44,848 nucleotides of DNA from NCBI GenBank assembly GCA_027449865.1, contig DAIDKV010000128.1, forward strand, positions 1-44,848, written 5' to 3'. Under the pieces are notes generated by a model that saw only the letters and a program-made list of their open reading frames with translations, ran no database searches and was not told the origin of the DNA. Shown piece after piece: positions 1-44,848 of this stretch; within the stretch, counting starts at the first letter, position 1; every line of letters begins with the position of its first letter. The stretch comes from Planctomycetales bacterium. Lineage in GTDB: Bacteria; Planctomycetota; Planctomycetia; Isosphaerales; Isosphaeraceae. A program made the position numbers and the translations under genes.

Positions 1-129
1 AAGAAATCGAGTGCCGTTCCGGGGACAGACTGTGAACTCATGGGAGACCTCGGCGCGAACGTGTAAGTTCTCATGGCACAAGAGCTTAGACGCCGAACGA
101 GGTCTACTTATTCGATCCGGGCTGAATAA

Positions 130-351
130 TCCGGGCTAGACCCCTCGGACCAGTTGCGCCTGGTCGAGCGGATCGTGCACGGGCTGACCACCCCCAACGA
201 GCCGACGGCGCCCCGCGTGCGCCGATCCTGGGGCGAGTTCCGTGACAGGGCCGCCCACCCACTCTGCGGCGAGGATGCACAGGATTGGGTCTCGCGCGGC
301 CGGCGTGAATCGGATGAGGGACGGAATGCGGCAATGGAGCCGACGCCATGA
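130..351 (+). pseudogene. Antitoxin-like fragment, 5' end broken
   Basis: The frame reads LDPSDQLRLVERIVHGL, then RRSWGEFRD, then GEDAQDWVSRGRRESDE. I recognise this layout from small planctomycete antitoxin-like proteins encoded just before PIN toxins. The reading frame is closed by TAA at 127-129, directly before the conserved part. The only start codon upstream of the conserved helix is TTG at 154, and I see no ribosome binding site in front of it. An ATG at 73 in the same frame gives only 18 residues before that stop. The 3' end is intact: its TGA overlaps the ATG of the PIN gene (ATGA at 348-351), the usual coupling of a toxin-antitoxin pair. Either the N-terminus of about 12-16 residues has been lost, or a weak TTG start is used. 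The family assignment comes from memory of similar sequences, not a search. Confidence 0.5.
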
Positions 352-794
352 AGGTGGCCGATGTCCTGCGCGATGTCGGCCGACTCTTCCTGGATACCGC
401 CCCGCTCATCTCTCTCGTCGAGCGTCATCCGGTATTCGCCCCGCTCGTGGATCCGATCTTTGATCGGCTCGACCGGGGAGAGCTCGCAGCAACCACCTCC
501 CCGATCACCCTGCTGGAATGCCTGGTGCTCCCCTATCGATCGGGCTCAGCGACCCTGCGCCGCGACTTCATGGACATGATCCTGGAGGGTCCTGGAGTGA
601 CGTTCTGCCCTGTCGACGCCTGGATCGCCCAGGAGGCGGCAGAGCTGCGTGCCCGGTACAATCTCTCGCTGGCCGATGCCCTCCAGGTCGCCATGGCTCT
701 CAACATGGAGTGCGACGCCATACTGACCAACGATCTCGGATTCCAGAGGGTGAGCGAGTTAAGGATGATCCTCGTGGGAAGCCTGGAAGCCTGA
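348..794 (+). CDS. PIN-domain ribonuclease toxin (VapC-like)
   Basis: This 148-residue protein has the size and layout of VapC-type PIN toxins, metal-dependent RNases that cut RNA unless bound by an antitoxin. The four acidic positions expected for the PIN active site are visible: D16 in LFLDTAPLI, E57 in TLLECLV, D110 in LSLADALQ and D129 in ILTNDLGF. The start ATG overlaps the stop of the upstream antitoxin-like frame (ATGA), so translation is probably coupled. The toxin looks intact while its antitoxin looks damaged, which is odd for a live pair. The antitoxin may be supplied elsewhere, may start at a non-obvious codon, or the toxin may be weak or silent. The gene converges with the small membrane protein gene, 15 bp away. 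Confidence 0.85.
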   Translation: MKVADVLRDVGRLFLDTAPLISLVERHPVFAPLVDPIFDRLDRGELAATTSPITLLECLVLPYRSGSATLRRDFMDMILEGPGVTFCPVDAWIAQEAAELRARYNLSLADALQVAMALNMECDAILTNDLGFQRVSELRMILVGSLEA

Positions 795-809
795 GGAACC
801 CCGTCCCGC

Positions 810-1133
810 TCAGAACCCCCCCGACCCGATCGCGCCAAGTAGCACCCGCGCCGCGAACCAGGTGAGTAATCCGGCGACCGCCACAATCCCCATCAACCGG
901 CCGATGGTGGGTCGCGCGCCCCGGCGTCCCCGGAACACCAGCAAGACCACGAAAAGCATCCCGGCGAAGGAGCCGGTCACTCCCCACTTCACCACGCATT
1001 CGAGCGCCTGGAACACATCAGGATAGGCGATTTTCGCGCGGATCGCGCCGACGAAGAGCCCGCCAATGAGCCCGGCGATCGGCCAGAGGACAATCGCCAC
1101 GGTGCTGATCCGTTCTCGCCGCTCGATCGTCAT
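810..1133 (-). CDS. Small membrane protein, three predicted TM helices
   Basis: This 107-residue protein of unknown function has three hydrophobic segments at about residues 11-31, 50-70 and 80-100. Arg/Lys-rich loops ([17 protein letters not shown]) suggest an inner-membrane protein. The frame is open upstream to 1274, but I place the start at the ATG at 1133, because GGGGA lies about six bases before it and the upstream part is Arg/Ser-rich and not membrane-like. The ATG at 1154 is a second possibility. No catalytic motif is visible. It converges with the PIN toxin gene; I see no functional link. Confidence 0.6.
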   Translation of the reverse strand: MTIERRERISTVAIVLWPIAGLIGGLFVGAIRAKIAYPDVFQALECVVKWGVTGSFAGMLFVVLLVFRGRRGARPTIGRLMGIVAVAGLLTWFAARVLLGAIGSGGF

Positions 1134-1257
1134 CAGGATTCCCCAGCGGTCCATCCTCTTGCTCGTTCGCGATTCTCCCTGGAGAGTGGAGTGATCGCGA
1201 CGGATGGAACCGTCTCCCAGAATACTTTCCCGACCCCTGGCCGATGCAACCCTGCTC

Positions 1258-1295
1258 CGCGGAAGCGGCGGCATTCTCTGCCGCGCTTCTGCCGG
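1258..1295 (-). terminator. Long GC-rich hairpin, terminator-like
   Basis: An imperfect inverted repeat with arms of about 16-17 bases (1258-1273 and 1279-1295) and a 5-base loop (TTCTC) lies about 60 bases past the 3' end of the Gly-rich protein gene on the minus strand. There is no U-run after it, so it is not a textbook intrinsic terminator. It could also stabilise the 3' end of the transcript. Confidence 0.35.
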
Positions 1296-1352
1296 AAATG
1301 GCGTTGATCGTCCAGGCGAGCCGGAGTTTCCGAGAAGTTCCGAGCCCGGAGC

Positions 1353-4300
1353 TTACCTGGCGAACTCCACGATGGGTGCGATGTTCGAAGACCCATTCGC
1401 GGCGACGAGACCCGGCAGGACCTCAATTTCCACCTTCCCCTTGCTCGGCCTGACCAGGGTGATCGTCACGGAGTCGGCACTGGGGTTGTAGGCGACGCTC
1501 CGGATCGCCAGTACCTTTGAGTAGACCAACTGCTTGTGCCGCTTGATAACCTTCCGGACAGCCCCCAGCACTCGATAACGCCCGGGATTGGTCACCGAAC
1601 CCGCGTTGAGCGGCTCGGTGAAGCTCAGGGTATAGCTGGTTCCTTTCTTCGTGGACTTCACGCCGACCCCGCCTGTCAACTGGGGCGCCGGAGTTGGAGT
1701 GGGCGTGGGAACGGGCGTTGGAGTGGGCGATGGCGACGCTCCAACGATCTGAACCTGGGCCGCCGGCGAGGCTGGTACACCTCCGCTGGTCGGCGTGATG
1801 GTGTAGCTGCCGTTGGCGGCGATGGTCAGGCCGCTGAACGTCGCGAGGCCGTTCTGGGCTTCCAAAGTGATCTTGCCGCCGAGCGACGTCCCGGTCGGGC
1901 CACCGGAGATGACCAGCGTGACCCGGCCGCTGAAGGCGGTGTCGATCTGCCCGGGGCCGCTCTCGATGGCGACCGAGAGGCCGAAGGGAGCGCCCGCCTT
2001 GACCGTCGCGGGGGGCGAGGCCGTGACGAGGAGTGCGAGCGATTGGCTGCTGAGACTTCCGGAATTTTCCGGTCCATTGATCAGGCCATTCGATCCCGAC
2101 GAACCATTCGCTCCGGCGATGCCGTGCCCCCCGGCCTTGCCGATGAGCCCAACCGGTCCCGGGTTACCGTTATTGGCCTGACCGGTCTTGGATTTCCCGC
2201 CCTGGCCACCGATCGCTCCCTGCCCGGGTTTGTTACCCGCGTGTCCTCCAGGTCCATACTGAGACTGGGCGGAAGCCTGACGCGTGCCCGCGGGCCCGCC
2301 GGCCCCGGCGACCACGTTATCGCCCATTTGTTGGACGCCAGCAAGGGTCAAGCCGCCACCGGAGACGTAGATAGCGCCTCCGTTGGCCGCTCCGCCGGCC
2401 CCGCCTGTTCCCGTGTTGCCGCCGGCACCGCCGGCGCCGGCCTGCCCGGCGGCACCACCTCCGGCTCCGTTGCCGCCCGCGCCGCCTTGACCAAATGTGG
2501 CATCACCGCCGGCACCCCCTCCACCGCCATAGCCACCAGAGCCCGAAGCACTGAAGCCCCCGCCTACTGCCCCCGTGGCATCGCCCGCACCACCGCCGCC
2601 GCCGCCCCCCTTGGCCTGATTCGCGGATAGTGTATCCAGACCAAGATCGAGAGCGCCGCTGCTGACCGCGATCGCGCCACCGTTCCCAGTTCCCCCCGCA
2701 CCGCCCGCTCCCACATGCCCCGCCGCACCGCCGTCGCCCGCGATTCCGCCATAGCCACCGACGCCGCCATTGCCACCGATACCACCGGATTTGACTGTCC
2801 CGTTACTACCACCCCCAGCACCACCAATCCCGCCATTACCGCCCACACCGAATCCGCCGCCGCCACCACCGTCGCCACCGGCCGGCCCCTGGGCGGAGAA
2901 ATGTCCGCCGCCCACCCCGCCGTGGCCACCATCCGCCTGGTTTTTGGAAAGAGTCGAGCTGACCAGCGTGACCGTGCCTCCGCCCACATACAGGGCACCG
3001 CCGGCTCCGATCCCACCGGCCCCGCCATCGACACCCAGGCCGCCAGCGGCTCCCGCTCCACCGATTCCCGCCGCACCACCGGGGCCGCCCGCGCCGCCGG
3101 GGTCACCACCGAGTCCCTTGCCGCCCGCTCCGCCGTTTCCACCCGAGCCAGCCTGACCGCCATTGCCGCCCGCTCCGGCCTTGCCGGCGTCGAAACCACC
3201 ACCCCCTCCGCCCGCCGCGATGTTGTTGTTCAGAACGACCCCATCCAGACGAACGTTGCCCGTCGAGAGATACAGACCTCCTCCGAGTCCCGCTCCACCG
3301 GCGCCATTCTGGCCCGCATTGCCGGCCGCGCCTCCCAGGCCGCCGTTACCGCCGGCGCCGCCACCACCGGCGTTGCCGCCGGAACCCTGCTTGCCCGCCG
3401 CATTGCCGCCCTTGCCGCCCGCGCCCCCCTTACCGCCCTTCCCACCATTCCCGCCGGTTCCGCCGTCTCCTCCGCCGCCGCCCTGTCCATACCCCTCCGC
3501 GGAATTGCCGGAAAGCTGGCCGCCCGCCATGGTCAGCGAGCCTCCGGCGACGAAAATGCCGCCACCCCGAGCCGCCCCGTTCACGCCGCCATTCCCGCCG
3601 TTGCCGCCGGCGCCGCCATTCCCGCCGTTGCCACCGTTCGCTCCGATCCCTCCCATTCCGTCGGGCGCCGTCGCGTTGACCCCGCCAGCACCACCCAGTC
3701 CATTGGCCCCAGCCTCGCCATGGCCGCCGTTGCCACCATACCCGGCCTCACCGCCCGCGGCCGCATTCGAGCGCACGGCCGCATTCGAGAGCACCGCCGT
3801 CCCACCGGCAAGGTAAATCCCCCCACCCGACGCCGATCCGCCCGCGCCGGCGTTCCCGCCATTCCCACCGTTCGGACCCGCCACCCCAGTGCCATTCCCT
3901 CCGACACCGCCATAGCCTCCATTACCGGCGCTCACAGTGTTCACGTTGATGGTCGAGTTGATCACGGTCAACTGGCCCGAGGCGACGTAAATGCCACCGC
4001 CGCGCGCATCGCTCCCCGCGCCGCCGTTCCCGCCGGCCTGTCCCGCCGCACCGCTGGCACCCATGGCCCCCATGACACCGACCGCCGAGTTGGAGGCGAC
4101 GTTCGCATCGCTCAGCGTGACCTTGCCGCCGTCGATCAAAAGCCCACCACCAAGCGCCGCCGCCCCCCCCAGAACGCCTCCGTCGGTCGCCTTGCCGCCC
4201 GTGATCTCCAGATCCTTGAAAATCACGGAGGCACTCCCCAGTACCTCAAAAACCCGCGAGACCGATCCACCCGAGATTTTCGTCTGTGTGGGCGAGGCCG

Positions 4301-4574
4301 CAAGCCCCTCGATCGTCAGGGTTTCCGAGCCGCTGGAGCCGTTCGCGATCACGATCTGCTGAGAGGCCGCCAGCGTGATCGATCCGGAAATCTCGATGAT
4401 GCTGTTACCGCCCGTCAGACCGGCCGCGTTCACATCCGCCTGTAACTGGGCGGCCGAGGCCACTCCCGTGAAGACGGTCGGTGTGATCCGGCTCTCCATC
4501 GCCTCGACCATCAGCCCAAGAGCCCGACGACGACGTTCGGCCTGCCTGCGGAGCGGGCATCGCTTCGACAGCAT
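1353..4574 (-). CDS. Giant Gly-rich right-handed beta-helix surface protein
   Basis: This is a 1073-residue secreted or surface protein. The N-terminus has an Arg-rich start, then LMVEAMESRITPTVF, which resembles the planctomycete LExR/LEPR-type N-terminal motif. Residues 40-135 look like a beta-helix cap (AAQLQADVN, EISGSITL). Residues 141-760 hold eight copies of a roughly 28-residue unit of the type GGGIYVASGQLTVINSTI, at about 141, 191, 250, 336, 430, 525, 631 and 731. They are separated by long GGNGG/GGAGG spacers. This resembles polymorphic-membrane-protein or parallel beta-helix rungs with Gly-rich loops. Residues 848-945 look like an Ig-like domain. A Pro/Thr linker follows (about 946-964), then a C-terminal domain of about 105 residues (YTLSFTEPLNAGSVTNPGRY). 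GAGGG sits seven bases before the ATG. PE_PGRS-like composition is convergent. Function is unknown; adhesion or envelope structure is inference. Confidence 0.85.
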   Translation of the reverse strand: MLSKRCPLRRQAERRRRALGLMVEAMESRITPTVFTGVASAAQLQADVNAAGLTGGNSIIEISGSITLAASQQIVIANGSSGSETLTIEGLAASPTQTKISGGSVSRVFEVLGSASVIFKDLEITGGKATDGGVLGGAAALGGGLLIDGGKVTLSDANVASNSAVGVMGAMGASGAAGQAGGNGGAGSDARGGGIYVASGQLTVINSTINVNTVSAGNGGYGGVGGNGTGVAGPNGGNGGNAGAGGSASGGGIYLAGGTAVLSNAAVRSNAAAGGEAGYGGNGGHGEAGANGLGGAGGVNATAPDGMGGIGANGGNGGNGGAGGNGGNGGVNGAARGGGIFVAGGSLTMAGGQLSGNSAEGYGQGGGGGDGGTGGNGGKGGKGGAGGKGGNAAGKQGSGGNAGGGGAGGNGGLGGAAGNAGQNGAGGAGLGGGLYLSTGNVRLDGVVLNNNIAAGGGGGGFDAGKAGAGGNGGQAGSGGNGGAGGKGLGGDPGGAGGPGGAAGIGGAGAAGGLGVDGGAGGIGAGGALYVGGGTVTLVSSTLSKNQADGGHGGVGGGHFSAQGPAGGDGGGGGGFGVGGNGGIGGAGGGSNGTVKSGGIGGNGGVGGYGGIAGDGGAAGHVGAGGAGGTGNGGAIAVSSGALDLGLDTLSANQAKGGGGGGGAGDATGAVGGGFSASGSGGYGGGGGAGGDATFGQGGAGGNGAGGGAAGQAGAGGAGGNTGTGGAGGAANGGAIYVSGGGLTLAGVQQMGDNVVAGAGGPAGTRQASAQSQYGPGGHAGNKPGQGAIGGQGGKSKTGQANNGNPGPVGLIGKAGGHGIAGANGSSGSNGLINGPENSGSLSSQSLALLVTASPPATVKAGAPFGLSVAIESGPGQIDTAFSGRVTLVISGGPTGTSLGGKITLEAQNGLATFSGLTIAANGSYTITPTSGGVPASPAAQVQIVGASPSPTPTPVPTPTPTPAPQLTGGVGVKSTKKGTSYTLSFTEPLNAGSVTNPGRYRVLGAVRKVIKRHKQLVYSKVLAIRSVAYNPSADSVTITLVRPSKGKVEIEVLPGLVAANGSSNIAPIVEFAR

Positions 4575-4978
4575 CGATCAACCCTCAGATCGAAAAACTC
4601 TTCTTTGAGTCTCGCTCAAACATCGGCGAGCCATAACACCAGATTATACAACAAGTCAACTTTGGAGTGACAGCTATTAAGAAAATGCTTGATTAAAACA
4701 ACATGAATCGTCGGCTGTTGCCAGTGCGAAACGCGCGGAAACTTACGGTCCCCAGGTGTCGACCACGGGCGATGAACCATTTTCACTCGCTGGTAACAGG
4801 GTCCAGATCGACTCGATCTCAAGGGCTCTCCCGGATCCTCGCGAATATTCGACAATATTCTGTTGGCAAAAATTTATCTTGACGCGGCGGGGAGAGATGG
4901 GTCCCATTGAAGGTAGGGAATCATCTTCCCTACCCTTCTTCGCCATTATCAGGGTCGCAGAAAAAAGAGGAGGCCGTC
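4575..4978. other. AT-rich divergent intergenic region
   Basis: These 404 bases separate the two divergent surface-protein genes. Positions 4600-4700 and 4840-4885 are clearly richer in A/T than the coding DNA around them, as expected for promoters. I see no convincing -35/-10 pair and no conserved coding frame. The one clear element is the palindrome at 4843-4860, listed separately. Confidence 0.5.
4843..4860. promoter_or_regulatory. Perfect AT-rich palindrome, operator candidate
   Basis: GAATATT-CGAC-AATATTC is a perfect 7-bp inverted repeat with a 4-base spacer. It lies about 118 bases before the DUF1559 start and about 270 bases before the Gly-rich gene start. It stands out in a GC-rich genome. 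A binding site for a dimeric regulator is plausible; the regulator is unknown. Confidence 0.35.
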
Positions 4979-6097
4979 ATGGTCCGGAGGCATCGTCCGG
5001 GGGAGCGTCAGGCGTTCACCTTGATTGAGTTGCTGGTCGTCATCGCCATTATTGCCGTTCTTATCGCGCTATTGCTGCCGGCGGTTCAAGCGGCGCGTGA
5101 GGCGGCTCGTCGGGCTCAATGCACCAACAACCTGAAGCAGATCGGCCTGGCGATGCACAACTATCACCAAGCGGTGAACTCATTTCCGCTGGGGGTGGCG
5201 AACTGCAATTTTCCCGGTCATCTGATGCTGACGACCTACACCTGGGACTGCTGGAGCAGCCATGCGATGATGCTTGACCAGCTCGAGCAGACGGCGATGT
5301 ACAATGCGATCAACTTCAACCTGAACAACAACGTTCCGAACAGCCCCGGGTTTTACGCCAATTCGACGGTGACCGGCCAGCGGGTGGCGGCATTCCTCTG
5401 CCCGTCGGACCCGAACGCCGGAAGCCTCTCGCTGGTCCGACCGGCGGACAAGCGGACCGACATGCTCGACCTGAGCTATGTGGCCTCATCGGGGACGACG
5501 ACGCTGAGCCCGAACAACATCGTTTACACCAAGGGGAGCTGGGCGAACCAGGGGAGCACCGGGTTGTTCTGGTGGTATCGGAGCTACGGCATCCAGTCGG
5601 TCACCGACGGAACCTCGAACACGGTGGCGTTCTCCGAGGCGCTGGTGAGTAACGGTCAGGCATCGAACAAATACCCCGGAAACTCGATGACCGGGATCAG
5701 CGGTGCCGGCGGAGCGGCGCAGCAGTACGACGCCAACCAAAATTCGACGGCGGTGATGGCCGGGCTCAACGCCTGCAACCTCGCCTGGAACAGCGGCCAG
5801 GGGATCAGCGAATTCCGCGGGATATTCTGGGAAATCGGCTCGCTCGGGATGACGATGTTCAACACGATCGTGCCGCCCAGCTCGACGACTTACCCCTGGG
5901 GCGATTGCCGATTCACCGGCGGCGGCTACCCCAACGACGCGACCTTCGCCAACGCCAACAGCAACCACCCCGGCGGCTGTAACGTTCTCTTCGCTGATGG
6001 AAGCGTTCACTTCATCAAGAGCAGTATCAACATGTATACCTGGTGGTCGCTCGGAACGAAGGCCAACGGCGAGGTGATCTCGTCCGACGCCTATTGA
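4979..6097 (+). CDS. DUF1559 prepilin-like secreted protein
   Basis: This is one of the many DUF1559 (SBP_bac_10-type) proteins of planctomycetes, 372 residues from the chosen start. The N-terminus carries the type IV prepilin signature: a basic leader ([11 protein letters not shown]) followed by [19 protein letters not shown]. That is a cleavage/methylation site for prepilin peptidase and a hydrophobic assembly helix. [20 protein letters not shown] follows, the family hallmark. The C-terminus has the usual [19 protein letters not shown] segment. The start at 4979 is supported by AGGAGG five to six bases upstream. The frame is open further upstream (to 4907), but that part lacks the signature. 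The protein is probably exported by a type II secretion/pseudopilus-like route. Its role is unknown. Confidence 0.93.
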
Positions 6098-6111
6098 CCA
6101 GGGCCGACCGT

Positions 6112-6142
6112 CGAGATCCCTCGGCAGGGGGGAGGAATCTCG
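6112..6142 (+). terminator. Stem-loop after DUF1559 gene
   Basis: An 11-bp stem with one mismatch (arms 6112-6122 and 6132-6142) and a 9-base loop starts 15 bases after the stop codon of the DUF1559 gene. No T-run follows, so it may be a terminator or a 3'-end stabiliser. Confidence 0.4.
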
Positions 6143-6293
6143 GATCGGACTCACCTCGTGTGCGGGCGGTGCCCTCGGGATAGAATGGGCGTGGATCTCG
6201 AAGTCGACCCACGCCGAAGTGGGTCGATCGGGACGTCGGCCGTCCGGCGCGGGCGGCATCCGGACGGCGACTTTCCGAGGCGGGGTGGACGGC

Positions 6294-7592
6294 ATGGCGG
6301 TGGTCAACAACACGCATCGGCCGCGCGAGTCGAAGCGAACGGCCAACCGCAACCGGATTCTCAACCTGCTGTTTCGCGAGCCGAGGCTCTCGCGGCTGCA
6401 CCTGGCGCGCCGGCTCAACATCAACGCCTCGACGGTCGGTAACTATATCGACGACTTCCTGGCGCGGGGGGTCTTGCTGGAGCACCACCCCGGCGCGACG
6501 CGACGGGGTCGGTCACCAGTGCCGGTCTGGCTCAACCCGGCGTACGGGCATTTTCTGGGGATCGACCTGGAGGCCCTTCGGGTCCGAACGGCGCTGGTAA
6601 ACTTCGCGGGCGAGGTGGTGGCGCAGCGGGAGCAGCCGCTCCGGGCGAGCCTCGGACCCGGAGCGGTCCTGGAAATCGTGGCCCGGCTCGCCGTCGAAAC
6701 CGCGGCGATCGGCGAGGATCGCCCCTTGCTGGCTGTTGGCCTCGCGGCGCCGGGGCGGCTGGACTTCCGAGGCGGTCGAATCGCGCATTACGACCTCCGG
6801 CCTGGCTTCCACGATGTCCCACTGGTCGAGAGCCTTCGACCCCGGTTCGACTGCGGGATCTACATGGAGGAAAACATCCGAGCGCTGACCCTCGCCGAGC
6901 ATCTCCGGGGTGCGGGGCAGGGGCATCGGAACTTTCTCTGCCTGGTGTCGCGGTCCGGGGTTGGTATGGGGATCGTGATCGACGGCAAGATCTACACCGG
7001 CCACCACGCGCTGGCCGGGAAGCTCGGCCAGTCTATGTTCCCGACGGACGACGGGGCCCGGACGATGACCGAACTGGTCTCGGCGACGGGGATCGTTCGC
7101 CGGGCGATCGAGGCGCTCCGCGAGGCCGAGCCAACTTCCCTCCGCCAGACGCTCCTGGCGAAGGGGGACGATCTGGCGCTCGCCGATCTCGTCGCCGCGG
7201 AGTCCGACCGGATCGTCGGCCGCCTGCTCGAACGGGCCGGGACCGAGCTGGGCATCCTGGCGGCCAACCTGGCGAACATCTTCGCCCCGGAGAAGATCGT
7301 CCTGGCCGGCGAGGTTCCGACCTGCTCGGTTCAGCTCCGCCCGGCGATGGAAGAAGCCTTCGCCCGTTACACGGTCCCGGAGATCCTCCATGGGGTAGTC
7401 CTGGCCGACGGCCACTTCTCGGCCTTCGCCGGCGCCCTGGGCGCCGCGTATCTGGGGTTCCTTCGGACGTTCCCTCAAGAGGAACAACCCACGATCGAGG
7501 CCCGACAACCGGCGCTGCCGGCACGGGGGGGCGTAGGAGATCCTCGGGATGGATACTTGGGACCGGAGGTGAGCCATGGAATACTTCCATAG
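6294..7592 (+). CDS. ROK-family transcriptional regulator (NagC/XylR type)
   Basis: This 432-residue protein has an N-terminal winged helix-turn-helix (about residues 18-70, NRILNLLFREPRLSRLHLAR and INASTVGNYIDDFL). A ROK sugar-kinase fold follows. The kinase features are worn: the phosphate-binding DxGGT motif is replaced by GIDLEALRVRTALV. The catalytic NDAN segment reads MEENIRAL. The zinc/sugar region that normally reads GExGH...CxCGxxGC reads GKLGQSMFPTDDG, with no Cys. It is therefore most likely a pure regulator whose ligand may differ from a free sugar, or none. The start ATG at 6294 follows a GGGGTGG stretch; the frame is open from 6219. Its 3' end overlaps the ATPase gene by 17 bases, so it may control that operon, though a general sugar-response role is equally possible. 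Confidence 0.85.
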   Translation: MAVVNNTHRPRESKRTANRNRILNLLFREPRLSRLHLARRLNINASTVGNYIDDFLARGVLLEHHPGATRRGRSPVPVWLNPAYGHFLGIDLEALRVRTALVNFAGEVVAQREQPLRASLGPGAVLEIVARLAVETAAIGEDRPLLAVGLAAPGRLDFRGGRIAHYDLRPGFHDVPLVESLRPRFDCGIYMEENIRALTLAEHLRGAGQGHRNFLCLVSRSGVGMGIVIDGKIYTGHHALAGKLGQSMFPTDDGARTMTELVSATGIVRRAIEALREAEPTSLRQTLLAKGDDLALADLVAAESDRIVGRLLERAGTELGILAANLANIFAPEKIVLAGEVPTCSVQLRPAMEEAFARYTVPEILHGVVLADGHFSAFAGALGAAYLGFLRTFPQEEQPTIEARQPALPARGGVGDPRDGYLGPEVSHGILP

Positions 7593-8706
7593 CATCCGGG
7601 TGCAGGGGTTTCGTCGTCTGGTCGACCTCGACCTGGAATTCCGACCGCTCAACGTCCTGATCGGGGCCAACGGGAGCGGGAAGACCTCGCTGCTCGACGT
7701 CTTCTCGCTTCTCGCCTCCTCGGCATCGGGAGGGCTCGACTCCCGCCTCCGCGAGTTCGGCGGCCTTTCGTCCGTCCTCTCGGCAGGAAGGGCCGACCGG
7801 ATCGTCTTCCGGCTCACGACTCGGGAGCCAGGCATGGCGGAGGTCGCCTACGAGCTGGAGCTGGGATTCAGCGGGATCTCGTACGAGATCATTCGCGAGC
7901 GTCTGGCAAACGACCAGTTCGCCTACGTCGAGGCACGCAACGGCCTGATCCAGTACCGAAGGACTCCGCACGGGGCCGCCGTCCATCCGACCTGGAATTA
8001 CAATCGGTCCGAGACCGCACTCTCGCAGGTCCCCAGGAACCTGTTCTCCCTTGAGAAGGTCCGAGCCTTCCTGAGTTCGTTCACTTATTATCATTCCCTG
8101 GATGTCGGCCCCCGCGCCCCCGTTCGCATGCCCCAGCCGATGCGCCCGGCCCCGCTGCCCGGGAAAGACGGCGAAGACCTGATTTCCTGCCTGTTCGGCA
8201 TGCAACAGACTGAGCCCGACCGATACGAGGCGATCGAGGATGCGCTGAGGACGGCGTTCCCGGGATTTGTTCGGCTGCAATTCCCGCCGGTCGCCGCGGG
8301 CACTCTGGCGATGACGTGGAAGGATAGCAACTTCTCGCAACCCTTTTACATGAACCAGCTCTCGGAGGGGACGCTCCGATTCCTCTGGCTGGCGACCTTG
8401 CTTCAGAGCCCAGGCCTGACGGGCGTCGTGCTGATCGACGAGCCGGAAGTGAGCCTTCACCCTGAGTTGCTGAGCATCCTGGCCGAACTGCTCCGCGAGG
8501 CGACGTCTCGCGCCCAGATCGTCGTGGCATCGCACGCCGATCGGCTCATCCGATTTCTTGAGCCGGAAGAAGTCGTCGCACTGGACGTGGACGAGCAGGG
8601 GGCCGTACAGGCCCATCGAGCCGATCAGCTCGACATCGGGGAATGGCTGAAGGAGTACACACTCGATGAGGTCGGGCGACTCGGCCGGATCGGAGGCCGG
8701 GCATGA
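7576..8706 (+). CDS. AAA/ABC-type ATPase, OLD/RecF-like
   Basis: This 376-residue protein has an SMC/RecF/OLD-type split ATPase core. Walker A is GANGSGKTS at residues 30-38, the ABC-like signature LSEGTLRFL is at about 261, and Walker B is VVLIDEPEVSLHPE at about 282-295. A switch-region His (VASHADRL) follows at about 316. There is no nuclease domain in this chain. In OLD-like defence pairs the ATPase is a sensor or motor, and a separate TOPRIM-type protein does the cutting. Here the next gene (DUF4276) overlaps by four bases (ATGA at 8703-8706), matching that arrangement. The upstream ROK gene overlaps by 17 bases. The ATPase is fully open and its motifs are complete, although its partner is broken. 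Confidence 0.85.
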   Translation: MEYFHSIRVQGFRRLVDLDLEFRPLNVLIGANGSGKTSLLDVFSLLASSASGGLDSRLREFGGLSSVLSAGRADRIVFRLTTREPGMAEVAYELELGFSGISYEIIRERLANDQFAYVEARNGLIQYRRTPHGAAVHPTWNYNRSETALSQVPRNLFSLEKVRAFLSSFTYYHSLDVGPRAPVRMPQPMRPAPLPGKDGEDLISCLFGMQQTEPDRYEAIEDALRTAFPGFVRLQFPPVAAGTLAMTWKDSNFSQPFYMNQLSEGTLRFLWLATLLQSPGLTGVVLIDEPEVSLHPELLSILAELLREATSRAQIVVASHADRLIRFLEPEEVVALDVDEQGAVQAHRADQLDIGEWLKEYTLDEVGRLGRIGGRA

Positions 8707-9320
8707 AGATCGCCATCATGGTCGAAGGAAAGACCGAAAGGGCCTTCAAGGGGCATCTCCGGACCTTCCTCGAAGCGCGATTGGCCGGTCGAATGCCTCG
8801 ATTGGACTTCCAGCCTTAGGACGGACGCATTCCGAAGGAAGGCCGCCTGAAGCGGGAAGTGCATCTCCTGCTCACGACCGGTCGAGAACCCGCCGATGCT
8901 GTCATAGCCCTGACCGCCGTCTATACGGGCACCAATCCCCCGGACTTTGCCGATGCCGCCGATGCCCGGGAGAAGATGCGACAGTGGGTCGGACTCGAAG
9001 ACCGATTCCACCCGCACGCGGCCCAGCACGACTTCGAAGCCTGGCTGCTCCCTTACTGGGACAAGATCCAGAGACTCGCCGGATCGAACCTCAAGGCGCA
9101 CTGGTCGTCGCCCGAGCAGGTCAATCACGGGAACCCACCTTCACGCCGGTTCATCGAGGCCTTCCGGACGGGGAAGACCGGACGCGCCTACAGCAAGACA
9201 TGCGATGCCGCCCGCATCCTCCGGGACAAGGACCTGCTTGTCTCAGCCCGCGCCTGTCCCGAGCTGAAGGCATTCCGGAATACGATCTTCACGCTCAGCG
9301 GCGCGGAAAAGATTGGATGA
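8703..9320 (+). pseudogene. DUF4276/TOPRIM-like partner, nonsense codon at position 39
   Basis: The frame starts MKIAIMVEGKTERAFKGHLR, the usual DUF4276 opening with the TOPRIM-like VEGxTE acidic motif. It is stopped by TAG at 8817-8819 (codon 39), where the sequence reads LDFQP-stop-DGRIPKEGRLKRE. The same frame then stays open to 9320 with clearly conserved family sequence (QHDFEAWLLPYWDKIQ, GRAYSKTCDAARILRDKDL). From memory of the family, the stop replaces an aromatic residue in a QPYDGR-like context. A second possible lesion is that the position of the conserved Asp in the family's TDxY segment reads TAVY (residue 65). Translation could restart at GTG 8859, but that piece would lack the first acidic motif. 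It looks like an inactivated effector next to an intact ATPase. A sequencing error at the TAG is the main alternative. Confidence 0.75.
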
Positions 9321-9366
9321 AATCGATCCCTTGCCGGTCTCCGAGAGGGTCGGCTACGATGAACCC

Positions 9367-9735
9367 ATGAGCCAACCCGTCGAGATCTCTGATGAGCTGA
9401 TCCACGAGGCCCGGGCGATCGGGCAGGTCGCGGGCCGTTCGATCGCCGATCAAATCGAGTCGTGGGCGCAGCTTGGCCGGGCCATAGAACCCTTGCTCGA
9501 AGGCGGCCGACTCCCCGACCGGACGCGTGCCGACGGGTCCGTCCCGCTCTCCGAATGCCTGGCCTCGGTCGAATCGGAGGCGGGGCGCCGACGCCTCGCC
9601 GGATATCTCGCCACCCGGCCGTTCCCGCATTATGAGCCGGTCCCAGGCTCGTCAGGACTGATCGTCCGCGTCGACGCCGACGGGACGAGAACCACCGGTC
9701 GATTCGTCGGCCGGGAATTCCGAGTCTCGCCATGA
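9367..9735 (+). CDS. ParD-like antitoxin family protein
   Basis: This 122-residue protein begins MSQPVEISDELIHEARAIG and continues RSIADQIESWAQLGRAIEP. This is the ribbon-helix-helix-like opening of the ParD-like antitoxin family, often found next to zeta-type or other toxins. The C-terminal half (LASVESEAGRRRLAGYL, then VRVDADGTRTTGRFVGREF) is typical of the longer planctomycete form as I remember it. I use ATG 9367; the frame is open from 9313 and overlaps the end of the DUF4276 frame. At its 3' end the TGA overlaps an ATG (ATGA at 9732-9735), as if a second gene should follow. That next frame closes after 14 codons, so a toxin partner may have been deleted here. Confidence 0.65.
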   Translation: MSQPVEISDELIHEARAIGQVAGRSIADQIESWAQLGRAIEPLLEGGRLPDRTRADGSVPLSECLASVESEAGRRRLAGYLATRPFPHYEPVPGSSGLIVRVDADGTRTTGRFVGREFRVSP

Positions 9736-9795
9736 CCTTGGTCGAACTTGCCGAATTCGATCGCCGGCCCGATTGAAGCCGGTGATCGACGATCC

Positions 9796-10056
9796 TCACT
9801 GCGATTGACCGGCGGCCTTCCGGGCCCTCGATCGTATGCGGACGGTTTTCCAGAAGTCGGCCTCGGACAGCCCCTTGCCGGCCTCGAGGCTCCTCCGGGA
9901 CCGATCAAGGAGGGCTCGAAACCGTGGGAAGCGCCCCAGCAGGATGCGCTCCAGGTCGTCGTCATCCGTGGGGACGACGAGAACCACCGCCGTCTTGCCG
10001 TTGCGGGTAATGACAATCGGTCCCTCGGCGCCGCACTCGTCGAGATACTCGCTCAA
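9796..10056 (-). CDS. Phd/YefM-type antitoxin, start codon unclear
   Basis: The protein has the Phd/YefM core LSEYLDECGAEGPIVITRNG, followed by KTAVVLVVP and a C-terminal LLDRSRRSLEAGKGLSEADFW. The listed start is TTG at 10056, but family-like residues continue upstream in frame (VPLAEQKAKL, up to about 10083) until TAA at 10087-10089. No ATG, GTG or TTG lies in that conserved part. The native start may have been lost, for example by a one-base change in the C-run at 10076-10080. A TTG with GAGGAG before it lies just upstream in the neighbouring frame. No toxin gene lies beside it, so it is an orphan antitoxin or a decaying one. It converges with the ParD-like gene, 60 bases away. Confidence 0.65.
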   Translation of the reverse strand: MSEYLDECGAEGPIVITRNGKTAVVLVVPTDDDDLERILLGRFPRFRALLDRSRRSLEAGKGLSEADFWKTVRIRSRARKAAGQSQ

Positions 10057-10113
10057 TTTCGCCTTCTGTTCGGCGAGGGGGACGATTTATATCTCAAACG
10101 CTCCTCACGTCGC

Positions 10114-12039
10114 TCAATCCAGATGCCTCCGAAACCACCATTCCAGCATCAGGAGCGCCCAGAGGCGAGGGGCGTGGTCGCGTCGGCCGTCGGCGTGATG
10201 CTCGACCAGGTCGCGGACGGCTTCCGGGCGGAAGATTCCACGATTCAGGCACGCCGGGTCGAGCAGGACCGATCGTAGCTCGTCCTTCAAATCCTCGCGG
10301 AACCAGCGCGCCAGCGGGACGCCGAAGCCCATCTTGCGGCGGGATCGGATCGGAGGTGGAAGCAGGTCGGCGAACGCCTCTTTGAGAACCACCTTCGACC
10401 GGCCCGGCCTTAGCCGGAGTTTTCGGTCGATCGGCATCGCGGCGGCCAGTTCGACGACCCGGTGATCCAGAAACGGCCCCCGGCACTCCAGCGAGTGTGC
10501 CATGCTTGCGATGTCTACCTTCACCAGCAGATCGCCGGGAAGATAGGTTAGCATATCGGCGATCATGGCACGGGTCGCGGGGTCGCGGCGGCGGGCCGCG
10601 GCGAACGCCGCGGAAAGCAGCGAGGCCGGGTCGGACATCGCCGGATCGGCGTCGGTCGCCGAGGCGAGGCGGTCGAGCTGATCGTCGGTGTAAAGGGCCA
10701 GACGGGCGGGCTCGTCGAACGTGGTCATCCAGCCGAGGTAGCGCGATTCGGCCGGCTCGTCGATGTGCTCCAGCAAACGATGCAGCGAGCGGAGCCTCGT
10801 TTTTGGCCGGGTCGATCGCGGCAGGACGCGCGTTATCGTTCCACCCAGCATCCGGCGCGGACCGGCGGGGAGCCGGCCAATCAGCTCGGTCAGAACGAGG
10901 GCCCGGTATCGGTCGTAGCCGCCAAACAGCTCGTCGCCGGCATCGCCGGTGAGCGCCACCGTCACCGCTCGGCGGGTCTCGCGCGCGACGTACCAGGTCG
11001 GCAGCGCTGAGCTGTCGGCGAACGGCTCGTCGAAATGCCAGGCCAGATCCGGGATCGTCTCCCAGGCCCTCGGCTCGACCCGGAACGTCTGATGCTCGGT
11101 CCCCAGGAATTTCGCGGCGGTTTCCGCATAGCTCGTTTCATCATATTGAGGATCGGGAAATCCGATCGCGAATGTCTTCACCGGCCGCGACGACGCCCGC
11201 TGCATCAGGCCGACGATGATCGTCGAGTCGATCCCGCCCGAGAGGAACGCCCCCAGCGGGACATCGGCGACCATCTGTTCGCGGACCGCATCGCCCAGGG
11301 TTTCGCGCAGCTCCTCGATGTCATCGGCGATGGGGCGGCGTCGTTCGGCGTTCCAGTCGGGCGACCAGTAACGCTCAATCGAGAGCCGGCCTTCGTGGAA
11401 CGTCGCGAAGTGTGCCGGCGGGAGCTTGGCGACGCCCTCCAGAATCGTCCTCGGGGCGGGGACGTATCCATAACAGAGATATTGATCGAGCGCGATTGGG
11501 TCGACGCGGCGGGGGACGAACTCGTCGGGGAGGGCCAGCAGCGCCTTCAGTTCGCTGGCGAAGGCGATCCGACCACGCGCTGGGTCGTGCCGGTAGACGA
11601 GCGGCTTCTGGCCCATCCGGTCGCGAGCGAGGACGAGCGTCCGGCGCGGGGCGTCCCAGATCGCGAGGGCGAACATCCCCCGGAGCAGGCCGAACATTTT
11701 GGTCCCCTCATCCTCGTAAAGGTGGACCAGAACCTCGGTATCCCCCTGCGACCGGAGCGTGTGGCCGCGTGCTTCCAGGCGGTGCCGAAGCGCGGGGAAG
11801 TTGTAGATCTCGCCGTTGAAGGCCACCCAGATGGTGCTGTCCTCGTTGGAAAGCGGTTGATGGCCGCCGGCCAGGTCGAGGATCGAGAGCCGGCGGAAGC
11901 CCAGCGCGGCGAATGGGTCGAGGTGCGTCCCGGAATCGTCGGGACCGCGGTGGACCAGGCGGTCCATCATCGAGGCGAGCGAGGCCCCGGAGAGGGCGTC
12001 GCCGCGATCCGTCCAGACCGCGCCGCAGATGCCGCACAT
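10114..12039 (-). CDS. asnB: Asparagine synthase, glutamine-hydrolysing
   Basis: AsnB makes asparagine, or amidates a related carboxylate, from glutamine, aspartate and ATP in the cytoplasm. At 641 residues it has the normal length. The N-terminal glutaminase domain starts with the catalytic Cys2 (MCGICGAVW), with HRGPDDSG at 30-37 and NGEIYNF at 75-81. The C-terminal synthetase has the PP-loop SGGIDST at 267-273 and TGDAGDELFGGYDRYR further on. This long AsnB form with MRxGxxRF-like C-terminal features is common in polysaccharide/exosortase gene clusters. Here it sits on the minus strand upstream of several glycosyltransferase genes, but is separated from them by the plus-strand ClC gene. 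A role in modifying a glycan or peptide rather than in bulk asparagine supply is possible but unproven. Confidence 0.93.
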   Translation of the reverse strand: MCGICGAVWTDRGDALSGASLASMMDRLVHRGPDDSGTHLDPFAALGFRRLSILDLAGGHQPLSNEDSTIWVAFNGEIYNFPALRHRLEARGHTLRSQGDTEVLVHLYEDEGTKMFGLLRGMFALAIWDAPRRTLVLARDRMGQKPLVYRHDPARGRIAFASELKALLALPDEFVPRRVDPIALDQYLCYGYVPAPRTILEGVAKLPPAHFATFHEGRLSIERYWSPDWNAERRRPIADDIEELRETLGDAVREQMVADVPLGAFLSGGIDSTIIVGLMQRASSRPVKTFAIGFPDPQYDETSYAETAAKFLGTEHQTFRVEPRAWETIPDLAWHFDEPFADSSALPTWYVARETRRAVTVALTGDAGDELFGGYDRYRALVLTELIGRLPAGPRRMLGGTITRVLPRSTRPKTRLRSLHRLLEHIDEPAESRYLGWMTTFDEPARLALYTDDQLDRLASATDADPAMSDPASLLSAAFAAARRRDPATRAMIADMLTYLPGDLLVKVDIASMAHSLECRGPFLDHRVVELAAAMPIDRKLRLRPGRSKVVLKEAFADLLPPPIRSRRKMGFGVPLARWFREDLKDELRSVLLDPACLNRGIFRPEAVRDLVEHHADGRRDHAPRLWALLMLEWWFRRHLD

Positions 12040-12357
12040 CGAAAGAATCCCCGACGGTCAGAGGGTCTGCACGCGACGCGGCCCCTCGATCGAGATGATG
12101 ATTTCCCCGCCTGGGAGTATACCTTCGTTCGCTCCACGTTGACGAGCGGCGGATGGGCCGGCAAAGGGCGAGATCGGGTCGAGAAGGGTGCCGTTCGACG
12201 ACATCCTGAAGAGGATCGCTGGACGCGGAGCCTGGGATCGGATGGAATGGTAGAGAGCCCGGCGCGGGTTGGGGGGATCGATCCACCGATCCCCCGTCCT
12301 CGCGCGCTGAAAATCCCACCGCCCCCACCAGAGATCAGCGACGAGGACCACCCAGAA
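12040..12357. other. Divergent intergenic region asnB / ClC
   Basis: This spacer of 318 bases lies between two divergent genes. The plus-strand frame of the ClC gene stays open through it (possible ATG at 12247), but the third-codon-position GC there is visibly lower than inside the gene and the peptide is Pro-rich and unconserved-looking. I therefore treat it as non-coding promoter DNA. I see no repeat or RNA gene. Confidence 0.4.
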
Positions 12358-14295
12358 ATGGAGCCGGGCAAAGACGGTTCGACGGCGAGTCCAGACGGAG
12401 ACCTCGCCGGAAAGCTTCGGGCGTTTTTCGACCAGCTCTCGGGGCTCTGGTCGTCGAAACGGATCGGTCGGGTGGCGATCTGGAGTCCGGTGGTCGGTCT
12501 GATCGCCGGTCTCGGGGCGGTCGTCTTTCTGGTCTCGTTGCAGTTCACCTATCACGAGATTCTCGGTGGCCTACTGCATTTCCAGCGGCCGTCGACGCTG
12601 GAAGACGGCCCGCACCCGATCACGTATCCTTATCCGTGGTGGCTGATCGTGCTGGTTCCGACGATCGGCGGGCTGATTTCGGGGGTGCTGGTGTTTACCC
12701 TGGCGCCCGAGGCCGAGGGGCACGGAACCGACGCGATGATCCGGGCGTTCCACCGGGGCGGCGGGGCCATCCGGGGGCGGGTGCCGATCATCAAGGCGAT
12801 TGCCTCGATCATCACGATGGGAACCGGCGGATCGGCCGGGCAGGAAGGTCCCATCGCGCAGATCGGCGCCGGGTTCGGCTCGGTGCTGGCCGGATGGCTC
12901 CGGCTTTCACCCACCGACCGACGATTGTTGATGCTCGCCGGGGCGGCCGGAGGCGTCGGCGCCATCTTCCGGGCACCACTCGGCGGGGCGCTCTTCGCCG
13001 GCGAGGTCCTTTATGCGTCAACGGCGTTCGAGTCGGCGGCGCTGCTCCCCTGCCTGGCGAGCTCGATTGTCGCCTATTCGACTTTTGCGCTCTTCATCAC
13101 ACCACAGCCGATCTTTTTGCTGCCGAAGATCACGTTTTCAGGCCTGGGCGAGTTGCCGTTGTACACGATCTTGACGCTGCTTTGCACGGCCGTGGGCTGG
13201 CTGTACGTCCGGGTCTTCTACGGCCTGCGCGACCGGTTCTTCAAGCCGATGCCGATCCCCCGGCAGCTCAAGCCGGCCGTCGGCGGACTGCTGCTCGGGC
13301 TGATGGCCCTGGCCTATCCTCAGGTGATGACCGGCGGATACGGATGGGTCCAGTGGGGAGCCATTGGAATGCCGCCGCAACTCGCCGACGACCCGGCCGC
13401 CATCTTCGTCCCGCAGATGGGGACCCGGCTTTTGCTCACGCTCGCCCTGCTGAAGATCCTGGCGACCGGGTTGACGATCAGCTCGGGCGGCAGTGGCGGC
13501 GTTTTCGGGCCCTCGATCCTGATCGGCGGGATGATCGGCGGCGCCTGCGGACAGTTCCTCGATTACCTGTTTCCCAGTGCGCACCTCGAGCCGGCGGCGT
13601 TCGTCCTGGTCGGGATGGGGGGCTTCTTCGCCGGGGTCTCCAAGACACCGCTCACCTCGATCGTGATGGTTAGCGAGATGACCGGGTCGTACAGCCTGCT
13701 CGTCCCGCTGATGCTCGCCTGCGGGCTGAACATGGCCCTCTCGCGACGCTGGACAATCTACGAGGAACAGGTCCCCACGCCGATCGATAGCCCGGCCCAC
13801 CAGGGGGATTTCGTCATCGACGTGCTGGAGCAACTTCGCGTCGACGAGGTTGGGTTCCGGACCGAGGGGATCGAGGTCGTCCCGGCGGCGACGCCGTTCC
13901 GCCAGTTGATCCACCTGGTAGCGCAATCCACCGAGACGCTCTTCCCGGTGGTCGACCGCCAGGGGAAGCTCTCGGGGATTTTTACCCTCCGCGACCTCCG
14001 GCTGGCCCTGATCGGGTCCGACTGGGGCCCGCTGGTCCTCGCCGACGACCTGGCGCACCGGCCCGTTCTGACCGTGACGCCCGACGACAACCTCCACACG
14101 GCGCTCCGGCGGATGACCGAGCTAAACGTCGACGAGTTGCCGGTGGTCCACCACGACGACCGGACGCGGCTGCTGGGTCTCTTGAGCCGTCGACGCCTGA
14201 CGCTGGCCTATACCTCGATGATCGAGCGGCTCCGCTCGCCGGCGGCCACCGAGGAGAAACCGAGCCGATCGGGCGAGGTGGTCCCGGCGCCCTGA
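12358..14295 (+). CDS. ClC-family chloride channel/transporter with CBS pair
   Basis: This is a 645-residue integral membrane anion channel or H+/Cl- exchanger. The ClC signature segments are present: EAEGHGTDAMIRA (about 118-130), GTGGSAGQEGP (155-165, with the gating Glu at 163) and SSGGSGGVFGPSILIGG in the second half. GGFFAGVSKTPLTSIVMVSEM is near 420-440. About a dozen hydrophobic helices are visible. The C-terminus (about 515-625) holds two CBS domains (LFPVVDRQGKLSGIFTLRDL and ELPVVHHDDRTRLLGLLSR), which usually bind adenine nucleotides and regulate the pore. I chose ATG 12358, preceded by GAGGA. ATG 12247 would add a Pro-rich 37-residue extension. Neighbours give no hint of a specific role; pH or ion balance is the family's usual job. 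Confidence 0.92.
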   Translation: MEPGKDGSTASPDGDLAGKLRAFFDQLSGLWSSKRIGRVAIWSPVVGLIAGLGAVVFLVSLQFTYHEILGGLLHFQRPSTLEDGPHPITYPYPWWLIVLVPTIGGLISGVLVFTLAPEAEGHGTDAMIRAFHRGGGAIRGRVPIIKAIASIITMGTGGSAGQEGPIAQIGAGFGSVLAGWLRLSPTDRRLLMLAGAAGGVGAIFRAPLGGALFAGEVLYASTAFESAALLPCLASSIVAYSTFALFITPQPIFLLPKITFSGLGELPLYTILTLLCTAVGWLYVRVFYGLRDRFFKPMPIPRQLKPAVGGLLLGLMALAYPQVMTGGYGWVQWGAIGMPPQLADDPAAIFVPQMGTRLLLTLALLKILATGLTISSGGSGGVFGPSILIGGMIGGACGQFLDYLFPSAHLEPAAFVLVGMGGFFAGVSKTPLTSIVMVSEMTGSYSLLVPLMLACGLNMALSRRWTIYEEQVPTPIDSPAHQGDFVIDVLEQLRVDEVGFRTEGIEVVPAATPFRQLIHLVAQSTETLFPVVDRQGKLSGIFTLRDLRLALIGSDWGPLVLADDLAHRPVLTVTPDDNLHTALRRMTELNVDELPVVHHDDRTRLLGLLSRRRLTLAYTSMIERLRSPAATEEKPSRSGEVVPAP

Positions 14296-14318
14296 TCCGG
14301 GGCTTCGAATCCTTGATC

Positions 14319-14492
14319 TCAGTCGGTGTATCCGCGGGACGTACATGGGTCGGGCTCTTCGCCCTGCCGAAGCTTCGCCTTCGCCTTCCGCCTGGCGCCG
14401 CGGATCAGCTTCTGGAGCAGCCTCCCGCCATATTTGGTGTGCATGCCCATACGGCAGCGGCGGCAACTGCAGCCCTTCATGTGGTTGCCCAT
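14319..14492 (-). CDS. Small Cys/Arg-rich planctomycete-type protein
   Basis: This 57-residue protein begins MGNHMKGCSCRRCRMGMHTK and ends in CTSRGYTD. The Cys cluster (CxCxxC) is followed by a basic helix (LLQKLIRGARRKAKAKLRQG), suggesting a small metal- or nucleic-acid-binding protein. I recognise the KGCSCRxCRxGMxxK opening and the YTD ending as a form recurring in planctomycete genomes, without a known function. The start ATG 14492 has GGAG nine bases upstream; ATG 14480 is an alternative. It follows the nucleotidyltransferase gene on the same strand and converges with the ClC gene. Confidence 0.65.
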   Translation of the reverse strand: MGNHMKGCSCRRCRMGMHTKYGGRLLQKLIRGARRKAKAKLRQGEEPDPCTSRGYTD

Positions 14493-14553
14493 GTCCGAGG
14501 TCTCCACACGCAGGCCCGGCCTCGCTCCGACGCGGATCGGACCGCCCCGGCAG

Positions 14554-15123
14554 TCACTCGACCGACTCAATCGGCGGGATCGAGGCCCGGATCTCGTCGA
14601 GGAGCGCCCGGGTGCCATGCTCCTCGCACCATCGATGAACGTAATCCCAGTCGATCCGATCGGCCTGTACGGCGATCACGTCGCGGACATCGTCTCGGTC
14701 CTTCGACCGATTCCCGAGGAAGGCCCAGCGAATCTTGGTGACAATCACGTCCTCGACCGAGGGGATCCAGATCGGCCGGCCCATCAGGCTCACCTGGCGC
14801 CGGCGTCGGAAGCGCTCCTGGTTGTACGGGTCGAAGTCCAGGATGAAGAACTCGATTCGGAACGGGGTGCCGACCACCTCGGCCATATATCGGCGCGTCA
14901 TCGTTACCGTTTCAAAGCTCATTTGCGGATCGATTCGGATCGACGGCGCGAGCCGATTCCCCAGTTCGACAATCGACGTGTCGCCCAACTCAACCACGAA
15001 GTCGGCATCCTGCGTCGCCCGCGCGACCCCATAGGCATTGCTGGAATAAGAGCCGACCAGCATGTAGGAAATGCCGCAGATTTCGAGAGCGTCGATGGCG
15101 AAGAGGGTCGCTTCATTGTTCAT
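14554..15123 (-). CDS. Nucleotidyltransferase-fold protein (AbiEii/DUF6036-like)
   Basis: This 189-residue protein has the minimal nucleotidyltransferase motif: GS at residues 24-25 (LVGSYSSNAYGVAR), followed by the catalytic-type acidic pair D39-A-D41 (TQDADFVVEL). A later conserved segment reads IPSVEDVIVTKIRWA. Proteins of this shape transfer nucleotides to RNA or protein, and several are toxins (AbiEii, MenT). The gene start overlaps the stop of the upstream 77-residue gene (15120-15123, ATGA), so the two are translated as a pair. The pair could be a toxin-antitoxin-like module, with the small helical protein as partner. That role is inferred from arrangement and fold only. Confidence 0.75.
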   Translation of the reverse strand: MNNEATLFAIDALEICGISYMLVGSYSSNAYGVARATQDADFVVELGDTSIVELGNRLAPSIRIDPQMSFETVTMTRRYMAEVVGTPFRIEFFILDFDPYNQERFRRRRQVSLMGRPIWIPSVEDVIVTKIRWAFLGNRSKDRDDVRDVIAVQADRIDWDYVHRWCEEHGTRALLDEIRASIPPIESVE

Positions 15124-15353
15124 CGCGCCGGATACTCCAACCGCCGAACCAGGGCCAGCCGCCGCCTCAATAGATCCTGAATCGTCGCTTCGTCGGCCCC
15201 TGGGTTCTCGTCGCGGAGCCCGTCGGCCATCCGCTGGCAGACCTCCTCGAATAGTTCCCCGCCAGCCCGGAGTTTATGTTCGATCGGCGTCCGACGGGCA
15301 CGCAGCACCCGCTCCCGATAGATTGCATCCGCCAGTTCTCGGATCGGTTCCAT
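15120..15353 (-). CDS. Small helical partner of the nucleotidyltransferase
   Basis: This 77-residue, mostly helical, charged protein (MEPIRELADAIYRERVLRAR, then FEEVCQRMADGL, DEATIQDLLRRRLALVRRLE) looks like members of a small family that recurs in planctomycetes and cyanobacteria directly before nucleotidyltransferase genes. I chose ATG 15353 because GGGAGG lies about eight bases before it. The frame is open to 15380 only with a TTG. Its stop overlaps the ATG of the nucleotidyltransferase gene. Function is unknown; an antitoxin-like or adaptor role is a guess from pairing. Confidence 0.65.
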   Translation of the reverse strand: MEPIRELADAIYRERVLRARRTPIEHKLRAGGELFEEVCQRMADGLRDENPGADEATIQDLLRRRLALVRRLEYPAR

Positions 15354-15417
15354 GCCCTGGGCCTCCCGATTTTCGCTCAAACCTCCTCAATCATCCTGCA
15401 TCCGAACGATGGCACGG

Positions 15418-16533
15418 TCAATCTCGGATGCCCCTGGCCCGAGCCAGCTCCACATACAGCGAGGCGAACCGCTCGACCATGTCCGATGCCCGGAAATCCG
15501 CCTCGACCCGGGCGCGGCCCGCCTCGCCGAGCCGGCGCGCCTGCTCGGGGTCGCGGGCGAGGTCGCGGATCGCGCGTGCCAGCTTCACCTGATCGCCGAT
15601 CGGGACCAGGATCCCGGTCTGACCGTCGACCACCACCTCGGTCGTCCCGGGCGCCGAGGTCGCCACCACCGGCTTCCGCGACCGCATCGCCTCCAGGACC
15701 ACGTTCGGCAACCCCTCATAAACGCTCGGCAAGACAACCATGTCAGCCGCGGCCAGCAATCGAGGAATATCCTCGCGATGACCGACGAACCGGACCCGAT
15801 CGTCGAGCCGGTACGCCGAGGCCGTCCGACAGAGCCGGTCGCGCAACGGACCGTCGCCCGCGATCACGGTTCGGACGTCGGGCTGAACGTGCTGCACCAG
15901 GTCGAGTGCCTTTAGCAACACATCCACACCCTTCTGTTCGGCGAGCCGCCCCGCGAAGAGCACCATCGGGGCGCCGGCCGGGAAGCCCAGCTCGGCGCGG
16001 ACGGCGTCTCGGTTGATCTCGGGCGGTTCCTCGTCGCCGATCCCTGAATAGATCATCGCAAGCCGGTCGTTGGGAACGCCGAGCCCTCGGTAGAAGTCGA
16101 CGACCGCGTTCGAGTTGCCGACCAGCCGGTCGCACCAGGTCGCCAGCTTCCGATCGACCCACCGCTCGGATCGCCCCTTCCACAGATCGACCGCCATCTC
16201 CGAGACAACCACCACCGGCACGCCCGCCCGCCGCGCGGCTACCCGGCCATACGCGTTCGCCGCGAAGATCCAGGTCTGCACCACGTCGAATCGACCCGCC
16301 TTCAGGAATCGAGAGAGCCGGGCCAGCGCGAACGGGTCGACCTTCCACGTCTTGCCGATCACCGTCAGAGGGATGCCGGCCTCGCGCAATTCCGACTCCA
16401 GCGGACCGGATCGCGTGAGCGCCGCCACCTCGACCTCGAACCGGTCGCGCGGCAGGCCCTTCGCCAGCATCACCATCTGCTTCTCAGCCCCCGATCGGTC
16501 GAGCGTCGGGATCAATTGCAGGACTTTTAACAT
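15418..16533 (-). CDS. GT4-family glycosyltransferase
   Basis: This 371-residue GT-B fold enzyme moves a sugar from a nucleotide-sugar donor to an acceptor. The N-terminal acceptor domain begins MLKVLQLIPTLDRSGAEKQM, with the glycine/alanine loop typical of GT4. The donor domain has VLFAGRLAEQKGVDVLL and the EX7E-type segment VYEGLPNVVLEAM, which contacts the donor sugar. Its start overlaps the end of the upstream glycosyltransferase by seven bases, so the two are one operon with hpt upstream. Acceptor and sugar cannot be read from sequence. Cell-surface polysaccharide synthesis is the likely context. Confidence 0.9.
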   Translation of the reverse strand: MLKVLQLIPTLDRSGAEKQMVMLAKGLPRDRFEVEVAALTRSGPLESELREAGIPLTVIGKTWKVDPFALARLSRFLKAGRFDVVQTWIFAANAYGRVAARRAGVPVVVVSEMAVDLWKGRSERWVDRKLATWCDRLVGNSNAVVDFYRGLGVPNDRLAMIYSGIGDEEPPEINRDAVRAELGFPAGAPMVLFAGRLAEQKGVDVLLKALDLVQHVQPDVRTVIAGDGPLRDRLCRTASAYRLDDRVRFVGHREDIPRLLAAADMVVLPSVYEGLPNVVLEAMRSRKPVVATSAPGTTEVVVDGQTGILVPIGDQVKLARAIRDLARDPEQARRLGEAGRARVEADFRASDMVERFASLYVELARARGIRD

Positions 16534-17717
16534 CTTGGTCCGTTATCCGTGGTCCGTGGTTCCGAAAGCCGCTCGAAGAGCCGCAGGTGATCCCGCGCTA
16601 CACGGCGGATCGAGAACTCGTGCTCGACGCGGCTCCTCGCCGCGCGACCCATGTGAAAGGCCCGGTCGAAGTTCGACCACTGTTCGAGGATCACGCAAGC
16701 GAGCGCGCCGGGGTCGTCCGGCGGGGCAAGCCGGCCGTGCTTGAAGTCGGCGACGATCCGACGATTCCCCGGGATCGACGAGGCGACCAGCGGAATTCCG
16801 ATCGCCATCGCTTCCAACAAGGCGACGCTCATTCCTTCTTCACGCGAGGGAAGCACGAAGAGATCCGCCTCGCGGAGCGCGGCGGCCGGATCCGCGAGCG
16901 TGCCGGCGAACTCCACGGCCTGACCCGGGCCGATCGAGAGATTCCGGTCCCGCGCGCGCTGCTGCAAGGCGGCCCGCTCGGGCCCCTCGCCGATCAGGAT
17001 CAGGCCGGCCGAGGGATGAGCCGCGCGCACCGTCGGCCAGGCGTCGATCAGCGTGTCGAGCCCCTTCTCGGACGCCAGGCGACCGACGTACGCCGCTCTT
17101 GGCGACAATCGCCAGTCGGGTCGACGCCGCCAGGATTCCGGGGGAACCGGCACGCCGTTCGGAATCGAGACGATCGCCGGACGCGGACCCGTGCCCTCGG
17201 GCCAGACGCCGGCCAGCTCGGCCTCGATCGCCTTCGAGATCGCGACGATCGCCGTGGCCTCGCGACACCGGCGCCGGATTTGAAGACCGAAGGTTCCCCA
17301 CGATTGCCAGGCGATGTCTCCGGTCGCGCCGGCGCCCTCGGGACGGAGAACCACCGGAAACCCCAGCCGGCGCCCCGCGCCGACCGCGACATAAGCGTCG
17401 TGCTTCAGCATCGACACATAAGCCATATCGATCGAGTTGCGGTCGAACCACCGCGCGAGGTTCCGCATGTAGAGATAGGTTCCCACGAACCGGAGCGGCG
17501 AGGTGGAGAGACGTTCGATCGTCAGCCGGCCCTGTCCGCGATCGATCGCGACCTCCTCGTGCGCCGGCAGGTTCAGGCCTGGCGTCCGCGAGGTCAGTAC
17601 GGTGACCTCGGCACCCTCGGCCGCGAGCGCGCCGGCCAGGTAGCTAAGAAGCTTCTCAGCGCCGCCGATGAGCGGAGGATAACGGCGGGTCAACAGAGCG
17701 AGTCGAAGGGGTCGCAT
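16527..17717 (-). CDS. GT4-family glycosyltransferase
   Basis: This 396-residue GT-B enzyme is different in sequence from its neighbour. The N-terminus, LALLTRRYPPLIGGAEKLLS, carries the GGAE loop. AYVGRLASEKGLDTLIDAWP marks the start of the donor domain, and SREEGMSVALLEAM is the EX7E segment. It lies nine bases after hpt and overlaps the next transferase by seven bases, which implies co-translation of two transferases acting one after the other on the same glycan. Substrates are not predictable from the sequence. Confidence 0.9.
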   Translation of the reverse strand: MRPLRLALLTRRYPPLIGGAEKLLSYLAGALAAEGAEVTVLTSRTPGLNLPAHEEVAIDRGQGRLTIERLSTSPLRFVGTYLYMRNLARWFDRNSIDMAYVSMLKHDAYVAVGAGRRLGFPVVLRPEGAGATGDIAWQSWGTFGLQIRRRCREATAIVAISKAIEAELAGVWPEGTGPRPAIVSIPNGVPVPPESWRRRPDWRLSPRAAYVGRLASEKGLDTLIDAWPTVRAAHPSAGLILIGEGPERAALQQRARDRNLSIGPGQAVEFAGTLADPAAALREADLFVLPSREEGMSVALLEAMAIGIPLVASSIPGNRRIVADFKHGRLAPPDDPGALACVILEQWSNFDRAFHMGRAARSRVEHEFSIRRVARDHLRLFERLSEPRTTDNGPRC

Positions 17718-17726
17718 CCCGGCCGC

Positions 17727-18242
17727 CTATTGGCTCAAAACGCCGACATACGGCAGGTGCCGATAATCGTCGTCGTAATCGAGACCGTAGCCGACGACGA
17801 AGGCATCGGGGATGACGAATCCGCAATAGTCGGGCTCGATCGGGACAACCTGCCGGCCGACCTTGCGAAGCAATACGGCCGTCCGAACGCTTCGAGCGCC
17901 CCGGTCCTGGATGTGCCGCACCAGCGCGGCGAGCGTCTGGCCGGTGTCGAGGATGTCGTCGAGCAGCAGAACATCCCGGCCGGTCACATCGGGCGCGAAC
18001 GCCTCGTTGATCACGAGCGTCGTGGCGGAGGTCGTGGCGCCCCGGTAACTGCTCGCCTGCACCAGCGCGATCCGGAGCGGAATCCGGATCTGCCGGATCA
18101 GGTCGGCCAGGGCGATCAGACTGCCGGTGAGGACGGCGACGATCGTCAACGGACGATCGCGATAATCGTCCTCGATCTGGCGGCCCAGGACCACCATCCG
18201 GTTGCGGATCTCCGACTCACTCAGCAGGCGTTCGACGGGCAA
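17727..18242 (-). CDS. hpt: Hypoxanthine phosphoribosyltransferase
   Basis: The enzyme converts hypoxanthine or guanine plus PRPP to IMP or GMP (purine salvage). The PRPP-binding motif VLLLDDILDTGQTL is plain, as are SSYRGATTSATT and the C-terminal DYCGFVIPDAFVVGYGLDY of the Hpt family. The frame is open far upstream (to 18677), but the family length (about 170-180 residues) points to a start near 18242. There the codon is TTG, with GGAGG 11 bases before it; no ATG or GTG is available at the right place. That gives 171 residues. It is followed nine bases later by two glycosyltransferase genes. Purine salvage and glycan synthesis have no obvious biochemical link, so this is probably shared transcription. 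Confidence 0.88.
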   Translation of the reverse strand: MPVERLLSESEIRNRMVVLGRQIEDDYRDRPLTIVAVLTGSLIALADLIRQIRIPLRIALVQASSYRGATTSATTLVINEAFAPDVTGRDVLLLDDILDTGQTLAALVRHIQDRGARSVRTAVLLRKVGRQVVPIEPDYCGFVIPDAFVVGYGLDYDDDYRHLPYVGVLSQ

Positions 18243-18346
18243 GATGGCCGTTGCCTCCGGAGGTTCGCGCGGGGGAAAATCGGTCCCCGAATGCCGACCG
18301 AACCAGTTTACCCGATACCCCAGACTCCGAGGAAGGAAGGATCGCG

Positions 18347-18826
18347 ATGGCCGAGACCCACGAAGCCCTGATCGCATCATACCTGGAGAGCCTGCCCCTT
18401 CTGCGCGCGGCGGTCGCCGAGATGACCCCCGATCAACTCCGCGCTCGCCCCGTTCCGGGCAGATGGAGCACGCTCGAGGTCGTCGGCCACCTGGTCGACA
18501 CCGACCAGACTCTCTGCCACCGGATAAAACGGACCATCGCCGAGGAGAAGCCGCTTTTGATCGGCTTCGACGCGGATCGGTTCGCCGCGGCGCTTCCGTA
18601 TCACGACGCCGATATCGAAGAAGAACTGAACCTGATGGAAGCCATGCGTCGGGAGATGGCGAGGGTGCTGCGTTCACTCCCCGAATCGGCCTGGTCGCGT
18701 CCCGCCGTCCACAGCCAGCGCGGGCTGCTCACCCTCGAGCAGATCGTCCGACTCGCGAGCGATCACGTCCCGCACCACCTGGCGTTCATCCAGGAGAAGC
18801 GGAAAGCCCTCGGTTTGTCGTCATGA
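18347..18826 (+). CDS. DinB-family protein
   Basis: This 159-residue four-helix-bundle protein of the DinB/YfiT-like family often coordinates a metal with three His and acts as a thiol- or cofactor-dependent transferase. The candidate metal ligands are visible: the His in VVGHLVDTD (about residue 47) and the pair in DHVPHHLAFI near the C-terminus (about 143-147). The N-terminal segment RPVPGRWSTLEVVGHL is diagnostic. The start ATG 18347 has an AGGAAGG sequence seven to eight bases upstream; the frame is open to 18251. It is divergent from hpt. Substrate is unknown. Confidence 0.85.
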   Translation: MAETHEALIASYLESLPLLRAAVAEMTPDQLRARPVPGRWSTLEVVGHLVDTDQTLCHRIKRTIAEEKPLLIGFDADRFAAALPYHDADIEEELNLMEAMRREMARVLRSLPESAWSRPAVHSQRGLLTLEQIVRLASDHVPHHLAFIQEKRKALGLSS

Positions 18827-18833
18827 TCCCAAT

Positions 18834-19018
18834 GGGGGAGACGCCCGGACGCAACCCCGAAAGGTCAGCGCCCGGGCGCCGAGAGCCGAGATTCCTTGAG
18901 GATCGTGGAGAAGCGGAGAACCCCGAGCCGCCCGGCAAGACAGAGCCGGGGGAGACGCCCGGACGCAACCCCGAAAGGTCAGCGCCCGGGCGCCGAGAGC
19001 CGAGATTCCTTGTGGATC
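18834..19018. repeat. Two direct copies of a 71-bp intergenic repeat
   Basis: Positions 18834-18904 and 18948-19018 match base for base except for one change (18899 A, 19013 T). The period is 114 bases. Each copy contains the 12-bp palindrome GCGCCCGGGCGC. The second copy ends inside the stop codon of the PEP-CTERM gene (19017-19019). The 43 bases between copies are also GC-rich but not repeated. It has the look of a dispersed intergenic repeat; copies elsewhere cannot be checked here. Confidence 0.85.
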
Positions 19019-19604
19019 AGTGAGCCGCCCGAGCCCGACGCCGACGTCGGGCCGCTGTCGCGATTGCCGGGACGATAGCCGTCGCCGCCAGGATGAACGA
19101 CGAGGGTTCCGGAACAGACAGCGCAAACACTCCCCCAATAGTATTCGTATTTGTACCGTTGTTATTGAGCAAGGCAAAATCCGCGCTGTTCTGGGTTGGC
19201 GTATAAAAATTCACATAAAGATTGCTGGGACCGGAGAACAGCAAACCAAAATCGTTAAGCAATTTGGATCCGTTTGCTAGGACGATCTGGTTATCAAAAA
19301 CGATCCCAGACGTGGGGTCGTTCATCGAATTTGGCGCATTCGTGTTAGGCACAAGGGTAAGCGACTCCGATGTAGGACCAATCGCGGTCCCGCTGATCGT
19401 GACGTTGAGGGCACCCGTAACCGTATACTGATCGGTGCTACCTGAATTGAGGGTGAGTTCCAGCGTCCCGCCCGCCTGGACCGTGGGAGTGACGCCCGTT
19501 CCCGAGGTAAACGAGAAGGTGTAATCGACGGATCCGGCGACGGACTCGCCGGCGAGGGAGACGGCCGCGATGGCCGCCAGGGTCAGGACAGCGAGTCTTC
19601 GCAT
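19017..19604 (-). CDS. PEP-CTERM sorted secreted protein
   Basis: This 195-residue secreted protein has a signal peptide (MRRLAVLTLAAIAAVSLAG, cleavage near AGS/VDY). A Ser/Thr/Asn/Gly-rich beta-type body follows, then a C-terminal PEP-CTERM tail: SVPEPSSFILAATAIVPAIA and an Arg-rich end. Exosortase recognises this tail, cuts near PEP and moves the protein to the surface. No exosortase is in the window. I start at ATG 19604; the frame is open to 19640, but the extra part precedes the signal peptide. The gene is visibly poorer in G/C than its neighbours, especially 19140-19340. Function is unknown. The stop codon touches the intergenic repeat. Confidence 0.9.
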   Translation of the reverse strand: MRRLAVLTLAAIAAVSLAGESVAGSVDYTFSFTSGTGVTPTVQAGGTLELTLNSGSTDQYTVTGALNVTISGTAIGPTSESLTLVPNTNAPNSMNDPTSGIVFDNQIVLANGSKLLNDFGLLFSGPSNLYVNFYTPTQNSADFALLNNNGTNTNTIGGVFALSVPEPSSFILAATAIVPAIATAARRRRRARAAH

Positions 19605-19814
19605 GGTGCGCTGCTCCGCATGGACCGGACCCCACGACACCGATGGGATTCCAGTCTTCTCCGAGGTGGTTCACAAAAGGCTCAATTTGCCTTTCACCTC
19701 GTGCAGGATACGACTGTGCGAAAATGCTATCAAGATTCCGTGGTTTAATTTCAACATGACGTGGTTTTTCGGCAGACGCGGACCGGCGATGTTGCCGGCC
19801 CGCGTCAAGGATGT

Positions 19815-22364
19815 TCAATTTTGATCGGCCGATGTTGCCCCACGGCGACGCGACGGCAGGACGACCGGCGAACGGTCGGATCTCGGGGCCGACGGGATCG
19901 GATCGAGCGCGTGCTCGGCGCGGGTCCGGAGGTCGGTCAGGTGAGCCCGGACCGTCGGGCTGGTCTCGATCATCACCCTGGCGTCGGGCAGCTCCTTCTG
20001 GACCCTCTGGAGCGAGTGACGTGCCAGGGCGGGCAGATCGCTGTCGTCGGCCGGATTCTCAAGGAAGCCGGCCAGAAGATCGACGTAGGCCCGCTGCAGG
20101 TTCCGACGGTAGAGGTCGACCTCGATCGGCTTGCCCGGCTGGAGCCTCAGATCGGAGAACATTCCTTCAAAAAGGTCGCCGAAGAGGTCGGCCGGTTTGT
20201 AGGCGTCCTTCGATCGCGCCTCGAATTCGCTCATCCGATCGATCCGGGCCTTGCTCACCAGGGCCCGGAGGATCGCCTGCTGCGAGGCGAGGATTCTCTC
20301 GGCCATCCCGTGCGATTCGAGGCGGTCGAGGATCTCGGGGGAGACCAGTGAGGGAGGCATGCGCAGGCCGTTCTCGATCAGGAACTTCACCGCCTTTTTC
20401 TGCTGGTCGGCCGGAATCGGGTCAAAGACCTTCTTCCCCTCGGGATACCAGAGGTTCGCCCGAACGAAGCCGCCGACAAGGTTGGCGACGTGCCCAAGCT
20501 CCCGGCGCCGCTGGCCGAGGAGTTGCTCATACATCTCGCCGAGCAGCTCGTAGTTCTCGTTCGGTTTCGCCGTGGCCTTGACGAGGAAGCCGGCGACGCG
20601 GTCGATGTTCTTCAGTCCGAATTCGGTTGCTCGGATTGGGTCGGAGCCGAGGTCCTCGGTTTGCTGCGAGGGGTCTTCCGCCGGGTCGGGATCGCCGAAC
20701 CGAAGCTTTCGGTCCTCAAGCTGCCGCGCGGTGATCTTCGCCAGTTCCTTCTTTTCCTGCTCATACGTCTTCGCGTCGGGGAACTCGCGATAGCCCCACT
20801 CAACGGCGAAGTCGTCGTAGGGGCCGATGATCGGGATCAGGCGGGCACCGTCGCCGGGCTGGGCGACGTAGTTGAACCGGCCGTAGTCCATGATCGAGGC
20901 CTCGACGCCGAACTTTTTGGTGAACTCCTTGTTTCGAAGCTGTTCGACGGTGTAGCTCGAACTGGCCTTCATGTTGTGCCGAAAGCCGAGCGAGTGGCCG
21001 ACCTCGTGCGAGGTCACATACTGCAAAAGCTCACCGATCAGCTCGTCGGAGAGCGGAAGCGACTGGGCCTTCGGATCGTTGGGCGAAGCCTGGACAAAGT
21101 ACCAGTCGCGGACGAGCTTGAGGATGTTGTGATACATCCGGATGTCGGCCTCGAGGATCTCGCCGGTCCGGGGGTCGCTGACGTGGGGACCGTAGGCGTT
21201 TTCGATCGTGGAGGGGAGCCACCGGATCGAAGAGTACCGGGCGTCCTCGGCGTCCCAGTCGGGATCTTCCTGAGGCGTGGGGGGTTCCTTGGCCAGGATC
21301 GCGTTCTTGAACCCGGCCTTCTCGAAGGCGGGCTGCCAGGCCTCGACGCCCTTCTTGATCCAGGGGCGATACCGAGCCGGGATCTCGCGGCCGAGGTAGA
21401 AAACGATCGGCTTCTTCGGCTCCGAAACGGCCGCCTTCGGGTCCTTCTTCTCCAGCCGCCACCGGGTGATGTATCGGACCTCTTCCACCTGGTGCTTCAG
21501 GCTCCCGTAGTCCTCAAACGAGACGGTGAAGTACCCGACCCGGTCGTCGTATCGGCGGGGCCGCATCGGCTTCTCAGGCAGGTCGATCAGGCTGTGGTGG
21601 AGCATCACCGTGACGGAACCTTCGCGACCACCGCCGCCCGGGATTGGACCGCCAGGACCGCCCATTCCACCACCGCCACCGCCGGTCCGGTAGGTCACCA
21701 GAACCTTCGCCTCGATGTTCGTCGGGAACGCCTTGACCTTCTCGATGAACGTTCGACGCGGGTCGACACCGCTGGCCCCCAGCCGCCGACGGGCCGTGAA
21801 CTCTGGAAGGTCACCGGTGAAGATCGAGGTCACCTCGACCACCGGCCGCTTATCCTTCCCATACGCCTGGATCGGCAAAACCGCGATGATCGGCTCCATC
21901 GACGTCGCCTTCACCGCACCCTGGATCGGGTCGTCCACGTCGGCCCGAATCTCGTAACGGACATCGCGAAGCAGAAGATCCTCCCCGCGCTGCTCCCAGC
22001 GGACAACCCGATCCCCAACCGGCTCGCCCGCGTGGCTGTAGCCCGTCTGAGTCTGCTCGAGCTGCGTGACCCAGAGCATCTCCTTGCCCAGCTCGGACGT
22101 CGGAACCTCGAAGAAAACCTTGTCCTCGATCCGGTGGACCAGGAAGAGCCCCGGCGAGGTCTTCGCCTCCTTCGTGATCACCCGGTCATACGGCCGAATC
22201 CGACGCTCCGGCCGAGTCGGCCGCGCCGAGCCCTCGGCATCGTCCTTCTTCGCCTCTCCACCCCGCGAATCGTCGGGCCGATCCTGCCCCCGCGCCGGGA
22301 GCCAGGCCATCGATCCACAACATAAACATACCGTCAGACCAGCCCCGAGCCATTTCGTCCGCAT
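19815..22364 (-). CDS. Secreted zinc metalloprotease (DUF4953/DUF5117 type)
   Basis: This 849-residue protein has an N-terminal signal peptide (MRTKWLGAGLTVCLCCGSMA). It carries the extended zinc motif HEVGHSLGFRH (H453, E454, H457, H463), the HExxHxxGxxH form of metzincin-like proteases. The N-terminal part (KTSPGLFLVHRIEDKVFFEV) and the middle (FYLGREIPARYRPWIKKGVE, YGPHVSDPRTGEILEADI) match my memory of the large bacterial zinc-dependent metalloproteases with DUF5117 and DUF4953 domains. I use ATG 22364, because GAGGTG lies six bases before it. A GTG nine bases upstream is the alternative. It is probably periplasmic or extracellular, degrading proteins. There is no operon partner. Confidence 0.9.
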   Translation of the reverse strand: MRTKWLGAGLTVCLCCGSMAWLPARGQDRPDDSRGGEAKKDDAEGSARPTRPERRIRPYDRVITKEAKTSPGLFLVHRIEDKVFFEVPTSELGKEMLWVTQLEQTQTGYSHAGEPVGDRVVRWEQRGEDLLLRDVRYEIRADVDDPIQGAVKATSMEPIIAVLPIQAYGKDKRPVVEVTSIFTGDLPEFTARRRLGASGVDPRRTFIEKVKAFPTNIEAKVLVTYRTGGGGGGMGGPGGPIPGGGGREGSVTVMLHHSLIDLPEKPMRPRRYDDRVGYFTVSFEDYGSLKHQVEEVRYITRWRLEKKDPKAAVSEPKKPIVFYLGREIPARYRPWIKKGVEAWQPAFEKAGFKNAILAKEPPTPQEDPDWDAEDARYSSIRWLPSTIENAYGPHVSDPRTGEILEADIRMYHNILKLVRDWYFVQASPNDPKAQSLPLSDELIGELLQYVTSHEVGHSLGFRHNMKASSSYTVEQLRNKEFTKKFGVEASIMDYGRFNYVAQPGDGARLIPIIGPYDDFAVEWGYREFPDAKTYEQEKKELAKITARQLEDRKLRFGDPDPAEDPSQQTEDLGSDPIRATEFGLKNIDRVAGFLVKATAKPNENYELLGEMYEQLLGQRRRELGHVANLVGGFVRANLWYPEGKKVFDPIPADQQKKAVKFLIENGLRMPPSLVSPEILDRLESHGMAERILASQQAILRALVSKARIDRMSEFEARSKDAYKPADLFGDLFEGMFSDLRLQPGKPIEVDLYRRNLQRAYVDLLAGFLENPADDSDLPALARHSLQRVQKELPDARVMIETSPTVRAHLTDLRTRAEHALDPIPSAPRSDRSPVVLPSRRRGATSADQN

Positions 22365-22618
22365 GAGTTGCACCTCGATCGTCGCCCTCGCTGGATCCGC
22401 AAAAACTACGTTGCGAATCCATCCAGCGTATCCTGCCGTCAGGACGACGGGTAGTACCCTCTGGATAGCAAGGGCAAGGTGGGCAATTCAGGGAACGGAT
22501 CGTGGCAGAGAATCGAGGAGGTGTTCTGTCGCGGAAAGATGGAGAAGAGGGGGAGCCAGAGCTCCCCGGGCGGGTCGGAAGGATTTTGCCTGTTCGGTGA
22601 TACTGGGCGAGAGGGGTT

Positions 22619-22640
22619 GGCCCGGGAAAGGAACCGGGCC
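22619..22640 (-). terminator. Perfect GC hairpin after bS21 gene
   Basis: GGCCCGG and CCGGGCC form a perfect 7-bp stem with an 8-base loop, beginning 14 bases past the bS21 stop. There is no U-run on the minus strand, so it is terminator-like but not canonical. Confidence 0.4.
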
Positions 22641-22653
22641 GCTCCGGGAGGGA

Positions 22654-22848
22654 TCAGACGCGGGAGGTCTGATGCTGGCGGGCCTTGCGGAGTCGCTTGA
22701 GTTCCTCGCGGCGCCGGCGCTCGCTGGGCTTCTCGTAGTAGGCCTTTCGACGCATTTCCTTGCGGAGGCCGCTTCGTTCGCAGAGCTTGCGGAAGCGGCG
22801 GACCGCCTCCTGGATCGACTCGCCGGCACGCACGCGTAGCTTCACCAC
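22654..22848 (-). CDS. rpsU: 30S ribosomal protein bS21
   Basis: The family opening [20 protein letters not shown] is followed by a basic tail ([15 protein letters not shown]). bS21 sits in the small subunit near the anti-Shine-Dalgarno end of 16S rRNA and helps initiation. The frame is open to 23025, but the family begins at M-V-K-L. GTG at 22848 followed by GTG (Val) gives exactly this, a 64-residue protein, with GGGAG nine bases upstream. A GTG start is therefore the best choice. It stands alone, with a hairpin behind it. Confidence 0.93.
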
Positions 22849-23234
22849 AGGCCAGTTCTCCCATTCATCTTTGGGGGGACCATCGGTACCGAAGGCCGCC
22901 GGGCCCATTCCGACAACCGGGGCCGAGCGCACCACGCGATCGGCCTGCCTTCTTGATCGGCCGCCGGACCCTGGTCGCATCGGGGCGATCCGCCATTGGG
23001 ACTGGGGGCAGCGGGAAATTACCAATATACCGAGTAGAACGCGCCGGAGCCAAGGGCAGTCTGGAGAGTTCCGGGCCTTTTCGGCCGGTGTGACGAGGTT
23101 CGCCAGCCGGTCACCTCAGGGCCGCTTGTCGGGTTGCTGAATCGCCAAACGCGCAACGGGGCCTCGCCGCTCTTGATCCGCGGTGTTACAATGGTGTGCT
23201 GGACTCTGAGAGCCCCCGGTTGGAGGCGTACCTG
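22849..23234. other. Intergenic region upstream of rpsU
   Basis: These 386 bases lie between divergent rpsU and the small conserved gene at 23235. A short less GC-rich patch at 23015-23035 (GGGAAATTACCAATATACC) is a plausible promoter area for rpsU. I see no RNA gene or repeat. Confidence 0.35.
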
Positions 23235-23483
23235 ATGCGATCGAAAGACCTGATCGAGCACCTGCGTCGGCAGCCGTTCCGCCGCTTTCGACTGGTGCTG
23301 ACCGATGGCCGGCGGTTCGAGGTCCGCCATCCCGAGATGGCGATCGTCGGGGCCAGCACGGTCGCGATCGCGCTGGTTCGGCCGAACGACCCGGAGCCGA
23401 TGCACGATCGGACCGTCACCGTCCCGCTGGTGGACGTCCTCCGCGTCGAGCCGGCCGAGTCGTCGCCGGCGCCCTCGGCCTGA
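23235..23483 (+). CDS. Small conserved protein, planctomycete type
   Basis: This 82-residue protein reads MRSKDLIEHLRRQPFRRFRL, then VLTDGRRFEVRHPEMAIVG. The C-terminal half (TVPLVDVLRVEPAE) looks like an SH3/Sm-like beta barrel. Many similar proteins (QPFxPFRLxLTDGxxFEVRHPE) occur in planctomycetes and related bacteria without a known function. I start at ATG 23235 because GGAGG lies eight bases before it. The upstream extension to 23196 is not needed. It converges with ugd across an inverted-repeat element. Confidence 0.75.
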   Translation: MRSKDLIEHLRRQPFRRFRLVLTDGRRFEVRHPEMAIVGASTVAIALVRPNDPEPMHDRTVTVPLVDVLRVEPAESSPAPSA

Positions 23484-23553
23484 TTCCTCCCGGACTGAAG
23501 GGGGAACCAAGAGCAACCACCTACGGCGCGGAACCGGAAAACCAGGGAACGAA

Positions 23554-23746
23554 GAGCAACCACGAAATAACACGAAAGGCACGAAAGAGGAAAAACCAGA
23601 AAAGTGATTCGAGGCTGCGACCTACTCGGATCGACTCTCTTACGGTTCGCGGTCCGGTCCTCCGCCGAGAATCGAGCGAACAGGCCCCAGGGCCTCCTTC
23701 TCGGTTTCTCCGTTTTCGTGTCCTTCGTGTTTTTTCGTGGTTGCTC
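23554..23746. repeat. Inverted-repeat element with ACGAA-type arms
   Basis: The left arm at 23554-23583 and the right arm at 23717-23746 are inverted copies matching at 27 of 30 positions (core GAGCAACCACGAAA). Weaker pairing continues inward for another 20 bases or so. The 130-base middle codes for nothing I recognise. It lies between two convergent genes. AT-rich CACGAAA-type runs like this are a familiar intergenic repeat in planctomycetes and similar bacteria. The folded element could act as a bidirectional terminator or be a MITE-like remnant. Confidence 0.75.
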
Positions 23747-23785
23747 GGAATCGGTCTCCCGACTTCAGTGGTTGGTTGCCCAGGG

Positions 23786-25090
23786 TTAGCCAATCCGGCC
23801 GATGCCCTGGTAGGAGAAGCCCAGAGTGGTCATACGCTCGGGGTCGTAGACGTTCCGGCCGTCGAAGATGACGGGCTGTCGCATCAGGCGGCGCATGACC
23901 TCGAAGTCTGGGTTGCGGAACTCATTCCACTCGGTGGCGACGGCAAGCGCGTCGGCCTGTTCAAGAGCGCCGTAGGGGCGGTCGCAATAGGCGATACGGT
24001 CGCCGTAGATCTCGCGAACGTTGGGAATCGCCTCGGGGTCGTGAACGCGGACCTCGGCGCCAGCGGTGAGCAGGGCGTCGATCAGGACCAGGGCCGGGGC
24101 CTCGCGGATGTCGTCGGTCCTCGGTTTGAAGGCCAGTCCCCAGACGGCGATTGTCTTGCCTCGAAGGTCGCCGCCGAAGTGCTGGGAGACCTTGCGGAAG
24201 AGAACCTCCTTCTGAGCCTCGTTCACCGAATCCACGGCCTCCATCATCCGCGCGGGTAGCCCGCGCGACTGTGCCATGTGGATCACGGCGCGGATATCCT
24301 TGGGGAAGCAGCTTCCGCCGTAGCCGACGCCCGGAAACAGGAAGTGGAAGCCAATCCGCTGGTCATGGCCGATCCCGCGGCGGACGTCGTTGACGTCGGC
24401 ACTGTAGGCTTCGCAGAGGTTGGCCATCTCGTTGATGAAGCTAATCTTCGTGGCGAGGAGGCAGTTGGCGACGTACTTGGTCATCTCGGCGCTTTCGGGC
24501 GACATGACCAGAAACGGCCGGTCGGTGCGAAGGAATGGGGCGTAGAGTTCGTGGAGCCGCTCGGCGACCTCCTCGCGACGAACGCCGACAACCACGCGAT
24601 CGGGCTTGTTGAAATCATCGATCGCGGCGCCTTCCTTGAGGAACTCCGGGTTGCTGGCGACGTCGAAGGGAATCTCAGTCACCTCGGCCATCAACCGGGC
24701 AAGTTCGGCGTTAGTACCGACCGGAACCGTGCTCTTCACCACGACGATCTTTGGGCCGGTAAGAGCCTGGGCGACCTGGCGGCCGACCGTCCAGACGCCG
24801 CTGAGGTCCGCGCCTCCGTGATCGCCCTGCGGCGTGCCGACCGCGATGAAAATGATCTCGGCCTCGGCTATCCCTGAGGCGAGCTCGGTCGTGAACTTCA
24901 GCCGTCCATCGCGGACGTTCCGATGCACCAATTCAGCCAGGCCCGGCTCGTAGATGGGAATCTTCCCTCGATTGAGCCCTTCGATCTTGGCCGCAACTTT
25001 GTCGACACAGACGACATCGTTACCACTTTCGGCCAGACAGGTGCCCTGTACCAGGCCAACGTATCCGGTCCCGATCACTGCAATCTTCAC
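23786..25090 (-). CDS. ugd: UDP-glucose 6-dehydrogenase
   Basis: Ugd oxidises UDP-glucose to UDP-glucuronate with two NAD+, supplying an acidic sugar for surface glycans. The protein is 434 residues. The NAD-binding fold opens with [23 protein letters not shown] lies at 119-126, [10 protein letters not shown] at 145-154, and the catalytic Cys261 is in [10 protein letters not shown]. The C-terminal UDP-binding domain has [16 protein letters not shown]. The start is GTG 25090, with AAGGGG about ten bases upstream, because the family begins exactly there; the frame continues to 25171 without family sequence. It is divergent from the HlyD-GT-ABC operon and is a natural donor-sugar supplier for it. 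A GDP-mannose or UDP-N-acetylmannosamine dehydrogenase is a less likely reading. Confidence 0.93.
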
Positions 25091-25670
25091 GGAGTAGAGC
25101 CCCTTTTCGAGTCCGTCGGATCGCCCGAGGCACAGTCCCGGCCCTCGCGATCGGGCCCGACAGCCAGTCATTATCGAGAAAACGCGCCGGGCCGGGCAAG
25201 CGTACTTGTCCGACGAGTCGCCCCCGGGCCACGCCGCCCGAGAAACATGGCCTGCACCAGGCGCATCCCATCAAGGACGCTCCAGAACCAGGCCCTTCGC
25301 CACAATCCACCTATCGATCGACCAGCCAAAGCCCCCATCTTCGCGAGGCGCACGACACGTCGCCATGCCTGAAGGCCAGCCCAGAGTCATTCGCGTGTGA
25401 ATACACATCGTTGTGCATTCGAGGACGTCTCGCTCCAGCTACGGTCCTGCGTGCCCAGCGTGACCACGGAATCCGAAAGGCCACCGTGTCACACCCAATC
25501 ACGGGTTGCCACATAAGAGCATCACAGATCCCTACAACACAATGGGGACGATCGATTGATCCTGAGAATTGTTTCGAAATCTTGCGCGCCCCGACGACAT
25601 CGGCGCGATGAACCGGGAGAGGCCGATTTCGAAGGCACTGTCACATCAGCATGCAGGGGCGCGAGAAAGA
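25091..25670. other. Long divergent intergenic region ugd / HlyD operon
   Basis: These 580 bases between divergent genes presumably hold promoters for ugd and for the five-gene glycan/export operon. The stretch from 25380 to 25600 is less GC-rich than the surroundings. The near-palindrome at 25400-25419 is listed separately. I see no conserved frame, tRNA or terminator. Confidence 0.4.
25400..25419. promoter_or_regulatory. Near-palindrome, operator candidate
   Basis: AATACACA-TCGT-TGTGCATT pairs at 7 of 8 positions around a 4-base spacer. It lies about 270 bases before the operon start and 310 before ugd. It may be a regulator-binding site; the evidence is only its symmetry. Confidence 0.25.
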
Positions 25671-27032
25671 ATGCCGAGAAACATGGCGCATCCCTCGCTG
25701 GTCCGCAATGGAATCGCACTCTCCGTGTCGCTTCTGGCCGCGGGGTGGCTGGGGCTTTCCGGGCCGCGTGCGAACGGGCCGGTCTCTGCGGGGATTCGAC
25801 AGGCGACGGTTCGCCGGATGGATCTCACGGAGATGGTACGGGCCACCGGCGTGGTTGCCAGCGCGGTCCGAACCGTGATTCGATGCCCTGTTGAGAACAT
25901 TCGGAAGAAGGCCGCGACCACCGTGATTGCCCTGGCTCCTGCGGGATCGCGGGTTCGGGCGGGCGATGTGATCTGCCGCCTGGATACCTCGGAATATGAG
26001 GAGATGGTTCAGAGGCAGTCGGTGGTTGTCGCCGAGGCCAGGGCCGATTGTCGCCGGGCGGAACTCGAGCTGGAGGCGGCTCAGACGGCTCTGCGCGAGT
26101 ACCAGGAAGGGCGACATCGCCTGGAGTCCACGGAAATCGAGGGAAGAGTCGCGACGGCGAAAACAGAGGCCAACCGGCTGGCCGAGCGGCTGCAATGGTC
26201 GCGCCGAATGCTTGAAAGAGGCTATGCCTCGCGGGCCCAGGTCGCTGACGAAACCGGAGCCCTGCAGCGGGCCCAGTTCGAGGCCGATCGGGCGAAAGGC
26301 GAACTCCGAATCTACCGGGAGCACGGATATCCCCGGGCCTTGAAGGAGGCACAAAGTCGGGTCGAGTCGACCCGGGCGGATTTCCTCTATCAGTCGGCCC
26401 GGCTGCTTCGCCATGAGGAGCGGCTGGCGCAGTACCAGCGGCAGATCGAGCTCAGCACGATCCGGGCTCCGCACGACGGCCTTCTCCTCTACGCTCACAA
26501 GCCGAAGCGTAATGTGAAGATCGAGGAGGGTATGCAGGTCCACCAGAACCAGGAGCTGTTTTACCTCCCCGATCTCTCGCGGATGGAGGTGCAGGTCCTT
26601 CTGCACGAGACGGTTCTTGGCCGGGTGCGCGCCGGTATGCGGGCGAGGATCCGCCTGGAAGAGCGACCAGGTGAGCTTGAAGGAACCCTTGCGACAATCG
26701 AACCGATGCCGCTGGTTGACCGCAGAGAGTCGTCGAGCGGCGAGGTAAAAAACTTCATGGGACGGATCCCGATGGATGCCCGAGCCCGGACGCTACATCC
26801 GGGAGCCTCGGCCGAGGTGGTGATCGCGACCCACCAACGAATTGGCGTGGTGACCGTGCCGGCCGAGGCGCCCCGGCGCGAGGGGAACCGCGATGTTTGC
26901 TACGTCGTCGGGCCCGCCGGGCTCGAGAAGCGACCGGTCGTGCTGGGTCTGGCGACCGCCGCGTGGTGCGAGGTGATCGAAGGGATTGAGGAGGGGGACG
27001 TGGTGGCTCTCGAGCCGCCCGATCGACCGTGA
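25671..27032 (+). CDS. HlyD-like membrane-fusion (periplasmic adaptor) protein
   Basis: This protein of about 453 residues has an N-terminal membrane anchor or signal (about 11-29) and a lipoyl/barrel-sandwich half motif (VIALAPAGSRVRAGDVICRLD). A long alpha-hairpin of two coiled coils follows (about 105-245, rich in Glu/Arg/Ala). The second barrel half is STIRAPHDGLLLYAH, and beta-barrel domains follow (MEVQVLLHETVLGRVRAGMR). It resembles the adaptor subunits of ABC and RND exporters, which link an inner-membrane pump to the outer envelope. The exact start is unclear: ATG 25608, 25671 and 25683 are in frame, and none has a strong ribosome site. It heads a five-gene operon ending in an ABC exporter, which is its probable partner. 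No outer-membrane channel gene is in the window. Confidence 0.85.
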   Translation: MPRNMAHPSLVRNGIALSVSLLAAGWLGLSGPRANGPVSAGIRQATVRRMDLTEMVRATGVVASAVRTVIRCPVENIRKKAATTVIALAPAGSRVRAGDVICRLDTSEYEEMVQRQSVVVAEARADCRRAELELEAAQTALREYQEGRHRLESTEIEGRVATAKTEANRLAERLQWSRRMLERGYASRAQVADETGALQRAQFEADRAKGELRIYREHGYPRALKEAQSRVESTRADFLYQSARLLRHEERLAQYQRQIELSTIRAPHDGLLLYAHKPKRNVKIEEGMQVHQNQELFYLPDLSRMEVQVLLHETVLGRVRAGMRARIRLEERPGELEGTLATIEPMPLVDRRESSSGEVKNFMGRIPMDARARTLHPGASAEVVIATHQRIGVVTVPAEAPRREGNRDVCYVVGPAGLEKRPVVLGLATAAWCEVIEGIEEGDVVALEPPDRP

Positions 27033-27097
27033 TCGGTCGATCGGAAAGCCGGGCAACGCCGTCGAGCCTCGCCGTTCGTCAACATCGGGAGCCAAAG

Positions 27098-28432
27098 ATG
27101 ATGAACCATCGAAACGGGCGATTCGTCGCGGTCGAGCACCAGTCGTCCGCGGCCCCACGTTCCGGTCCAAGAGCCGGCGGGCATCGTGTCGCGCTTTATT
27201 CACACGATACGATGGGTCTGGGCCACATGCGGCGCAACCTGCTCATCGCACAGGCGCTCATGCGATCGCCCGAGGCTCCGTCGATCTTGATGCTGGCCGG
27301 AGCGCGAGAGGCAGGGGCGCTCCGGCTACCTCCAGGCGTCGATTGCCTTACCCTCCCCGCTCTGGGGAAAGACCCGCAAGGGCGGCTTCGCGCCCGGCAC
27401 CTCGCACTCACGCTCCCCGAGCTGATCCGCCTCCGATCGACGATCCTCGCCGCGGCGCTGGAGGCGTTTCGGCCCGACGTCCTGATCGTGGACAAGGTCC
27501 CGCGGGGCGCCTCCGAAGAACTGCTACCGGCGCTGGAGATGCTGAAAGCTTCGAGTGACTGCCGGTGCGTGCTCGGCCTCCGCGACGTCCTGGACGATCC
27601 GCGCGCCGTCCGGCTCGAATGGGCCGAGACACGGTCGGACGAGGCGATTGCCCGGTATTACGACGCCGTCTGGGTCTACGGTGACCCGGCGCTTTACGAT
27701 CCGGTCGCCGAGTACGGCCTCTCCGGCGAGGTCGCGCGGAAGGTGCGATACACCGGCTATCTCGACCCAAAACTGCGACTCTCGGGAGCGGAGCCCGGTG
27801 GCATCGAGGCGCTTTCCCGGCTGGGGCTGCCGAACGAGGGGCTCATCCTCTGCCAGCTTGGTGGCGGACAGGACGGCGCCGAACTGGCCGAGGCGTTCGT
27901 TCAGGCGGAGTTGCCGCCGGGATCGCATGGCGTCCTGCTGACCGGCCCCTATCTCCCGGCAGACGCCCGAGAGAGAGTCCAGCTCGCCGCCGAGGGCCGA
28001 CCCCGACTCCGGGTTCTGGAGACTCTGTCCGAGCCCGGCTGGCTCCTCCGCCGGGCCGATCGAGTCATCGCGATGGGTGGATATAACACCGTCAGCGAGG
28101 TCCTCTCGTTCGAGAAGCCGGCCCTGATCGTTCCAAGAATTCATCCGCGTCGCGAGCAGTGGATCCGGGCCGAACGGCTCAGCAACCACGGACTGCTCGA
28201 CGTCCTGCATCCCGACCATCTGACGCCCGAGGCCCTCGCCCAATGGATGGCGGGCCCCACGTCGACCCGCCCCTCGGATCGGTCTCGGTTCGACTGGTCG
28301 GGTCTGGAAAAGCTTCCTCGTCTTCTGGAAGACCTGCTGGTGGACCCGTACCGAAACATCCCTCGTGTCTACGTGGAAAGTGAGGAATTTGGATGCCCGT
28401 CGATGCTCCCTTCCGAGTCGGCTACGTCGTGA
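27098..28432 (+). CDS. MurG/GT28-like glycosyltransferase
   Basis: This 444-residue protein has the GT-B N-terminal loop HDTMGLGHMRRNLLIAQAL (the GxGH motif of the MurG/GT28 group). Its C-terminal donor domain reads LCQLGGGQDGAELAEAF, then AMGGYNTVSEVLSFEKPALI. That is the typical G-G-x-N-T-x-x-E-x-L UDP-sugar site of MurG-like transferases. It probably moves a UDP-linked sugar; UDP-glucuronate from the nearby ugd is an attractive but unproven donor. The start ATG 27098 follows GGGAG at a six-base spacing. The gene overlaps the next glycosyltransferase by 40 bases in another frame, so translation is tightly linked. Confidence 0.85.
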   Translation: MMNHRNGRFVAVEHQSSAAPRSGPRAGGHRVALYSHDTMGLGHMRRNLLIAQALMRSPEAPSILMLAGAREAGALRLPPGVDCLTLPALGKDPQGRLRARHLALTLPELIRLRSTILAAALEAFRPDVLIVDKVPRGASEELLPALEMLKASSDCRCVLGLRDVLDDPRAVRLEWAETRSDEAIARYYDAVWVYGDPALYDPVAEYGLSGEVARKVRYTGYLDPKLRLSGAEPGGIEALSRLGLPNEGLILCQLGGGQDGAELAEAFVQAELPPGSHGVLLTGPYLPADARERVQLAAEGRPRLRVLETLSEPGWLLRRADRVIAMGGYNTVSEVLSFEKPALIVPRIHPRREQWIRAERLSNHGLLDVLHPDHLTPEALAQWMAGPTSTRPSDRSRFDWSGLEKLPRLLEDLLVDPYRNIPRVYVESEEFGCPSMLPSESATS

Positions 28433-29667
28433 AGCGGTATCCCCGCTATTCCGAAACGTTCATCGTTCGCGAGATCCTCGCCCACGAGCAGGCCGGGCTC
28501 GATATTGAAATCTTCAGCCTGCGCCCCTCCAACGACGGCCATTTTCAGGACCTGATCGCAAGGGTTCGAGGGCGCGTCAACCCGCTGTACTTCCCCGCCG
28601 ACGGCCTGGTCCCCGAGAGCCTTTCGGCCGCCTCACTCACGGCCAGCCATTTCTGGAAGTCGCTCGGCGCCGCCGCGAACACGCTGCCGGGCCTCTGGGA
28701 AACGATCGGCGAGATCATCGACGCCGAGGCGCGGTACGTCTACCAGGCCCTGAACCTGGCCGTCGCCGTTCGCCGCTCGGGGATTCAGCACCTGCACGCC
28801 CCGTTCGCCAGCGAGGCGACGACCGTGGCCCGGCTCGCCGCCCGGCTCGCCGGGATCACGTACAGCTTCACCATGAGGGCGAAAGACATCTTTCACGAGA
28901 GTGTCAACCACGAAGACCTTCGGCGCAAGATGCGCGACGCCTCCGGCGTGGTGACGATCAGCGACTTCCACCTGGCCTATATCCGCGAGACCTACGGCGA
29001 GCTGGCCGACCGCGTGATCCGGGCGTACAACGGCCTGGACATCGAGGAATTCCCCTATAGCGAGCCGAGCCATCGCCCTCCCGTGATTCTGGCCGTCGGC
29101 CGGCTCGTGGAGAAGAAGGGATTCGGCGACCTGGTCGAGGCGTGCGGCCTGCTGGCCGACCGCGGAGTCTCGTTCCGGTGCCGGATCGTCGGCGCGGGAA
29201 CGCTCGGAACAGCCCTGAACCGGCGAATCGAGGAGCTCGGTCTCTCGGATCGGGTCTCACTGATCGGCCCGCGTCCGCAGGGCGAGGTGATCCGAGAAAT
29301 GCAGGGCGCCTCGGTCCTGGCGATGCCCTGCATCGTCGGCGACGACGGCGACCGCGACGGCCTTCCCAACGTGATCCAGGAAGCCCTGGCGCTGGGCACC
29401 CCGGTGATCTCGACCGACGTCACCGGGATTCCGGAGGTCGTCCGCGACGGAGAGACCGGATTGCAGGTCCCGCAGCGCGACCCCGCGGCACTGGCCGAGG
29501 CGCTCGAGCGTCTGCTCGTCGACCCGGAACTCCGGGTGCAGCTCGCCCGTGGCGCCCGCGACCTGATCGAATCGGAGTTCGACATCCGACGCAACACAGC
29601 CCGCCGCCGCGCCCTGTTCCGCGGCGAGATCTGCCCGGCCGACCTGGCCCTATCGGGAGCCCGATGA
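28393..29667 (+). CDS. GT4-family glycosyltransferase
   Basis: This 424-residue GT-B enzyme begins FRVGYVVKRYPRYSETFIVR, an opening typical of colanic-acid-type (WcaL/AmsK-like) transferases. LAVGRLVEKKGFGDLVEACG marks the donor domain, with an EX7E-like region at DGDRDGLPNVIQEALALG. It shares 40 bases with the upstream gene and has an ATGA junction with the next (29664-29667). A secretory-glycan role fits its neighbours. Confidence 0.9.
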   Translation: MPVDAPFRVGYVVKRYPRYSETFIVREILAHEQAGLDIEIFSLRPSNDGHFQDLIARVRGRVNPLYFPADGLVPESLSAASLTASHFWKSLGAAANTLPGLWETIGEIIDAEARYVYQALNLAVAVRRSGIQHLHAPFASEATTVARLAARLAGITYSFTMRAKDIFHESVNHEDLRRKMRDASGVVTISDFHLAYIRETYGELADRVIRAYNGLDIEEFPYSEPSHRPPVILAVGRLVEKKGFGDLVEACGLLADRGVSFRCRIVGAGTLGTALNRRIEELGLSDRVSLIGPRPQGEVIREMQGASVLAMPCIVGDDGDRDGLPNVIQEALALGTPVISTDVTGIPEVVRDGETGLQVPQRDPAALAEALERLLVDPELRVQLARGARDLIESEFDIRRNTARRRALFRGEICPADLALSGAR

Positions 29668-30863
29668 TGCGTATCGCCTATGTCTGCACCGACCAGGGTA
29701 TCCCGGTCTTCGGTCGAAAGGGATGCTCGATCCACGTCCAGGAAGTCGTCCGGGCGATGATTCGGGCGGGGGCCTCGGTCGACCTCTTCACGCCGAGGCC
29801 CGAGGGCACCCCTCCGGCCGGACTGGAATCGGTCCGGGTCCACCCGCTTCCGATCGCCTCGCAGAAGCATCCGGCGGCCCGAGAGCGGGCGGCCTTCGAG
29901 GCCAATGACGACCTGAAGGTCGCCCTGGACCTCCACGGCCCCTTCGACCTGATCTACGAGCGTTACGCCCTCTGGGGGTACGCCGGGATGGACCATGCCC
30001 AGTCTCGGGGAATCCCGGGACTCCTGGAAGTCAACGCTCCGCTGATCGACGAGCAGGCCCGGCATCGTGTCCTGGTTGACCGCCCGACCGCGGAGTGGGT
30101 CGCTCATCGGGCCTTCGGCAACGCCAGGGCGCTGATCGCGGTCTCGGCCGAGGTCGCCGCCTATCTGGCCGGCTTCCCCGACGCATCCTGGCGCACTCAC
30201 GTGATCCCAAACGGCGTCGATCCCTCCCGGTTTCCCGAAGAACTCGCGCCGACCCTTCCCGCACCGCCGGGAACATTCACGGTCGGGTTTCTGGGCACGC
30301 TGAAACCCTGGCACGGCGTGGAAACGCTCGTCCAGGCGTTCCACCGGCTGCACGCCGTCGAACCGATGGTGAGGCTGCTGATCGTGGGCGACGGCCCGGA
30401 GCGAAAGCGGCTCGAAGGCGAGATCGATCGGCGCGGGCTGAGCGGATCGACCGTGTTCACCGGATCGGTGGCGCCTGAGGAAGTCCCGGGGTTGCTGGCC
30501 TCAATGGACGCCGCGGTCGCTCCGTACCCGAATCTGAGTCATTTCTACTTCTCGCCGCTGAAGGTTTACGAGTACATGGCCGCGGGCCTCGCGGTCGCGG
30601 CGAGCCGGGTCGGCGAGCTGGACGGTCTGATCGAGCACCAGGCCAACGGCCTGCTCTGCACGCCGGGCGACCCGAGCGAACTCTTTAGCGCGCTGCTCCG
30701 GCTCCGCCGAGACCCGGCGTTGCGATCGCGGCTGGGTCGCGCGGCGCGGGCTGAGATGATCCGCTCGCACACCTGGGACGCCGCGGTCCGGCGCATTCTC
30801 CGGCTGGCGGAAGGCCGAAGGGCGAGCCGCGGCGCGTCGACCGCGATCGGGGTCCTCCGATGA
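29664..30863 (+). CDS. GT4-family glycosyltransferase
   Basis: This 399-residue GT-B enzyme begins MMRIAYVCTDQGIPVFGRKG. The donor domain opens at VGFLGTLKPWHGVETLVQAF and ends with SPLKVYEYMAAGLAVAAS. There the first acidic residue of the EX7E motif is replaced by the FYFSPLKVYE form common in a GT4 subgroup. Two adjacent ATGs (29664 and 29667) are possible; the first forms an ATGA overlap with the upstream gene. The 3' end overlaps the ABC transporter by ATGA as well. It is the third transferase of the operon. Confidence 0.9.
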   Translation: MMRIAYVCTDQGIPVFGRKGCSIHVQEVVRAMIRAGASVDLFTPRPEGTPPAGLESVRVHPLPIASQKHPAARERAAFEANDDLKVALDLHGPFDLIYERYALWGYAGMDHAQSRGIPGLLEVNAPLIDEQARHRVLVDRPTAEWVAHRAFGNARALIAVSAEVAAYLAGFPDASWRTHVIPNGVDPSRFPEELAPTLPAPPGTFTVGFLGTLKPWHGVETLVQAFHRLHAVEPMVRLLIVGDGPERKRLEGEIDRRGLSGSTVFTGSVAPEEVPGLLASMDAAVAPYPNLSHFYFSPLKVYEYMAAGLAVAASRVGELDGLIEHQANGLLCTPGDPSELFSALLRLRRDPALRSRLGRAARAEMIRSHTWDAAVRRILRLAEGRRASRGASTAIGVLR

Positions 30864-32761
30864 AACGCGTCCGAACGCTCAGGGAGGGTCTGCCCGGCCT
30901 CCGAGAGACCCTCTGTTTCCTCTGGCCCAGGCTCCGTCCGCACCGCGCGATGCTCTCGGTCTGCTCGATCGCGATGATCGCGGAGGTGGTCCTGGGAACG
31001 CTCGAACCCTGGCCGTTGAAGTTCCTCTTCGATCGCGCGTTCGCCTCGCACCGAGCAGCGCCATCGACGATCGACGCAGCGCTGGAGGGCCTCGACGTGT
31101 CGACGGTGATCGCGGCCTCGGCGTTCGCGATTGTCGTGATCGCCGGAGCGCGAGCACTGGCCGAATACGCGAGCGAGGTGGGATTCGCCCGGGTCGCCAA
31201 CCGGGTGCTCGCCGAACTTCGGGGCGACCTTTATCGGCACGTTCAGGGGCTCTCGCTCTCGTTCCACCACAGGGCCCGAAGCGGCGATTTGATCCTCCGC
31301 CTCATCAGCGACGTGAACCAGCTTCGAGACGTCGCCGTTGGGGCGCTGATGCCGCTGATCGCCAACACGATGATCCTGGTCGTGCTGGTCGGTGTGATGT
31401 TCTGGTTGCACTGGCGGCTTGCGGCGATCGCGCTGGGGATTCTCCCGCTCTTCGGCGCGTGGACGTTCCTGCTGACGGGTCGAATCCGGGAGGCGGCCAG
31501 GGACCAACGGCGGAAGGAATCGGCCATGGGCGCCTCGGCGACCGAGGCCATCGGCGCGATCAAGGTGGTGCAGGCGCTCGGACTGGCGGAGCGATTCGCC
31601 GAGAGCTTCGATCGCCGGAACAGGAAGAGCAGTCGTGAGGACGTCCGGACCGCGCGCCTCTCGGCCTCGCTCGGACGGAGCGTGGCGTTCCTGATCGCGA
31701 CCTCGACGGCGATGGTCCTCTGGTACGGGGCCCGGCTTGTCCTGCGAGGCGAGCTGACGCCCGGCGACCTGCTGGTCTTCATGGCGTATCTGAAGGGCGC
31801 CTTCCGGCCGGCGCGCGACCTGGCGAAGTACGCGGGGCGGCTGGTCAAGGCGAGCGCCTCGGGCGAGCGGGTGATCGATTTGTTCCAAAAAATGCCCGAG
31901 GTGCGCGACCAGCCCGGCGCGATCCCGGCGCCGGTGTTCCGCGGGACGGTCGCATTCGAAAAAGTGGTCTTCGAATACGAGCCGGGCCGACGAGTTCTCG
32001 ACGGGGTGGATTTCGAGGTCGAGCCGGGGACTCGGGTCGCGGTGATGGGAGCCTCGGGGATCGGGAAATCGACGCTCGCTGGCCTGATCCTGCGTCTCTA
32101 CGATCCGGAGTCGGGAGTGATCCGGATCGACGGGCGAGACATTCGGGAATATGAGCTAGCCTCGCTCCGGTCCCGGATTGGCGTGGTGCTTCAGGAGACC
32201 CTCCTGTTCGCCGGGACGATCGGCGAGAACATCGCGATGGGCGACACCGACGTGAGCCCCGATCGGGTGGAATACGCGGCCCGGCTGGCGAACGCCCACG
32301 GGTTCATTGAGGCGCTGCCTATGGGCTACGAGACGCCGGTGGGCGAGCGGGGCGTGACGCTCTCGGGTGGACAGCGACAGCGGATCGCGATCGCCCGCGC
32401 GGCCGTCCGCGAGGCTCGGCTCCTGATCCTGGACGAGCCGACCACGGGCCTCGACGGCGAGAACCACCGAGCGGTTGTCGACGCACTCGAACGGCTAGCC
32501 GAGGGTCGAACGAGTTTCTGGATCACGCACGACCCGGCGGTCGCGGCCCGAGCCGATCGGATCTTCTACCTGGAAGATGGCCGGATCGTGGAGCAGGGGA
32601 CCCACCGCGAGCTGATCCGAACCGGCGGCCGATACGCCTCGCTGCACGCGACGCGGTCCACCGAAAACTCGACCAACGGCCACTTCCCTGGCTCGGGCGG
32701 GCTGTCCGCCCCGGGGATGGATCACGCGGTCGGCCCGGCCGGCCTGGCGGCCGTCGATTGA
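30860..32761 (+). CDS. ABC exporter, fused membrane and ATPase domains (MsbA/LapB type)
   Basis: This 633-residue half-transporter works as a homodimer. The transmembrane domain covers about residues 20-330, with six helices. The ATPase domain has Walker A GASGIGKST (397-405), the Q-loop in VVLQETLLF, signature LSGGQRQR (501-508), Walker B LLILDEPTTGLD (521-532) and the switch His in FWITHDPAV. Such exporters move lipids, lipid-linked glycans, peptides or toxins outward. The start overlaps the last transferase (ATGA), and an HlyD-like adaptor heads the same operon, so the cargo is probably what the three transferases make. No peptidase C39 domain is seen, which argues against a bacteriocin-type processing exporter. 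Confidence 0.93.
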   Translation: MKRVRTLREGLPGLRETLCFLWPRLRPHRAMLSVCSIAMIAEVVLGTLEPWPLKFLFDRAFASHRAAPSTIDAALEGLDVSTVIAASAFAIVVIAGARALAEYASEVGFARVANRVLAELRGDLYRHVQGLSLSFHHRARSGDLILRLISDVNQLRDVAVGALMPLIANTMILVVLVGVMFWLHWRLAAIALGILPLFGAWTFLLTGRIREAARDQRRKESAMGASATEAIGAIKVVQALGLAERFAESFDRRNRKSSREDVRTARLSASLGRSVAFLIATSTAMVLWYGARLVLRGELTPGDLLVFMAYLKGAFRPARDLAKYAGRLVKASASGERVIDLFQKMPEVRDQPGAIPAPVFRGTVAFEKVVFEYEPGRRVLDGVDFEVEPGTRVAVMGASGIGKSTLAGLILRLYDPESGVIRIDGRDIREYELASLRSRIGVVLQETLLFAGTIGENIAMGDTDVSPDRVEYAARLANAHGFIEALPMGYETPVGERGVTLSGGQRQRIAIARAAVREARLLILDEPTTGLDGENHRAVVDALERLAEGRTSFWITHDPAVAARADRIFYLEDGRIVEQGTHRELIRTGGRYASLHATRSTENSTNGHFPGSGGLSAPGMDHAVGPAGLAAVD

Positions 32762-32798
32762 GGGCGGGATGGGCCCGGGGGTTCGTCCGTCGGGTCGA

Positions 32799-33476
32799 TC
32801 AGCCCTCGCGACGTCGGCGCCCTCGGTCGAGCAGTTCGCCGAGCCGGACCGAGAAGCCGGACAGAACGTCGAGGCCGTCGAGCGTCCCGTCGGCGTCGAT
32901 TTCGGTGAATGACCCGGGCGCGGTGTGAATCCGGGCCGTCCGCTTCTCCGGATCGATCAGCCAGACGAGCCGGACGCCCGCCTCGAAAAACTCGCCGACC
33001 ATTCGATTCATCTCGCCGGGTGTGTTCGTCGGGCTGAGGATCTCGACGGCGAGGTCGGGCGCCAGGTTCGGGACGGGTTTCTTCGGGACCTCGCCGCCCG
33101 GGATCCGATCCCACGAGACGTACGAGACATCGGGGATCCGGACCAGTCCCTGCGCGATTTGCATCATGCCGTCAGCGCCGACGCAGACGCCCAGGTTCGT
33201 CCTGTCCAGATAGAGGTTGATGAGAGTCCCGAGTTGCAAGGCGACCCACGCTGATTCGAATCCCATCGCCTTCTCCACCAGGGTGCCTTCGACCAGTTCG
33301 AAGAGCCGGTTCTCCTTCGCCTCGATGCGGTCGACGTCCTCGACGGTCGCGGTCCCAGGGGCGGGCCGGAGCCGGATACGGTCGAGCGGGATATCTCCCA
33401 GGCGCCTCACCAGGTCGGCGAGGGTCTCGGACTCGGGCGGGGCGATCGTTCCCTGGCTCATCGTCGCGGTGCTCAT
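32799..33476 (-). CDS. Uma2-family (DUF820) PD-(D/E)XK nuclease-fold protein
   Basis: This 225-residue protein shows the Uma2 pattern: [20 protein letters not shown], then [32 protein letters not shown] and [17 protein letters not shown]. The PD...EIL core is the restriction-endonuclease-like active site. Uma2 proteins are very numerous in planctomycetes and cyanobacteria, and their true role is unsettled. Its ATG overlaps the stop of the truncated hsdR frame (ATGA at 33473-33476), so it is co-translated with the relic. Confidence 0.88.
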
Positions 33477-34672
33477 GGACGAACCCTCGCAGGAATTGGG
33501 GATCGGGGGGGAGTTGTCGAGCCCCGCTGGAGGCCCGGTTGGCTCGGAATCGATACCCAGCGCATGGCTCCACGCCGGGCGGGTGACTTCAGGCTGCCCA
33601 CTCCCGACACAAGAGTTTCGCTTGCTCCAGGACCGTAGAACGTGCCGAATAGCTGGTCGTCCAGGTCGTTGCGGTCGGTCAGGACGACGAGCGTCGGATT
33701 GGCCATCGCCGGATGGGCGATGATCTTCCCGGCGTAGAAGGCCATTGTGAGGCTCTTGCCGCTCCCCTGCGTGTGCCAGATGACCCCGACTCGCTTGTCC
33801 CCCTCGGGCGATGCGGCCTGCGCCGTGGCCCCGACCGCCTTGTTGACGGCGTGGTACTGGTGATAGCCGGCCAGCTTCTTGATGATCGCCTTGCCGTCGT
33901 CCTCGAAGACGACGAAGTGGCGCAGCAGGTCAAGGAACCGCTCTCTGGCGAAGACGCCCTTGAGCAAGACCTCCAGTTCGGGCGTCCCCTTGGGCGCGGT
34001 GTCCAGGCCCTCGATGGTCCGCCAGGGCATGAACCGCTCCCAGTCGGCTGTCAGCGTCCCGACCCGCGCCTCCAGGCCATCGGAGGCGACGAGAACCTCA
34101 TTGGTCGCGAAGAGGCCGGGGATCTCCTTCTTGTAGGTCTGGAGCTGGTTGAACGCGCCTCGCGTGGTGGCGTTCTCGTCCCCCGGGTTCTTCAACTCGA
34201 TGACGGCCAGGGGCAGGCCATTGACGAAGACGACCAGATCGGCGCGACGGTTGTGCTTGTTCTCGATCACGGTGAACTGATCGACGATCAACCAATCGTT
34301 GCGCTCGGGTCGGTCGAAGTCGAAGAGCCAGACCTTGTCACCGGCGATCGAGCCATCGGCCCGTCGGTACTCGACATCGACGCCATCGGTCAGGAACTTG
34401 TGGAATCGCCGGTTGTTCTCGGCGAGGCTCGGCGTCTCGGTCCGCATGACCTTGCGGGCCGCCTCATCGAGGGCTGGCGTGGGAACTCCAGGATTGAGCC
34501 GGGCCAGGGCTGCGCGGAGGCGGCCTTCCAAGATGACCTCGTTGTAATCGGAGCGCTCGGCGGCCGGCTCGCCCGGAGCGATGTCGGGGCCGTGAAGGGA
34601 GTCGTGCCCCAGATCGCAGAACCAGGACAGCGCAGCAGCCTCGACTTCGGATTCTGTGATGGGCTTCGACAT
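33473..34672 (-). pseudogene. hsdR: Truncated type I restriction subunit HsdR
   Basis: Only the first 345 residues of an HsdR remain, followed by a 54-residue tail that looks unrelated. Intact HsdR has roughly 1000 or more residues. What remains is the N-terminal nuclease domain: D145 and E159-x-K161 in [18 protein letters not shown], and a later [11 protein letters not shown]. The Walker A helicase motif (TQGSGKS, 301-307) and the next segment [15 protein letters not shown] (331-345) also survive. The DEAH box, the rest of the motor and the C-terminal contact domain with HsdM/HsdS are gone. The break is at about 33637. The nuclease and ATP-binding residues are intact, so a free-standing fragment cannot be excluded, but the normal translocase cannot work. 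Confidence 0.85.
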
Positions 34673-34808
34673 GGCTGTCTCTTTTTCCTATCGGGATCGG
34701 CTTCGCCTGGGCGACACGAAACCGGTTTGCTCCTAAATTGGAAGCCTGGGATTTTCAAGCATTTGCGTCGAGAGGCCAGGAGATTGCGGGTTTGCGTCCA
34801 AATGGAAT

Positions 34809-36218
34809 TCACGCCCAAAAGGGTATGTACTTCGCGTATCGCTTCGACGTGCTCTCTGGATCGTCGAGCTTGATGAGGTCGGCCGTCATCGTGTCTTTGA
34901 TGATCCGGGTAACACTCTCAGACTTCTTGTCCGGGAGCTTGAATCGCTCGCGCAGGCTCTGGTTGGTCATTCGCTCGTTCATCACATATCGAAGGCAGGA
35001 GTGCTGGTAGCAGGCCCGAACGCGATCGTTGCGATCCATCTTGTCGAACTCGATGTGCGAGAACAGAACCACGGTCGTACGCTTCTCTCCAACTCGAAAG
35101 TCGGGGGCAGGGAGTTGGTAAGCCTCGGCGCTGTCGATGACCTTATCGACCCCGCTTCCCTTTTCCTCGCAGATACCGAATCGCCGCATCAAGTCGGCGA
35201 GTTTCTCATTGCGGGATTGATACTCGTCGATAAATCGCTCGGGCTGGATCGACGGTTTGCCCGGGTTCGAGATCTCGATCCGGTCGCTGTAGAGTTCGAT
35301 CATCACGGACGTCCCGGTCTCATTGAAATCCTGGTGGATCAGGGCGTTCGCGACCAGTTCTCGGATTGCGATCTCCGGGTACATCTTGATCTGCCGGCGC
35401 AAGGCCCGCCCGACGACCTCGTTCGGCTGTGTCTGCGTGTGGATGAAGTCGATGAGGCTGACAAAGTCGACGGCGTATCCATTCGTCCTCGGCTTGTCGA
35501 GCCGTGTTATCAGCTTGCCCTTTCCTTCGTAGACGATAACTCTCGGGGCCTTCCGGGCGAGGCCATCGAAATCTTCGAGCCGCTTCGCAAAGAGCAAGGC
35601 GCCAAGGTTACTGATGGCGTAGCCCCCGCCATCGCGGGCGATGAGCTTCTCGCTCTCCAAACGCTCAAGCACGCCCTTCCGTTGTGCTGGGTAGGGAAGC
35701 TTGAGCATTTCAAAGAAACTTTGTGTGTCGAGGAAGCTTGTGACCTCGTCGGCCGAGACGCCGGTCCTGGCAGGTCGCGAGAGCCAATCTGGTTTGCCTT
35801 CCTCGAAGATGGCCCGGAGCCGGTCCGGGGACATCGGGACCAGGCTCTCACCCGATCGCATCAGGTAGGCGCCGTCGAGATGGTAGGCCGTCCCGGGCGG
35901 CCTTGGCGGGATGTGGAAGATCAGAACGCGACCATCCGGGTGGGCGAGGACTTCGGCGTCGACGCGAAACCTGAGTTTGTCCAGAATCTTGCTCTTGATG
36001 TCGTTCGTATTCCGGAACGCCTGAGAGCCCACCACGCGTCGCGGCTTCCTGTCGGTGACACCCAGGATCATCTTGCCCCCACCTTCGTTGGCGAGCGCCA
36101 CGCAATAGCCAAAGAGTTTGGTCTCGTCGTAACTGTTCTTGGCCTCTTTGAATTCGAGCTGTTCGCCCTCACGCGGGGCCCTGAGCCAACCGTCGAATTC
36201 CGGCATGGGGGTACTCAC
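34809..36218 (-). CDS. AlbA_2 (Schlafen-like) DNA-binding and GHKL ATPase protein
   Basis: This 469-residue protein has an N-terminal AlbA_2 domain (about 17-130): LEFKEAKNSYDETKLFGYCV and ALANEGGGKMILGVTD. A linker follows, then a C-terminal GHKL/HATPase_c_4-type domain (about 280-385) with AIRELVANALIHQDF and EEKGSGVDKVI. A small wHTH-like tail follows (about 415-469). Proteins of this build are frequent passengers inside type I restriction loci and may act as regulators; some relatives are anti-phage genes. I start at GTG 36218 (GGAGAG eight bases upstream); ATG 36206 is an alternative. It is complete, unlike hsdM and hsdR on either side. Confidence 0.85.
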   Translation of the reverse strand: MSTPMPEFDGWLRAPREGEQLEFKEAKNSYDETKLFGYCVALANEGGGKMILGVTDRKPRRVVGSQAFRNTNDIKSKILDKLRFRVDAEVLAHPDGRVLIFHIPPRPPGTAYHLDGAYLMRSGESLVPMSPDRLRAIFEEGKPDWLSRPARTGVSADEVTSFLDTQSFFEMLKLPYPAQRKGVLERLESEKLIARDGGGYAISNLGALLFAKRLEDFDGLARKAPRVIVYEGKGKLITRLDKPRTNGYAVDFVSLIDFIHTQTQPNEVVGRALRRQIKMYPEIAIRELVANALIHQDFNETGTSVMIELYSDRIEISNPGKPSIQPERFIDEYQSRNEKLADLMRRFGICEEKGSGVDKVIDSAEAYQLPAPDFRVGEKRTTVVLFSHIEFDKMDRNDRVRACYQHSCLRYVMNERMTNQSLRERFKLPDKKSESVTRIIKDTMTADLIKLDDPESTSKRYAKYIPFWA

Positions 36219-36348
36219 TGTGCGGGCTCTCCAGGGGCTTTGGACGCGTAGATGCGAATCTCTCTCGATGGCGGCTCCAACGTCGAGGTGGAGTGGGTTC
36301 GTAATCCGACACAGTAACGAGCCGACTAGCGACCCGATCATGACCGCG

Positions 36349-38976
36349 TCAGGTGTCGGTGATCAACTCGACCGGGTTTGCGTCCATCTTGAGAGCTTTG
36401 ATCCTCGGCTCGAAGGCCCGGTAGAGGGCTTCGAGGTTCTCCTGGAGCCATCGGTGCTGGTCCGGCCAGGCTGATCGGTCGGTCGGATCGACGCCATGCC
36501 GCCGGAACTCGATCTGGCTCAGACTGGCGTCGGGGCATTCGCGCCAGTCCAGGGGGTGGCGCAGCTCCTCCTCGATCGCCTCGCGATACGCCTCCAGGGC
36601 GCGGAAATGCGTCTTCGCCTGCGAACCGTGCAGGATGAGGATGACCGCGATGCTCCCCGTCGTCTTGTTGGTCGTCGCCGCGAGGTTGAAGTAGTGGTGG
36701 CCGATCGAGAAATCTGCCCACGATTGCGGCAGGGGTTTCCGGGCTTTCAGGGGAGAATGCGATTCGGTCATCCGCTCGCGAAGAGCCGACCAGTATTCGA
36801 CGTGCCGCTGCTGGGTTGCGTTGAGGCCGTCTCCCGGCGATCCGCCCGGCTCCGCTGGGGCCGCCTTCGCGACTCGGCTTCCGAACACGCGATGAAGCGT
36901 CTCCAGCGCCCGGCGCTGCCAGTCGAAGTACGTGGGCCAGAGCGCCTCGGCTGTCGGATCGACCGGGTTCCGATAGACAACCTCGAACGTCTTCCCGTCC
37001 GGTCGGTTCGTCCAGTGCAGCCTGGCCCCGATCTCCGACTCGATGGCCTCGCGATGGGCCCGAATCTCCTGATATTCCTGCTTCGCCTGCTTGCCGTCGA
37101 AGATCACCGCTGCCGAGATCCAGCGATGCCGGAGCGTGATGTAGGCGTGCAGCCGGGCCCCGGCGCCGATCCGGCCGCATCGCAGGTCGTAGGTGTTCGT
37201 CGGCGCCCGGAGCTTCAGCGGGCTCCCGACGGCCGCCACATGCTCGCGAAGGCCGGTCCAGTACCCGCGTCGGAGCCCGTACCGGGCGGGCTCGACTCCC
37301 TCAGTTCGCGGCTCGGAGCGACGAACCGGCGCGGCCGGGCCGGGCCAGATCGTAGCCGCCCGCTTCGCCAGCTCCTGGCCCCGGCTCTGGATCTCGACGG
37401 CACCCCACGACCCGGAATCGGCCAACGAGCGCGTCAGGACGTAGTTGCTCGCCTGGTAGTCGAGCCGCTTGGCCGCGAACGGCTTGTTGTGCAGCTCGGG
37501 GTTGTAGCCCGTCAGCGTCAGGTTCCCCGGCGTGTGTAGCCAGACCGAGTGGATCTCCTCGGCGGCATCTCCGAGCGTCGAGCGCCAGGCGTCGGAGAGC
37601 GTCTGGGGCATGATGTGCTCGACCTGGGCGTTGCGGAGGTCGGCGGGCTCCTTGTGGCCGTGCGAGCGTTCCAGGGCCTCCAGGACGGTCTTCCGATAGC
37701 GGCTGCCGTAGAGATTGAACCGGACGAATGCCTCGACGAATCGCGGCGTGTCGGGGAAGTCTCTCGCTTCGAGGAACCGGCGAAGGTTCTCCACCGGCCG
37801 GTCGCCGAGGTCGGTGATCGCCTGGACGAACAGGCGGCTGTAGCCCCGTGAGTTCTCGCCGCAGACCAGGCGGCGGAGGATGAACCCGGTCAGCAGGCGA
37901 ACGGCGTCGGCCAGGTCGGACTCGGCCAAGCTTCCAGCGTGCCGGCGTCGGTACAGGTTCAGCAGGAGCGAGTAGGTGGTCGAGCTTTCCAGCTCGCGCA
38001 GCCCGACCAGTGCCGACTCGACCTCGGGGCACGGGTCGGGCTCGCCGCCGCTGATGATGGCGTACCAGTCGGAGGCGAGCTTCAGGTCGGCCGCGACCGC
38101 GAACGGGTCAAAACCGGTGGCCGTGTATCGCGACTGGAACGCCTCGAACGTGTCGGTAACGGGGATGTATTCGCCGTCCCGCATCATGTTGTCGCGGAAG
38201 AACGCGGAGAACCGCTCGGCGTCCAGGTTCCCCTCTGCGTCCTCGAAGCGGCGTTCGGTCGGCTTCCAGAGGTCGTCGTCGAACTGGTCCTGGTCCTCGA
38301 CCGGGACGTGCATGAACATGAAGTTCCGGATGAGGTCGGCCTGGCCGAGCGGAACGCCGGTCGAGTTCAGGCTCTTGAAGATGTTGAAGGCGTTCTCGCC
38401 CTCCAGTGTGGCGTGGACGAACTCGACCCGCTGCATCAGCAGGGCGAAGAACGCTCGCAGTCCTTCCTCGGTCCCCGCGCCGGGGATCGCGGCCAGACGG
38501 CCGTCGAAGTAGCGGACAGCCGAGCCGACTCGGCCCTCGGCCTGGGTTTGCCTCAGGACCGCGGCCGTGAAGTGCTCGCGGTCCCGCTGCTTGGGGTAGA
38601 GCCGGAAGCGGTCGATCCCCCTCCTGTGCCGGTGGATCAGGCAGGTCTCGGCGATCTCGTCGGCCAGCTCGGGGAGGCTCGCGGCGATCGCCGCGTCGCG
38701 GAGTGCGCAGAGCAGGATGGAAAGCGTCGTCAGCCGCTGCTGGCCGTCGATCAGGTAATACCGGGTCAGTTTGCCGGGCGACGGCGGCTCGGGCACCAGC
38801 ACGATGAAGCCGAGGAAATGCCGGCCGGTCTTCTCGGGCTTTTGCAAGCCGGCCAGGCTCTCCCAGAGCTTCTCCCATTCCGGCTGGTCCCATCGGTAGT
38901 ATCGCTGGAAGACCGGAATGACATACTGGTTCGGCGAGTTGAGGATGTCGCCGAGAGTCAGGTTGTTCGACTTCAT
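36349..38976 (-). CDS. GmrSD-like DUF262-DUF1524 nuclease with two DUF4268 domains
   Basis: This 875-residue protein has an N-terminal DUF262 domain with a ParB-like [13 protein letters not shown] motif (DGQQR at 77-81), often nucleotide-binding. DUF1524, an HNH-like nuclease domain, follows: E453-H454 in QVEHIMPQ, then [15 protein letters not shown], as in type IV GmrSD enzymes. Two DUF4268 domains then lie in tandem at about 572-705 and 727-860. They align to each other ([14 protein letters not shown], then QAKxxxxxxxxxREAIExE, and VDPT...W). DUF4268 is found in restriction-related proteins. The start ATG 38976 overlaps the stop of the truncated hsdM (ATGA). It is full length, with active-site residues in place. 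GmrSD restricts modified phage DNA; whether this one does is inference. Confidence 0.85.
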
Positions 38977-39434
38977 GACCGGGCCTCGACCAGCTTCTCC
39001 GACTGCAAGCACATCCCGCCCGACCCGCAACAGGGGTCGAAGACGCGGCCTTTGTAGGGCTCGATCATCTCGACCAGCAGCCGGACGACGGACTGAGGCG
39101 TGTAGAACTCGCCGCCGGCCTTTCCCTCGGCGCTGGCGAACTTGCCGAGGAAGTATTCGTAGACCTGGCCGAGGATGTCCTTCGAGCGGTGGTCCTTCGC
39201 CCCGAACAGCTCGGGGTCGGCGTGGGGCTCGGCCTTCAGGGCGTCGTAACGCTTCTGGAAGGCGTCGGAAATGTACTTGAGGAAGATCAGGCCGAGCGCG
39301 ACGTGCTTGTATTCCGGCGAGTCCATGTGGCCCCGCATCCTGTCAGCGGCTGCCAAGAGCTTTTCCTCGAATCCCAGACCGATGCCATTGTCGGACCTGG
39401 CTTTCGTGGTTCCGTTCTGCTTGGCACGAGCCAT
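38973..39434 (-). pseudogene. hsdM: Truncated type I methyltransferase HsdM
   Basis: Only 153 residues are left of a protein that usually has about 500. The N-terminal helical domain ([20 protein letters not shown], then [18 protein letters not shown]) and the AdoMet-binding motif I ([11 protein letters not shown], 131-141) are recognisable. Between residues 74 and 80 the sequence jumps from EPHADPE to [18 protein letters not shown], skipping roughly 70-80 residues present in other HsdM proteins (from memory). The chain ends at SEKLVEARS, before the catalytic NPPF motif. It therefore cannot methylate. Its stop overlaps the ATG of the DUF262 gene. With no hsdS in sight, the methyltransferase half of the locus is dead. 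Confidence 0.85.
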
Positions 39435-39719
39435 GGCGTCTTTGCCTCTGGACGGATGACGAGTACGGCCTGATTATGCATGACGCCAAAGAGCAATGCC
39501 ATATCACATCGCGGCGGAGGCCCAATTATGACGAGAGTCTGGATCGTCCGGGAACCCTGGCGAGATAAGGGACGATCCGGGATCGAGACCGGCGACCGCG
39601 CCGACATCCGTGGAATTCGACCTGCGGCCCTTCACGAGCGGTTACTTGATTCTCAGGGAGAGATTCACTTCGCCTGGCGAATGAAGGGCTCGAGGTCGAG
39701 TGGCCTCCTCCACGATCCA

Positions 39720-41372
39720 TCATCTGGCGGTCGCGCGGTCCAGGAACGCCGCGCCGTCGCGCTTCAGCTCGTGGAGCGAGGGCGTGTGCAGGTACATCAT
39801 GTGGCCTGCCTCGAAATACTCGATCGAGATATTCGGACGGAGCGAGGAATCGAGTCCCAGGCCGGACAGGGCGTGCTCGACGGCGCGGTAAGGCGTCGCC
39901 AGATCAAAATAGCCCGATGCGATCATCACCTTCATGTGTGGATTCTGGGTCATCGCGTCGCGAAGCTGGCTCGTCGTCGAGGGATAGCCTCGCTCGGTCT
40001 GGAAGTCCCAGCGGCCGACGATCCCGCCGAGGACGTGATACGGGATGTCGACCTTGTACCCCAGCTCATCGCGGATGTAATGGTTGAACGTGCTGGTGTA
40101 GGCCGCCTGCACGGCGTCGTAGCTCGGGTCGTGGCTCGGACCCCGGCCGTCGTTCGGAGAGCGGTTCTCGATCCCCTTGTATCGGGCGTCGTATCGGCCG
40201 ATCGATCGACGCTCGGATCGGAGCAACTCGCGGCTGAAATAGCCCATCCCGATCCGGAGATCGCGGTCGTCGATCGCGTCGGCCTTCAGTCCGGTGAAAT
40301 GGGCCAGTTGCTCGGCCGCCTTCTTCCGCTCGTCCTCGGTGATCCGGTCGCCGCGCGCGAGGATCGAGGCATATTCGCGATCGATCCACTCCTCGACCTG
40401 CTTCAAGAAATCTTTCAGCGAGAGCTTCTGGAGGTCCGGCGACAGCTTCTTGTGATACCAGGCCGCCGCGGCATATGAGGGCAGAAAGTGCAGGTAGGGC
40501 TGGTCGTTCCCCGGCGAGAAGGAGAAGTCCTGGAAGTCGAGGGCGCATGAGACCAGGATCACGCCGTTGAGAGCGATTCCCTGGTCGATCAGGTGGCCCG
40601 AGAGCCCGGCGGCGCGGGTCGTTCCATAGCTCTCACCGATCAGAAAGAGCGGCGAATCCCAGCGGTCGGAGCGCGTCAGGTACATTCGGATGAACTCGCC
40701 GACCGATTCGATGTCACCCCGGAGCGAGTGGAACTTCTGGTTCAATTCCGGCTTCGCCGCGCGGGAGTAGCCGGTGCCGACCGGGTCGATGAAAACCAGG
40801 TCAGCGCGGTCGAGCCAGGTGGCGTCGTTGTCGACCAGGGCGAAGGGCGGGGCGGGGATCGTCGGGGTCTCGGTGGTCGGGACTCGCTTCGGGCCGAGCG
40901 CCCCCAGGTGCAGCCAGACCGACGACGAGCCTGGTCCGCCGTTGAAACTGAAGAGGAGCGGACGCTTCGACGACGGTCCGGCGTCGTCCCGGGTGTAGGC
41001 CATGTAGAAGATCCGGGCCTCGGTGTCCCCCTTGGCATCGCGGATCGGCATCAGGCCGGCGGTCGCGGTGTACTTCAGCTCCTCGCCGCCGATCGTGATC
41101 TTGTGGTGAGTGATGACCGGCTTCTCGTCGTCGGCCTCGCGACCCTTCGGCTTCGCCTCGGCGGCCTCTCGGGTTCCCGGTGTCGAGGCGTCTTTTTTCT
41201 CGGGCTCGGCGGGCCTCGCCTGGCCGCGCGGGGCACCCGGGCGCCTTGCTGGTCCGCCTGGCCGCTGTCCTGGACCAGGCTCCTGGCCCAGGGCACTCAG
41301 GAACGTCGAGATCGTCAGCAATCCGCCCAGCACACCAGAGATCGCACGTCGCATCGCTTCGGGCCTCGCCAT
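39720..41372 (-). CDS. S10-family serine carboxypeptidase, secreted
   Basis: This 550-residue protein has an N-terminal signal sequence (MRRAISGVLGGLLTISTFLS, from residue 7). A low-complexity Pro/Arg/Gly/Lys-rich segment (30-85) follows, then an alpha/beta-hydrolase body. The S10 triad is visible: S248 in LIGESYGT, D490 in GYFDLATPY and H524 in FEAGHMMY. The oxyanion region SFNGGPGSSS is at 142-151. S10 enzymes remove C-terminal residues from peptides at acidic pH. ATG 41372 and ATG 41354 are both possible starts; each has GAGG before it. The protein likely acts in the periplasm or outside the cell. Confidence 0.92.
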   Translation of the reverse strand: MARPEAMRRAISGVLGGLLTISTFLSALGQEPGPGQRPGGPARRPGAPRGQARPAEPEKKDASTPGTREAAEAKPKGREADDEKPVITHHKITIGGEELKYTATAGLMPIRDAKGDTEARIFYMAYTRDDAGPSSKRPLLFSFNGGPGSSSVWLHLGALGPKRVPTTETPTIPAPPFALVDNDATWLDRADLVFIDPVGTGYSRAAKPELNQKFHSLRGDIESVGEFIRMYLTRSDRWDSPLFLIGESYGTTRAAGLSGHLIDQGIALNGVILVSCALDFQDFSFSPGNDQPYLHFLPSYAAAAWYHKKLSPDLQKLSLKDFLKQVEEWIDREYASILARGDRITEDERKKAAEQLAHFTGLKADAIDDRDLRIGMGYFSRELLRSERRSIGRYDARYKGIENRSPNDGRGPSHDPSYDAVQAAYTSTFNHYIRDELGYKVDIPYHVLGGIVGRWDFQTERGYPSTTSQLRDAMTQNPHMKVMIASGYFDLATPYRAVEHALSGLGLDSSLRPNISIEYFEAGHMMYLHTPSLHELKRDGAAFLDRATAR

Positions 41373-41916
41373 GATCCTCGGAACGCAGATCGCATCCGCG
41401 CCGCACCGCACCACATCACAACACCCCGCCGAACCCTCGTCAGCGAGAGCCTGGCATTGTACCATCCCCGCGAGGTACATCGTGTCGGTCGCACCCAACA
41501 ACCCGCGGCTCCCCCCTTGGACTTCCGGATCGCCCCGCGTATATTCGAACGCCGATACGCATCCTCGGTGAGGAGACCGATCGGAGGAAGGTGAACCGGC
41601 CGTCGCCGTGCCGGATCGCGACGCCTCCCTGGGCTGCGGGAATGGCCCTCGCGACCGAAGGCGGATGGGTCGACGCCCAGATGGCCAGGGCAAGGGCCAA
41701 GTCGGAGACTTGATCGCCCCGAAGATCGGCCCCCTCTCCAGCGCGAGTTCCTCGATCCAATCGCCATCATTCCGACGCTGATCGCCATCCCTGGCTCAAT
41801 GGCCTGGGACAGCGATCCTCGCGCGCGGCTGTTGGGTTACGGCAAGGGCTTCAAGACATTCTCCCACGTTGGATTGGATCAGGATCGACCTCAGCTCAGC
41901 AGGGAGTGGCATCGCG
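41373..41916. other. Divergent intergenic region between two protease genes
   Basis: These 544 bases lie between the S10 peptidase (minus) and the S8 subtilase (plus). I find no recognisable protein, RNA gene or repeat. Open frames there have no start signals or family sequence. Promoters for both genes should lie here. Confidence 0.35.
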
Positions 41917-44848
41917 ATGTCGAAAAACGGGCGTCGGAAGGTCCGGGACGAGGGATGGCCCGGTGGGTTGAGCGGATGGTGGGGCGGGCGGGATCGCGGT
42001 CGGCGTCGTCCGGTGTCGACGGTGGTTGCCGAGTTCGACCGGCTTGAGCCAAGGACGATGCTGACAGCCGTTCGGGTCCCTCTTGTGGCGGCTTCGCTGG
42101 CTCCCCAGGCGCCGGGAACCGCGTGGAACGTCCAGCTCGCCCCGGGCAACGCCGGCTCTCAGGCACTCGCGGCGATCGAGCCGGCCGTCGCGGCGGCCGG
42201 CGCCTCGATCGGAACAACGCCCGTCTCGGGACTCTACGTCGTGCAGGGAACGGCCACCGCGATGGGGACCCTCGGGCCGAAGCTCGGGGCGATCCCGGGA
42301 GTCTCCTACGCTGGGGCCGAGCATCTCCTTCAGACGACGACCCTACCACCGGGCACGCCGAACGATCCGAACTATCAAAATGGAAGTCAGTGGCAGCTCA
42401 ACGGTCCCTGGGGAATCAACGCGCCCGGTGCCTGGTCGGTCACCGTGGGCTCGACCAGCGTGATCGTCGCCGATACCGACACCGGGCTGGTCTCGACCCT
42501 GGCCGACATCCAGGCCAACACGATGCCCGGCTGGAACACGATCACCAACACCAGCAACACGACCGACGGGAACGGCCACGGCACCTTCACCGCCGGTGAG
42601 ATCGGGGCCGTCGGGAACAACGGGATCGGCGTGACGGGCGTCGAGTGGACGACCCGGATCATGCCGGTGCAGTTCCTCGACAGCTCGGGGAGCGGGACCG
42701 ACTCCGCCGCCGCCGCCGCGATCGAGTACGCCATCCAGAACGGCGCGAAGGTCATCAACGCGAGCTGGGGCGGGCAGGGGGTCGACCCGACGATTCAGTC
42801 GGCCCTCCAGGACGCCTACAACGCAGGCGTGATCGTGGTCGCCGCCGCCGGCAACAGCGGAACCAGCGACGACACCACCTTCTTCGCCCCAGCCTCGTAC
42901 TCGGCCCAGGATCCGAACGTCATCACCGTGGCCGCGACCGATAGCCAGGGCCAACTGACAAGCTGGTCGAATTTCGGTGTGCAGACCGTGCAGCTCGCGG
43001 CGCCAGGGCTGAACGTCTTCAGCCTGACCTCCAACGGGTCCGACGGCTACATGAGCGGCACCTCGATGGCCGCCCCACTGGTCACGGCGACCGTGGCCCT
43101 GGTCGAATCGGCACATCCAGGCTGGTCGATGGGCGAGGTGATCTCGGCGGTGCTCGACCACACGACGCCCGACCCGGCCCTGGTGGGGAAGGTGGCGACC
43201 GGCGGGCTCCTGAATGCGGGGGCCGCGGTTGCCAACACGGTCGGACCTCGGGTCGTCTCGACATCGCCCGTCGGGTCGATCATCAGTCCTGGGGGGCTCA
43301 CCGGCTTCCGTCTGACCTTCTCCGAGGTGATCTCCGCGTCGACGTTCTCGGCGTCGTCGGTGACGGTGACCGGACCGAACGGGCCGATCTCGGGGGTGAC
43401 GCTCGAGCCGGTGGTCGGCACCACCGACCATCAGTTCTTCGTCGCGTTCCCCTCTCAGACGGCTCCCGGCAACTACACGGTGAGCATCGCGCCATCGGGC
43501 ATTCGCGACCTCTACGGCAACGTCATGGCCCAGACCGGGGCCGGCGCCTCGGCCTCGGGCGGATACTCGATGACAACCGCACAGGTGCCCGCCGCGGTCG
43601 TCACGGCGCTCCCCACTTTCGTCGCGCCAGGATCGACGGAGCCGATGATGGTGACGATCGAGGCACCCGGCGGTGGCGTCGCGACGAACTTCGTCGGCAC
43701 GCTCCAGTTCCAGACATCCGACCCGTTGGCTGTTCTCGCATCATCTTACACATACACAACCACCGACGCCGGTGCCCGCGTCTTCCCGGTCATCCTGAAC
43801 ACGCCGGGAGCGCAGACGATCACGATCACGGATTCCGCCTCGGGGATCTCCACGACCGTCACGGTCGACGTCGGGATGCCGATGGGCAACTCGGCCACGT
43901 TCGTCAAACAAGACGCGAACACCCAGGGAACATGGTCCGGCATCTACGGCTCGACCGGCTACGAGGTCATCGGCGGCCAGACGACGCTGCCCAGCTTCGC
44001 GACGATCTCGGCCTCGGGCGAGCAGACCCAGACCTGGGCCTCCTCGACGTCCGACCCTCGCGCCCCGCAGACAGCCCCCGCCGCCACCTCGCGAGCCGCC
44101 GCGGCCTGGTACGGATCGAGCTTCACCGTGAACGTGAATCTGACCGACGGCCAGACTCACGACCTGGCCCTCTATTTCCTCGACTGGACAGGCAGCGCTG
44201 GGACTGAGGTCGTCCAGCTTGCCGACGCAACGACCGGGACCATTTTCGATACCCAGACGATCACGTCGTTCGACCAGGGGCTCTACCTCGTCTACGAGGT
44301 GAGCGGTGATGTCAACATCACCATCACCGCCCAGGCCGGCCCGAACGCGGTCCTCAGCGGTCTCTTCCTCGACCCGCAGCTCTCAGCGCCACCGGTTCCC
44401 ACGCCAGGCCCAACGCCCACTCCGGCGCCCTCCGCGACGGCCGCCTTCCTGAGCACCGACACGACCACCCAGGGAACCTGGAACGGAGTCTACGGCGGCC
44501 AGGGCTACGCCATCGTCGGCGGCCAGACAAACCTGCCGAATTTCGCGACGATGACCGTCTCAGGCGAGCAGCACTGGACCTGGGCAAACTCAACTTCCGA
44601 CGTCCGCGCCCCGCAAGATGCCGCCGGATGGACCAACCGGGTCTCACAGGCCTGGTACAACTCCAGCTTCACGATCCAGCTCGACCTCGCCGATGGACAG
44701 CTCCACAACCTGGAACTCTACTTCGTCGACTGGGTCCGACCCATGCGCACCCAGCTCGTGCAAATCTCCAACGCATCCACAGGCTCCCTCCTCGCCAGCG
44801 CCACCGTCACCTCCTTCTACAACGGTGCCTATCTCGACTTCCAGGTCA
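41917..44848 (+). CDS. S8 subtilisin-like protease with LEPR N-terminus, 3' partial
   Basis: At least 977 residues are present; the gene runs off the window. The N-terminus is basic and then has FDRLEPRTMLTA (residues 40-51), the planctomycete LEPR-type motif used by many giant exported proteins. A propeptide-like part follows, then the subtilase core: D188 in VADTDTGL, H221 in GNGHGTFTAGE and S383 in SGTSMAAPLV. Next come Ig/Big-like segments (STSPVGSIISPGGLTGFRL, about 450-650). Two copies of a roughly 180-residue domain (from 658 and from about 840; NTQGTWSGIYG / TTQGTWNGVYG) follow, joined by a PTPGPTPTPAP linker. The start at 41917 is required for the LEPR motif and has AGGGAG about ten bases upstream; ATG 42058 lies inside the motif. 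The protein is secreted or surface-bound. Confidence 0.92.
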   Translation, partial: MSKNGRRKVRDEGWPGGLSGWWGGRDRGRRRPVSTVVAEFDRLEPRTMLTAVRVPLVAASLAPQAPGTAWNVQLAPGNAGSQALAAIEPAVAAAGASIGTTPVSGLYVVQGTATAMGTLGPKLGAIPGVSYAGAEHLLQTTTLPPGTPNDPNYQNGSQWQLNGPWGINAPGAWSVTVGSTSVIVADTDTGLVSTLADIQANTMPGWNTITNTSNTTDGNGHGTFTAGEIGAVGNNGIGVTGVEWTTRIMPVQFLDSSGSGTDSAAAAAIEYAIQNGAKVINASWGGQGVDPTIQSALQDAYNAGVIVVAAAGNSGTSDDTTFFAPASYSAQDPNVITVAATDSQGQLTSWSNFGVQTVQLAAPGLNVFSLTSNGSDGYMSGTSMAAPLVTATVALVESAHPGWSMGEVISAVLDHTTPDPALVGKVATGGLLNAGAAVANTVGPRVVSTSPVGSIISPGGLTGFRLTFSEVISASTFSASSVTVTGPNGPISGVTLEPVVGTTDHQFFVAFPSQTAPGNYTVSIAPSGIRDLYGNVMAQTGAGASASGGYSMTTAQVPAAVVTALPTFVAPGSTEPMMVTIEAPGGGVATNFVGTLQFQTSDPLAVLASSYTYTTTDAGARVFPVILNTPGAQTITITDSASGISTTVTVDVGMPMGNSATFVKQDANTQGTWSGIYGSTGYEVIGGQTTLPSFATISASGEQTQTWASSTSDPRAPQTAPAATSRAAAAWYGSSFTVNVNLTDGQTHDLALYFLDWTGSAGTEVVQLADATTGTIFDTQTITSFDQGLYLVYEVSGDVNITITAQAGPNAVLSGLFLDPQLSAPPVPTPGPTPTPAPSATAAFLSTDTTTQGTWNGVYGGQGYAIVGGQTNLPNFATMTVSGEQHWTWANSTSDVRAPQDAAGWTNRVSQAWYNSSFTIQLDLADGQLHNLELYFVDWVRPMRTQLVQISNASTGSLLASATVTSFYNGAYLDFQV

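Follow-up and report, generated by a model that had tools for sequence, protein, structure and literature searches.

A predicted beta-helix with lengthening glycine-triplet inserts, probably forming a tapered polyglycine-II blade, in a protein of a Planctomycetales bacterium

Whether a protein in which conserved rungs alternate with ever longer glycine-rich stretches has an ordered architecture, and whether the lengthening has a structural reason, is the question raised by one gene of a Planctomycetales bacterium (GenBank assembly GCA_027449865.1). The DNA analyzed, referred to here as the window, is a stretch of 44,848 nucleotides (contig DAIDKV010000128.1, positions 1 to 44,848), and the ORF at 1353–4574 on its reverse strand encodes 1073 aa. 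Long ORFs on the opposite strand (e.g., 2715–4445 on the forward strand, 576 aa) were set aside by judgement as composition shadows of the glycine codons. An earlier note on this DNA had read the protein as eight beta-helix rungs separated by glycine-rich spacers that lengthen toward the C-terminus. Table 1 summarizes the parts of the protein.

Table 1. Parts of the glycine-array protein and their positions in the window.
Feature	Residues (aa)	Window position (strand)	Basis and remarks
Arg-rich N-terminus ending EAMESRITPT, a LEPR/LEDR-like planctomycete motif	1–33	4476..4574 (-)	
Beta-helix N-terminal cap and first coils	34–141	4152..4475 (-)	AlphaFold pLDDT mostly 80–97; block conserved in relatives
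Rung 1 (GGGLLIDGGKVTLS..NSA)	142–166	4077..4151 (-)	HMM match, model strands
Gly insert 1, 25 aa		4002..4076 (-)	
Rung 2	192–216	3927..4001 (-)	HMM match, model
Gly insert 2, 33 aa		3828..3926 (-)	
Rung 3	250–274	3753..3827 (-)	HMM match, model
Gly insert 3, 62 aa		3567..3752 (-)	
Rung 4	337–361	3492..3566 (-)	HMM match, model
Gly insert 4, 69 aa; tip AAGKQGS flanked by two GGx arms		3285..3491 (-)	
Rung 5	431–455	3210..3284 (-)	HMM match, model
Gly insert 5, 69 aa		3003..3209 (-)	
Rung 6	525–549	2928..3002 (-)	HMM match, model
Gly insert 6, 82 aa (longest)		2682..2927 (-)	
Rung 7	632–656	2607..2681 (-)	HMM match, model
Gly insert 7, 75 aa		2382..2606 (-)	
Rung 8 (weakest rung)	732–757	2304..2381 (-)	HMM match, model; pLDDT about 67–86
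Gly-rich C-terminal tail of array	758–845	2040..2303 (-)	Low model confidence
Ig-like domain, inferred from sequence look	846–945	1740..2039 (-)	No Pfam family
Pro/Thr-rich linker (SPTPTPVPTPTPTP)	946–965	1680..1739 (-)	Sequence
Small C-terminal domain	966–1073	1356..1679 (-)	No Pfam family

The eight repeat units were recovered using a profile HMM (12–30 bits each), and their starts (Table 1) and intervals lay within 1–2 residues of the figures given in the earlier note. The rung-to-rung intervals were 50, 58, 87, 94, 94, 107, and 100 residues, with a Kendall tau of 0.86–0.88 (p 0.006). Because a plain beta-helix coil takes approximately 24–27 residues in the relatives, the remainder of each interval was assigned to the insert, which gave the lengths listed in Table 1. 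The eight rungs were each scored by the HMM, but the helix comprises more coils than these, as residues from about 40 to 141, modelled as strands and one helix, add an N-terminal cap and the first coils.

The fold of the core was examined using an AlphaFold model of residues 34–847, built together with ten relatives. In this model (pTM 0.71), rungs 1–7 appeared as strands with pLDDT values of 86–97, and rung 8 was weaker. Structural alignment with the alginate epimerase AlgE6 gave a Z score of 28.4 over 291 residues (rmsd 2.5 Å, model range 1–814), and many further right-handed beta-helices also aligned. Since the alignment spans the model from end to end, the helix is predicted to be continuous, and the glycine stretches are predicted to exit and re-enter at one corner, after Asn-x-Ala. 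The core is accordingly predicted to be one continuous right-handed parallel beta-helix with approximately 25 residues per coil, similar to the beta-helices of Rhombotarget A (9cdv), PfbA, SRRP, and pectin and alginate enzymes (Z about 20–28). A second model was obtained for L074, a relative with a different N-cap; its pTM was 0.79, its arms were mostly at pLDDT 70–94, and it matched beta-helix proteins along its length (Z 23.8). Searches of the window protein in Pfam and NCBIfam returned nothing significant, so it has no match to a curated beta-helix family, and a PDB sequence search returned nothing. No Pfam model covered the repeats of those relatives that were searched, and a choice-of-anchor Q domain was recognized in two distant relatives. 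As the top structural alignments were with alginate epimerases and lyases, the protein might be an enzyme or carbohydrate-binding beta-helix of this type, with the glycine inserts as ornaments. However, many unrelated beta-helices including adhesins and tailspikes scored similarly, the identity was about 10–20%, and no enzyme family of Pfam or NCBIfam matched the window protein. Because most beta-helices score alike, the alignments were not read as function, and the enzyme reading was considered highly improbable.

The nature of the inserts was assessed from their glycine pattern. The spacers had been described as nearly pure GGNGG/GGAGG, but they are actually composed of GGx triplets with about 40–56% glycine, and a glycine-poor stretch near the middle is found family-wide. 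In 111 inserts, a glycine was followed by another at +3 with a frequency of 0.77, whereas shuffles gave 0.51 (z 49.7); the periodicity persisted at lags of 6, 9, and 12. The window protein taken by itself gave a lag-3 z value of 8.8. Of 164 inserts, 80% had their glycine-poorest 9-mer in the central third, compared with 49 ± 4% in shuffles, and the in-phase glycine density fell in the middle of the insert. The triplet rhythm and the central glycine-poor stretch are what would be expected of a tip flanked by two GGx arms. Insert lengths were not clearly biased toward any remainder modulo 3. Three giant relatives (L131, L132, and L135; ORFs of 3140–3250 aa) contain several glycine arrays in a single polypeptide, and their arms are joined by long non-glycine tips, for example FEVVFSFSVNTSFAVPV.

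Structural similarity offers a hint of how such arms may be packed. In a Foldseek search, the second-best match of the window model was 7jjv, a springtail antifreeze protein with nine polyproline-II (PPII) helices (E 5.7e-3, prob 0.99), a match found by Foldseek only, with small query coverage, low TM, and high rmsd; the same structure was listed again, weakly, for the L074 model (prob 0.08). The earlier note had proposed giant loops that may form a brush. In that reading, the glycine stretches would be flexible, disordered, low-complexity loops that surround a beta-helix rod like a hydrated brush, as glycine-rich sequence frequently is disordered and the distal parts of the longer inserts in the window protein were modelled with pLDDT below 50. 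However, the arms of the second lineage (L074) were predicted with considerably higher confidence, and scrambled PE_PGRS33 lost its PPII in published simulations, so that residue order matters (PMC13243192). Because glycine recurs at every third residue, a tip lies at the center, and the Foldseek match is to a PPII bundle, a flexible brush is unlikely, and the evidence points to ordered, stacked hairpins. We infer that the inserts are antiparallel polyglycine-II hairpins that stack on their neighbours into a flat blade.

The closest comparison is with the mycobacterial PE_PGRS proteins, whose GGx triplets were proposed to form polyglycine-II sandwiches, with sail-shaped AlphaFold models (PMC9436101), and for which simulations back persistent PPII bundles (PMC13243192). 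The window protein shares the GGx triplets, with the same glycine period of 3 (z 8.8), and its arms would resemble the proposed two-layer stack of antiparallel polyglycine-II, in which one edge is regular and the other is irregular with variable loops (PMC9436101). In contrast, the PGRS regions have neither a beta-helix nor regular rungs, whereas each hairpin of the window protein would spring from a beta-helix coil and the lengths are graded. The window protein also lacks a PE domain (no Pfam match); it begins with an Arg-rich LEPR-like segment, after which comes the beta-helix cap. Glycine-rich PPII bundles of the kind proposed for the arms also occur in springtail antifreeze proteins (7jjv) and in the phage S16 adhesin gp38. 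To our knowledge, these bundles are not built on a beta-helix, and the right-handed beta-helix proteins named above are not known to carry a long glycine-triplet hairpin on every coil.

The length gradient was then compared in other proteins. The arrays, 38 proteins in all, were taken from genomes belonging to the same genus or family and to further families within the class and phylum, as well as from one Gemmataceae genome. The shortest interval was the first in 35 of the 38 proteins, and the second half of the intervals was longer in 36. Examples are 57, 68, 60, 75, 89, 94, 95, 89, 92, 98, 98, 99, 103, and 105 residues in L064; 53, 66, 73, 73, 78, 82, 70, and 82 in L074; 40, 45, 51, 53, 56, and 54 in L152; 67, 75, 80, and 85 in L131; and 38, 51, 82, 86, and 83 in L054. 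Two proteins did not rise (L073 and L079), and some members were almost flat (L152b, L153, L156, and L167b). A few intervals with a low-scoring rung were split or omitted by hand, using two versions of the rung model. Lineages were clustered on the N-cap sequence alone; clustering with the repeats included was rejected, as glycine-rich matches chained the proteins into 5 groups. With one protein per N-cap cluster (10 clusters, a count of independent cases that is uncertain because looser clustering fuses the lineages into one or two groups), the mean tau was 0.56–0.64 and 0 of 5000 permutations were as high (p<0.001). When the least favourable member of each cluster was used, p was still 4e-4. 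Dropping the first interval weakened the trend (mean tau 0.34, p 0.01–0.04), and dropping both the first and the last gave a tau of 0.62 (p 0.0003) with six groups left. The median early step was +6 residues, which would correspond to one extra triplet per arm.

The lengthening reported previously was therefore real in its early part and shared by most relatives, but it is not steady: the intervals ramp up, reach a plateau, and often drop at the last unit. As the glycine period of 3 is strong and the ramp is conserved in relatives, the pattern goes beyond chance, and the taper looks like a real design feature, kept across several planctomycete groups in most relatives, and not like random low-complexity filler. 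Random spacer lengths together with the lack of a predicted beta-helix would have pointed the other way; the outcome favours the earlier reading of a beta-helix core with lengthening glycine inserts, as structure prediction backs the core and the relatives retain the gradient.

A genome of the same genus (G003) has a syntenic orthologue with 97% identity over residues 1–194. Because its contig ends, the gradient had to be compared in paralogues and in relatives at a greater distance. The 131 bases that follow the orthologous part (L060:4268-4398) match nothing in the window and run to the contig end. Contig ends in or near a glycine array were seen in several genomes (G000:C156, G000:C269, G003:C543, G017:C36, and G028:C345), so draft assemblies probably under-count these proteins and contain truncated versions of them. 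In a sample of 240 Verrucomicrobiota genomes, 3 matched, and only one of the stretches retrieved from them had glycine inserts, which were irregular. A deltaproteobacterial sample, which carried no positive control, gave no match, and neither did the plasmid and phage collections.

The taper might also be a by-product of descent, in which all relatives inherited one ancestral array whose first unit was short, and duplication of long C-terminal units lengthened the later intervals, with no structural selection; this account is compatible with the stacked-arm structure. Between proteins, 96% of pairs had their best match for rung 1 at an identical index; the share was 46% for rung 2, about 30% for rungs 3–4, and 7–21% from rung 5 onward, so position is clearly conserved for rung 1 alone. 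The first intervals were also alike within the family (52, 78, 58, 75; 57, 68, 60, 75; and 57, 74, 58, 85 residues), and the first units are clearly explained by descent. However, from unit 5 onward the rungs had no positional match across relatives, which argues that the trend does not consist merely of unchanged inherited units, and neighbouring rungs were just modestly more similar than distant ones. As the rungs have diverged and only short local tandem repeats remain in the DNA of the window gene, the lengths cannot be put down to recent duplication. Moreover, the ramp recurred with different N-caps and with plateaus of about 54, 82, and 100–120 residues. The lengthening persists in units without positional identity and reappears in lineages whose N-caps differ, which speaks for a structural reason behind the taper, and descent alone was judged rather unlikely to account for it.

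Taken together, the protein is probably a beta-helix scaffold, itself probably secreted, with a tapered polyglycine-II blade on one edge. Adjacent coils of a beta-helix lie approximately 4.8 Å apart, and polyglycine-II helices pack at this distance as well. Because the two distances are equal, outgoing and returning arms can stack in two layers. A GGx-triplet hairpin would enter after the Asn-x-Ala that closes each coil, always at the same corner over seven successive coils, and the two stacked layers of arms would form a polyglycine-II blade joined along one edge of the helix. The arms would be short near the N-terminal cap, gain approximately one triplet per arm per coil, and then reach a plateau, and such grading would give the blade a tapered, sail-like outline with variable non-glycine tips displayed on its outer edge. 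A more specific version, held tentatively and with somewhat less than even confidence, is a composite fold in which the beta-helix templates the blade hairpin by hairpin, the arm lengths are selected for the taper, and the exposed variable tips serve as binding loops arrayed along a rigid sail.

The fold elements are known, and their combination and the conserved taper appear to be unreported in the open-licence literature. In the open-licence papers searched, no description was found of a beta-helix with polyglycine-II hairpins or of a PPII bundle combined with a parallel beta-helix, and nothing relevant was found on glycine-rich beta-helices in Planctomycetes. If the proposed architecture is true, an uncharacterized class of planctomycete proteins, easily dismissed as low-complexity, has an ordered and unusually regular structure in which a beta-helix and a polyglycine-II bundle are linked via a matching repeat distance. 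The addition of approximately one triplet per arm per coil would then be a natural rule for tapered protein sheets, and the proteins would provide a model, from outside the pathogens, for the glycine domains of PE_PGRS proteins, which are poorly understood.

The location and role of the protein were considered from its termini. In 25 of the 38 array proteins, a motif of LEPR-like shape preceded the first rung, and that of two relatives resembled NCBIfam LEPR-8K, just under the cut-off. For LEPR-XLL (NCBIfam NF012209), the window protein gave no match, and two relatives scored 13.7–15.4 against a cut-off of 17. The Ig-like region (residues 846–949) had many matches in the window genome and related genomes (79 hits), and the small domain at residues 966–1073 recurred in other proteins, at 0–14 residues from their C-terminus. 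In the window protein, for which the earlier note had suggested a surface layer or a spacer through the envelope, we found no signal for anchoring or for crossing the envelope. The N-terminal motif, the Ig-like and C-terminal domains, the beta-helix, and the variable tips would all fit a scaffold that is secreted or lies on the cell surface, and our leading guess for its role is adhesion or display.

In many Isosphaeraceae relatives, a sedolisin (S53)-type protease-like domain is fused to the glycine array (L052, L053, L064, L069, L071, L073, and the C-terminal part of L062); it is absent from the window protein. L053 matched tripeptidyl-peptidase 1 and sedolisin by sequence, and the other fusions were judged by eye. 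Upstream of the array gene and divergent from it, the window encodes a DUF1559 protein with an N-terminal prepilin-type methylation motif (4907–6097, forward strand), which is syntenic in G003.
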